Source: Escallonia rubra
Lineage: Eukaryota > Streptophyta > Magnoliopsida > Escalloniales > Escalloniaceae
Direction of reading: 5' to 3'
Assembly (NCBI GenBank): GCA_033065855.1
Contig: JAVXUO010000069.1
Coordinates: forward strand, 62,001-126,000
DNA length: 64,000 bases
Translations under genes and position numbers: made by a program
Shown: piece after piece, positions 1-64,000 of the stretch
Layout: every line of letters begins with the position of its first letter
Numbering within the stretch: the first letter of the stretch is position 1
The notes under the pieces: model-generated
What the model was told of the DNA's origin: nothing
Databases searched by the model: none
The model's input: only the letters and a program-made list of their open reading frames with translations

Positions 1-1690
1 GAGATTGATGTGGAGGAGGCATGAAAGGTGTTCAGTGTAACCAAGCTACAGGGAGGGTAACTGGGTTGCAGTTACACAGGCCCTCTGTCAGGGACAGTAG
101 CCTATCCATGAAGGGCACTATGTCCCTTTCACAGGGTAGTTTACACTTCTCGTAGGTGATGGTCATCAGTGGGGTGAAGAGGACTGGAGGAGTGATTTCG
201 AAAAGCCACTAAAATCTAACCCGGCTCACCCAACTTGTCCTGGAGGACAATGCCCTAGTAGGGAACATCCCTTCAAGTCTAGATCAGTTACCCTTACTAA
301 GGACCGTCTCACTAAGTGCCAATAGCTTGACTGGCTAGATTCCACCTAGCTTAGGGAGTCTCAAAAACCTTCTTCGGCAAACTTTAACAAGAAACTCCTT
401 TGTAGGTCCTATCCCACCCACTTTCCAAAAAGGCATCTCTCTTTAGTTTAAGATCATCTAAGCATTGCATGTGTTGTCTGGTTTAGTTTGAAGAATTTGT
501 AGGTCAATTACACAATCTGACATTTCTTGACCTCTCGAATAACCAATTATCAGGGTAGATACACAGTTCCTTTTGCAATGTAGCTACTTTTTTGGACTTG
601 TCTCTGAGCCACAATCATCTCACAGGAAGAATTCCCTTCCAGATTGTGCACCACAACTCCCTTACCAGTCTCTCATTGAGTTCTAACCAGCTTTTTGGAC
701 AGATTCCAGAATCTATTTCTCAGCTGCAAAACCTATGGTACCTCAACTTATCTAGTAATGTGCTCTCAAATCCTCTGCCTAGCAACTTCTACAAGGGTAT
801 CCTTTCCCTATTACCAGTGGACATGTCTTACAACAATTTCAATCTACGGGCAGTTCTAGAATGGATCAGAAACTGAAAAACTCTCTGATGTCCATATAGT
901 TGGCCGTAATCTTAAAGGAACCCTTCCAAACTTTAAAACACCTGATTCCTTGACATCCGTAGACCTGTCAGACAACCATTTCATGGAAGGGATTCAAATT
1001 TCTTTCCCAAACTGTCACGCTAGCAGAATGTGAAGCTTTCAAACAACCAATTAAAGTTTAACCTTACAAAAATCACATTGTCGAGCGGACTTTCATCCCT
1101 CGATCTCCACTCAAACCTACTGTCTATTTTCACTTCCAAGGATCGTAAACAGCCAGACAAGCAACTTTCGATGAAAATATTGATGTATCCAAAAATAAAA
1201 TATCAGGCAACATTCCTGAATTTGCTGAAGAATTGAACTTAAAGTTGCTGAATGTAGCAGGCAATGGGATAACAGGTCAACTTCCAAGTTCAATCACGAA
1301 CCTCGTTCAACTTGAAAGACTAGATATCTTGTTATAAACTAGATAACATGCATAATTCCTACCAGTTAAGGATTACTGCTGAAGTTGCAATGCAATGGTT
1401 AGACCTGTCCATCAATGGGATAAGTGGGAAAATAACGGTCGGCTTGCCAGGCATAGAACAACTAAGACATTCAAACTTCCTAGCTAAAAAGTTATGCGGA
1501 GAGATCCCACAAGGTAGACCCTTTAATGTATTCCAAGCTGCTGCTTATGCTCACAATCTGTGCTTCTGTGGCAAGCCCTTGCCACCTTGTAAGGGGAAGA
1601 AGCTAGACAAAGGACAAAAGCATTATCGCATGAAAATAAGAGGGATAAATTATGCCTTTGATAGTCAAGAATACGTTTTGCCTATTTAAT
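1..1690 (+). pseudogene. LRR receptor-like protein pseudogene
   Basis: Decayed gene for an extracellular leucine-rich-repeat receptor-like protein. Near bases 27-175 one frame reads like an LRR N-terminal cap (GVQCNQATGRVTGLQL). LRR units of the plant extracellular type (LxxLxLxxNxLxGxIP) follow at about 205-360, 510-870, 900-1010, 1030-1130 and 1230-1330, in shifting frames. The last part, 1348-1690, holds the C-terminal LRR cap with CxCGKPLPPCKGKK. Stops interrupt conserved positions, for example a TAG inside the LTG-IPP motif near 338, and several frameshifts are needed to follow the repeats. No kinase domain follows, so the ancestor was a receptor-like protein or a truncated receptor kinase. 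Such proteins sit in the plasma membrane and sense ligands in immunity or development. The 5' end lies at or before the window edge. LRR identity is sure; subfamily is not. Confidence 0.85.
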
Positions 1691-3671
1691 TTGGTGCAAG
1701 TACGCGGCTGGTATTGTATCTCTTTTCATCTTGATCATGAAAATGAACATTTTCAAATTACTCTATGACCTGTCTGGACGAAGTTTCAATCAACAATCAA
1801 AGATAATAAGGAAATTACAGTCTGATGGAGTAAGTTTTCATAAACTAATAAATATAGTTGTTAGGCAAACAATGAAAACCATTACATTGGTGCATAACTA
1901 AGGAGCAAGATAGATCACATTTGGATTGAAAATAGAAAGGGCTGCAATGCATTGCCAATGTTCCAAGAAAGTGTACTGACTAAACTAGATTCACATTCAT
2001 CCAAAAACACTGTGGTGCACGGGGTGCTCTTCTCACTGTGAAATCAAGAATAGCTAAATGGAAAATTTGTCCTACCGGGAAAAAAGTTAAGCGTATTTTG
2101 TTAGATTCAAATCCTAGAGCAGGACTTAAGGGAGAAACTTCACAATGCAGCATCCTGACATCATATGAACACCCCCAATTTATCTCTAATATAATGTAAG
2201 GCTGGTAGAATATAAGACCTTATCTTGGTGTACCAAGTAGGACATATACCCAGACCCCTTGCAATTATGCTACACGTAACCGAATAAATTTCAAAAGGTG
2301 GATTAGAAGCAGCTGATAAAGCATTACATCCATTTAACGGGAGTAATTACTTGCGGAGATTTCATAGGAACAACAAGGCCTAACTGGGTAAAATGGCTTA
2401 TAATCAGCTCTTATTGTGTGATATACCAATTTTGCATATTTATTTTACAGAACACACAAATATTGCACACCAAATTTAGGGAAATGTGTATTGGGTTTGA
2501 GAGGACCATAGTAAGAGTAATTCTAGCCATGCTATAACCAGCTTAGACTAGGCCACTGCATTGTTAGAGTACCAAAAACCTTATCATTGCTCTTTAAAAT
2601 TGCATAAGCTAAAATGATCAAGCTGTAACGTATTTCATCAGAGAAGGGTATCCATGAACAGTTTATACTTTAAGGTGAATACAATCAGAGCACACACATT
2701 TGTGTCCAAAAGTTTTAAGAAGCATGCCATACATAAAATCGTACATTTGAGCACCTCTATGTTTAACATGGTGATGGTGGCTGCCAATGCAATTCAGTTC
2801 ACTCCAAATTGCAGCTCCAACTATATCACGATTGTAGCACTCCAAACATGATGTAGGTCTACTATCTAAGGTATTAGATATAATATTTATTTGTACATCA
2901 AATCTAAACCTAAATGAGGTATACATTTCAGCTAACACAAGAATTCTATTGCCAAGGAGTTCTCTGACGCCATTTCTTAGGTGCATTCCCGGTACCACGC
3001 AACTCAAAGTTTGTTAGATTGTCACTAATTTTCAAATTCTCATCCTGAACAATTATATGTATGACATCGTTAAGCATATGAATAAAGACACAAAAAAAAT
3101 CTATCTTAATCTTAGTTGGTAGCATCACACTAACAATAGTGCGTCTAATTGCCCATTTCACAACACTGTTGAAACAACCAACTAATTTAGCCTATATGTA
3201 TAAAACAAATTCAGTCAATTTCATTTAAGTCTAAGATATTATATCCTAGCTGTACGTGAAGCATAGCTATCCATCGAACGTAAAATGGTGACAAGTTTAA
3301 TGCTTAGAGCCACAATAATAATAATGGGAAAGAAACAATAATGGAAATTTCAAACTTACTTACGATCAACGGATACTCATTTACGATTTTTGCAGTATCC
3401 TTGTCGCATAGTTAATATGACCAAAATTAGTGCCGACCTCATCCTGAAATTTAAAACATGATCACGTATAAGAATTTTTGGCAAGGAGAATACAAACTTT
3501 TTTGTCCCAAATTGTTACACCATTTATATTTACATAATCGTGTTTAGCATTTGTTGGATACATAAATGACTCCTTCTGGTAACTCTTTGTGGGAATTTTT
3601 TAAAACAGGGTCAAACGGATAACAATAGAACTCAAAGCTGTAGAGACCATTTTAGCTCAAAAGTTGAGGCA
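1691..3671. other. intergenic, nothing recognised
   Basis: AT-rich sequence with only short random ORFs. The best, on the minus strand around 2663-3161, resemble no family I know and lack a credible gene context. No RNA gene or repeat boundary was found. Confidence 0.5.
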
Positions 3672-3676
3672 TCTTC

Positions 3677-6600
3677 TGTGATGCCCCGAACCTAGATTAC
3701 CCGGTTATTATTACTTTAGCGACAATTTTTAGAAGTGATGTTCTTTTGAGTTTTAGCGATGATACTTTTAACTTAACATCAGTATTTTAATTGTGTTAAT
3801 GGTATTTTTTTTTTTAGAAATCTTTAGCGACATTTTTATTTTAGATAGTTAATGTCGATACCTTATTAACACGTTTTCACAACGAATTAATGTAGCCGGT
3901 TAAGTAATAAACTGTTAAGTTCTCTTAATACGAAATCTTTCATAAATAAATATAATGGACATTTTGCAACCATAAAAGGGCCGATTAGAATTTAAAGAAC
4001 TCGGATATAGTTAGGGGGGTTTTCTTGTAATTCTACAACCTAGGGTTGTTATATACGGTATATAAGCACATACTTTATGGGTCAGCCGACCCTAAGCCGC
4101 CACACGTCTGGAAACTGCAAAGCAGAGAGAGGGAGAGTAAAGGAATATTTCCAGGCAAAGGGGAGCAAATGAAGGTTTTCCGGCAGAACCATCGGTAAGA
4201 TCCTCACCTTTTCTATGAATCAATCTATGTTAGAGTGGTGATAGGGTTTACGCAGGGTGTTGAGCGTGAGTATATATTCTGTGTGTATGTACAATTAGGC
4301 TGGGTGTTTTCAGATTGAGTTAGTTGGTTACAACGGGAGTGAGATTCTTGCGGCAGAAGAGCGCACTGTCGTGAGGCAGCGGGCTCAAGAGCAAGGCTGC
4401 CGTGGGCAGCATATAAGTGTGGAGTGATTGTACCCAGTAATGAAAGGAGCAAGAGAAGGTGCGGTGGAGCGAGGCTGCCAAGGACAGCTTGCAGCTGCTG
4501 TATGTGTGCGTGTGTAATGGGTGTGTTCATGGGACGAAGTGGTGAAATATAAACCCACTGCCGCAAAACAGCGGGTGGGAGCTGTGTTGAGAACAGGGTG
4601 GTGTGTAGTTGTTCGTGGGAGTTTTGTGTCTAGGCAGCAAGGAGAGGCTGGTACAGGTATAAAGGTGTATGAAAATTTGGCAATAGCGAGCCACTGCCGT
4701 AAGGCAGTGGCTTTGTTGTGACTTGGGTTTAGAAGATTATGGTTTGGGAAAAGGAAAAATGAAGCCAAGTCAGTAGCTTGGAGGGTGATGTATTAATGTG
4801 AGAAGTAGCAATAGGAAACAAGCTACTGCCGCAAGGCAGTAGCTGTTAATGGTGATGAGGAGTATAATGGGTCTATGAGAGTTTTGAGGGTTGGAGTTAT
4901 AATGGGTTTATGTGAGTTTTGAAGGTGGAGCATAAGGGGTTTATGTGAGTTTTGAGGGTTTGGAGTTATATAATGGGTTTAAATGAGGAGTTACAGGGAG
5001 TGTGAAACTTAGACATGGGTTTCATATATATACATACATGAGAGCTTTGAGTGTGAAACCTGTGTATGGATAGAGATATATGTGTGAGTGTGGGTGTGTA
5101 TTGGAAGTGTATGCTTGTAAGATGAAAGGGAAGCTAGAAGGCAAGGTAATGGGTGTAGTGTCTGAAGTGATATCATGTAAGAAGACTGCTGGGTAGGCGT
5201 GAAGAAGGAGAAGACTGCTTGGAGAGAGGGAAAGTCTATGTTTTAAAGTTAGACTCAAAAGTGTCGCTAAAAAGGTATCCTATTCCAACAGTTTCTTTTC
5301 GAATTTTTAAAATATTTTTAGAATATTATTTTGACAAAACTCAAAGAAGTAACTTATGTTAATTTTGCAAGATCTACATACAGTAAAAAATTCAGATTTT
5401 TCGGAGCTCGATAAGCATGCTAAGTAATTTTATTCGTAAAAGAGATTTCGGTGCATTTTTTTAAAAATAGTAAATTAATTTATTAAATTATGATAATTTT
5501 ATAATAGTCTTATATAACTATGATAATGTATATTCCAGAGTTTTGAAAGTCGTTTGCTATTTTTTTAGCGTTCTTAGCAGTGTAGCGCTCGAACAGATAT
5601 AGCGTAACCCTTAATTGTCACGATAGTTAGTAAATTATTTCTAAGGACCTCTTCTAAATAGATTTAGACAAAGTGCAAATAGTTAATTATACATAAGTCG
5701 GGGGATGGTTGGGTAAAGTTTACTCATCTAAAAGAAACATAATACCTAAACGTGTCCGAGCGTCAATAAATGACATATGTATGATTTGTTATTTAGGTTT
5801 TGATAGTCAAGAGCTAGGGCTGGCATTTGAGCAAATACCATAAACAGATTTTGAGCGAGGTAAGTACCCCTGTCATGTTCCTCCGTATATTTATTTGCAA
5901 AAACTATAATATGTATTTATGATTTGACCATTTGAAGTTTAAAGTTTTATGTTGCATACGTTTTATTTCTAAAGTATTTGATGACAAATGTAACTTGAAA
6001 GAATGCCATGGAATGTTATGTGAATCAAATGTTATGGATTTTACTCAGTACATGTTGAATGAGCAAATGAATTGTCTTGGTTGTTGTGCCCCATATCCAA
6101 CGGGGGAATGTTGGATTTCGGGCCCTGGTCAACGGGGCTCATACGTTGATGCACAGTACTGTGGCTGGTGGTTCGCCCATGCGTCCACAAAAATTTATCC
6201 CGGGTGTAGGAGGGATTTCGGGCCCTAGTCAGGGGGGCTCGTACGCTGACCGCAACATACCTAACGAAAGAAAAATATGCGTTTGATGTGAATGTAATTA
6301 ACGATGATCGTACTCATATTTGAAAATCCTCTTTTTGAATCTTTATATATATGTGTATATGTATTTGGAAAAGGTTTTAAGAATGACAATGACCGAATGT
6401 TGGATTTGTTGAAAGAAAACCCATGGCATGTTTTAGAAATTTCAAACTTATTTTAGGAACATGGCTGGTGTATTTGCTGGGCTTTCGCTCATTCCTTACT
6501 TTTCAGGTGACGACTTAAGGGAAGCGGAGCCATATGAGCCACACGGGGGAGAAGTGCCCGAAGAGAACTTTTAGAATAATGAGTGTCCATTATTCGAACA

Positions 6601-6852
6601 TTTTAGTCTATGTTAATTTACATTATGCTTGAACTGATGTAAGGAGCTTAGGTCTCCTCAAGTTTTCTTTATAAGTTTTAAGGACGTGTAATAAGAGTTT
6701 TATTCGAATTTTTGGAGGTCCGTAAATTAGAATTATTTTTGGAGTCACAGGATTGTAGTAAGGCCTGGCAGAGCCCTCGGTTGGAGCCTATTGGGTCTGC
6801 GGCCGGTCACGTGCCTAGCTCACGGGCCTACTCGTGGGTTCGGGTCGTGACA
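3677..6852 (+). mobile_element. long solo LTR (Ty3/gypsy, Tekay/Del-like)
   Basis: The 3176-bp block begins TGTGATGCCCCG and ends CGGGTCGTGACA, so it has TG...CA ends with an imperfect inverted terminus. It is flanked by an identical 5-bp duplication, tcttc, at 3672-3676 and 6853-6857. That is the footprint of LTR retrotransposon integration followed by LTR-LTR recombination. It has no gag or pol. A block near 6475-6505 (CGCTCATTCCTTA) and one near 6255 (TAACGAAAGAAAAAT) recur in the solo LTR at 57428-61248, so the two are related families. A TATA-like stretch lies near 4050-4065 with purine-rich sequence after it. Long LTRs with such ends are typical of Tekay/Del chromoviruses; that lineage call is inference. 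Confidence 0.85.
6088..6250 (+). repeat. diverged internal duplication in solo LTR
   Basis: The motif GGATTTCGGGCCCTRGTCA followed by a G-run and CTCRTACGYTGA occurs twice, about 100 bp apart (near 6113 and 6211). The copies differ mostly by transitions. It lies inside the solo LTR. Confidence 0.7.
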
Positions 6853-6929
6853 TCTTCGTTCTTATTGTTTATGTTTACACCAACCAATGGAGAGTAGTGT
6901 TAGACTTTTCACAAATCATTGTTGATTTG

Positions 6930-7690
6930 TAGTTAGAATTCCCCCCCTTCTATTGAAGTAGGGGAAGCGGGGTGAAAGCTCTAAGCCCGCACATTCAGCT
7001 TCTATGTTCAGGGCAGCGTATCCAATCCATTCAAAGGGGGAAGAGAGTTGGATTGCACCCCTAGCAATGCACTTCGGAGCGCATTTCTAGGGCTAAGTCA
7101 ACGTTGCTAATCTCTTGTTCTTGTATTCTCTTCTTTGGGAAACACACCTCCCACACCACATCATCTGCTGTCTCGCATCCATCGGGATAAGTGTTGCGTC
7201 TGTCTTATCTTCCCCTAAGGTCTATTCTATTGAAAGGCCATCTCTCGAATCTGAGCAACAAAAAAAGGAAGTTGGTGAACCATATAGAGATTCAGCAATG
7301 AATATGACGTGGATTCATTCCAAGGCCCCTCTTAAAAACCTCAGGGCGTTAATTTTTTCCAGGAATCTATTAATCCGAGGAGCGCAACCAAGTTTCAAAC
7401 CTCAAAGCCCTTTCCTTCCTTGTTTGGTTTGCATTCCAGGTTGGTTCCAAAGAAAGGGTTGGAAAATGGGATCAAACAATGGTCAGATAGGCCTCCCATA
7501 CCATTTCCTAAGACAAGATCCGTCGTAGTTTGGAGTCTCGTACTAGCCTCGCCCTATCTAAAAGGCAAGTGGAAGACAGCCCACCACTATAGCTTGCTTT
7601 GCTCTCACTCATATTTTCTCCCACCTGTCTTCTCCCAACGATAGTGAAAGATCTTTCACTTCACCATAGCAGGGACCTCGCTATCCTTCT
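6930..7690. other. possible organellar (mitochondrial) DNA insert
   Basis: Base composition here is clearly more balanced than in the flanks, with stretches like those of plant mitochondrial spacers (CCCGCACATTCAGC; GCAATGCACTTCGGAGCGC; AGCCCTTTCCTTCCTTGTT). No homology to the nuclear repeats of this window was seen, and the short ORFs show no known domain. The boundaries are approximate. The call rests on sequence texture only and needs a search against plant mitochondrial genomes. Confidence 0.3.
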
Positions 7691-7779
7691 CGGAAAGTGA
7701 GTGATTCTCACTGCTGGAATCCCCGCCAGCTTTCCCACCCTTCTATCTTTAGATGTGCACTGCTGGGATCCCCTCCAGC

Positions 7780-8540
7780 TAAGTTCTACCACTTTACTAC
7801 TACCGCTACAACTCATACAGCCACCATTGTTGTCAAGACAGCCATAATTAATACCACCAATACCATCATTGCTGCCGCAATCACTACTTTATCGATATTA
7901 CTGTCATTACACCGTCCACAACCGGCAATTTGCGTTCCCTGCCACCGCTTATCACACTTATCATTACCCCAATATCAACCACCATTAGCATTGCTGTAAT
8001 TACCATTGCCATATGCAGCGTAGCTGCACCAACCCCACGGCGCTTTCCATGTACCAGAACCGTCTTGTTAGTGATTTTATCAAAACTACTGCCACCACAA
8101 CAATCACCATTGCCACCAAAAATAGAGTTGCCGCAAAGGACTAGATATCACTGCCACATCGACCATAATTACCATTACCATAAATATCATGGCCACCTGC
8201 CACCTGTACAATGACATACCTTTAACGTCATCACCATTCCTAGAGGAACCATTACTCCACGTGGGCACAAATACAAGATCAGAGGAGGGAAGCCCTAAAG
8301 AATTATTTTGTGATCTCCTAGTCCCGGGACTTAATATACACGCTGGTCCAATCCTAGTTTAAGTTTATACATCATTTGTTACCACTATTACACTACTTAT
8401 AAGGACCACCTTTATGCAGCCACTTTGACTACAGCCACCTCACCCATCATTACTGTCACCTCAATTAATGATCATCACTTTAATTAACGATGTTACCACC
8501 ATGATACTGATATCATGACTACCACCACCATTATTGTCCC
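7780..8540 (+). repeat. strand-asymmetric CCA/ATT-rich low-complexity tract
   Basis: A long run dominated by degenerate CCA, CAC, ACT and ATT triplets with almost no G on this strand. Translation gives Thr/Ile/Pro/His-rich nonsense. It looks like an old, diverged trinucleotide-derived satellite. I see no gene in it. Confidence 0.6.
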
Positions 8541-8589
8541 CCCACAAAGCCCAATACCCCCACCCATCATTACTGTGTTGCGCATGGGA

Positions 8590-8830
8590 AATAGGAATGG
8601 GATTGCTGAGCTGTGTTTGGGGCTTGTTGCGGCTTAGGTGGATTGGAAGGAAAATAGAAGGGGGGGTGGGTTTAACCGCAGCCAGAGGGTGGGGTGGCGT
8701 GGGGCGTGGGAGTGGGGGGGGAGATTTTGGAGGGAATGCGGGAGTGGGATTGGGGGAGAAGTCTTGCTGGGTAAATCGAAGTTAAAGCTGAGGGAGGGAG
8801 GGGTATTTTGGGGAAGGGGAAATAGTGAAG
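8590..8830 (+). repeat. G-rich tract with quadruplex potential
   Basis: Directly after the CCA-rich tract the skew reverses: repeated runs of 3-8 G occur at 8651-8830, separated by short loops. This could fold as a G-quadruplex. It contains no credible coding frame. Confidence 0.5.
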
Positions 8831-8997
8831 TTAAAAAAAATCATTTTTCTACAACCCACCCCACTTTTCAGGGATTTTAAAGTTTGCCCACACTTTTCAC
8901 AATTATAAAAAAAAAACCATCAACCCCAAATAATTAACTAGAAAACCCATTTTTTTTAATAATTTTCCCTAAAAACTTTCGGTCTTTCACCCTTCCT

Positions 8998-9075
8998 GCT
9001 CGAGTATTTAAATAACAACGGAGGGTGTTACTCCATACTTCCCCTTAACTTGCTGGAACTCAGAGCTGCTTCAGG
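8998..9075 (+). promoter_or_regulatory. candidate promoter and 5' leader
   Basis: TATTTAAATA near 9004 is a good TATA box. About 70 bp on, GAACTCAGAGCTGCTTCAG is followed by GTAATC, a plausible splice donor for a leader intron. It points toward the ankyrin gene fragment at 12000 but is 3 kb upstream, so the link is a guess. Confidence 0.3.
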
Positions 9076-9866
9076 TAATCATTGTGCTGTTTACATACAC
9101 TGATAATCTTCTGTTGGTTTCAAGAAATTCTTTTCTATTAGTTGGTAGACGATATATGTGTATGGTTGTGTATTGCATTGCCTTCCACTATAATCTCACA
9201 CACCAGTTCACAAGAATCTTCGTACGTACTTCTTGTTTTACCCATGATTGAGTTTTTCTGGTTTCTCAACTTGTATTGTACAGGTTCAGATTACATTTTG
9301 GCAACTGTTACTTAGTACCCATGATCCTGTTACTTGGTTCAAATTCTGGAAAAAAAATCCTGTGGTCCATATACTTGATTAATTTAACTTAAATCTGCAC
9401 TTAAACGAGTAAGACATGCCTTTGGACCGTCATGAAGTGAATTTGTAAGCAACTAAATCGGCTTGTTAAGTGAAGGTTGGTTTTTCCGTTTAAGGTTTGG
9501 CAATAAATCTTTTGAAATGGAACTGAGTTTCACTGCATTTATGCACCCACAAACCCCAATTTGGTTTAAATTATTTTGGTGAAATTTCTAAGCCAAGTTA
9601 CAGTGCTATCACGACATCTAGAGCGGGCAATAGCTGTTCGTGTGTATGTCGACTTTAGTCATTCTTTTTGTCTTATTTTGATTTGTCAAATAATACGATA
9701 TTTGGTAGATAAGTAGTATTTGAACTGAATTGAACTTGTAAAGGGGACAAAAATTATGAAGTGGAGGGAGTAACTTATTGTTCCTTTACATAGTCTTGAA
9801 GTCCATCTTGAGGTTCCTTCTGAGATCCCACACATGTTGTGTACTAGGGTAGGGTGGATGGAGATC
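9076..9866. other. intergenic, nothing recognised
   Basis: AT-rich, without coding frames or clear repeats. Near 9810-9870 a short degenerate version of the downstream repeat begins (TGTGTACTAGGGTAGG). Confidence 0.4.
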
Positions 9867-10340
9867 CCATGTTGGCTGTTTACTAGGGGAGGTCCTGGGC
9901 TATGTGCGATATAAGTTTAAGTTGGATATTGTCCCACGTCAGAAGTGGGAAAGAAAGAATTTGGCTTTATAACATCTTGTCAATGAACTCTTAAGCATCT
10001 ATTGGCTAGCTCTTTTGAGTGAGACAACGCCCTGTAGTGGGGCCGCGGAAGGGTCCTTTCTTTTCTTTTTCTTGTGCACTTTAAACTATGATATACGTTG
10101 GGCCCATGTTGGCTGTGTACTAGGGGAGATCCTGGGCTATGTGCGATATAAGTTTAAGTTGGATATTGTCCCACGTCAGAAGTGGGAAAGAAAGAATTTG
10201 GCTTTATAACATCTTGTCAATGAACTCTTAAGCATCTATTGGCTAGCTCTTTTGAGTGAGACAACGCCCTGTAGTGGGGCCGCGGAAGGGCCCTTTCTTT
10301 TCTTTTTCTTGTGCACTTTAGACTATGATATACGTTGGGC
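9867..10340 (+). repeat. 237-bp tandem duplication
   Basis: Two nearly identical units (9867-10103 and 10104-10340) start CCCATGTTGGCTGT and end near GATATACGTTGGG. Only a few bases differ, so the duplication is recent. Each unit contains GTCCCACGTCAGAAGTGGGA, a partly palindromic block resembling the GTCCCACATCGG motif common in short plant retroelements. A related motif occurs at 35841-36066. Confidence 0.9.
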
Positions 10341-11999
10341 CCATTCTCAAACAACTTAAAAAGTTAAGAAGATACCGGAACTTGACATGATGGGCCGTTC
10401 TTCAACACCTTACACTCTCAAGGAAGGCGGTAACAGTTTCTTGAAACAACATAGTGAGACCCGTCTTTCTGTCACCTTCAACGTTTTCCTGGAATTTTCA
10501 CTGTCGACTTATGACTGATTTGCCTTTTTGGATGGATAGTGCAGTAGAGCTGCTAAAGAGCCATCTTCTTCTGTGAGAACCAATAACACAATATACGTTA
10601 GCTATGACATCGTAAGCATATGATATACATGAAGAAAACTAATTGTGGTCAATCTTTCTGGACTATTTGCTTTAAAAAAAGTTCTAGGACGAAATACATT
10701 TTTCCTGAGTAGGGTACTGCAGATCCCAAGTACTTGATATGGGCTACAAGTTCCTTGCCAAGCGGCAGGCAATAGAAGATTCGCAGAAAAACATGCGTAC
10801 AAGATGGAGAAGGAACTCTAAAAGTAATTTAAGAGAGACTTCAGAGGAGGATGGTGGTGATCTGCTTCTCTCAAATTAGGCATCTCCTTATCATAAGAAA
10901 ACATTCTCTTGTGATTTCTCCTGACTAAATTCATGAAACTGTAACATATATAGAAGCTTGGTCCAATCCTTTATTTGATAAGCTGGAAGCTTGGATCATT
11001 TCAAGCCTTCAAAATATATTCCTTCAACGGATTTTGTCAAAGAAAGAACAAATTGAAAGCTTGCATATTTTCGTATTCGTCTTTGAACAAGTAGTACGCT
11101 TTATAAGATAGCTACGAATGCCGTAGTTGTCATGAAAGCATGTTAAGTATAGTATTTTCTTTCAACTTGAACTTTTTACCTTGCATAGTTGTTGGCATCC
11201 ACGATTTCATGTGAAAATTAATCAACAGTATTAACAAGGTCAGACAAATATTCTTCCTTCTCTCTTCATCTACTTATGCCTAATAAATTCCATGTATACA
11301 GTATTGTGCAGATGATCTTCGACTGCTACGAGGATGATGTGGCAGGATTTCTTTATGTTTCAGCTCCTCATTAAATTCACATTATTCTGTTGCAGAATTT
11401 TTTTAAGAGACGCATGACGGTAATCTTCCACAGTCGTAAGCAGAGATGTGACTAGAAATTCTTGAAACTCGTCGTCAGCAAACTGACTCTTAAGAAATTG
11501 ATTCTAGTTTTAGGCAGGACTTCAGCGGAAAGTGATGGTTCTGATAATTGCCTATCATTCTGAGGTGAAGCAAAGTTTCCACTGAGTATGCAAGAGGTTC
11601 CTATACATCCAATAAGATGCTCGTTGCTCCATCGAAGACAGAAGTGTACATTACCAAACGAGGTAATTTGACGGAATTGATAATACAGATTATGAATGAT
11701 GAAAGAAAAAAAAGAAATGGATAGAGGAAGAAAATGAGATGAAGGACAAGTTTACCAAGACGTGGGTCTCGACATATTGAATATCGTTTATGCCACTTAG
11801 TAATTGCCTTTGAGGGGAGGATATAGATTCAAGTTTCTAGCATTTGAAATTCCAGAAATAGCTATAATTTTTCTGTTCTCAATGGCCGTAGTAAGCTTTC
11901 GTGTGAGCTGGTAAATCCTTGTTTATCTGTTTTTTTTTTCTTTTCTTGAAAGCTTCTTTCTTTAGATTGTGTTTGTAATCATATTAGTCATTCGTGTAG
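10341..11999. other. upstream region of ankyrin fragment
   Basis: No exon could be assigned. If the ankyrin gene was ever complete, its first exon with the start codon should lie here, because the exon at 12000 has no ATG ahead of its conserved block. A pyrimidine-rich tract near 11925-11965 could serve its acceptor. Confidence 0.35.
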
Positions 12000-12759
12000 A
12001 ACACGAAGTAGTGGCAAAAGATCAAAGCCAATACCTGCCACTCTTCAAAGCTGCCCTCAAAGGTGATTGGGAGAGTGCAAGAAGATTTCTGAACCAGGAT
12101 GAAGATGCGCTGACAGCCAAGATCACTGCTCTGTTAATGACTGCCCTCCATGTAGTGGTTGGGACAGGAAAAGCAATCCATTTTGTGGAGAATTTGGTAA
12201 ATTTGATTCCGAATGAGGCACTGGCTCTGTACGACGATTATGGCAACACACCCCTCCACGTAGCTGCTCTAGTTGGCAACACTGAGACTGCTATTATCTT
12301 GATGAGGAAAAATCCGGCTCTGCTTCATATGGGAAACAACAGAGGTTGGTTACCAGTCCATAGGGCTGCTTTAAATGCTCACAGGAACACACTTTTGTAT
12401 TTGCTAGCCGCCCACAAAGACAACATGGACTCTAAATCACTTGCAGACCAATCTAGTGTTGAGCTTCTGGTCAGTGTGACAGATTCGGGATTCTTTGGTG
12501 AGTGATTAGTTTTTTCATTCCCAGGAACAAATCTTCTTAAAGAAAAGTTAGAAATAAAAACACGCGTGACATATGACTGTTTGATTTTACAGATGTGGCA
12601 ATGAGTTTGGTTCAGCACTACCCTGAACTGGTGACCTTAAAACTTGAAAATGGCGACTACGCTTTGAAAGCAATAGCTAGAAAGGCATCTGCATTTCCAA
12701 GTGGCAGCGGTCTAAGCCTTTGGCAACGCTTTTTCTATGCTCGTCAGTTTCGATTTTAA
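12000..12759 (+). pseudogene. ankyrin-repeat protein (ITN1/ACD6-type), truncated
   Basis: Exon 12000-12497 follows an acceptor (cgtgtag) and encodes the usual start of plant membrane ankyrin proteins (YLPLFKAALKGDWESARRFL), then ankyrin repeats (GNTPLHVAALVGNTETAIIL; RGWLPVHRAALNAHRNTLLYLL). The intron 12498-12592 has gtgagt and a ttttacag acceptor. Exon 12593-12759 continues in frame (VQHYPELVTLKLENGDYALKAIARKASAFPSGSG) and then hits TAA at 12757. Full-length relatives run on to more ankyrin repeats and a C-terminal PGG transmembrane domain, absent here. There is no ATG in the first exon seen, so an upstream exon would have to supply it. Relatives act in stress and salicylate signalling. It is either a truncated pseudogene or a gene whose last intron I mis-joined; the downstream exon-like fragment supports decay. 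Confidence 0.75.
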
Positions 12760-12938
12760 GTACTCCTGCTATGATATATTACTTCTGCTTTTCTAGTTTA
12801 TGCCCACTCCTAATTTGGAAGTAAAACAATAACCACCAATGCTGTAGACATGTATCTGATCATGATTTTCCTAATGATCATAATGTGTTCTGATTTTCTC
12901 TCTAATGATTAGGTTTAGTATCATACTCACGGCTTGGC

Positions 12939-13025
12939 GTTTGGTTCATTACTGCCCTCATTTGGGATTTGGCTATGCCTTGAAACTTGAAAATGGTGAA
13001 TTTACTTCGAAAGCAATAGCTGGGT
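12939..13025 (+). pseudogene. duplicated fragment of ankyrin exon
   Basis: This stretch repeats the middle of the preceding exon: GTTTGGTTCA, then AAACTTGAAAATGG and AAAGCAATAGCT in the same order. It reads LKLENGEFTSKAIA in one frame. The flank TTTAGTATCAYANTCAYGGCTTGGYRTTTGGT occurs twice (12912 and 13096), so this area was built by small duplications. No open gene results. Confidence 0.65.
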
Positions 13026-14926
13026 TCCCATATTGAAGGCAACAAAACCTTTCTGAGTGCATAACACGTTTTTGTTAGTTTCACTGTAGTGATTTGTTTA
13101 GTATCACAGTCATGGCTTGGTATTTGGTAGAATTTATCCAATCCACCAAAGATGGTTGACCGAGTTGATGCAGTAAGTAGGTGCATTCTAATGGGAAGGA
13201 ATTCCATATATGAAATTACTGATAAGTTACTAATTACTCATGGAGTTATGCATGGACATAAGGAAATCTGACATCACAAATATTGTCATGAAGGTGTACC
13301 GATCAGGTTGGAGGACTATTATGAAACCTTGATGGTGGTGACATTGAGAAACTAGTTGGGAAGTCTCAAGTGTTTGTGCTGAGGTGTGGCTCTGGTTGGC
13401 TAATGGGAGGTAAGCTACTACTTCTGTTGTTCAGATTGATTCTTGTGAAAGAAATAAAAATTTAAAAAACGCGGGTGACCATATTGCTAAATAGGACGGC
13501 ACTATAAAGCAAAAATATATCATCTTGATTGAAGCTATAAGGTAAGCCAATGATGTAAAAGTATTTCTGTCATAACAAGCTTCTTATATTTCATGATGCC
13601 CTTATTTTGGGGGTTAAGCAAACGTTAACCGACAGGAATTTTAGTTCATGGCACTAAACGCCCTTTCACTTCATCTGTGACAATCTATGACTACTTCAAA
13701 TAGGCGTACCATACTGATTCATGACCGCTAAAAAATCGATGCCCTTCTGATTTCTGCTATGCATTAGAGATGGATACCTGTACATATCTTACTCTTAGTA
13801 AACAGCTCAATGTTTTTCTAAGATGTCTCAAACTTGCGGCTGACACCTTTCCAACAAAATCATGGATATCTTTTTAGGTGCGTTTCAAAGACGAAAGCAC
13901 TAATGCACAATTCCTTAAAGCAGAGATTTGCGAAGTTGTATACGTGTCTCTATTGGAAATTGTAGGCATATAATGTGTATTCCTATGATGTGTACAGAAA
14001 GTGAAGTACTTTTCTGGACATCAGTTGCTCAATTCACATCATTGATCAAATTCTTCACATATGGAAGTTATTACTCGCACCTGGTGTTTATGAATCTGTT
14101 TATACATTCTTCTTCTCTCTTTCTTCTTTTCTTTGCATGACTCTATCTGCCTCCGAGTTCCTGTCCCTAATGGCCTAATGGGATGGACTTGGTCGGTGTC
14201 AGTGGGAGGCCAAATCTGATCATGAGAGGTTTTACCCTTTCCCATCCAACTCCAGGTAAACTGCATGATTAAGCTCCAACAATAAGGTAGCCACCTAAAC
14301 CAGAGAACTTTTCCTACCTACAAGCGTATCAAGTGTACTATCATCACCCATCTTTGAATTGTATGAATTGACTTTGTCATAATTTATATTTGTTTGGAGT
14401 GTGTGTGTTGTGGGGGGGTTGGGGGGTTGGGTTGGGTAGTACATGGCATACCTTGGATTTCAATAAGTCGACCCATGTGATAGGTGATGTAGTAAGAAAG
14501 AAAATGAAGCACCTCCTGAAAAAATATTAGTCATGGATTTAAGCATTGGGAGGCTTTAAGCATTGGAAGCAACCACAATGTGGAAACATTAGTCACTGAA
14601 GCAGTTATTTTTACGGTAGCTTCCCTTGGTTTTGATTTTGAGGTTGGAGTTCCACTGGTGCCGGCTGATCTACTCCACACTTATACTGATCCTTGGCGTT
14701 GAAATTGTAAATTCTGGAGGCTGGAGCACATATATCAATGCCCAAGTATTAAGTGAAGCAGATTTTGGCCTAAATCTGTCCGACACCTGGGGTAACGCTT
14801 TGTCTAAGAAGAACATTCAGATAATTCGATTACCAATTACGGTGATTTTTTTACAGCTTTAAGTGGTGTCGCAGATTCAATTTTCGAGATAGAGAGCTTA
14901 AGCAAATCAACTTTAATGGTGAGAGA
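13026..14926. other. intergenic, nothing recognised
   Basis: AT-rich. A 78-residue frame at 14626-14862 is open but unrecognised and low in confidence. A G/T tract at 14409-14440 (GGGGGGG, GGGGGG, GGG, GGG) could form a quadruplex. Confidence 0.4.
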
Positions 14927-17900
14927 TGTTTGAGCTGCTCGCTAAATCGCCACAATCGATTTATGCACCTGCGGCACAATCGATTGAAAGCGTGAGATCT
15001 TTATTGTCCATAGGACCTGTGGACTTTCTTGAAACAAATGAAAATTAAAAGTAAAAGACTGCGCACCCATAAAGGACATAGGACAGAGAGAGCTTTCGAT
15101 TTATTGTGAATGTTTACACATCAATGTTTTTCAAGTCTGGAAACTGAAATCTCTATCAACATGCATCAAAACCCTCTAAACATGAAAGGAAAAAGAAAGA
15201 AAAAGACTTGAAAAGTCTTGATTTATCTGATTTGATGATGCTGATCCTTCTGTCCCTCTTTGACCCATCTTTTATACTAGAGACTAGATTGTTAGAAATA
15301 ACTAACACTTTAAGACAAACTATTCATTTAAAAAATAACTCCTACCACTTACATAATAACTTCCCACTAACAAGTAACCAACAAGTACACATTTTCACGT
15401 GTTCCTTTTTCTTCTGATTTGATTTCCTCCTTATCTCCTTCAGAAATATAAATAAAAAGTAAATGCCTTAATTACAGTGAAGTCATTAGTGAAAAAATAT
15501 ATTGGTGTAAACATTGCCTCCCTGGCTTAAGCAATTGAATATTTAGAAATTGCGGAGAGTCATATCTTTTAAAGGGAAAACATTTTGTCACTCTTAATTT
15601 GCCATCGATTGGCTTTAAACTACACCAATATAACATTAGAGTGTACTAAAAAGAACATCACTATTGATAGCATTGGACTCACCAAAGTGGAAGCAAATTT
15701 TACTATGGATAGTCAGGCTTTCACTGTCGATAGCATTGCACTCTTCAACATGAAGCATTTTTACTATCGATAGCCTTGCTTTACTATCGATAGACTTGCA
15801 TTTAGTGCAAGTATTTTTACTATCGATTAGCCATCAATTGGCTTTAACTACACCAAGATAACATTGAAGTATACTAAGAAGAACATTTTCTCACTATTGA
15901 TAGCATTACACTCTTCAAAGTAGAAACATTTTTTACTGTCGATAGCCAGCCTTTCAATGTCGATAACCTTGCTATTTTTCACTATCGATAAACCATTTAT
16001 TGGCTCAACCTGTACCTTCTTGATTTTGCATACACCAGTATTAAGATAATATTTTCTATCAATGCATATGTCACTATCGATAGGGATGCACTCTTTTATA
16101 GATATACACTCTCAAAAGTGAAAGCCTTTTTACTATTGATGGCCTTGCACCCTTTCAAAGTGACACCCTTTCAAAGTGAAGTAATTTTCACTATTGATGG
16201 CCATTGCAAACAATTATAAGCAATCAATGAAGTGGTTTTCTCCTTCCCTTAGAGAAACTTTATTCGGCAGACCATTATGCACATACTTAACAAATATGAA
16301 CATATGACAATAGTATCATGGTCTTATCAAATGAACTTTTGCATCTAAAACAATATATAAAGCATGCTGATTTGAAAGCCATAAACAAAAATAAAATATT
16401 TATCTGAACCGCAAATCCAAAGTGGGAGTTACATACCAAAATATGATGGATCCAAAAGTTTCTAAATGTACTTGTGCCTTGGTATCCATGAAAATTAAAG
16501 TGATCTCTCGTCACAAATGACTTTTCAAAATATGTATCAACCATGACATCATCTTTCTTTTTCCATTTTCCATATGAGGATGAAACCCATTATTGGTTTA
16601 GAGCCTGTAATGACTTGACATCATTTTTCTTGATACAAATCAATTGCTCTTTGGTCATTTTTGGAGCATCGATATGCCCAATAACACCATTCGTATCTTC
16701 TTTTGGTGTAGAAACCATTTTGTGGTGTTGTGGAGCACTGATATGCGCACCCCCCCCCCTCCCCCGGTAACACTATTTCTATTTTCTTTTGATGTAGAAA
16801 TTATGGTCTTATGGAGCGGTAACACCATTTCTACCTTCTTTTTCTAAAGTTTTTGCAGAAAAACTTTGATTTTTGACAAACTTAATTTTATTAAGTTGGG
16901 ATTCATCCATATATGATGAGTGCGTATAGTCAATACATTTAGCCATTATTAACGTGCTAGCCATGAAAATCGTTGAAAGGAGCCGTTCAAATTTCATCAA
17001 TCTGATTTCAAAACCCGTCTTTAAATATTCTCCTACTTCATCTGGAGTATTTCCAAACAAAGTTCATGGAAAATCTAGACTCATACCACTCTTTATTTCA
17101 TTTTCAATCTTCTGTAGTTCATTAGAAGTTGTTGTAAAAGCTATTGATAGAATATGTTGGTCATGATTTGCACTCATACAATTCATGAGATCATCCCAAA
17201 ATTTCCTAAATCGGTCATTGTAACATCAATGCAAGATGAAAGTACAAATCGTTTGTCATTTTTAGGAACCAAATATGCCAAAGAATTGCCTCTCACTAAA
17301 CTAACCCAAAAATTGGCCGTAATTTCTTCAAATCGGGGCTGACATTCTAAGGAATTATTTGGAAACATAGTTCTAAATATCCTGAATTTTAGTGCTTGGC
17401 ATTTCCTACTTTCAGATTAAGAGTGTCCCACTGGAGGTGCCAATGTTTGCGTTGTTGGCAAAGTCACAATCGATTTGTGCACCTGCGGCACAATGATTAA
17501 AAATGTGGGATCTTTTTTGCCCTTAGGGCCCGAGGACCTCCCTGAAAGTGAGAAACTTTGACAAATAAATGAAAATTGAAAGTAAAAGACTGTGCGCGCC
17601 CATAAAAGACAAAGAGAACTTTTGATTAGTTGTGAATGTTTACACAACAATGTTCCCAAGTTTGGAAACTAAAATCTCTATCGATAGGCAACAAAAGCCT
17701 CTAAACATGAGAGAAGAAAAAAAAAAGGACTTGGAAAGTCTTGATTTTGTCTGATTTGATGATGATGTTCCTTCTATACTTCTTTGACCCGTTTTTTATA
17801 CTAGAGACTAGATTGTTAGAAATAACTACCGCTTTAAGACAAAACTACTCACTTAAAAAATAACCCCTACCACTTAGGTAATAACTTCCCACTAACAAGT

Positions 17901-18074
17901 AAGCAACAACACTTATCCCTTATCAATAGGAACACTTTCACATGTGTTCCTTTTTCTTCATATTTGATTTCCTCCTTATTTCCTTCAGAAATATAAATAA
18001 AAGTAGTAGATGCCATTTAACGGCACTTAATTACAGTGAAGTCATTAGTGAAAAAATATATGTTAGTGCAAACA
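14927..18074 (-). mobile_element. non-autonomous LTR retrotransposon
   Basis: Two direct LTRs, 14927-15513 and 17444-18074, share most of their length, including a block with GTGCACCTGCGGCACAAT and one with ACTAGAGACTAGATTGTTAG. Both have TG...CA ends. The element is flanked by agaga at 14922-14926 and 18075-18079. Orientation is minus: next to the right LTR the complement reads TTGGCACCTCCAGTGGGACA, which matches the primer-binding region of the gypsy element at 50252; next to the left LTR the complement is purine-rich (CCAGGGAGGCAA). The 1.9-kb inside lacks recognisable pol. Minus-strand frames at 17183-17368 and 16809-17060 may be remnants of a gag-like ORF; I do not recognise the domain. 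Confidence 0.88.
15640..16210. repeat. diverged repeats with CTATCGATAG palindromes
   Basis: Inside the LTR element, units resembling TTTTTACTATCGATAGCC plus TTGCACTCTTCAAAGTGAAG recur about ten times with heavy decay. The perfect 10-bp palindrome CTATCGATAG occurs at 15764-15773 and 15784-15793 and again near 16075, with one-base variants elsewhere. A longer block with GATTRGCCATCAATTGGCTTTAA is present twice (15600 and 15825). No coding sense is visible. Confidence 0.75.
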
Positions 18075-18079
18075 AGAGA

Positions 18080-18533
18080 CGACCTCTATTTTAGAATTTT
18101 CTGGTCAGTCATCCCAAAACTCCCACTTTCAGCTGAAAGTTGCGCAATCGATCAAAACACCAACAAGTGGAATTAGGCTTGTCCATTGGTCGGGCCAGGC
18201 CGCGTGGTGGGCTCATGTACAAAGTTTTAAAAGGTGAAATATTGATCCAACCCAGCCCGACCTTGGGTTGGTCCTTGTTGAACCCAGCCCTAGCTCTTAC
18301 CCGACCGTAACTTATGTTTTTTTTTTCCAATAAAATATAGGGACCTAAGACTCCATTGTCGAGTCTTAGGTGAATGTATTTATTCTTTCTCAATTTTTGC
18401 ACTTATTCGGTGTGAGATTGTTGATGTCGGGTGCTCTTGATGGCGTCGAATAAACGGAAGGTAGTGGGACAAGATAATTCTTCAAGGCCAGTTATAACAA
18501 TGCTTTCCTTAAGACCTAATTCGGCCCCGTCAC
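18080..18533. other. repeat-like intergenic DNA
   Basis: A 97-residue minus-strand frame at 18109-18402 is rich in motifs often seen in plant dispersed repeats (GGGCTGGGTTGG-type sequence on the minus strand) and is probably not a gene. No element ends were found. Confidence 0.35.
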
Positions 18534-19061
18534 TGTAAAAAATTGGTTTGCAAATTAGGTTTAGCAAATTGTTTCTCAAGATACAATGAAGTCCAAGTTT
18601 ATGTCATACGTAGATTGCATTTTTGCAAAACGAAATCAGCACAAAATTAAAATTCTACGACAAAATAATTTTCTATAAGATCTCAAGGAATTGTAAAGAG
18701 AGAATCTCAAATTGTGTTTTTTTCCTAACCTTTTTCCGGTAAACAGGCTGTGCCTATTTATACGGGATAAAAACACTGCAGGCCCACAAACATGGCTGTC
18801 CAGGGTTGCGTTAAAGCCCAACAGATACTCTCACTTTTTTATTTTTGTTTTTCTTGTTGATGAAAACAACGACTTTTTTTCATTTAAGCGTTGGGGTACA
18901 CTACGAAGGCTGAAGGACATCAAGAACTGTGGTGCCGCCTTCAATAAACTTGACTTCCTAGCAAGCTATGGAGCAAGTCTATTACAAGTTTGTCAAGCCA
19001 ATGCAAATTTGATACTGCAAAATCTCCTTAAAAAACATCGCACATTAGCTATTAACTAACA
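18534..19061 (-). mobile_element. possible solo LTR fragment
   Basis: On the minus strand the block starts TGTTAGTTAATAGC and ends TTTTTTACA. It has a TATAAATAGGCACAGCC promoter-like box near 18750-18768, as in Ty1/copia LTRs. No matching target duplication was found, so both ends are provisional. Confidence 0.3.
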
Positions 19062-19551
19062 AATTTAAACCGCCACATGAATTTAATGATTTGCTAACAT
19101 GCACACCGTTACTTTGATTAATGCTGACGCACATTGGACTAATTAAGGCTCTGTTTGGTAACGTTTATTTTTTCAGTCTTTTCTCCAGTTTTGTAAACTG
19201 GAGAAAATAAACGCGTTTGGCACACAGTTTTCGTTTTTTTTTTCTTTTGTTTTAAAAATCAAATTTTAAAACAGGGCTGTTTTTTAAAACTTCAAAAAGG
19301 AGTTTTCGATTTTTATTTTGAGACCACCACCGCCAGCAGCCACTGCCAACCGCCGGCGACCGGCAGCCACCGTCGGCGGCAGGCCACAGCCACGCCCCAC
19401 TGCAAACCACCACCAAAGATTTTTTTTTTTAAATAAAAACTGGGTAATGAAACACCCAAAAGAAAAAACTCAAAATAAAAACTGGATAATCAAACACACA
19501 TTTGTTTTTGTAAAAAAAAAAAAACTAAACTGGTTTTGGTTTTGGTTTTTT

Positions 19552-20887
19552 GGGTTAAATACATGTAGGTATCCTGCAACTACCACAAAGTCTCACTTGA
19601 GGGTCCCAAAGTTTAATTTTTACACATAAGGGCTTGTAACTCCAAATTTGTGATAAGTAAGTACATCCATCCGCATTCCTAACGATCCAGGCTTTTCTGT
19701 CAGGGGCATTTTTGGGATTCCATATTTGTACCCTCAAACATGTGCTATTTTTGGAAAATCAGCATTGAAGACTCTGGTTCAGTTGGATAGTGCCAAAGAA
19801 GATGATTTTGTCACTAGGGTTTTGAAGGAAAACCCTAGCCAAGTTGAAACCAAGTATACGACCGGTGGAAAATTGTATACATTGAATGAAAAAGAGGGTT
19901 TGGCGAAGAAAAGTATTGATTCTAGGGTTTTCAAAATTCTAAAGAAGTTAAATTTGATGGCATTGTCAAAGAAGCATGATGGGGAGGATAATGTGCAGTC
20001 TGGAAATGTGTACTTGAAGGATATCTTGAGGCAAGCACAATAGCACTAGGGGAAGGAAAGAGACGTAACTGATTGACCTGGTCTAGGGTGAGAATAACAT
20101 GTGTTCTCTTCAAACTAGGTTTTCATGGGCGGGCTATTGAGAATCATGAGGTTCTTATATCAGAATCCCTACGAGACCAATGCTCCTAGATCTACTTCGT
20201 TGCTCGCTCTTCAGCAGACCCCGCCATTCGATAGGGAAGCTGTATGTTCCAGAGCAGATATTTGGAAAGAATTTTTCTGAAGATGATGAATTTGATCGGA
20301 ACATTGAAGTGCTGCCAAAAATGAGCATTGAGGATTTTGAGAAATTCATGAAGAGTGATAAAGGTGGGAAGTAAAGTGAGGGCGGGGGATGATTGGCGAC
20401 GGGGGGATGCGGGGCAGTGAGGCCGTAGGGGCAGCGGCGGCGCCAAGGGGTGCGGTGTGAAGAAGGAGATTGGGGATTAGGGTTTTTTTTCGGATTAGGG
20501 TCGAAGGAGAGAGGCAGTGTGCAGGTCGGGTGGATGGGTTAGGTAACGGGTTATGGGTCTAGGGTTGGATCCTGGCTTCGTTAAAGGAAGAGATGCGCGG
20601 GTGGGTCACGCACAGGTCGGGCAGGGGGGGCGGGTTCTCACGGGCTGGTTCTGCCCTATGTTTCTTTTGATTTTGAATTTTGAATTCTTTTTGGCAGCCC
20701 CAAGGAGATTTTTCAAATATGGAATCCCAATGCCCCTGACGTAAAAGCCTGGATCGTTAGGAATGTGGACGGATGTACTTACTTATCGCAAATTTGGAGT
20801 TATAGGCCCTTATGTGTAAAAATTAAACTTTGGGACCCTCAAGTGACACTTTGTGGTAGTTTTAGGGTACCTACGTGTATTTAACCC
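19552..20887 (+). mobile_element. Pack-MULE (Mutator-like, gene-capturing)
   Basis: Terminal inverted repeats of about 175 bp occupy 19552-19728 and 20714-20887. Both begin GGGTTAAATACAYGTAGGTA (second read on the minus strand) and match along their length with few changes. Flanks form a 9-bp near-duplication, tggtttttt and ttgtttttt. Long inverted repeats and a 9-bp duplication are hallmarks of Mutator-like elements. The inside has no transposase and carries pieces of a host gene, which defines a Pack-MULE. The GC-rich 3' part of the interior (20375-20660) is of unknown origin. Confidence 0.88.
19753..20374 (+). pseudogene. FTSH12: captured FTSH12-like gene fragment
   Basis: Two exon-like pieces lie inside the Pack-MULE. 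Piece one, 19753-20034, reads KSALKTLVQLDSAKEDDFVTRVLKENPSQVE and ends GNVYLKDILR. Piece two, from an acceptor-like AG at 20239 to the stop at 20374, reads GKLYVPEQIFGKNFSEDDEF and then LPKMSIEDFEKFMKSDK. Together they resemble the region ahead of the AAA+ domain of the chloroplast protein FTSH12, a partner of the inactive FtsHi proteins in plastid import and division. The 200 bases between them do not fit that gene and may be intron or another captured piece. The AAA+ and protease domains are absent. The identity comes from remembered family sequence, so it is likely but not certain. Confidence 0.65.
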
Positions 20888-20940
20888 TTGTTTTTTTGGA
20901 AACAGAAAATCAAAACTGGAAGTGATTTCAAACGCTACCT

Positions 20941-21722
20941 AAAATATGCGATAAAAAGTTTTTTTTTTCTTGCACACCATATAGTGAAGATGTTCTAAGA
21001 GAGATAAAATCACCAAAAGTGTACTTTAACAAGTAATTTTCTTCTCGCTAAATATACTTCAAACTGTCTTCCCTAATATAACCTATCTTCCCACCACATA
21101 GTAGTTTCTTTGAAGCCATCCCTTCCAAATTTGTTGCAAAAAAGGACACTCGGAGAAGACAGAGATTCGTCCACATTGACCCCTTATTTACATTGCATGT
21201 CTCGACGTTCACATAGACCTCTTATTTACATTGCCTGTCTCGACTCGAGATAGGCTACACTGAGACTCTCAAGTGTCAATTCTTCCTCTACTCATGAGTT
21301 AATATTGGTATGCAGACTACTTTTGCCAACAGAATATAGAAGCACTAGGTCTCATGTATTTTCGGGTTGAAGCAGTTGAAAACAGCCCAGTGAGCTTCCA
21401 CTTGGCAACATCATTGACACTTTTAACTTTTGAACATGATATCATAGAATTTCATAAGTTACTCGCATATTAAGATCACCATTCGTTATCAGAATATTTT
21501 GAAGATGAACTCCGATTATCAGCTTGTAACTTTGAAAATAGCATGGTTGCTGAAAGGTGTAAAATGAGCAAAATCTAATGGCATTACTTAGAACGTAGCT
21601 GAACATCACTTTCGAAGCCATTTTGGACAAAGTTTGTACTCGATCAATTTGGTCAACATCTCACCTCGAGTAATGCTTACTATTAGAATGTCCAAGTAGT
21701 CAACTTTGTAGGATAAAGTGTA
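20941..21722. other. intergenic, nothing recognised
   Basis: No gene seen. A short direct repeat, CTTATTTACATTGCNTGTCTCGA, occurs twice about 38 bp apart (21182 and 21220). Confidence 0.4.
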
Positions 21723-22346
21723 TGTTGTGTTTGTGACTTCTTTGCCACCAACTATTAGTCAACCAAAAGAATAGTATTCAACATTTCAAGATTGCTAAAT
21801 TGTTGACACCAGATTGTTGTTGGCATGAAAAACCAACTAACAACACTATAACAAAAGTGACTATGAACTTTTGGAGTCAATATCACCATAGATTTGGTGA
21901 CATACCTGACATAATTAGGAAGTGCCTATAAATAAGGCCTTTCATCCATTACCAAGATCATCCCAAAGTGAGTGAGCAAGAAAGAGTTTGAGTAACCTCC
22001 TTCTTTATTGAGAGATAATATTGAGTGAGTTGTACAAGGGGTATCCAGTTGGATAAGGGTCTCGAATTCTTGTGATTAAACTCTTGAGCGTTCTCTTATA
22101 ATTGTCTCAATATTCTTATAGTACGCAAAAGTTTGCACGACCCATGGAGGAAGGCACGTTATAGCCGAACTACGTTAAATCTTGTGTCTAAATATTTTTG
22201 CCTTATCCTTTTATGTTGCAGTTCTCATAATTTTTCTTTTCCATTACATACCAATGTTTCTGCTGCATCTGCTTGCAAGATACTAACAAGTGGGATCAAA
22301 GCTTTTGTTATTTATTGCTAGCGCAAAAAAAAAAGAGTAAAAAAAA

Positions 22347-24600
22347 ATGGTGGGCACAAAGATTGATGTTGAGCCCTTCAATGGAAAAAATAATTTTAGT
22401 CTTTGGCAAAGTACTGCCAAAGATATTTTGGTGCAAAAAGGACTCATGAAAGCTTTATCCAGCAATAAGCCTGAACGAATAGATGAATGCTGATGATTGG
22501 AAGGAGTGTGAGGCACAGATTGTGAGTATAATCTGTTTGAGTTTCGCTCATGAGGTCAAATATAATGTGCTAAAGGAAACTTCTCCTTTAGCCATATAGA
22601 GGAAAATATTTACATGTCAAAGTCTTTGACAAAATTGATTGTATCTCAAGAAGCAGTTGTACTAGCTGCGGATGGACAACGCTTCAGGTATCAGAGATCA
22701 TCTGAATGCATTCAGTAAAATCACAACGGAGTTACTGAGTGGAGATCATGATCGATGAAGAAAATCTAGCCATTATTTTCTTTCATCACTTCGATCAGCC
22801 TATGAGACCTTCAGAACAACACTGCTCGTAGGAAAGGACACGCTCACAGTAGATGAGGTGACCATGACCCTTTTGGAGACAGATAGTCTCAAAGATTCAG
22901 AAGGTGGTTCACATGCAGATGGCCTTATTGTAAGAGCAAATCCAAAGTCCGATTCAAAGTGCAACAAGAACTAGCAACGAAACGAAGAAAACAAAATGGC
23001 AAGGACAAAGCTCGATCACAGTCACGTGCACGAGATGGTGCCATATGCCATTATTGCAAGGTGAAGGGCCACTACAAAAATCAGTGTGAAGAAATGAGAA
23101 AGGATTTGAGGGAACTACAAGCCAAGAAGAAACCCGCAAGCACCGATAGTGTTGTTAAAGAGAAATCAGATGAAGGTGAAGCAGGCCTTCTTTTATGTTC
23201 GGCACTAGTTTCGACATGTAACAATTCTTTGATCGATAGTTAGATTTTAGACTCTGCATTCTCATACCACATGACCCCAAATAAAAATTGATTTGATACC
23301 TATATGCCATGTGATGCTGGGAGTGTTTTAATGGGTAACAATGCTAGTTGTAAAGCCATTGGAATAGGCACCATGAAAGTTATGATGTTTGATGGAGTGG
23401 TCAGAACTTTAACTGAAGTACGACACATTCATGAACTAAGAAAGAGCCTAATTTCTATGGGAGCATTAGATTCGTTGGGTTGTGGATTTTCTGTTCAAGG
23501 TGGAGTTCTAAAAGTCACCAAAGGCGTTCTGATCATTATGAAAGGTTAGAAACTGGGTAACTTGTATAGAATGGTTAGTAACACTATTACAGGTGGAGTA
23601 ACAGTTACTACTCTTGCAGAATCCAATAGTGATAATACTACTTTATGACATTTGAGGCTTGGGCACATAAATGAACGAGGCATGTCAGCACTTCATCAAA
23701 GAAATTTGTTGAAAAGTATAAAACCATGTAAGTTGGATTTTTGCGAGTATTGTGTATGGGAAACAACACAGAATAAGTTTTAAGACTGCAGCATCTCATA
23801 CCAGCAAGGGTGTTCTAGAGTACATAAATTCAGATGTTTAGAGCCTTCTCCAGTTTCTTCATAAGGTGGCGCATGCTACTTTGTCACTTTTATGGATGAC
23901 TAATCCAGGAAGGTATGACTTTATTTTATGAAGCATAAATCTGAAGTATTTAGCATTTTCAAGCAGTGGAAAGCACAGGTTGAAAATCAGACAGGCCAAA
24001 AGTTAAAGTACTTTAGAACTGACAATGGCATGGAATACAAAGATATAAAATTCTTGGAGTTTTGTAAGCGAGAAGGCATCAGCGGTCACTTCACAATTAA
24101 AAGAGCTCCATAGCAAAATGGAGTTGCCAAGAGAATGAACATAACTCTACTGGAAAGAGTTAGATGCATGAGGTTACATGCAAATTTGCCGAAGAGTTTT
24201 TGGGTTGAGGCAGTTAACATTTCTTGTTATATCATCAATAGATCTCTACAGTAGCACTTGATGGAAAGGTACCTGAAGAGGTTTGGAAAGGTAAACTAGT
24301 TGACTTTTCTTTGTTAAGGATTTTCAATTGTCCCGCTTATGTCCATGTGCAGTACAAGGAGCATTCAAAATTGGATGCAAAATCAAGGAAGTGCACATTC
24401 CTTGGTTATGAAGCCGATTTTAAAGGTTACCGACTGTGGGATCAAGTTGCTAAGATGAGGATTGTAAGTTGCGACGTTGTCTTTGACGAATCCTTGATGA
24501 TGATGAAGCAAAATGCCGAGAAGTCTGAAGTGGTTCAAAATTGTGGTAAAACTATAGAGGTGGAAATAGATGACCATGGATCACAAGAAGTTGATCCAAC
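22347..24600 (+). pseudogene. copia gag, protease region and integrase remnants
   Basis: Gag starts at the ATG at 22347 (MVGTKIDVEPFNGKNNFSLW) but meets a stop within 50 codons. A CCHC zinc knuckle CHYCKVKGHYKNQC lies near 23045. The protease and pre-integrase region runs from about 23240 to 23760, with a GHINERGM zinc-finger start. The integrase core with RTDNGMEY and a broken QNGVAKR motif lies near 24010-24140. Several in-frame stops break the polyprotein. Confidence 0.88.
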
Positions 24601-24780
24601 AGTCCATGGAATACCCAATGCAGCACCATGACGAGCAGCAAAGTATAGCCAAAGGCAGAGAGAAACGTGCCAAAAAGGCTCTTAACCGGTATGGTTCCGA
24701 GGATATGGTTTCTTTTGCATTAGTGGCAGGCAGTGGAGATCGGTCTTGTTATAAAGAAGCAGTTCATGATCAAGACAGAA

Positions 24781-26920
24781 AAATGGATGGCATCCATGTT
24801 TGCAGAAATGGAATCACTGCATAAAAATACTACTTGGGAGTTGGTAGAACTGCCCAAGAAAGCAAAAGCAATTAGGGGGTGCAAGTGGGTGTTCAGATAG
24901 AAAGAAGCAGTTTCAGAAGAAAAAAAAAGGTGAAAAGTTTAAAGCAAAATTAATGGCAAAAGGGCACTCTAAAAAGGAAGGTATTGATAACAATGAGATT
25001 TTCTCACCAGTTGTAAAGCATACCTCTATTCAAGTTATTTTGTCTATTGTGGCTATGTTTGACTTGGAACTGGAACAATTAGATGTGAAAATGCTTTCCT
25101 CCATGTAGATTTGGAAGAACTTATTTACATGCAGCAGTCTGAGGGGTTCATATAACTCGGCAAAGAGAACTATATTTGCAAGTTGAGAAAATTGTTTTAC
25201 GGTCTTAAGCAATCTCCTCAACAATGGTACAAGCGCTGACTCATTTATGATAGCACAAGGATATACTCGTCATGAGCAGGGGCGGACCACCCACCTGACC
25301 GGTGGGGGGCCATGGCACCCCCCATTTTTTGGAAATTTTCTTTTTGATAATATAGATAGTGCATAAATATATTTACATAAATCACAAAAATGCAGTTATA
25401 ATAATTAATTAAGATTTTATTTTGTTGTGTTGTTTACTCTTTGTGCCACCGGTCATCATATATTTGTCTTTTTCATTTCTTTGTTCGATCTTCACTCTTC
25501 AAAATTTTAAAATTAAAAACTGCATATTACAAAACAAAACAAAAAAAGGAAAGAAAGAAAGAAAGAAAATATTAGGTCAAGATTAGTGCTTTTTTTTAAT
25601 AGTTTAAATTTTTATACATATGTTAACTTATATGATACTATTGTACTCAGACGATTGATAAGAACATTAGTAAATTCTTTCATGTAAGTTTAGTAATTTG
25701 TTATTACTAATCTTATCAAGTTAAATAAATCACTTTGAATAGTAAATTTATATGATTAGCAGTCAAATTGAACATGTATTTTGTATATACTTATGCTCAT
25801 TACATTATGTTTCTGATTTGTCATGTTTTATGTAAACTTGAACCTTTTAAAATTCTTTTAAGTGAGCCATTAATTTTTTTTCCCCACTTTTTGACCCCCC
25901 GCGATTAGACTTTCTAGATCCGCCCCTGGTCATTAGTATGATTGTTATATTTATTTGAAAGCACTTGTCGATGGATCACATATATTTTTGACATTATACG
26001 TTGATGACATGTTAATTGCTCCAAATAGTAAATCAAAAATTTGTTCAACTGAAGGCACTGTTGAGTGCTGAATTTGAGATGAAGGATCTTAGAGCTGCTA
26101 AGAAGATCCTCGATATGGAGATCTCTAGAGATCGACAGTCTAAGAAGTTGTGGATAACTCAAAAAATATATTCAGAAAGTGCTTGAGAGGTTTAGCATGT
26201 GAACCTAAACCAGTGAGCACACCGTTGGCTGCCCATTTTAAGTTATCTGCACAGCTAAGTTCTAGTACACGGGACGAGGTGGAGCTTATGTCAAAAGTTC
26301 CATATGCAAATGCAGTTGGATGTCTTATGTATGCTATGATTTTACGAGGTCTGACATCTCTCTGGCTGTTAGTGTTGTTAGCAGGTAAATAGCAAATCCA
26401 GGTAAAGAGCATTGGAATGCTGTGAAGTGGATTTTTTGATACCTCGCAGGCAGACTTGATTGTGGTACCATGTTTGACTAGAATGGTGCTTCAGATTAGG
26501 TTGTTGGTTTTGTTGATTCAGACTATGCAGGGGATCTTGATTCAAGAAGGTCCACGATTGGTTACGTGTTCACTTTTTATGGTGGACCCATTTGTTGGAG
26601 GTCAGTATTACAGTCTACATCAGCATTATCTACAACAAAAGCAGAGTACATGGCAGTGACAGAGGTATCAAAAGAATCTTTACAATAGTTTTAAGCAAGG
26701 CGGTATCCTTTTGCATTGCGACAGTCAAAGCGCAACTCACTTGGCAAAGAACGAAGTATATAATGCAAGGACCAAACACATTGATGTGCGATATTATCGG
26801 ATCAGGGAGTAGATAAATTCTGGAGAAATAAATTTGTCCAAGATCCACACCAACGAAAACACAGTCGACATGCTGACGAAGCCAGTGACAACAAGCAAGT
26901 TCAAGCATTTGCTCGGACTT
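24781..26920 (+). pseudogene. copia reverse transcriptase and RNase H remnants
   Basis: RT begins near 24800 (WMASMFAEMESLHKNTTWEL in mixed frames), passes LDVK-AFL-like sequence at 25085 and YGLKQSPQQWYK near 25200, and is split by the insertion 25277-25928. It resumes with LYVDDMLIA near 25995, where the catalytic YVDD is kept. The RNase H region follows (YANAVGCLMYAM near 26305; DSQSATHLAKNE-like sequence near 26715). Stops and frameshifts are frequent. Confidence 0.88.
25277..25928. mobile_element. non-autonomous hAT-like element
   Basis: Ends are CAGGGGCGGAcC and, inverted, CAGGGGCGGATC. Flanks are gtcatgag (25269-25276) and gtcattag (25929-25936), an 8-bp duplication with one change, as made by hAT transposases. 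The 652-bp body is AT-rich and has no ORF. It interrupts the copia reverse transcriptase, so it is younger than the copia insertion. Confidence 0.85.
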
Positions 26921-27921
26921 GATCATTCTTCTACGTTGCTAAGATTGACTGGTCATCCCAGGGCGTGGGGATGGACATCGTTACAGATGTCTATATGAAG
27001 GTTATCATCTCTGGTGATCTTTATATGGCGTGCAAAAAGTCGAGGTGGAGATTGTTGTGTTTATGACTTCTTTGCCACCAACCATTAGCCACCAAAAGAA
27101 TAGTATTCAACATGTTAAGATTGTTGAATTGTTGACACCACATTGTTGTTGGCATGGGAAACCAACCAACAACACTATAGCAAAAATTGCTATGGACTTT
27201 TGGAGTCAAAATTAGTATAGATTTGGCGACAAACCTAACACATATGTGCAATTAGAAAGTGCCTATAAATAAGGCATTTCATCTATTACCAAGATCATCC
27301 CAAAGTGAGTGAGCAAGAGAGAGTTTGAGTAACATCCTTCTTCATTGAGAGATAATATTGAGTGGGGTGTACAAGTGGTATCCAGTTGGATAAGAGTCTC
27401 GAATTTTTGGAATTAAACTCTTGAGCGTTCTCTTGTACTTGTCTCGATATTCTCATACTACAAAGAAGTTTGCACGCCATGTGGAGGTAGGCACATTATA
27501 GCCGAATCACGTTAAATCTTGTGTCCATATATTTTTGCTCTATCCTTTTATGTTGTAGTTCTCGTAATTATTCTTTTTTATTACATACCAATGTTTCCGT
27601 TGCATCTGCTTGAGCGATACTAACATAAAGTGTACTAATCTTCTCCTTATATAGCTTGCACTGATTGGTCCAGGCGTTATATGAATAATGTCTCGTAGCG
27701 AAAATTCATCAGGAAGTTGCCAATATCATATGTCAAACTTTCATATAACTACAACATGCCAGACATCTGAAGCTAATAATTCCATTGTTGTCCTTGTCAC
27801 AAGTTTCAAATTATTTATTGTCTTCGACAATAATTACAAGTTGCTGAATACAGATCACTGGGTAAAAAAGAAAAACAAAACTGCAAGTGATAAAATACCA
27901 TGAGGAGATGTTTTTCTTCCA

Positions 27922-30900
27922 TTACAACATCCATCCAGGAATGAATCCATTAGCATCATGGGAAGGTTCAGCAAGATTCACATTATTTGAACCCGGGTTG
28001 TATCTGTATCCAGTCAAATGGAAAACAAAGATGATTGAAACCAGGCAACTGTATAGAATGTACTTCCTTCGCCCCTAAAGTCGAGGTTACTTTAATCAGT
28101 AATAACTTTATAGACAATTTACTGGTTACTTTTATCTGTAAATTACTATCTGCTTTTCAACTTTCAAGGACATGCTAGGAAGGAAGAAGGCTTCCTTTTG
28201 AATGATGGAGGGTGTATATATATTTTTTTCTTGGCTAGTGTAGAAGCAAGAAGCATACCTCATTTGCAGAGTTGAGCTCAACCCTAAAGCCTGAAAAAGC
28301 CCCTCTGATTGAGCAGGGAGGTGGTCATAGGGAATGGTTTGTCCTCCAGCCTCCCATGATAGTCGACGAGGAATTGCAGCTACATTTTCTTCCAACTAAG
28401 AAATGAAAATTATTTCATAGATTAGATTGATAATCTAGCAGTACTTACAGAACAAAAAGGGATTTGGATACAATGTGACTAAGAGTGCAAGTAACATTAG
28501 AGAAAAAGTTCTCACTTTCAAACTGATTCGTCTGAACAGGATTTTCAAATTTTAGGGTGCCTTTTGAAAGGGTAGTTACGACGAGGGAGCGTCAGTTTGC
28601 GTTGGACAATTTACAGAATAGAAAACAAACTCCGATTAACTTTGAAATCAGTACCTTCCTTCTTAGGGTATTGTTAGCTTCAGCTAGCATTTGCTCCTGC
28701 AAGAATAGGCAAGTAGATATCGCATAAGTTTCAACATGAAAGAAAATCATTTAACGTATATTTCTACACATACCCTGCTTTGAAGGTCAGCAAGCTGATC
28801 CAGCATAAATTGAGTCTGAAATGCAAATTATAGAGTATGAATGAGATGAAAACTTCTAAAACTAAGGGAAACCATGCTTGGAGAAACCCCATATAACACA
28901 ATCCACTTATAAGAAAACAATATACAAGCACAATTTTAGGGGAGGGGAGTGGAGTGTCGGTTTGGAAGTTAACCCTACCAAATCAAGAAGTTCCCATCCC
29001 AAATGCTAATCTTTTCGACTCTTACCGAGGTGCTCATCATAACTAAGGGTCACCACACTGGACTTTGGATTTCTAAAGTTTGCAATACAAGGTGTAATGT
29101 CCAAAAAGAATAACTCATTTTCATTAAGTGGTTAGGGAGATCTAGGGTCTCAAAGTATGAAATTAAACAAGAAAGCCTAAGAGTTGAAATGTGGATTACA
29201 ACATTGCTTGGGAAGTGAAATTAAATGTTGTGGTATATAAGTGGTCATAAATTATGTTACATTTTTCAATTTCTAGTGACGCGCATTAACACGTTCTATT
29301 TAGATTCAAATGACACCTCTTCATGGTGTGTTTCACTAATTAGGCCATGTTTGTTTCACGGAAAACGCTTTTCCGAAATATGCTTTCTTGAAAACAGCCA
29401 TTCCTAAAAATATTTTCATAAATTTCATTTTTTGCTGTTTAGACATTGATAGAAAATGATAAAATCTATACCAAACAAAGATATTCTTTCTACTGTTTTC
29501 GTTGTTTGGGCGCCTGTGTGTGCTGGGGGGGGGGGGGGGGGGGGGGTGGGGGGAAAATGACTTACCAAGTTTTAATCTGTAAATGGTTTTTTGATATTTT
29601 GTTCTTCGAAATAAGTGTAATTGAAAATCATTCTTTGTTGAAAAATCTTATCGCCGCACCAAACACTAAAAAATGTGAAAAACCTTTTCCAAAAATAATT
29701 TTCGTGAAACAAACAGGGCCTTAAGAGTCATTAAATGGCTATAGATTTCCCTAATCCAAAATTTTATTCTCTCCATCGGGTGATCACTCGTAATAATCAT
29801 CACAAAGTCGGCTGTTTTATCTATCTTTAGAAGTGCATTAACAACTTGTGCCACTTCCTTACTATGGAACCTAGCCTAATTGAACATGCAATCTTCAAGG
29901 TATCATCTTCCATCGACACTACATGTTTGCCTTTGAATCCATTCAGAAGCATTAGATATGGATCACTCAAGGATGTTAGAGATCACTTCAGATATATTCA
30001 ACCTTTAGTTTGATTCTAGCAACCACGCAATAACTACGAAGCTTATTGTGATAACATAGCTAGGAATCTCTATGGGGTAACTCGATGCTTTCACTTGTTT
30101 ACCAGTCTTGCTTAGGTTTGATCGTTAAAAGGAGATAGTAACTTAACTCTGACTTGGGCTACTCTGATTGAAGTAACATGTACTAAACAAAAGCCAAATG
30201 CCAAGAAGAAGAAAAAAAAAGCATTAAGGTCTAACTCTACTAGAGCAAACTTCTCAGAAAAGATGTGGATCAGTCCGAACTTTCATGGGTTTTACACTAT
30301 TAGGACATTGTAAACTGACTGAGAAAATGTTCTTAGAAGTTGAAGTATCTAGAGGAACCATATGACATGATTTATGTCAATTACCATCTTCATCCTATCT
30401 CAAGCAAAACAACTGATGCGCATGCCTCACGAGGCATGGTGAGGCATTGTGTCAATTACCAACTTTTAGTAGCAATATCATCGTTGAAGTTGCATCCATA
30501 GTTCTACAGAAAAAGTTAGATGATCTCATTGATCGGAAAGAGAGTTCGATATTTGAACGAGGCAGTTGCCTGAACATGCACACACTAACTTTGCATGGAG
30601 TGGGGGCTTGCGGAAAAAAGCCAGTCTTGAGCTATGACCATCCTAACCAAATTGTCTTTGAACGGTACGAATCGGTGAGAATGAAGTAATACAACCTTCA
30701 AAACTATAGCTTACTTTATTATTAGTGAAAGACACGGTTGCATAAATATATAGCATGTACTAATCAACGAGTTTGATTTATGACCTTTGTTGATCTGATT
30801 TGCCTCAAGGAAATCTCCAGTTGGTGCTCAAGCTGATCAAGTTCTTTCGTGTTTAGGGGGCCCAAGTCTTCCCCAAGCATGTTCCTACAAGATCAAGGAT

Positions 30901-33900
30901 CATTATTCCACGTGACCGTCTTTGTCAGTGATCCTTCAAAAATCAATGTTACCTCTGAGAGCGTTGCAGAACCTCGACTCTTGCCTTTAGCCTCAAGTAT
31001 TCATGGTGCATGTCCTGCTTGAGACATTGATAACCATTCAACAATGTCGCAAGTTCATTTTAATGAAAAAGAGTTGCCCTTTTTAAAGTTTGCAAAGTTA
31101 TGCAGCTATGTGGAGGCACAAGAGAGTACGTTGAGCTACCTGGTCTTCCCTGACTGGTTGGCTGGCATTCAGTGAACCATAACTGCATTTGTGGTATTTT
31201 TCAATTGTTTGCAGCATGCTACCATGTATGTAAACAAAAAATCATGGTGAGAACTTTTCCAGGTGAAGTAGATTAGCGAACAGTAAGAATATAAACAATT
31301 AGAATAATCATGCCTACATTCCTTTTCTTTTCTTTTTGAGAGGACACATTTCTTGGTAAACAAAATCTTGATTCAGCATGCAAATAACCCTAGATGTTCC
31401 ACGCTAGAAAGCAGTAGAAGATGGCAGGGGCAATATGAAAGACCTCATAATTTAGCAGCTTCCTAATAAAAGTATGTTCAAGTGATCACACAATTGAAAA
31501 TTTTAAAAGCGTCTGCATTGATGTCATTAGTTGTATTGAGCAACCATCTGTAGCTACATAGTAATTGTAGTCTCTTGCTTCAAACCTTGGTACGACCCGG
31601 GTTGCTGGCCAAGCATATAAAGGGTTATATGGCTAGACTTTTCTTCTTCGGATTACCCTTTCTAATTTAAGAGGTTCTATATATAACGGATGATAATAAA
31701 TTTTAGAAGATGTATTAAGATTTTGCTCACGCAATAATAACTTAGTTAACCCTAATTTCGCTGTACTTAAAACTTTATTTCCCTATCTTATAGTTTGCCT
31801 CGTTGAGCAGAAAAAGACGACTACTAGGGTTACACAAGCAGAACACCACCTGACGAGCACCCAATAAATATGCAGATATCTATAAATCAGAACACATGCA
31901 TAGATACCCAGAAAAGTTATTCTTCAACACTGCTTTTATTTCTTGCATATCTTCTCAAACCGTACTCAATTCGGCAAATTTTTTATTTCAACTTCTTACT
32001 TTTGCAACTTAGTTCTGGCCTATCCACGGAGGCTAGGCTCTTGGTCATGGACTAACAAGTAACTATTCTTCTTCGAACTGTTAACACACGCAAACGCACA
32101 CATGCATAAACACACACACAAAGAGAGAGAAAGAGAGATACTTCTATATGTACATCTATAATCCCCATATACATGTATAGGTACTGTGGCAAAGTATCTT
32201 GTTGCTAGAAAGGTTACTTTTGATGCCAAACGTACATTATACATTAATTGTAAGATTTTTTTTTTATGTTCCCCAAGGGCACGATATATTTGCCTAGCAA
32301 AGTCTTGACAATAGATCGAGAAATATTTGTGAGATATTCTTGGCAACAGCCTTTGTGCAATGCATGCAACTATAAAGCTACTTTTAGTAGCATCTTATGA
32401 TCCTTATTTACGAAAGAAACCTAGCAAAAGCAAAACTAATGTGATGAATGTGTATTTAGTGTGCGGTAAAGGGGATGAAACTGCCATGCCAGCGCTGAGC
32501 AACATCTTAAAGTTATCTGAGCTGTTGTGGACTTGTCTGCTGTTGAATGGTGGCTGCGAGAAATGATTATGGTTTTAGACTCAAAGGCAACAGTCATTTC
32601 GTTATTGAGTGCATTGTTATTAAGAAAAACTAAAATGGCAGACTACAAAGTTTATGTCCAAGGCCACTGCCTACTCCCATCAGTTGCTGATGGGGTGTGT
32701 TTTGTTGATGAAAAGACTGTGTCGGGTGGTGTAGTTGATGGAGGAATTTTGTTGGGAGTTATCAATGATTTTCAAAGCCTCACTCAATCGTAGAGGTAGC
32801 GGAAATGAAACCAACTTTTGATGCTTACCTGTGGATACTATTTTCCAGAGAGATACCGGGAAGGTGGTTATGATCTTCGTGTCAGCTGTAGATGACTTCT
32901 CCCCCTACGGTACTCTGGTCGATTATATTGGGAGAAACCTTAAGTTGTAGATTGGAACTTTCAATCCTAAGAACTGGTAACAATGTAGTTCTTTGACTGC
33001 TTTCCAACATGCCAAAAGTGTTGCTGATCATTGTATCTTAGTTGGGCGAGACTCCTATTTATGCAATGTCTGCGGGTTATATGAAATCTACCTATCCCAT
33101 TCCACAAGAAGATAGCTATTCAGTATAACAAATACCAATCAATGGAAGGGTGAGCTATATAGGTAAAGCAACTGAGACTATTCAGAATGGTCTATGTACT
33201 CGTGGTCCAATTAAGAGGAGTTTGATTAAGAGTTGCAACAATACTTAGGTTCTGGACAAAGTCAGAAACTGTGGCTTAGAGAAATGAAGGAATGTTGTCA
33301 CTGTTGAATCCTCTGTGTTGAGTTTAGGTGGCTAACAAGTTAAGTGGCCGGAAGTAGCAGAGATAGGTTTAGTTGATGGTCCTATTGTGTTGTTTCGTAA
33401 TTACATAGTTTGGAATATGAAGTGCAAATTACTGGGCAAAAAAGGATGAGAGACTAGCACTTAAAATAAGAAATATGAAGCTTCCTCAAGGTTTAATGAG
33501 TTTGGCAAAAGCTAGAGTTAAGCTAAAGGTTCTACTGTACTTTGCAAGTAGAAGAAATTTATGTAGAAAGAACTAAGATAACCGAGCTCAGATGCTATCA
33601 ACTTTTTTAAAAAGTTAATTAATGCTTTCCTATGAGAATTTTCACATTATCTTTGCTACATTGATATGGATATTGATAACTGAGAAATCTCTTATTTTTC
33701 TACAAGTATAGTTTAATAATTTCTAATACAATAAGATTTCGATCACATTCTCTGCGAAGCACGTTCATCGATGCTTAGCACATACATATGTATCTACAAG
33801 CAAACATGACCCCGTAGACAAAAATATGCCAATTATTATGAGTTAATAACTTTTCATAGCCAAACAAATAATTTACTGGCATTGTTTGGTCGGTGCAGCT

Positions 33901-35020
33901 GGGGCTATGAAGAACATGAGCCAGTGTGTAAGGAGAATGATATGCGCATCGTGTTGTTAGTTTCATTCTCGAATAATTTAAGCTTTCGTGGGTACTAATT
34001 TGATGATCGAATAGTTTGATTGTGAACTTTTACTTTACGATTTTAGCTTTAAGGAAATCTTATGCAAGTAGTTAAGGCAACCAAAGGCAGTATAAGATAT
34101 TTGTCTGATTTTCAAAGGGTTTTGTAAAGATTTGCAGCTTAGGTACTCAAAGGCAGCATTCTTTTGTTTTCAGAAACAGGTTGTTTACCGACGTACAAAG
34201 TGCAGCAGCCTTACACTGCAAAAATACATCACATCTATGAAAATCAAATCTGAACAGTGTCGCAGGCATGAGGGAATATAATACTAATATACTCCATATT
34301 AAATTGGCAAACGATCAAGACCAAGTTGCACCAAGTTTCACAACAAATTACCACAGAAGGCCTCATCAGTATCACCGCAGGTCTAGTATAATTGTCAAAA
34401 CTAAATCAAATATGCATATCCACACCCAAAAGCACATCCTTAGTGTAATCTGATCAACATAAAAGAATGCAGGAAAAGATTGTGTAAGTTTTCTAACGCT
34501 TGAAAGGTAGCGGAGGGGTCAGCCCTCAAGAAAGAAATAGGACATAGGAACAGCATCATTTTCACATGGACATAAAAGGCAATCCACATCTATGCACCGA
34601 GAAGAGATCAAAACATGAAATGCACAGATCATTTTTACCAAACGAAAAATGAAAGCAAAAGAAAAAGAAGATCTTCGGTAATTAAATTGATCAGTACACA
34701 CAGATCTTTAGGCCATAGGTGTGTCTATGAGTGTGTTAGTGTGAGTGTGCAGGTGTGTTTGTAAGTGTGTGTGTGCAATATTCATACATGTACACAGGAA
34801 GAGAGAGGGGGTTCGCCATGGATCCAGATATGTACCTAGAGCTGCTACAGAACTCACAGAGCTTGCCACGACTGGAGAAGATGATGAGAGCAACCTCGGC
34901 ATCACAAAGAACAGACAGCTCATAAGCCTTCTTGAGAAGCCCATTTCTCCTCTTGGCAAATGTCACCTGCCTGTTGATTTTGTTCTCTATCCTCTTCAGT
35001 TCCACTCTCCCTCTACCCAT
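27922..35020 (-). CDS. SEP: SEPALLATA-type MADS-box transcription factor
   Basis: Eight exons join in frame: 35020-34836, 31218-31140, 31014-30953, 30884-30785, 28815-28774, 28696-28655, 28395-28259 and 28003-27922. Every intron is GT...AG. Exon lengths 185, 79, 62, 100, 42, 42, 137 and 82 give 242 codons plus TAA, and the small exons match the usual SEP pattern. Exon 1 holds the whole MADS DNA-binding domain ([20 protein letters not shown], ending [10 protein letters not shown]). Exons 2-6 hold the I region and K-box coiled coil ([40 protein letters not shown]). The C-terminus has [22 protein letters not shown] and NGFIPGWML, the SEP motifs of the SEP1/2/4 (LOFSEP) group. SEP proteins bridge floral MADS tetramers that bind CArG boxes and set floral organ and meristem identity. 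No stop or frameshift is seen. Cys replaces the common Tyr in GKLYEF. Intron 1 is 3.6 kb, often regulatory in this family. The exact SEP clade needs a tree. Confidence 0.95.
29343..29720. mobile_element. Tourist-like MITE in SEP intron 4
   Basis: Terminal inverted repeats GGCCATGTTTGTTTCACG and GGCCCTGTTTGTTTCACG bound 378 bp, flanked by TTA on both sides (29340-29342; 29721-29723). A 3-bp TTA duplication and such ends fit PIF/Harbinger-derived Tourist MITEs. Within it, 29525-29553 is a run of 22 G, one T and 6 G. It lies between SEP exons 4 and 5. Confidence 0.85.
31219..34835 (-). other. SEP intron 1 (3.6 kb)
   Basis: Donor AG|gtacat at 34835 and acceptor tggtag| at 31219. Open frames at 32360-32793 on the other strand resemble no family I know, so I do not call a nested gene. 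A (CA)n/(GA)n microsatellite lies at 32088-32142, and a TG-rich tract just inside the donor at 34730-34775. Large first introns of SEP genes often hold regulatory elements; none could be pinned here. Confidence 0.7.
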
Positions 35021-35200
35021 CTCTTTAATTGCTTTCTTCTTTTGCTATATCTCAAAAGAAGTAAGATAAAAAACTTGCCCTATCTCTCTCTCTCTCTCTC
35101 TCTCTATGATATGCTACTCTTGGTTAAGGGATGAACCAACTTTAGGTTTTTGAGGGTACCAAAAAGGGTTAAGTTTGTTATATAAAAAGAGAAATGGAAA
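35021..35200 (-). promoter_or_regulatory. SEP gene 5' leader and core promoter
   Basis: On the minus strand a TATATAAC box lies at about 35176-35184, some 160 bases ahead of the start codon. Between them, 35083-35105 is an uninterrupted (GA)n run, a typical target of GAGA-binding BPC proteins in plant MADS-box leaders. The transcription start is inferred to lie near 35150. Confidence 0.5.
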
Positions 35201-35840
35201 TCCTTGTGCAGCCTCCTATCTTTGGTTACCTTCATTACCTGCTGATTCTTTCACTCACTTCACTTTAATACTTACGTTTGTCCACAGAATCCAGACAATC
35301 CTCAGTACGGATTACACCTGAACATTTATCACAATGTGAAGTGAAAACATAGACTTAAGATGAAAAGTTTCTCTCTCCTTTCACCCAGTTATCCACTGTT
35401 TCTATATATGCATGTATGTGTTTGTGTCCTTGTTACCCAGTAATATCTGCTGGATGTCAACACCAGCCTTAAAAGAAAAAATGTGACACTTTCGACCTTT
35501 GGTTGCACACGTGTCGACTCCTCGTTGGTGGTCTCTTCCATGCCCTGATCTTTTTTCTTTGTAAGAAAATATCTATCTCCCATTAATGTAGAGCAAAGAG
35601 TTCCACCGAGGATATGTTAGCACTCCAACCGTCCATCATATTCCACTTGTTTTCACCTTTTTCTAAATCAGGAATTGTGAACTAACTTTTAGTAAGGAGT
35701 CAACACATGTTACCCTTTTAAGCGTGAAACCAAATGCTAGGTTTGCACAAGTTGTGGGTAAAAAACTTTAGCAGCAGTTTTAAATTTATGCTATAACTAA
35801 TCTTACAATATATGTGTTTTGTAAGCATCTCCCGGCCCCT
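35201..35840. other. upstream region of SEP gene
   Basis: No coding sequence. This is the proximal promoter side of the SEP gene. No canonical CArG box was found by eye. Confidence 0.4.
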
Positions 35841-36066
35841 CGTGTTTAATTGGTTTTGGGTTGATGCTTTCACATAATATCAAAGCGGGTCGAAATGATC
35901 CGAATCTTGCTGACACGTGTTTGGCTCAATCATAGGAAATCTACCTACACGTAAGGGGACGTGTGGAGATACCAATCCTACATCGGACAAATAGTACCTC
36001 GTCTTACGGTATATATTAAACCTTGTAGGGGCGAATTAGTTTTGAGTTGGATACTTTCACACTCGT
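35841..36066. repeat. short retroelement-like repeat
   Basis: Contains GATACCAATCCTACATCGGA, TACCTCGTCTTACGGTATAT and TAAACCTTGTAGGGGCGAAT, a set of motifs common in short dispersed plant LTR/TRIM-like repeats (relatives of CCCACATCGG sequences). Two versions of TTTTGRGTTGGATRCTTTCACA lie at 35863 and 36041. The ends are not defined. Confidence 0.45.
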
Positions 36067-36829
36067 CATGAAAAAACCAAGTGTTTAACCCCTTGTAAGC
36101 TTCAAAAAAAAAATTAAGCAGACACTTAAGTAAGGCTCAAATAGGACCAAAGATGATATAAGATGTTAATAGACAAGCGGAATCGTAGTAGGAATGATGG
36201 TTAATGTATTTCAGTTTTGATTGAAGTGTTTATGTACAAATGCATCGAAGAGGGGAGAGTACGTAATATTTGATTATGCTGTCGGTAACAAAGGGAAAAG
36301 AGCTACACAATCACAAAATTGACCTCTTTTTTATCTTCAAATAACGATTGATATTGGAATTACCTTATTCTTTCTCCAAGGGTTCTCAATTTGCCTCTTA
36401 AGCTTTATGCGCCTTGTCGGTGTTCGACCTCAACCTTTAGTCATCTTCACTTTAATATATATGTCGTATTGAAGTCTGAAAGGTCCGCTAGCAACTCTTG
36501 TACTTTAAATTAGCAAAAAGTTGAAGCCAAAAGGACAAAATTGAAAAGTGTATGTATAGTTTCCTTGCTTCGTTGCATCTTTGGGTATACTTGGGTTTGA
36601 TAAACTGTACAGGTCATTTTCCTTCCACGGGCTATAAATCGTTCATCTTTGCTCCCATAGCTAATATATGTGCATTTTTCTCACATTCTCAAACTTGTTG
36701 AAACCTGGACCTTCTTGCATGTTAATTTCTTGGTTCTATCTATGAGTTTTCAAAGGGACTGTCAATATTATTTGTGGTGTCCTTTCAAAATTAAGGGTGT
36801 TGAAACAGTTGTGATTTTTAAAAAAAAAA
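36067..36829. other. intergenic, nothing recognised
   Basis: AT-rich. No gene, RNA or repeat boundary seen. Confidence 0.45.
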
Positions 36830-38990
36830 TTTGCCTAGTCGAATGTCCCTGTATTTCATTAAAGCTCAAACTATTTACATTGTCACACAAACAAAAAATA
36901 TACAATTTCTTATATACTCTTTATATATTGCATTTCTTTCTTGCCAAATACCATATATAGTGACTGCTACAGAGAGCATACACAATTTGGTTTTAGCTCT
37001 TCCCTCTAAATTTGCTGATGACATTGAAAGTATTGAGGCTGGGACATTAATGGTATATCAACCTACAATTTCCTTAAGACCATTCTCCAGAGATTCATTG
37101 GCATATGAGCACTGCATGAACAAGTGATCGTCTCAGGCTGATTCCAGTAGAAAACACACAAATTTTCTTGAATTACATTCCAGGCTTTCAGTTTGGTTTT
37201 TGGTTTTTAAGTCATCCTTGCATGATAACCATAGGATCATAGAACATTTAGGAATATGTCTCGTAAACCATACAAGTTTTCATCCTAAGGGACCTGAGGT
37301 GCTCTGGTTTCAACCCCCGAAGCAGTGCTATTTTTTAAACTGCCACTGTGATGTAAACTTTAGATAACCCTATGTGGTATCTCATTATCATGCATAGACA
37401 ATGTCCCCAATAGTGTATTTAATGCTCTTAGCTCATTGGATCTAACGAGAGGTGGTCTCCATGCAGGTACATACTTCATTATTGATGTTCAATCCAAAAT
37501 CATAGGCTATCCTTTGTCCAAACTTGTTGAGCAATGTACCATCAAGAATCCATCTGTCAAGTCATAATCACGTGTCTTTATCATCACCCACTTTATAATC
37601 GAACAAATAATTAACTAAATTGATCTCCGATCTTCAGTGTTTTGCACCAGGTCCATGAAAGGTTTAAGGAAGTTTGAAAGTTCATATTCCATTCAGCAAT
37701 TTTTTTCAACCCAAACCACCTTTTTCTCTTTGGAAGGCAAAGGTCCTTCCAAGCAACCTTAGCCCCAATACATTTGACATCCTTCTCATGCCAAATAAAA
37801 GCCTTGATATTTCCTTCAATTTGTTTACTGATCCATTTTGGCAACATAAAGATGGTACACAAATACACTTGCATACTGATCAACACAGAAACAACAATTT
37901 GTACTCTGCCAGCATAAGAGAGTAGTTAGTAGTCTAGCTTGAAAGTTTCTTTGTCAGTCTTTCCATAAGGATTTTTACAGTCCTTATATTGCAGCTTAGT
38001 TGAATTTAAGGGACCATCAGATAGGTTACTGTAAATTTGCCAATAGGAATACCAATTATCTACGTTAATTGTACTCCAGTATCATCATCAACACCGTCTA
38101 GATAAATTACACTTTAATTAAGGTTGAGAGCCAGTCCAGAAAGCTTGTCAAAGCTTGTTTGATTAACATAAGTGAGCTTTGGTTAGCATTAGCCATAAAA
38201 AATAAGTTATCAGCAAAAACTCAGATGATTTGCAATTCCTGACATTTAGAGTCGAATGAAAAGGCATGTCATTGAGCATGGGTATCAAGAAGATCAGAGA
38301 ATGTGTCCATAAACAACAAAAAGAGGTAAGCAGAGACAAGATCTCGTTGTCTTAATCCTTTAGAACTAGCAAAATATCCATCTAGATTGCCATTTAAACT
38401 GATATAGAATCTTGACGTGGTTACACATTGCATGATCCACTTTACAAATTTAGATGGAAAACTGTAAACTTTGATCACAGTCCTTAGGAAATCCTAACCA
38501 ACAGAATCATAAGCTTTTGTAAGTCAATCCATCACACACCTAAGTTGTTCACCTTCCTTATGATAATTCTTCACAAGTTCTTGCATTAGGATAATGGTGT
38601 CAGCAATACCCCTTCTAGCCACAAATGCATATTGCCTCATACTAATCAAACTTGGATGGACCTTCTTAATTCTTGCATAAAGGATTTTTGATACACATTT
38701 ATATATCACATTGCAGCATGCAATTGGCCTAAAATCCTTCATGAAGGCAGAGAACCTTAGGGATTAGAGTCATATATGGTTGTACTATTGAAAAGTTTGA
38801 TACCTTTGTTTTTGTTTAGCATTTTCATGGCTGCAGCTGTCACATGTTGGCTCACCATATACCAATTGTTTTGGAAAAATTCAGAGCTATATCCATCAGG
38901 GGCATTATTTGGTTTAAGGGAAAGGATATCCTCCTTAACTTCCTCGTCGTCCAAGAGCATCCAAGATTGCTTGATCCTTGTTTGAAACAT
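36830..38990 (-). pseudogene. LINE (L1-type) reverse transcriptase remnant
   Basis: Minus-strand frames give a plant LINE ORF2 in order. 38990-38757 is the start of RT (EVKEDILSLKPNNAPDGYSS). 38742-38524 has KDFRPIACCNVIYKCVSKIL and AFVARRGIADTIILMQELV. 38478-38269 has SRFYISLNGNLDGYF and LRQRDLVSAYLFLLFMD. The catalytic box near 38205 reads FADN, not the usual F/YADD. 37886-37611 is the region before the zinc-finger domain (KVAWKDLCLP). A zf-RVT-like block (FMQCSYANESLE) lies near 37100. Stops split the frame, and the endonuclease half is missing, as in 5'-truncated LINE copies. No poly-A tail was confirmed. Confidence 0.85.
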
Positions 38991-39119
38991 GTTTTATAAT
39001 GATTGTATTTAGTTTATCACTCATTTGGGACTGATAGTGCAGAGGAGACCCAAGAAACTCAGAAAATGTTGAATGGCCACCTGGTGCACCTCATTGTTCC
39101 CCTCAGCTGTACCACATCC

Positions 39120-40232
39120 ATAAAAACCAAGCCCTCTTTATTTTTTAGTTTTAACAAAAATGGTTGTGTGTTTGTTTAGGAGTTTTAGTTTTTGAGTTTC
39201 ATTTTTACTATTTTCATTTCTTATCATTTTTCCTTCAATAACTTCATACTACTTTTCTTCTCAAATCTCAAATTTCAAATTTCCAGATCTGAATTGATCT
39301 GAGTTCACCACCATCGCATTATAGTATTAACCCCTATTTCCCTATTCATTAGTTTAATTCACCAATAGACCCAATCCAATACCCGATCCATGATGGTTGT
39401 CCAACAAGATACATCGCAATGATGGGTTCAAGAGCTGACGAGGGTGTGTTTGTGGAGTTTTAGGAGTTTCATTTCTTATCATTTGATTCAGTGGTATACC
39501 ACCATGACCCAATCCAATACCGGATCCATGGTGGTTGTCGAACAAGAAGCATGGCAGTGATGGGTTCAAGAGCTGACGAGGGGGTTGGTGGTGGACGGAA
39601 GTTGACAGTGGTTAATGCGATGCGATGTGGTTGTTGATGGTAGTTGATGCGATGTTGTTGTTGATGGTGTTGCAGTTTCATGGGGCTGGTGGTGGACAGT
39701 AGTGTCTACAACAGTGTGATTGGTTGTCGAAGCAGTGGGATGGCGATGATGGGGCAGATTTGTCGATGACGATGGTAGTGGGGTGGCGTTGGTAAGGCAT
39801 TTATGAGTGGCGACGGAGGGATTGTGGCGACAGTGTGACAGAACTGTGTGTGACGACGGTGATAGGTGGTGACCGTGGGGCAAATTTGTGGTTGCGCAAT
39901 GGTGGGGTAGCGACGGTTAATGTATGCTGGTTATGATGGTTGGGGCTCAGAGGATAACATATGGTAGCTAGTGGTGGAAATGATGAAATAAGGAATGAGT
40001 TTTGTAAAAGTGTAGATAGCATAATTCTTTTACTGAAGCTTGAAAGTTGGATCTCAAAACTAAAAATCCAAAACTCCAAAATTGAGTTCTAAAAAACAAG
40101 CCCAAAATGCCAACTGGTTTAAAAACTGAGGGAAAGAAAATACTAAAACCGTTTATCAAACGTCAAATTTTCTTCAGTTTACAAAACTGAATAAAAAACT
40201 GAAAACAAAGACTTTGTTAAACGTTACCTAAG
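39120..40232 (-). mobile_element. non-autonomous DNA transposon, relative of 19152-20940
   Basis: The right end, CAGTTTACAAAACTGAA then AAACGTTACC, matches inverted the left end at 19155-19205. The core has a triplet-rich, strand-skewed tract at 39580-39930. A tandem duplication lies inside. The left end (near AACCAAGCCCTC) is provisional and no target duplication was fixed. Confidence 0.5.
39367..39630. repeat. 138-bp tandem duplication
   Basis: GATGGGTTCAAGAGCTGACG occurs at 39421 and 39559. The preceding CCAATCCAATACCSGATCCA block is also repeated at the same distance. The copies differ by a few bases. Confidence 0.85.
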
Positions 40233-40621
40233 TTGTCACTGATGTTTTATGGTATGTACATACTAGTCAATGAGAATTACACTATGACCATGCATTGATC
40301 CTACTTATATTACTTTTTCAAGACGGGACAAAAATGGTAACAATTAACACTTCTAGTTTATCTTTTCATTTTGGCAACCTTAAGCGAGTTGTTAATGATA
40401 TTGTATAATTAATGCGTAATTATGTGGGACATGTTGGGAAACTATGTTAGTTTCTAAAAAATATTAGGTGATTCCGAATCAATGGTCCCCGATCATCTAG
40501 GACTTTTGATTATTATATAATATAACTCCCGTCTCCCGTAGCCCATCTTTTACTCTCATTCGCCCCTTCAGATCCAAAGGTCTTAGATAGCGGGACCGAT
40601 GCTTTAGAATCGTAAAATTTT

Positions 40622-41744
40622 GGGTTAATTACACACATGTCCCTGAGGTTTGGGTAAAATTACAATCAAGGACACTAAGTTTCAAAATGTAACAAACCGT
40701 GACCACAAACGTTTAAAAGGTAACACTTGTGTCCTTCCGTCAAGTATCCGTCCAAAAAATAAATTTTTTAATGATTTCATCAATACGTATTTTGAAAATG
40801 ACAATCTTACCCTTGTATTACCCTTCTCTCTCTTCCCTTTACAATTTCATCCCTTTTTTTCTCCAAATCTTCTCCCATGCCGCTGCCCTACCCTCCCACC
40901 ATCCGGCTGCCATCACCACCCTCCACCACCCCGTCGACGGGCCCACCCTTCACTACCCAGCCGCCATTCATCTCCAATCAGAATCATTCTCCCCCAACTC
41001 TCAGAAACCCCTCATTTACAAATTCAATATCTACTCATAACTTGTAAGGCTTGCCTTCCTGGTGACGCCTTTCCTCAAATCCCTCACACCCGAATCGACA
41101 CCCCAAACTGAATCCAACTTGAACAACAGAGCCATTAGAGTCTCGTTGATCTGAACCCCCACCTTCGGGTCCTTTTGAATCAACTCAAGAGATCCAAATC
41201 GACATGAGGAAGGCGGAGCACATGTTGGTGTTTTTCGACCTGCAGTCCAGTGGGGAGTATAGGGGGACTAGCGGCGGTGATATAGCGTTGTTGGAAGGCA
41301 GCGACGGTGGGTCCTTACCTGAGGTTTCGCATCTGGGGTGGTGCCGGTGGTACACTTTGTGGAAGTTGTAGGTGGCCACCAATGGGCATGGGATTGCGGG
41401 CAACAGGCTAGGCCATTGAGGCGCCTATGACGGGGTAGTGGCGTGAGGACGGTTATGGTTGGTTTTGAAGAAGGGATCCATCGTGGTTTTGATGCTTCAA
41501 ACAAACTGCAATCAAATGTTATGGTGAAGAAGATTCTGAAATCCTAATATGAAAATTAGGGAGATAGCAGGAGTGGCATGACAAAGAAATTACCTTTCGA
41601 ATCATGGGCGAAAAGGTCATTTTGATCATTATGTTATGTATTGGGGTAGTCCGTTAGTTCAAATGACATAAGTGCCTATTTTCTAAACTTATAGATACTC
41701 GTGTAGTTTCACCCAAACCTCAGGGACATGAATGTAATTAACCC
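40622..41744. mobile_element. Mutator-like non-autonomous element
   Basis: Inverted ends GGGTTAATTACACACATGTC and GGGTTAATTACATTCATGTC, both continuing CCTGAGGTTTGGGT. Flanks are taaaatttt and taaaaattt, a 9-bp near-duplication. The inside has a C-rich stretch (40880-40970; Pro/His-rich if read) and a GC-rich block on the other strand (41200-41500), possibly captured gene pieces. I do not recognise them and there is no transposase. Confidence 0.8.
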
Positions 41745-41756
41745 TAAAAATTTTAT

Positions 41757-41926
41757 ATGTGGTTTGAGGTTTGTGGTATTAAGGAAGCTCGTGTTGCTAA
41801 AGCTGTCGCGGCTTATGATCCTAGTCTTCATCGCATCTGTGAACCTATACCATTGTTTGTAAGCTACAAAAATCATAAGAAATGTAATGGTGAAGCAAAT
41901 TGCGTGGCGGCTACAAATCCAGATTA
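41757..41926 (+). pseudogene. unrecognised coding-like remnant beside MULE
   Basis: From 41757 one frame is open to a TAA at 41924-41926 and reads like protein (WFEVCGIKEARVAKAV, then AAYDPSLHRICEPIPLFV). It may be the 3' part of a gene or pseudogene interrupted by the MULE at 40622-41744: a TATA-like ATTATATAATATAAC lies at about 40513, upstream of the insertion. I cannot name the family. Confidence 0.3.
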
Positions 41927-42103
41927 ACTTTAGAAAGAGTTACTCGGATTTGGTCCTCCTCCTTTCTAGCATAGAAATTTATGCTGTGAGATTCCAGATT
42001 CTATAAATCCTCTCTCATACTCTCTCCAATTTTCTATAGTTCGCAAATAATAGAAAAGTCAAAAGGAACAAGGAGACCTCTCAGTCAGCACAGGAAAAAA
42101 TTT

Positions 42104-42325
42104 GGCTGCTACCTCGATTGAAAAAATCTTCCTCCTACCCCCTATATAGCGACAATCAATCGTCTCTAAATGTTTCTATTGACTTTTATTTAGTGACACT
42201 AAAAAAGTGCTGTTAATAATTGTCGCTGAAAGTGTTAGAAGAAAAGCCATTAGAAATATTTAACAACTATTAATTGTCACTGCATATGGGGTTGGAGGAA
42301 GATTCTTACAACCAGGGTAGGAGCC
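42104..42325. mobile_element. MITE with long inverted repeats (copy 1)
   Basis: Left end GCTGCTACC, then ATCTTCCTCCTACCCC and GCGACAAT. The right end inverted reads GCTCCTACC, then ATCTTCCTCCAACCCC and GTGACAAT, giving inverted repeats over 50 bp. Flanks aaaaatttg and caaagtttg suggest a 9-bp duplication, as for Mutator-like MITEs. A second member is at 44101-44292. Confidence 0.75.
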
Positions 42326-42734
42326 AAAGTTTGTTCGTCAGCAAAAAGATTGTGGTCACTATTCAAGATGTTGCTCTTTAATATTTGTTACCGCTAAAAG
42401 AATGATGTATGTATGTGATTTTTGTAGAATAACTTTTTTGTACAACATAAAATTTCTTTTACACAATTCTTATTCACCAAGATAGAAATATGATATAGAA
42501 TAAGTAGTAAAACGAAAAAACTAAAGTGCCATGCCCTTACCAATTAATAAAAAAGGTAAGTAACCATTACATTGTTTTATAAACTACTTAACACATTGAT
42601 TTTGAACTTGCAAGTTCTATTGTCTATTTATGTATTTATTTGAGCCAAACTTGGTCACACGACAGCTAACTATGTTCTGTATGCATATTTGTTTCTGCAA
42701 AAAAGAGTAGTACAAAATATCAAGATAAGATTTT

Positions 42735-43014
42735 GGTTTAATAATTACACCAATATCCTTGAGTGTTAGGTACAATTAATAGTCATAGACATCAAGTTTG
42801 TAAAGTGGACATATGTGTCAATGTGTTAATAAAATGTAATTTTTTCGGTGACATTATTTGTTTATATTAAAAAAATATCAATATATCCCTCACAGAATAT
42901 TTATACAGCTTAACTCTATGCATAACATCTCGCTAGAACTACCATCACCACCGCAGCCCACTAGCTTCACCCTGAAATGATACCCAAACCTCATTTAGAT
43001 GGTGTAGTTAACCC
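42735..43014. mobile_element. short Mutator-like MITE
   Basis: The left end GGTTTAATAATTACACCAAT and the right end inverted, GGGTTAACTACACCATCTAA, resemble the ends of the element at 40622-41744. Flanks taagatttt and taatatttc agree at 7 of 9 bases. It is older and more decayed than its larger relative. Confidence 0.55.
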
Positions 43015-44100
43015 TAATATTTCCCTTCTTTTTAATTTTCTATCATTTTTTAAAGGATTTACTTAGATGAGTTGGAACAGCTGGAACAGTAATGAATGTA
43101 ACAGTGGTCGTGTCGGTGGCCGAGTGGCTGAAAGTTCAAATCCAAAAATCGCATCTTTACAAGCAGATACTTATCTGGAGTGCAGTGAGCACGTGTCAAG
43201 AGCAGTCACCCTAAAATCCAACCGAAACTTCTCTTCGCTGTGTCAACTGTCAACATAAAAATAGACAGACATAAGACCTATTTCACCATGTTTTGCCTAG
43301 AGAATAGTAGTAGTAATAGACAATTAGCACTTCTACATTCTCTTAGAATGATAATCAAAGTACTAAGGATGGTACGTCGACGGTCTTAAACGGTCGGGAA
43401 CATCACTTTTCGACGATGCAATGTTTAGTATTTCGTTAGATTCAAAGTAAACAGCCGCTTTAATGGTGGTGGTGATAGTGGTGGTGGTTTGATGGACGAA
43501 CAAGTATTTACTTGCAATGTATCCAGAGGTCTCGACTATGACAGTGAGATGCACGAGCTACCAACGATTGAGCATTGTCAAGGTTTGACTTTAGTGTGGC
43601 AGTTTGGTTTGCTGGAAGAACCAGTAACTAGTGTCATGGGAACCTGATGATTTTTGTTATGTTTATTGTTGTGTATGGTGGATGTTTCTTTGTGTGGCTA
43701 CGTTTTTTGTATCTTGCAAGTAGATGCAATGTGGTTTATTATAGTCATCTTCTGAATACAAACTATACTCGCATATTTAATTTGTATTTGTTGTAGTTAA
43801 CTAAAAAGGGGGATAAAAGGTGATCAACATTTCTCTACTTTCTCTGGTTTCTGCAAGCGTGTAACCATTTATAAATCCGCTTACTTAATCTATTAACCTT
43901 TTTCAATTTAAAAATAGTGAAAGGCTCTAACAAAAAGGTCAAGGATAAGTTTGCATTCTAGAAGCGGTAGCTTACCGCCTCCTTCATTCCTACTGTCTAG
44001 AAGTTCCCTTTTTATTAGATTTTTAAAATAGGGGACCATCAGATGGGCCTTGATGTTATTTTTTTTCAGTGAGTAAAGAAATTTGAGAATTTTTTTTTTA
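43015..44100. other. intergenic, nothing recognised
   Basis: Short frames only. At 43115-43143 TGGCCGAGTGG and AGTTCAAATCC resemble the A and B boxes of a serine/leucine tRNA, but they are only a few bases apart, so no tRNA can form. Confidence 0.4.
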
Positions 44101-44292
44101 GCTGCTATCCGTATTATGAGAAGATACCTACAACCCTCCACAAAGCGACAATTAGTCATCGTTAAATATTTTTAATAACTTTTTTTAGTGACCCAAAAAA
44201 AGTGCTGTTAAAAATTGTCACTTATTTTTTTGGGGTCATTAATTGTCGTCGTTCATGAGGTTATAAGTATCTTCTTACAACCAAGATAGCAG
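44101..44292. mobile_element. MITE with long inverted repeats (copy 2)
   Basis: Left GCTGCTATCC, then GAAGATACCTACAACC. The right end inverted reads CCTGCTATCTTGGTTGTAAG, then GAAGATACTTATAACC. The middle (TTTTTTTAGTGAC, then AAAAAAGTGCTGTTAA) matches copy 1 at 42190-42215. No clear target duplication was seen. Confidence 0.7.
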
Positions 44293-45573
44293 GAAAAAAA
44301 ATTTCCATTTGAAAATAAAAACATATTGTCTTATTTTCAGACAATTTGTGGAGTTTGTTTCTCCATTCTTTTTCTATGCTGTGGTACTGACCATTCATCC
44401 TTTATAACGTTCTCTTTCTTTTGTCCCAGCCCATCTCAACTCACGCTGATACACGTTGCTAGACGGTGATGGCACCACCAGAGAGTGAAGGATTTAGTGA
44501 CATTTATGATGGACAGTCTTGTGTTTCTTGTAGGTTGTTTAACGAATATGCAATCGGCTCCAAGTTTTGACAGAAGACATCAGAGCATGCCAAGATCTTG
44601 TGTACTCACCTGCAACTATGACCAAGTTCTCATGTGAATAAAGAGACTGCATTCAATGATATTCTTCAGCCACCATTCGCTCAATCAGGTAACCGAGTTA
44701 GCAGATTCACGACCATGAAATAGAACTGGCGTTACACTTCCAAGACCAGACTGCAATTACAATTCAACTTTTAAGGTGGTTCTGCTCTCTGTAGGCCTAC
44801 GGAAATACTAACACCACTGGTCATAATACTGCATTTACATGGAACATGACAAGGAAAAAGAAGGTGCATACCAGGTATCGTCTTCCAACGAAAAAAGATG
44901 GCAGAAATAGAGGTGTGGTACTGAATATCTCTCTTGGGACGAGGGGTTCTGCCTCTCCCCAAAAAAAAAAAAAAAAAGGAGTTCAACCATATTCAACAAA
45001 GAGCCTGACAACTAGCTGCAAAGTATGAGAGAAACAACTATACAAGCTCCACTAAACAAAAGGTATGCTAGTTAATGGCCTGAAAGTGCAAAAATCAACT
45101 TAGCTGTACGAATAATCATGACTAGAAAATACCATCAGGTTATAATAAATTGAAAGTGAAGTCATTCTATGCAAAAATTTACCTAGACTTCTTGATAAAA
45201 CATTTGGTTGCTTGCATTAAAGATTCTTGCTACGGAAGTCTTGCATAATGTCAACATATTACCAAAACTGAGATGAATGAAGCGCAAATATGGATAGCTA
45301 TGCCAGCTACCAAAAAAGAGGAATAAAGAGCAAAAATGTATGATGAACTTCTCAACAAGAAGTTTGTCCGGAGGAAAACAGAAAGGTGCGGGGAAAACGA
45401 ATGAAATCCTTTTGATGTCAGCCAATGTAATGTTAGCATGCACATGATCTAGGGGAAAAGAAAGGGATGCAGAGTATAGACTGACAAAAAGAAAAGGAGA
45501 GAAAAGAAAAGGGTAACAACCCGTTGAGACCTGAAGCAAATTATTCAGTTCCCATTCAATACCCTCTCTCCTG
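44293..45573. other. 3' flank of F-box gene
   Basis: No confident coding sequence. The minus-strand frame at 45183-45623 overlaps the F-box stop in another frame and is probably UTR or chance. The F-box transcript should end here. Confidence 0.4.
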
Positions 45574-46749
45574 TCATAGGAGATCAAGCAAGGCTCCGCT
45601 AGGATAGATGAGACTGGGTACAAAAGTACTTATATGCGTACTTTCAGGTAAGTCGAGATCGATGTGCTTTCCCCTTGTGGTCAAATATTTTACAAGCTTT
45701 TGTAAACCATTATGCCCGTTAGACGTCTTTAGCAGATAGCTACCACTGATCCCCTCACAAATTAGCTCACTACAATACAAATCCCGTGGCAAATACAATT
45801 TTTGTGCACGCTGACAGTTGATTTGAAGCCCTACTACATTACTCATCATCAACTTCCACACATGCATTAACTGATATCCACGCCGTCTCCTTCGTTTCCC
45901 AGGGACCCTTTGTCCGAAGGCCGTCAAGGTTAAAAAGCCTCCTGAATACAGCAAGCTCAAATCAATCCCTTCCGGCTCTGACAAAGGAAACTTAACAACT
46001 GGAAGCAAGGATAATGTCTGAAATTTTTCTTCGACTATATCTAATGAGAGGATCTGAATGCCGTCGCAACCTTGAACTTCCTCCGAAATGATGATCCAGG
46101 AAAAGTAACCATCCACAAAAACTGCTGCCCCTGTCCCAATTTCTAGTATACCAGATGGAGTATCTAAATGTCTCCATGAACTTTCCCCAAGCGTAATTAT
46201 CTCAAAGGTAAAAGTATGGCTTCCATGGGAATCATAGAAAACTCTTACCACTTTGTACCTTTCCATGAACGAGTCAAAACCAATACCAAGAAAGTGATGG
46301 AGTACAGGACGTACTGATTTTGATTCTGGCAAGATTAGGTAGTCACAGGTCATTGGGTTCCAAACAGCCGCAGGATCTAGTTTACGAGTTGTGGCAAGAC
46401 AAAGCATCCCATTACAGGAACCCATGATAACAGGAGACCACCCTTCCATAAAACCCAAAGGTATCTCTCCAACCTTGCACCCCTCTGAGTCTACCAACAT
46501 CAGCCTATTGAGTGATACTTGCAAAAGGACGAGTTGGACAGGTTGACAATTGGTTCTAGTTAGCAGCATATTAACAAAATGTGGATCTTTTGTCAGAGAG
46601 TACCAGGTCTTACAGACGATCTTGCATCTCAAGATTGTGATTATGGGTAACCTGGACAGGATGTTAGAAAGTATCTCAGATGGTAGATGCACCACTCTGT
46701 CGCACACTGCTTGGGCATGATTGCTGCTTCTTTGCTCAATGTCAGCCAT
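45574..46749 (-). CDS. F-box protein (F-box associated domain type)
   Basis: Single open exon of 391 codons from the ATG at 46749. The F-box lies at residues about 17-60 (VVHLPSEILSNILSRLPI, then CKIVCKTWYSL), the part that binds SKP1/ASK proteins in an SCF ubiquitin ligase. The rest fits the plant F-box-associated type with about three beta-rich units: CNGMLCL and WNPMTCDYLILP near 110-140, GIGFDSFMERYKVVRVF near 155, GYFSWII near 210-220. This region would recruit the target, which is unknown. A basic patch GKRRRRRG sits near residue 285. Length is usual for the family. No stop or frameshift; the gene looks functional. Confidence 0.92.
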   Translation of the reverse strand: MADIEQRSSNHAQAVCDRVVHLPSEILSNILSRLPIITILRCKIVCKTWYSLTKDPHFVNMLLTRTNCQPVQLVLLQVSLNRLMLVDSEGCKVGEIPLGFMEGWSPVIMGSCNGMLCLATTRKLDPAAVWNPMTCDYLILPESKSVRPVLHHFLGIGFDSFMERYKVVRVFYDSHGSHTFTFEIITLGESSWRHLDTPSGILEIGTGAAVFVDGYFSWIIISEEVQGCDGIQILSLDIVEEKFQTLSLLPVVKFPLSEPEGIDLSLLYSGGFLTLTAFGQRVPGKRRRRRGYQLMHVWKLMMSNVVGLQINCQRAQKLYLPRDLYCSELICEGISGSYLLKTSNGHNGLQKLVKYLTTRGKHIDLDLPESTHISTFVPSLIYPSGALLDLL

Positions 46750-47629
46750 TAGGAATTTGTGTGCCGGTGCAAACTGATTCTACGGACAGAGTTTCCTTCA
46801 CCAATCAACATGCAAACAAGGGAAAAAAGTCGAGCATAAACATAAATCACCCTAACAGTAGATGAAACGGACTGGTATATGCACAAATAGTAGACAAAAG
46901 GTAAATGGACTGTTACGAGAAAGAATGGACGTTTAAGAACAGATAAAGCAGAAAGGGCCTGTGAAGACCTTCAATATTCAACTTTTATGATTTAGACGTA
47001 AGTGCCAAATAAACCCCAAAACTACGCTCTCAAAAAAAGTCGATTCAAATCTGCAAGCTGAAAGAATCAAGTTTGAATCAAAACCAATTTCCTATTGGAT
47101 CTTGACTGTTGCCGAACAGCCGAGGCAAAAGGCAACAAGGAACTCTAAAACTTAGTTCCACAAAGCATGGGTGGGAGCGGGAGTGAATGTGAGTTTCCCT
47201 AGGGGGAGCCTCACTAGTTTACTGGTTTTTTTTTTTTTTTTGGGGGGGGGGGGGCAACTGGATCGCGTGTAAAGTTTGGTGTGGGAGCATTAATAGAATG
47301 GGAGAATCCTTCAACTAAGGATTAGAATGGAGTCCTACATGAAATTGAAAAGGGATATTACACACCATCAGCCACATGGCCCACATACTTACCGTCAAAA
47401 ACTAGAACTATTTGATACTTGTGCATGACTTCACATTTAATGCTGAAACGCATATAACACGAGGGAGATGCTATATCCACCCAACTATGCTTATCCACAC
47501 CCTTACAGATGTCCAAGAAACAAATTCCAGGTAATAGTCAATTGGATTCTTTTACCAACCAGCACATTAAAGAAAAACAAACATGTATTTTTTCAACCAC
47601 AGGACCTATTTTATTTTGCGACACTCTGA
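46750..47629. other. 5' flank of F-box gene
   Basis: No coding sequence. This is the promoter side of the minus-strand F-box gene. A homopolymer junction of 16 T followed by 13 G lies at 47226-47254. Confidence 0.45.
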
Positions 47630-48060
47630 TAATTGGGTCAATCTAGTGGAATGGTACAGGCGTCGCTCCCACTAAGGGGACATGTTAGACATGCGGGGGA
47701 AAAAGATTCACTGCGCCTTCCAAAGAGGTTAAGCTTTTGGAAGAGTTCATTGCTAGTCTGCATCAAGTGGTATCAACACCAAGGTCCTAGAATAGAGTTT
47801 CCTACTCAGCGGGAAGTACAACCCATAAGTGTCTGAGCAGTAGGGTACTAGGAGCCCATCGCGGTAGGGTGAACCAAGAGGTGCCTATCGACTGGGTGGC
47901 CTATAAACTGAGACCTGCAATTGCCGAGGCACGGGTCAACAAAGGGAAAGATATCGGAAGAGGCACGGGGAAAACGAGCCTTGCCTCCTTTCTGTGCTTG
48001 TGCTTTTCAGAGAGTTTATTGCGCAATCCTGCATCAGCTGTGGCCTACTTCAACAAAGCT
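47630..48060. other. possible organellar DNA insert with retroelement scrap
   Basis: More balanced composition than the flanks, with texture like plant mitochondrial spacer (GAGTTTCCTACTCAGCGGGA; GGTGCCTATCGACTGGGTGG). It runs into a gypsy RNase H scrap. Plant mitochondrial genomes do carry such retroelement scraps, so the two could have come together. A search is needed to decide. Confidence 0.3.
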
Positions 48061-48127
48061 TTTGGACCATGCAACCTGGTTTAAGTATGAGAAAGAACTC
48101 TTGGCGATTTTTATAGTCAGCATGTGA
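48025..48127 (+). pseudogene. gypsy RNase H fragment
   Basis: AVAYFNKAFGPCNLV in one frame and KYEKELLAI in another match the start of the Ty3/gypsy RNase H domain, with a frameshift between them near 48082. Nothing else of the element is present nearby. Confidence 0.6.
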
Positions 48128-49437
48128 AAACAATAAACCTCTGACCAAATGTTTACCAACACACTGATACAACATAAATAATAAATAACTCTCGAAGTTT
48201 ATGGGATAAAACTGACATCAATCACAAAAGAGTGGATGCAAGAGGTCCAAGACGGTCTTGATAGTCATAACTCCAAACATTGCAACCCCTTTAAGGTTTT
48301 TTAACTACTCAGAGACCATGTACAACAAGCACAGGGTGACAAACTGTGGACACTCATTGCAAGAGAGAGCGTTCAGCTAAATGCTTAGCTTTTCCAAGAC
48401 TGCGGCCATATATGCAGTCCACATTTTCTCTACATCATAACCCCAAGGCCTCAGCCAAAATTTATGACCAAGCATGTCTATATTTGCATCTTCCACGTCA
48501 GTCAAGGGATGCACTCAGCCTTTCACATGTCCCACCCTATGAACAAGCTTGTTGAAACTGGCTCAAAGTGTCTGAGCCTCCCTTGCTCATGAGCTCCTTG
48601 GAATTACTAAATGGGCAAGTTTTGAAGCACAAAGATTGCCCCAAAATTAATTCACTAGAAAGGTTCCCCAATTTAAGATGCAACGTGAAAAGCCTGCCAA
48701 ATTGAACCTCACTTCCACTTAGTTCACCCCTCACAGCTATGGTTTAATATGAGCCGTATTATAAGACCCATGTTAGAGCAATACCCAATTAAACAAGTAG
48801 TAACTCAGTGTAATACCGATTGCACATGAGTTGCCAACCAATTCAGGTTCTATGACCCATATTCCAACACCACATTTTAGCACGGCATACCCATAGAACA
48901 AGTGCTTATAGTGATACCCATTGGATTAGAACATTAAACCTCGGTCAGAAGTCAAGTATTGCAACATAGATGTGTTTGAGTAACAAATTCCATCAACAGA
49001 GAACAGAAAACCCAACAAAAAGGAAGAAAGAAAACGATAGCCAACACCACAAGATCATCTTGAAGGAAAAAATTATTAAAACGAAACCATACAAGAACAT
49101 GAAAGAGGTAAGACTTGGATCAAATCAAGCAAAACAGAGCATAACAGGATGCTGAATGACATAGTTAATCGGTAACGTACTCTTTCTCCCAACGACCAGA
49201 TGGCTCCAACTTCAAAGTGATAAAGGGATATCTCGGTCAGAACTCAAGAATTTGGTCGCAGACTGCTACAGGATATTAGGGCGTCTATCGACGTATTCTT
49301 GTCTCCCGCCGATTAGCGGCAAGACTAAACCCACTTTTGTTCAGAAACTGCTTCTTTTACGAAAATTCTGCTTCTTTTAAGAAAATTCTCCTGTTTAAAC
49401 TATAAAAAAAAAAAACTAGTGAACGTGTTACACGTAA
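48128..49437. other. intergenic, nothing recognised
   Basis: Short frames only. No gene or repeat end identified. Confidence 0.45.
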
Positions 49438-49479
49438 GGATTAATTATATCTATATTCTTGGGGTTTGGGTAAAGTTAT
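49438..49479 (+). mobile_element. MULE terminal repeat cut by gypsy element
   Basis: GGATTAATTATATCTATATT, followed by CTTGGGGTTTGGGTAAA, matches the end of the element at 40622 (GGGTTAATTAC and GAGGTTTGGGTAAAA). It stops where the gypsy LTR starts at 49480. The other half is not in the window. Confidence 0.6.
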
Positions 49480-50251
49480 TGTTGGCACAAACATTTTCAC
49501 GATAAATAATACCCAGACGCGTGACATGATGACAACCGCAAAAAGTGCCTTTATAAGTGAAGTGGAGAGAGGCATGTCTGTTACGGTTATCATGAGTTAC
49601 CAAATGTGAAATTAAAGATAAGTGAATAAAATAGAGTACACGGGTAGCAAAAAATTGAATGACTCGTACAAAGAAGAAAACCGCTAAAAGGTACAACAAA
49701 ATCGGCAATGTCAGACAACGTGAGGACATGGCAAACAAATCGATAGCAACAGTTGATAGACGGTTTCTGGAATGGACAATTGTCAGCACTACTGAGGAGA
49801 CTTTGGACGGAAACAACCGATCGTGGAGCCTAAGAAGTTATTCTTAATAAAGATATGGATGGCAGTTACAGAAAAGAGACGGTTACGAATGATACAAGTA
49901 TAAAAGGAAGGCATAGCAACAGGAATAGGGGTTGTCAATCCACAAACAAAAATTAGATATTAGGAAGATAGTCTGCTATGTTTTAGCATTCTCTTTTAGA
50001 TAGTTACTTAGATGATCTGTCTTGTATCGATAGAAAGTAGTGTACTTTTCCGTAATCGTGTTCGTTGTATTGTAAAGATTGTCTTCATCATTTCAGTGGG
50101 CACATCAGTCGTAGATTTGTTCAATATTCTGTCTTCAGTTAGTTTTCATTTTAGTGAAGTCCTCAAGCCCGAGAGGCAAAAATATCCCACATTGTTCATC
50201 GTTGTGTCGCAGGCGCATGATCAATAGTGAGTTTGCCCAGCAATGTAAATA
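49480..50251 (+). repeat. 5' LTR of Tat-type element
   Basis: The start TGTTGGCACAAAC is shared, inverted, with the solo LTR ending at 52332. The end aligns with CAGCRCGCAAAC of the solo copy and of the LTR at 17444, with mostly transition changes. A TATAAAAGG box lies at 49900-49908. Confidence 0.85.
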
Positions 50252-51453
50252 TTGGCACGCCCAGTAGGACACTGGTAGCTAAAAAAGAAAACTATTCCAA
50301 ACACACGTAGTAATGCTGTAAGGTTGCACAACACCAGTAATGGTACCGAGACTCCAAATACCAACAATGGTGAAAATTTGGGAGAAGTAAAAAATGTTCA
50401 AGCCACTCATGGCATGAATAGAAATGATAGAGTGAACGCCAACGTTCAAAACTCAGGAAATGCCAATGGAGGAAGTTTCAGTAATGGTATGAGTCCTGAT
50501 ATGGAGATTCTAGACACTGGCTGTAATGGCCTAACTTTGATGCAAGCGATGAACCAAGTTAGTTCATCAACCCAGGAATTTACAAATATGGTGTCTCAAT
50601 TTATGACCTTCATGCAAAACCAAAACTTGGTTTTGAACAAAATGGTCAGCGATCAAAATCAGTTCAGTTCTAAGATAGTAGATGAAGTGAGATGAGTGTC
50701 AGAGGAAATAGATGCCTCTGAAAGAGAAATGATTAAAGGTCTATCTGGAGAAATCCAAAAACAGACCTCCTCTATCGCTAGAGTAGTGAATTTAAACATA
50801 CAAAAAGGGAAAGCCCCTATTAACAGTCAGGCTGATCCACTGGACATAAGGATGGAAAACGCACTAAAATAGCCAAATGGGTTGAGTTCAAATCAACCAT
50901 ATGAGTCTGGCTGGTACATCCTTGCACCTGTCGATGGAGGGAAACCAGGGCCGAGTAAAAGAGAGATAGGCGTGAATGGTCCTAAAAGCCCTGCCACATG
51001 GCCTAATAATATCAGAGTTCCGAGAAATGGGAATGGCCAGTATCACGGAGGTCAATATTCGAGGGTACATTACCCCCCCCCCCCCTTCATAAAAGAAATT
51101 TATAGAGTATCAATCGATTTGAGAACCTCATGGTCGAGGAAATGACCGATACCGTTCAAATGAACAATAGGGAGCGGTTATGTGGTAGGTTTGGGCCACA
51201 ACTTCCTCATGAGTTCCACCAAGTTAGAATAGGTCAAGGACATAGGCCTATTGATAAACCTTTATACCGAAAACCATACCCTGATGAGGTTGATCAGATG
51301 AAAATACCTAGAAGGGTAAAAGTCCAAGAGTTCAGCCTGTTTCAAGGAAATCAATTGACCATTGAGCACATTGCTAGGTTTACCTTCCAATGTGGAGATA
51401 TAGGTCAGCATGAATGGGTCAAGTTAAAATGGTTTCAATATTCACTAACTGGG

Positions 51454-52332
51454 CGTTTGCGCTGCTGGGCAAACTCACTATCGATCATGCGCCTGCGATA
51501 CAACCGATGGATAGCGTGAGATCTTTTAACCTCTCGGGCCTGAGGACTTCCCTAAAAATGAAAACTAACTGAAGATAGAATACTAAACAAATCTACAACT
51601 GATGCGCCCACTGAAATGATGAAGACAATCTTTATCATACAACGAACACAATTACGGCAATGTACAGTACTTCCTATCAATACAAGACAAATCATCTAGG
51701 AAACTATCTAAGAGAGAAAGCTAAGAAATCGCAGATTATCTTCCTAATATCTAATTTTTTTTGTGGATTGACGACCCCTTTTCCTGTTGCTATGTCTTCC
51801 TTTTATATTTGCATCATTCATAAATGTTTCCACTGTAACTGCCCATCTTTATCTTTATCAGAGATAACTACTTAGGCTCCACTATTAGCCGTTTAAAGAT
51901 AACCGCTTAGGTTCCACGGTTGGTTGTTTCAAAGATAACTGCTTAGGCTCCATGATCGGCCGTTTCAAAGACAATTGCTTAGGCTCCACAATCGGTTGTT
52001 TCCGTCCGGAGTCTTCTCAGTAGTGCTGACTACCGTTCATTCCAAAAACCGTCTATCAATCGATGTTATCGATTTGTTCGTCCTATCTTCACGTTTTCCG
52101 GTGTTGTCGATTTAGTTGTATCTTTCAACGATTTTCTTCCTTGTACGGGTTGTTCAAATTTTTTGCTTCCCGTGTATTCTCTTTTACTCACTTATCCTTA
52201 ATTTCACATTCTGTAACTGATGATAACCATGACAAACATGCCTCTTTCCACTTCCTTCATCAAGGTACCTTTTGCGGTTATTGTCATGCCACGTATCTGT
52301 GTATTATTTGTCAGGAAATATTTGTGCCAACA
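51454..52332 (-). mobile_element. solo LTR of the same family, reverse orientation
   Basis: The block is the inverted relative of the 5' LTR at 49480-50251. It starts CGTTTGCGCTGCTGGGC and ends TTTGTGCCAACA, flanked by ctggg on both sides (51449-51453; 52333-52337). The gag frame stops fitting at the left flank and fits again after the right flank. It carries a four-copy minisatellite absent in that form from the 5' LTR. Confidence 0.85.
51861..52003. repeat. 36-bp minisatellite, four copies
   Basis: CTTAGGYTCC recurs at 51871, 51906, 51942 and 51978 (periods 35, 36, 36), each followed by AYNRTYGGYYGTTTCAAAGA-like sequence. The 5' LTR has about one copy (near 49812-49835), so the array expanded in the solo copy. 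Confidence 0.85.
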
Positions 52333-53042
52333 CTGGGGTGGCCTTTTCATGGTTTGCAAACTTGCCACCAAATTCAGTGTTTTCTTGGAGAAACATGGAA
52401 GATTTATTCCATGCCTAGTTTTTCAAGATGAAACCAGAAATTTCTCTGGCCGATTTGGCCAGGCTAAAACAGTTTTTAGGAGAGAGCACATAATATTTTT
52501 TAGAAAGATTTAAAGCCTCCAAAAATAAATGCCATTTTCAAATGCTAGAATCTGAGTTGCTAAATTTGGCTCTCAATGGCTTAGATTTGAAAATTAGAAA
52601 AAAGTTTGAAGGGATGGAGTTTAGAAACGTGTTCGAATTATCTTATAGGGTGGCCCGATATGAGACTCTATTAAGGGAAGGGCAGATCAAGAAGAACTTA
52701 CCGATGAGAACTTATTATCAAGATCCTGTCGATTTGAAAATAGACGATGCAGAAGTGATTGGAAAGAAACCAGTTACTTGCGAGCCTTTGGTTAAAGTTA
52801 GAAGTCTTATCAGCCTACCTTCGAGACAGCCTAATAAGCTGAATCCCTCACCTCCGATGAGAAAATATTCGTTTTATATCAGCCAAGCAGATCAGATTTT
52901 TTATCATCTTTTGAAGATAAAATTTATCCAGCTTCAAGGTCCCCTCAGGGCCCCAAAGGATAAGAATGCTAAATTATGCGAATGGCATAATACCATAAGT
53001 CACAATACTAACAATTGTGTTATTTTTCACAATGCTGTGCAG

Positions 53043-53486
53043 GATCAGATTAAAGTTGGGCTTCTAAAGTTTGTTGATAAAGATAAAGAAGTAATTGAGG
53101 TGGATAGTGATCCTTTACCGGAGATGGCGCTCAACATCAACATGGTGTCAGTAGATTATGATCCAATCGACTGTTCGAGTGATGCTGAAAGTTCAGAATG
53201 AGACAATTTCAAGGCAAGGAAACCTTTAAAGAGAGATCGTAATCGAGGGAGAACCAAGGAAAATGATCAGATTGAAGTTGGGCTTCTCAAGTTTGTTGAT
53301 AAAGATAAGGAAGTAATGGAGGTGGATAGTGATCCTTTCCCGGAGATGGCGCTCGACATCAACATGGTGTCAGTAGATTATGACCCAATCGACTGTTCAA
53401 GTGGTGAGGAAAGTTCAGAAAAAGACAATTTCAAGGCAAGGAAACCTTTAGAGGGAGACTGTAATCGAGGGAGAACCAAGGAAAAG
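53043..53486 (+). repeat. 222-bp in-frame duplication in gag
   Basis: Units 53043-53264 and 53265-53486 begin GATCAGATT and share long blocks such as AACATGGTGTCAGTAGATTA. The period of 222 is divisible by three, so 74 codons were duplicated in frame. A stop splits the first copy only (53199). Confidence 0.9.
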
Positions 53487-54428
53487 GTAAGCTCTGATTG
53501 TGATATGGATGGTAGTTTTGGCTGCAGTAATAGGAAGAAAGAAATTTTTATATGGGCTAATGAAGAAAACAGTTCCAATAAAGGGAGCTTGTTGTTAAAG
53601 CTAAGCACATCTGTGTCTAAGATTAGGCTGATTGGAGAACTAGTATGTCAGAGTCGTGGTTCTTCTAAAGAATGGTTAAAGAGAATGTGGCAGAAAGAAC
53701 GAGCGATAGAAAATAAAACCAGTAAGAAAATGATACAAGAAGGGTATCAAAAAATGAGTCAATGAGGTCATAATAATCACAATCAGCCGGGAATGAGCTT
53801 TAAGCAGCCAAATATGGCCAACCAAGTCATTTACCAGAATAATGTAAGGCCAGGACATTTTGGCTCGAAAATGGTAAGACCAAGGTTTGAATCATTTGAT
53901 CCAGCATACGTGTCAAAAAATTATAAAGGCAAAAATCCCATAACGGCTAGACAATGGATGAATTCAGAATGATGAGAGAATATCGAGGGGAGCCAAGAAT
54001 GCTAAAGCCAAAAGTATCGCCTAATGAACATTGGCACACAGTCGGTCAAGAGAAGGTTTCATTTCCAGAGACGTATTAGGATTTGGGCAGGACGCAAAAA
54101 AGAAGGGTGCAAATGAAATTTGCAGCCGTAATGCGAAAAGAGTTGGAAATCAAACAAGCCCAACTTGAGAGAAAAAAATGGATTTGGACGAGGGAATCAG
54201 GGTGTCAAAATACAGTTGGAATCACGTAGAAAAAACAAGCAGAGGAGGCAATTCTTCAGGAAATGATCGCGAATGGGAGATTCCAGCAGCTCGAGAAATT
54301 ATCAGTTGGCAAAGAAGCAAAGATAAATATCCCCGATAAAAAAGAAGATAAAAAGGAAAGTATAGTGGTTTTCGGAGACAAAAAGGAAGTTACTCTTTGA
54401 AGAACATGGGGTAAATATCGATTGCAAC

Positions 54429-54860
54429 ATGGTGTTCATTCTCCCTCTTACGTTCGAGGCAAAAGAAGAACAATCATTTTGGAACGAGGAAGAAGATGTA
54501 GAAGATGATAAAACACCAACACCAAATAGTTTTGGACTCAAGGAGACAGATGACAAACTAGGCAAGGTAAGCCAGAATCATTCTAATAAAGGTATTATAA
54601 TCGATAGTGGGAATCGGGTCATATTGACTAGACCGGACCCTCAAAGAACAAAGCATTTGAAACCTTTGTTTATTTCCACATTAATGGATGGCCAACCAGT
54701 GGCTAGAGTTCTGGTCGATAATGCTGCTGCAGTAAACATTCTACCTACTAGAATGTTGAAAAAGCTATGTAAAGATGAAAGGGATTTGATCCCATCTGAA
54801 GTTATGGTATGTAACTTTGCTGGAGGTATTTCAAAACCGAATGGTGTAGTCCCAATATAA
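54429..54860 (+). pseudogene. gypsy aspartic protease remnant
   Basis: PLFISTLMDGQPVARVLVDN followed by AAAVNILP is the retropepsin active-site region. The catalytic motif reads DNAA where D-S/T/G-G/A-A/S is usual. The frame stops at 54858, and more protease-like sequence (SSVNALLGRDWIH) follows near 54912. The domain should cut the gag-pol polyprotein. Confidence 0.75.
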
Positions 54861-55599
54861 CTTACAGTCGGAAAAAGACAAAAATGTCTCTATTCTTTGT
54901 AATTGATTCTTCTTCGAGCGTTAATGCTTTGCTCGGAAGAGATTGGATACATGTCAATGGCTGTATTTCATCTTCCCTTCATCAAGTTTTGATATTCTGG
55001 AGAGAGGAAAATGATGGTAAGAAAGTGGCTGAGCTAGTTTAGGCTAATGATAAGCCATTCTTAGCAGATTCGAATTGTATTGAAGCAAAGTTCTATCAAC
55101 AGGATATAGAGCCGTTAGTTTTGGATGAAGACGGAGTATTGGTATGTGGTCGAGGTGTCAATTCCGTGGTTGGACCTGGCAGCAGAAGGTCCTTACCAAA
55201 TAAATATGAAAACATTTGTTGATGGATAAGCATGTGCGAAAAGGATATGATGTGCAATGGATGCTAGAGGACGCTTCTATAGCTGATAGTTCAAAAAATA
55301 AAGATAATCTCAAAAAATTCAGAACAGAGCCAGCAACAGCCGAAGACTTAGATAAGGCAAAAGAAGGATAAGAGGAAGTAAAAAAGACTCAAAAGGTTGA
55401 TGATTTATGCCATGAAAAAGCGACTGGCAAAATTATCTCATATCGATTGGACAGAATGTGTAGAGGACGATGAAAGAGACCGACGGGTTGGAGTTCGATT
55501 GTAGGATCTCAAATTGGCGTTAGCCAAGTTAGACAATTTTAAGACAGAAACACAAGATCCGCTAATAGAAGTGAACTTGGGAACATAGGCTGATCCACG

Positions 55600-56420
55600 G
55601 CCTATTTATGTTAGTGCACAGTTATCAAATGGGATCAGAGAACAAATTATTGAGTTGGTCAGGAATTACAAAGACTGTTTTGCATGGAATTATGAGGAAA
55701 TGCCCGGCTTAGACAGAAAATTGTGGAACATAGGTTGTCAATCAAGCAAGGGTTCAAGCTATTTATAGAAGCTCCCAGGAAGATGTCAAGTGAGGTAACA
55801 CTATTGGTTAAGGAAGAAATTGAGCGACTGATCAAGGCAAAGTTCATTCGGTCAGCCATGTATGTTGAATGGATGTCTAATATTGTTCCTGTATTGAAGA
55901 AAAATGGTAAGTTAAGAGTATGCATTGACTTTAAAAACTTCAATTCTGCTACTCCTAAAGACCAATATGCCATGCCTATCGTAGACATGTTCATTGATTC
56001 ATCATCTAAACATACTATCATGTCATGGATGGAAATGCTGGGTATAATCAAATTTTTATCAAAGATGAAGATGTTCATAAACAACATTTAGATGTCTGGT
56101 GCAATTGGAATATTTGAATGGATAGTAATGCCTTTTGGTTTAAAAAATGCTGGGGCAACGTATCAAAGAGCAATGAATTTAATCTTTCATGACATGATTG
56201 ACAAATTTTTAGAAGTATATATTGATGGTGTGGTCATTAAATTAGATGATCATCAAGAACATATCCAACATTTGGAAAATGCCTTCATGAGAATAAGAAA
56301 CACAATTTAAAAATGAACCCTTTGAAGTGTGCTATGGGAGTTTCTGCAGGGAATTTTTTGAGATTTTTGGTTCACCATAAGGGAATTGAAATTGATAAAA
56401 ACGAAGCAAAAGCCATTATA
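55600..56420 (+). pseudogene. gypsy reverse transcriptase remnant
   Basis: The pieces read in order: VKEEIERLIKAKFIRSA, VPVLKKNGKLRVCIDFKN, then after a stop at 56089 MPFGLKNAGATYQRAMN and the catalytic box near 56218. That box reads YIDG, so the second catalytic Asp is gone, and the upstream aspartate motif is also altered (SWMEMLG). The frame breaks again near 56308. The enzyme would be dead. Confidence 0.88.
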
Positions 56421-56421
56421 A

Positions 56422-56829
56422 ATGCCAAACCTCCTTCGAATAAGAAAGAACTCCAGCGTTTTTTTAGGCCAGGTTGATTTCTTACGCCGATTCATTGCTA
56501 ACTTAGCAGGAAAAACAAAAGCGTTCTCAACTTTGTTAGGGTTAAAAGGAGATATCGAATATCGGTGGGAAGCAGAATATCAGCAAGCTTTTCAATCGAT
56601 AAAAGAGTATCTGGCCAAACCTCCTGTACTAATGCTACCGAGAATCGAGAGGCCATTAACGATGTATATATCGGCTGCGGAGTCATCGCTCGGTAGTTTG
56701 CTAGCCCAAGAAAACAATCAAGACTTTGAACATGCTATCTACTATTTGAGTCGAGCCTTAAATGTAACCGAACAAAAAGACTCTATTGTAGAAAAAGTTA
56801 TGTTTAACTTTGTATTCTACTGCAGTTAA
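56422..56829 (+). pseudogene. gypsy RNase H remnant
   Basis: The connection (LGQVDFLRRFIANLAGKTKA) leads to the RNase H domain of Ty3/gypsy, with MYISAAESSLGSLLAQE and AIYYLSRALN. The first catalytic Asp position (usually YxxAS/xD) reads YISAAE. The frame ends at 56826; sequence up to 57050 (LADFLANHPS) continues in other frames. Confidence 0.82.
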
Positions 56830-57077
56830 GCTTCGACACTATATGTTGCCTTTTGATGTATAAGTGATTGAACAAGCTGATTTAGTAAAATACATGCTAT
56901 CAAGGCAAGTTTTAAGGGAAAAAAAAGGGGAAAATGGGTCCTTGCGTTAATAGACTACAACTTAACTTATATCCCTTAGAAAGCCGTGAAAGACCAAGTT
57001 TGGCCGATTTCTTGGCAAATCATCCAAGTAATGACAATGAAAAATGAATAATCTATGTTGGCATCGCTCCTTGGAAA

Positions 57078-57427
57078 ATGATGCTTGATGTATCAAAAAC
57101 TAATCAAGGAGCTGGCGCAGGAATATTATTAATTTCTCCCACTGGGAATATCCATCAATTTGCTTTTCAAATTGAGAAGGATTGTTCAAATAATCAAGCA
57201 GAATATGAAGCTTTGATTATCGGTCTAGAAATACTGTTGGACATGCATGTGACAACAATACAGATATTCAGAGATTCTTAGTTGGTTATAAAACAAGTAA
57301 ATGGAGAATTTAAATGTAGTGCTCCTGGTTTGGAGATGTATTTTAGCATTGCATCATACCTGCTAATAAATTTTGATGATGTGACTATAATCCACGACCC
57401 TAAGATAGAAAATAGGAGCGCCAATGT
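57078..57427 (+). pseudogene. second, archaeal-type RNase H, split by LTR
   Basis: GAGAGILLISPTGNIHQFAF, then NNQAEYEALIIGLEI and a broken RDS-stop-LV site near 57278, are the plant aRNH domain found as a second RNase H in Tat elements. The domain ends abruptly at 57427, where a solo LTR is inserted. Its last codons resume at 61249 in the same frame (QLASVLRVPNGVNE near 61260). Confidence 0.85.
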
Positions 57428-60400
57428 TGTGATACCCCGGAAAACATTGAAAATTAATCTAACCGTGAGTTTGATTAATTAAGGAGTGCTATTTTTATTA
57501 AGTAGCATCATGTTGGTAACAATTAAGTGTTAAGGAGCTAAATAAGGAGGTTAGTGTGGCCGTGGGGGTTGAGATGTAATTTTGGAAAGTTAAGGGGCAA
57601 AAATGTAATTTTGGAAAATATGGTGAACGGGATGCATATTTTTATTAAATAGTGTCAGTTCGATGATAATGAGGTGCTAGGGGGCTAAAGGAGGGATTAT
57701 GGTGATTTTGGGGTCAAATTGTAATTTTCTAAAGTCGAGGGGTCAAAATGCAATTTTGAGAACTTGAGGACTATTTTGCAAATTCCAAAAAATAGGCCTT
57801 ATGTGTCATGTTTTCAGGAATTTTGGTGTAAGGAGATGCCACCTCATGTGGTGACTAATCTCATATTTTTATATGATTTTAATTGGTTTTATCCTAATTG
57901 GAAAGAAAAAAAAAAACAAAACGAAAGGGGAAATCTTTCCCTTTCGGGAAAGAAATAAGCACAAGAAGAAAGAAGCAGAAAAGAAGAACAGGAAAAGAAC
58001 AGAGAGAAACAGAGAACAGAAGGAGAAGGGTAGAACTTCGGGAGAGAAACTGGAGAAGTTAGGGGGATTTCTTCGAAGGTAATCCCTTGTTTTTCAAGTT
58101 GTAATTCCATTGCGTGAATCAGTGTAGGTGTCGGGTGCACTGTAAACGGATGTGGAGCACTGAAGGCTTCGTGGGTGTGTGCAGGTGTGAGTTCATGTAT
58201 ATTAGGGTGTTCCACGTGGGGATTAGGGGGAATAAAAGCTTGGGCCTTAGAGTGTAATGTGAAAATCAGTGTGTTTTGGGGTCGTGAGTGTGTTTGTGTG
58301 TGTGTGTTTTGAGTTTGTGGGTTACGGGTGAGATGGTGTGCGTTAATTAAGTGTTAAAATGTGTGTTTAAATGTGTGTAAAGTGTAATTAAGGTGATATA
58401 ATGCATTCATAACAACTTGGAATGGATTGGAGATGAATTAGGTAGTGGCTATGAAGTGGATGTGGGATGAACACCACGGCTGAAGGAAGAAGAAAGTGTG
58501 TGTGGAAAAAGGTGCAGTAGTGTGCCTTTGATTTGAATAGTGACTGTAATTGTCACTAAAGATAGAATTCTTTTAGGCAGTTTCCTCACGAATTTTTATA
58601 AATGATTCGGGACATAATTGGACAAAGTACCAAACTATAACCCCGGTTAGTTTTGAGAGACATACATTGTGCGAAAATTTCAGATTTTTCCGAGGTCGGA
58701 AAGGTGGGTTAACCGTTGCGGGAACTTTGAAACCTTGCAGTGAAAAGTAAAATACCAAACGAGCGCGGTTTTGCGCAAAACTTTTATGAGGACTCTATGA
58801 TGCTGAGAAGTTCCATTTCCCAATATTTCGGGTCATTCCAAAGTCGTTAGCCATTTTTGGCCGAACGGACTTTTAAGCGCTCGGTCCGGACACCGGTTCG
58901 AGATTTTTGGGCGAAACTTTTGTAAAATAATTTTTAGCTCAAAAATGATTTCAGGATGCTTAAAATAGCGTTTAAAGCGGTTTTGAGATTTTTCTAGTAC
59001 CGGGAACCCTCAGGGGCATTTTGGTAATTTGCCACCGTAGAGGGGCATTTTGGTAATTTTTCTGGTAGAAAATTTTGAAGGACTTGTTAGTCCGGGAAGG
59101 GTTGTAAAATGCCTGAAAGGTTGTTTTGAAGTTGATTTGGGGTGTTGTGGTGGTAGTGAACCCTTAGGGGTATTTTGGTAATTTGTCAGGTTGGCGCTAA
59201 ATTTTTGGGAACGCATAATATTATGCGTTCAAAGTGGTGGGAAGCAAGGAATAGTGGTAGTATGTCTAAAATGAGGGTTGTTATCGATAATAAGTCGATA
59301 AGCCTAGATTAAGGATCCGGTTATCGGATCGAATTAACTAGCTATCGTAAGATGCTATGAACGGTTAAGTGGGAAGTGGTAGAAAAAGGAGTGCGTATAT
59401 GTTGAATGATGGCTAACGAGCAGGATATGATTTGACTAGGTGATGTAGCTCGTTGCGATCAGAGATTGCGAGTTGCTTCGGCTGTAAGCCAACCAGGTAA
59501 GGACAATGCGGTTCTATTATGCTAATTCATTGTTCGATTAGCATGCCATGTTGATGACGTGTTGTTGAATTCTTGTTGTTATGATGGTCACCGGTAGTCA
59601 TTGTGACCGGTATATGCATATTTGAATTGTGCTGTTGAGGACTTAGGGTAGAATAAATTCCCTTGGTCCGCCCTGTTGATAGAATTGAATGAGGATGATG
59701 TGTGTTCTAGTATGCTATGATTCGATTCGATTAGCATACCTGAAGTTTATGATGATATTGTGTAGGAGTTGTTGTGTGGTGGTTGTGAGATGGCTGTAAT
59801 TATTGATAGCCGATATCTCTTCTCTTTGAGAACACCATTGAAGACTTGTGGCAACTTCTCCCGAGTCCGCCCTATCGTTGATGATGATGCTGTAGAGATC
59901 GTTGCGTTGTTGTTATGAAATGTCGGCACTTATTGATAACCAACATTTCTCTTATGTAAGAATGTTGTTGAGGGCTTGTGGTAAACTTCTCCCGAGTCCG
60001 CCCTATCGTTGATGATGATGTTGTTGAGGTCGTTGCTTGTTGTTGTGAAATGTCGGCACTTATTGGTAGTCGACATTTCTCTTATGCAAGAATGTTGTTG
60101 AGGGCTTGCGGTAATCTTCTCCCAAGTCCGCCATGTTGATGATGTCACATTGAACTCTTGTTGTTATGTCTGAACACCGGTTGATCTTCTGATCCGGTAT
60201 TCCTTGTTGAGCTGTGTTGTTGAGGACATAAGGTGGAATAAATTTTCCCTTAGTCCGCCCCGTTAATGATGTCTTGTTGCAGGGTTGTAACGTGGTTAGG
60301 GAAAGCACTCTAAATGAGCTCCCTGCCTGTTGACAGTGTCTCTTCTATTTATTTGAGACTGAGATGAACATCCCGTAAAATGGGACATCAATATGAGGAG

Positions 60401-61248
60401 GATGGCCTGTGAAACATGATAACTGGCAAAGAGGATGTAGGGCGCGCGAGTCGAGTCTGTCATGTTTGGTCAAGTCTAGTCTGTCGTGTCTGAGTTGCAT
60501 TGCATTTGATTTTCTTTTGATGTTAATGATTTTAATGACTTGTATTTCGTTGATGTTTATCTTTTCAATTTCCTATTTTATTGTTCACTTGCATTGTCAG
60601 TCAGTCTGTCTGTCGGTCAGTCAGTCTTGTCCATGAGGAGGTGGCAGTAATGCTGTTCTATTGGGCCTTAAAGCCGCTCAGTCTAACGAAAGAAAAATTA
60701 TCGTTTGACAAGTTATGTTGATGTTGAAATTTATTGACTACTCTTGATTTATTGCTATCGTTGAGATGATTATTATTCCTCCGAGTCTTTTGAATCATTT
60801 GTATACGATACTCCTCGTGTTGTCTTTACTGGGCGATTTGCGCTCATTCCTTATGTTGTATTGTGCAGGCTATGAGGTTGATCAAGAGAACCTTCTAGAA
60901 AGGAAAAAGACACAAGCTAGAAAAGTTGAGTAAGGGGATCAGTTGTGTGAGGTAAGAACAGCTAGGAATGGTGGAATGAAGAATGTGTTGCGCGATAGGT
61001 TGATAAGAGTCCTACGACTACAGTCGTATATTGGGTTGTATACTTTCATGTTGTTTAAAGACTTGAAAGTCTTCCGCTGCAGTATGATGTATGCTTGTAA
61101 GAAAATTTTTGTAAGGACGCAATTTGGAGCGTCTATTAATGATGTATGAGTATGAGGATGTAGTTGCTCTGTATTCAGCACAGGGTTTTGAAAGTGATTA
61201 TGGTTGATAACTCAGCCCGGTGATGTCACTTGGGTTGAGGATGTCACA
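57428..61248 (+). mobile_element. 3.8-kb solo LTR (Tekay/Del-like) nested in gypsy pol
   Basis: The block starts TGTGATACCCCGG and ends GAGGATGTCACA. It is flanked by aatgt (57423-57427 and 61249-61253). Removing the LTR and one aatgt leaves the RNase H frame open, which confirms both borders. GGGGCATTTTGGTAATTT-type repeats lie near 59015, 59041 and 59165. A purine-rich leader (57900-58060) follows a promoter-like area. CGCTCATTCCTTA near 60850 is shared with the solo LTR 3677-6852. No gag or pol is inside. Confidence 0.92.
59745..60140. repeat. 130-bp minisatellite in the nested LTR
   Basis: TCTCCCGAGTCCGCCCTATC and the following ATGTCGGCACTTATTG-containing unit recur near 59857, 59988 and 60119 (period about 130). 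The first and last copies are degenerate. Confidence 0.85.
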
Positions 61249-61259
61249 AATGTAATGGC

Positions 61260-62667
61260 TCAATTGGCCTCAGTGTTAAGAGTTCCCAATGGAGTTAATG
61301 AACAATGGGTGAAATTGTCCAAACAGTTGCCACTGATTGGAGATAGATATGGGCAACTAGAAATAGTTAACCCAGTCGATTCAATTCAAGACGACTAGAG
61401 AACAACCATCATTCAATATTTACAAAACCCTCAATTAATGGTAGACACGAAAATAAAATTACAAGCAGTTAAATACTTCCTTTTAGATGACGATTTGTTT
61501 AAATGAACGCCATAGGGACTGTTATTAAGGTGTTTAGGACAGCAAGAAGCTATGCAAGTAATGGTTGAGGTGCATGAGGGTGTTTGTGGTACCCATCAAG
61601 CAGGTATCAAAATGAGATTGTTGATTAGATGGCATGGCCATTATTGGCCTACCATAATGGAAGATTGCATCCAATATGCAAAGGGATGTCAGGCTTGCCA
61701 AAAGCATGGTGTCGTTCATCGCGCACCATGCATAGAGTTACAATCGATATTGAAACCATGGCCTTTACGAAGATGGGCCATGGATTTAATAGGCCAAATA
61801 CATCCTTCTTCATCCAAGAAACATGCATTTATAATCATGGAGACTAATTACTTTACAAAGTGGCCAGAAGCCAGGCCCATGAAGATAGTTACTCAAAAAA
61901 GTGTCATCACATTCATTAAAGAGAATATAATCCATCGATTTGGATTACCTCAAACGATCACGGCTGATAGAGGTATTGTTTTCACTGGGGGGTAAATACA
62001 TGAGTTTGCTAAAGAATATAAGTTTGAAATAATAAACTCTACCCCTTATTATGTGCAAGCAAATGGCCAAGCTGAAGCAACGAACAAGTCTATTAAGCAC
62101 ATCATGTAAAAGGACTATTGAAGATACTCCTAATGATTGGCATTGATTATTGTCTGAAGTTCTTTGGGCATTTTGAACCTCCCCAAAGTCTAGCACAGAG
62201 ATAACTCCATATGCTTTGACATACGGGCATGATCATGTGTTACCCATGGAAATAAAGATAAAATCCTTCCGAGTAGTTATGCAAAATAATGTTCTTATGA
62301 CAGAATACAATGAGGCGATGGCAATCGAGTTTTAAGATCTAGACGACCATTGATTGGACGCTTTGGACAGGCTGCATGCTCAAAAATTAAAGGTAAGTAG
62401 ATCTTACAATAGAAGAGTTTTGCCAAAAATATTTCAAGAAAAAGAATTGGTTTGGAAAACCATCCTGCCAATAGGATCAAAAGATCCAAAATTTGGAAAA
62501 TGGTCCCCAAACTGAGAAAGACCTTTTCTGATACACAAAGTTTTAATAGGCGGGGATTGCATGCTAAACCTATCAACGGTCAATATCTAAAGAAATATGT
62601 TTCTTCTATGTGGGAAGGAGTCAAACCAATTGACAGAGATAGTTTACATTCGCCTGATGAAGGCTAA
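61260..62667 (+). pseudogene. gypsy integrase remnant
   Basis: The end of the RNase H is followed near 61550 by the HHCC zinc-binding domain (HEGVCGTHQAGIKM and CQACQKHG). The catalytic core follows: WAMDLIGQI holds the first Asp, ITADRG the second, NGQAEATNKS the Glu. A stop near 61993 lies between the second Asp and the Glu, and more frameshifts follow. The C-terminal part near 62450-62667 has KTFSDTQSFNRRGLHAKPIN and NGQYLKKYV. All three catalytic acids are visible, but the frame is broken. Confidence 0.87.
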
Positions 62668-62750
62668 AGAACCCAAAATAAACAGAAATGCAAATGACAG
62701 CCTAAAAGAAATAGTCTGATTAAAAGAAAAGATTGTCTACACGATAAAGA

Positions 62751-63971
62751 TCAAACACCAAAAGCAGTTTGAATGTCTTTCCAATGGTTTTCCACTCTAT
62801 AGATAATCTTGTATGTGAATACGAGTTGTGAATCAGTCCTAGCTCGTTTCTTCAGAGGTTCTTCCATAGCTGAGGCTAAATTGACAGCCTCTTGATAAAC
62901 TGCACTCTGTCGTTCAAACAAACTTTGTTCCTTCTTATTCAGGGCAGTCATTCTCATATCCAGTTCTTTCTTCTCGGCCTCGATTTCTTTAATATCCCTA
63001 GAAATTTACAGGCTGACTTGATGCCTTTCTTGAATTCTTGCATTCAGAGCGTCAATGTCTTTGTCCACCACTTGGGTATTCGATTTGATACCCATACCTT
63101 GCCTCCAAGAAGTGGATACAAGTGAAATCTGAAACATCAAAGTAAAAATTAATCTTGATTGGACATCGTTCAGATCGGATGTGTTATCGGCAAGAGTATC
63201 AACCAAGTCGTTTATCTTCAACAAAGCATCCTCATTGGCCAAGACATCAGAAAGACGATGGCTAGGTAAACTTTTGAAAACATCAAGGATTGTAGCCACA
63301 TCAACATTTGAAGTTGAAGTTGAAGTTGATGTCCCCATTGAAGGCCAAGAGAAGGCATTGATTGCCTTTTGAAGTTGTTGAAACTTCTGATTGATATCCT
63401 AAAAAACAGGCACGGAAAAGCTTACTTGCTGAGCAGTCAGAATGCCTGTAGCTCCTATCTCAGTGATCGACGGGGAACTAGGGATAATTAGAACAATTGA
63501 TGATTCAGGCATCGAAGAAATAGCAGTGGTCTGAACATGTGGTGTAGGATTGGTTTCTAAACCTTTAACTGGACTTGCAACAGGCGGAGAATGAATTTCA
63601 GCTGGAAGACAAGTTTTAGTAGTAGGAGAAATAGGTGGTGAAATGTTGCTCGATTGATTATAATGGATGGTTGCTGGAATCTTCACTAGAATCTTCCTCA
63701 CCTTGGATGTCCCACGATCCACTACCTTGCTATATAAACAAAAGCAAGGTGTGAGTTGTCTATAATAACACAACAAACGCATTTAAGAACCACAAACCTG
63801 CTGAGGTGAGAACACCGATTGAGGGGTGGCAACAATTTGAGGACCCTCACCACTAATAGCCTCTGCGTCAGTTGGTTCATCAACAGGATTGCCAGAAGAA
63901 ACATTGTCGTTGGGAGGGCTGCCCTCATTACTGTCACTTTCCTGAGTCAAATCGATTGTGATACCACCCAA
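62751..63971 (-). pseudogene. antisense ORF region of Tat-type element
   Basis: Minus-strand pieces follow each other: 63971-63798 (GGITIDLTQESDSNEG), a possible 70-base intron (gtttgt...ag), 63725-63399 (VVDRGTSKVRKILVKIP, then a Pro/Ser/Thr-rich stretch), 63360-63006 (DVFKSLPSHRLSDVLANEDA) and 62957-62751 (a charged coiled coil, KKEQSLFERQSAVYQEAVNL). They resemble the low-complexity and coiled-coil tail of plant-mobile-domain proteins. Antisense ORFs downstream of integrase are known in Tat-lineage elements. A stop between the second and third piece and the missing front part (beyond the window) keep the function open. Confidence 0.6.
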
Positions 63972-64000
63972 ATCCTAATAAGAGGGTAAAAAAAGTAGAA

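Follow-up and report, generated by a model that had tools for sequence, protein, structure and literature searches.

Terminal repeats and copy family

The window analysed here, a 64,000-nucleotide stretch of Escallonia rubra DNA (contig JAVXUO010000069.1, corresponding to C2135:62001-126000 in a genome assembly of 566 Mb and 3222 contigs), carries at 19552-20887 an element with long inverted ends, the interior of which consists largely of gene pieces and an insert (Table 1). The inverted ends are complementary at 92% between 19552-19710 and 20729-20887, and their alignment reaches 19728/20714 (91.5% over 177 columns), so that the long inverted repeats recognised in a preliminary description of this DNA were upheld. 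Long terminal inverted repeats of Pack-MULEs typically measure 100-500 bp (PMC3310237).

Table 1. Features of the element and of its target site, in window positions.
Feature	Position	Strand	Remarks
Left target site duplication (TSD) copy TGGTTTTTT	19543-19551		8/9 identical to right TSD copy
Left terminal inverted repeat (TIR), 177 bp	19552-19728	+	About 92% to reverse complement of 20714-20887
Captured FTSHI1 exon 1, first part, 312 bp	19720-20031	+	292/312 identical to parent L009 2854-3165; overlaps left repeat end by 9 bp
Mosaic insert, 201 bp, in place of 8 bp GAGTACAA of the FTSHI1 exon	20032-20232		Present in all three full-length copies found
Filler F1, 51 bp	20029-20079	+	C3028:705418-705468; first three bases AGG common with FTSHI1 at joint
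49 bp, no source found	20080-20128		No match in whole-insert genome searches
Filler F2, 48 bp	20129-20176	-	C950:526354-526401, between two mitochondrial matches in mosaic stretch
21 bp, no source found	20177-20197		No match in whole-insert genome search (window query)
Filler F3, 35 bp	20198-20232	-	C3028:363310-363344; no common bases seen at FTSHI1 joint
Captured FTSHI1 exon 1, second part, 129 bp	20233-20361	+	126/129 identical to parent L009 3174-3302
G+C-rich backbone (57% G+C)	20362-20713		Common to non-capture family members from about 20384-20403 onward
Right terminal inverted repeat, 174 bp	20714-20887	-	Pairs with left repeat
Right TSD copy TTGTTTTTT	20888-20896		8/9 identical to left TSD copy

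The flanking 9-mers of the window copy lie at a T-rich site and are weak evidence when taken alone. The TSDs were judged against the 9-11 bp of Pack-MULEs in a sample of 20 elements: all three full-length copies, the window copy included, and 17 partial relatives out of 36. An exact 9-bp duplication was present in 14/20 (C824, a T run, is uninformative) and an 8/9 duplication in three, the window copy included. The other three (C957, C2909, and C2587) had none at the coordinates set, where the right end of C957 is estimated and C2909 has 8/8. The 9-bp near-duplication that had been pointed out at this locus is confirmed. In the T-rich DNA adjoining the element, a 29-bp near-perfect palindrome occupies 19179-19207, and the insertion site itself may be an older repeat. 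A hAT-like element was suspected around the insertion site and rejected, as the empty site is without convincing end repeats.

In a genome search with the element, the 40 matches scored of 841 candidates comprise three full-length copies, 36 relatives, and the parent gene; a search with the left end gave 40 scored matches of 977 first-look candidates. Besides the window copy, the full-length copies are located at C82:32715-34059 (90%) and C1937:159648-160976 (89%), while the 36 relatives have the right-hand half and the ends in common with the window element. The C82 and C1937 copies are the same insertion, with TSD TAAAAGGAA on both sides. Piecewise collinearity of their surroundings (C82:21001-42185 and C1937:148361-165545), at 94-97% over about 17-21 kb, marks these as alleles or a segmental duplication. 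Separate insertions on these two contigs are ruled out by the common flanks and the collinearity, and the three copies thus correspond to two insertion events. In the printed part of the alignment, the 17 partial relatives agree in their ends and right-hand backbone, but their left interiors are of at least three kinds, some with common parts; acquisition or exchange of the interior seems to be recurrent among them.

The captured FTSHI1 exon

By similarity to proteins of known structure, the captured gene is identified as FTSHI1, a nuclear gene for a chloroplast protein that is an inactive FtsH homologue. In Arabidopsis, FTSHI1 is also named ARC1. The only significant PDB match of the first piece is the FTSHI1 chain 8xku_E over residues 69-147 (E 1.3e-12; next match E 0.92), and the best match of the second piece is the same chain over residues 146-192 (E 5.1e-13; next match E 0.011). 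The gene had previously been taken for FTSH12. This assignment has to be replaced, since 8xku_E is the best chain for both pieces and for exon 1 of the parent gene; no FTSH12 chain occurs among the PDB matches listed for these queries, and the PDB may be without one. Pfam gave no family for the first piece or for parent exon 1, and only an FF-domain match below the cut-off for the second piece.

The parent gene, which the preliminary description proposed to seek in the same genome, was found on contig C2070. Its exon 1 (262674-263420) has 249 open codons up to the first likely splice site and matches FTSHI1 at E 2.2e-54 (next match E 0.17). The AAA+ exons follow further on, with two AAA matches that exceed the Pfam cut-off and a lid domain that falls short of it, and one further exon again has FTSHI1 as its best PDB chain (E 5.4e-37). 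DNA identity to this gene is 94% for the first piece and 98% for the second, and the captured block begins at parent codon 61. In parent exon 1, the two pieces are only 8 bp apart. Both of the gene pieces described before are therefore real, but they are not separate pieces: they form one contiguous exon-1 stretch split by the 201-bp insert. Contiguity of the pieces in a nearby intact gene had been regarded as an argument against capture. They are indeed contiguous but for 8 bp; as the gene lies elsewhere, on a different contig, this speaks for capture and not against it. Together, the terminal repeats, the TSDs, and the FTSHI1 fragment with its parent on C2070 sustain the view of the element as a Pack-MULE with gene capture.

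FTSHI1 exon 1 occurs a second time at C2201:41124-41441, in a degenerate form that contains two stops (75% protein identity; 84.6% identity with the parent across 298 columns) and whose match begins at parent residue 126. It was rejected as the donor, having 80-86% identity to the element pieces (96% in a 26-bp stretch) versus 94-98% for C2070.

The mosaic insert and its sources

The 201 bp between the two pieces are not FTSHI1, which was not recognised in the preliminary description. In a whole-genome search, the window insert matched its own three copies and three other places, namely the sources of F1 (92%, E 2.8e-12), F2 (96%, E 2.3e-13), and F3 (94%, E 2.6e-6). When the C1937 insert served as the query, F1 was found at 98% (E 2.7e-16) and F2 at 96%, and the F3 match was not recovered. 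In the window, C82, and C1937 copies, respectively, identity to the source is 47/51, 49/51, and 50/51 for F1, 46/48, 44/48, and 46/48 for F2, and 33/35, 32/35, and 31/35 for F3. Of the 134 filler columns, 117 are identical to the source in every copy; the others depart from it in one copy (13 columns), in two copies (1), or in all three (3). As 13 of the 17 differing columns are private to one copy, this pattern fits true sources followed by private mutations. For 70 of the 201 bases, no source was found in the genome searches. A pattern search with 20080-20103 (24 bp, three mismatches allowed) gave the three copies and five further matches, all at three mismatches; these are at chance level, the backward control giving three. 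The insert read backwards had no match in the genome, an empty answer that is weak as a control by itself.

Two of the three sources lie 342 kb apart in C3028, a contig of 795,000 bp that was assigned to the mitochondrion on account of an uninterrupted cox1 frame of 535 codons. This contig represents 0.14% of the assembly, and the chance that at least two of three random matches would fall there is about 6e-6. Five of six 10-kb stretches of C3028 have 43-45% G+C, and the sixth has 33% with 2500 N counted in its length. The corresponding values are 39% for the window and 38, 39, and 44% for three stretches of C950; one C950 stretch being like C3028, G+C is only supporting and does not separate the contigs alone. 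Plastid ycf2 leader sequence was also found in C3028; together with the FTSHI1 gene, it identifies the genome as that of a plant.

The third source is on C950. This contig was considered nuclear, given an end repeat of the window-element family (C950:237153-237329) and frames that, on reading, were labelled retrotransposon-like. A 950-bp stretch of this contig (C950:526151-527100; L037 5151-6100) has 24 matches, 12 of them, each of 40-86 bp at 87-99%, to places dispersed through C3028, and several of the mitochondrial matches overlap by 1-3 bp at their joints. Judged from these matches, the stretch appears to be a finely shredded mosaic numt. F2 occupies positions 700-747 of it, between C3028 matches at 617-702 and 743-810. 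F2 itself has no match in C3028, and it is probably mitochondrial too, derived from sequence that C3028 lacks.

At the outer joints of the insert, AGG is common to both partners on the left, no overlap is seen on the right, and 8 bp of the exon are lost. Of the traits of complex numts, two or more fragments from separate mitochondrial places are seen in F1 and F3; joints that are blunt or overlap by 1-7 bp are a further trait. A retained intron was discarded as an explanation, since at this place the coding exon of the parent continues without interruption through the 8 bp, and so were independent captures in the three copies, all of which have the same insert with the same joints. The insert, being common to the three copies, predates the transposition that separated them. 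A rather unlikely origin of the insert is copying in one block from a mosaic numt already present in the nucleus, instead of assembly at the break. C950 carries such a mosaic, in which F2 fills the gap between two mitochondrial matches, but within the sensitivity of the insert searches no locus except the three copies has two of the pieces adjoining.

Probable history, coding potential, and mobility

With high confidence, the element can be explained as a Pack-MULE whose FTSHI1 exon was broken, patched with mosaic mitochondrial filler, and then copied by transposition. A non-autonomous Mutator-like element, of the family with GGGTYAAATACACG ends, would have taken up a 449-bp stretch of FTSHI1 exon 1 in sense orientation. 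A break within the captured stretch would have cost 8 bp, and end joining would have sealed it with three or more short foreign pieces, of which two are mitochondrial and one is common with the C950 mosaic. The finished element would then have transposed, giving rise to the window copy and to one further insertion that is now on two collinear contigs. End joining is the probable repair route, since the 8 lost bases, the AGG at one joint, and the lack of overlap at the other fit it; joints of this type with small loss have been reported for complex numts (PMC6215612). The insert may have arrived before, during, or after the capture.

The two ends are predicted to pair nearly throughout and could form a long hairpin, and a read-through transcript folding end-to-end might bring FTSHI1 sense sequence into silencing of the parent, as siRNAs of captured sequences have been reported for maize elements (PMC13317346). 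Such small-RNA action is improbable, as the FTSHI1 part is present once, in sense orientation between the ends, and is not itself double-stranded.

It is somewhat less credible that the insert was already in an FTSHI1 allele or paralogue when this was captured. All three copies carry the insert, so that it may be older than the capture, and the C2201 remnant is a second exon-1 copy. However, the present parent is without the insert, the remnant has the lower identity given above and starts at residue 126 rather than at the captured codon 61, and the stops of the insert would break exon 1, with no other open copy among 10 matches.

The 105-codon open frame previously noted at 19726-20043 exists. 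Its sole ATG is at codon 78 of 105 and it ends inside the insert, and by its sequence it does not appear to be an obvious translation unit. The window copy also has a 128-codon stop-free frame. In C82 and C1937, a T-rich replacement causes a frameshift and later stops; C1937 has a stop at the second captured codon and C82 one in the second piece. In six comparisons, dN/dS was 0.32-0.53 between the copies and 0.64-0.79 when a copy was set against the parent. Fisher tests on four comparisons gave one significant result (C82-C1937, p 0.04), the other three giving p 0.11-0.25, which leaves purifying selection on the frame unsupported. A functional chimeric protein is thus disfavoured on sequence grounds: that the element encodes one under selection is very improbable, the 128-codon frame and the low dN/dS between copies being outweighed by the lack of an early ATG, the stops just inside the insert, the frameshifts and stops in C82 and C1937, and the three non-significant comparisons. 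The copies are presumably without protein function.

The element is composed of parts of known kinds in an unusual combination. It resembles the Pack-MULEs and Pack-TYPE elements of PMC3310237 and PMC8903248 in its long inverted ends, 9-bp TSD, host gene fragment, size of about 1.3 kb, and multi-locus interior; it is unlike them, as far as the available text of these papers goes, in that its second donor is mitochondrial-type, in pieces of 35-51 bp, and lies inside the captured exon instead of beside it. Like complex numts and other mosaic organelle insertions (PMC6215612 and PMC7037861), it combines distant mitochondrial fragments with outer joints that look short-overlapping or blunt and a small loss at the break, whereas, compared with the available text of those reports, its insert is inside a transposon and present at a second insertion site. 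The gap filling of Pack-TIR elements (FoSTeST, PMC8277862) likewise involves a break in a TIR element that is filled from other templates, with short common bases at the joints, followed by a multicopy state, but the available description concerns animals, and the window element is from a plant and has mitochondrial-type fillers. No description of mitochondrial filler inside a Pack-MULE was found in titles and the starts of abstracts; most subscription papers lie outside this search, which does not show absence from print.

The mechanism by which MULEs acquire sequences was called not yet understood in 2012 (PMC3310237), and break repair or aberrant excision was proposed later for related elements (PMC8277862, PMC13317346). 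A sharp-jointed mitochondrial-type filler within a captured exon ties acquisition, or later damage, to break repair, and the common insert records a single event, older than the divergence of the copies. The case further suggests that a transposon can carry organelle DNA along and so make it mobile within the nucleus. Only tentatively can this be extended to Pack-MULEs in general, which might take up free nuclear DNA, including mitochondrial scraps, during break repair and then multiply the resulting mosaic numt. If true, part of the 'unknown' interior of Pack-MULEs may consist of shredded organelle DNA that transposition has spread.

Mobilisation was probably effected in trans by a MuDR-type transposase. 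Genome-wide, 150 MuDR-type transposase domains were scored of 3309 candidates, many of them in frames open for about 777-783 codons, which points to recent MULE activity in this genome; none of the 150 was shown to have the ends of the window-element family. At C215:44333-49026, a 4.7-kb pair of ends of the window-element family encloses a match to the MuDR DNA-binding domain PF03108 (19.2 bits versus a cut-off of 25 bits). No catalytic domain was seen by eye in 1.5 kb of its middle (L056), and the pair is possibly a damaged autonomous relative.
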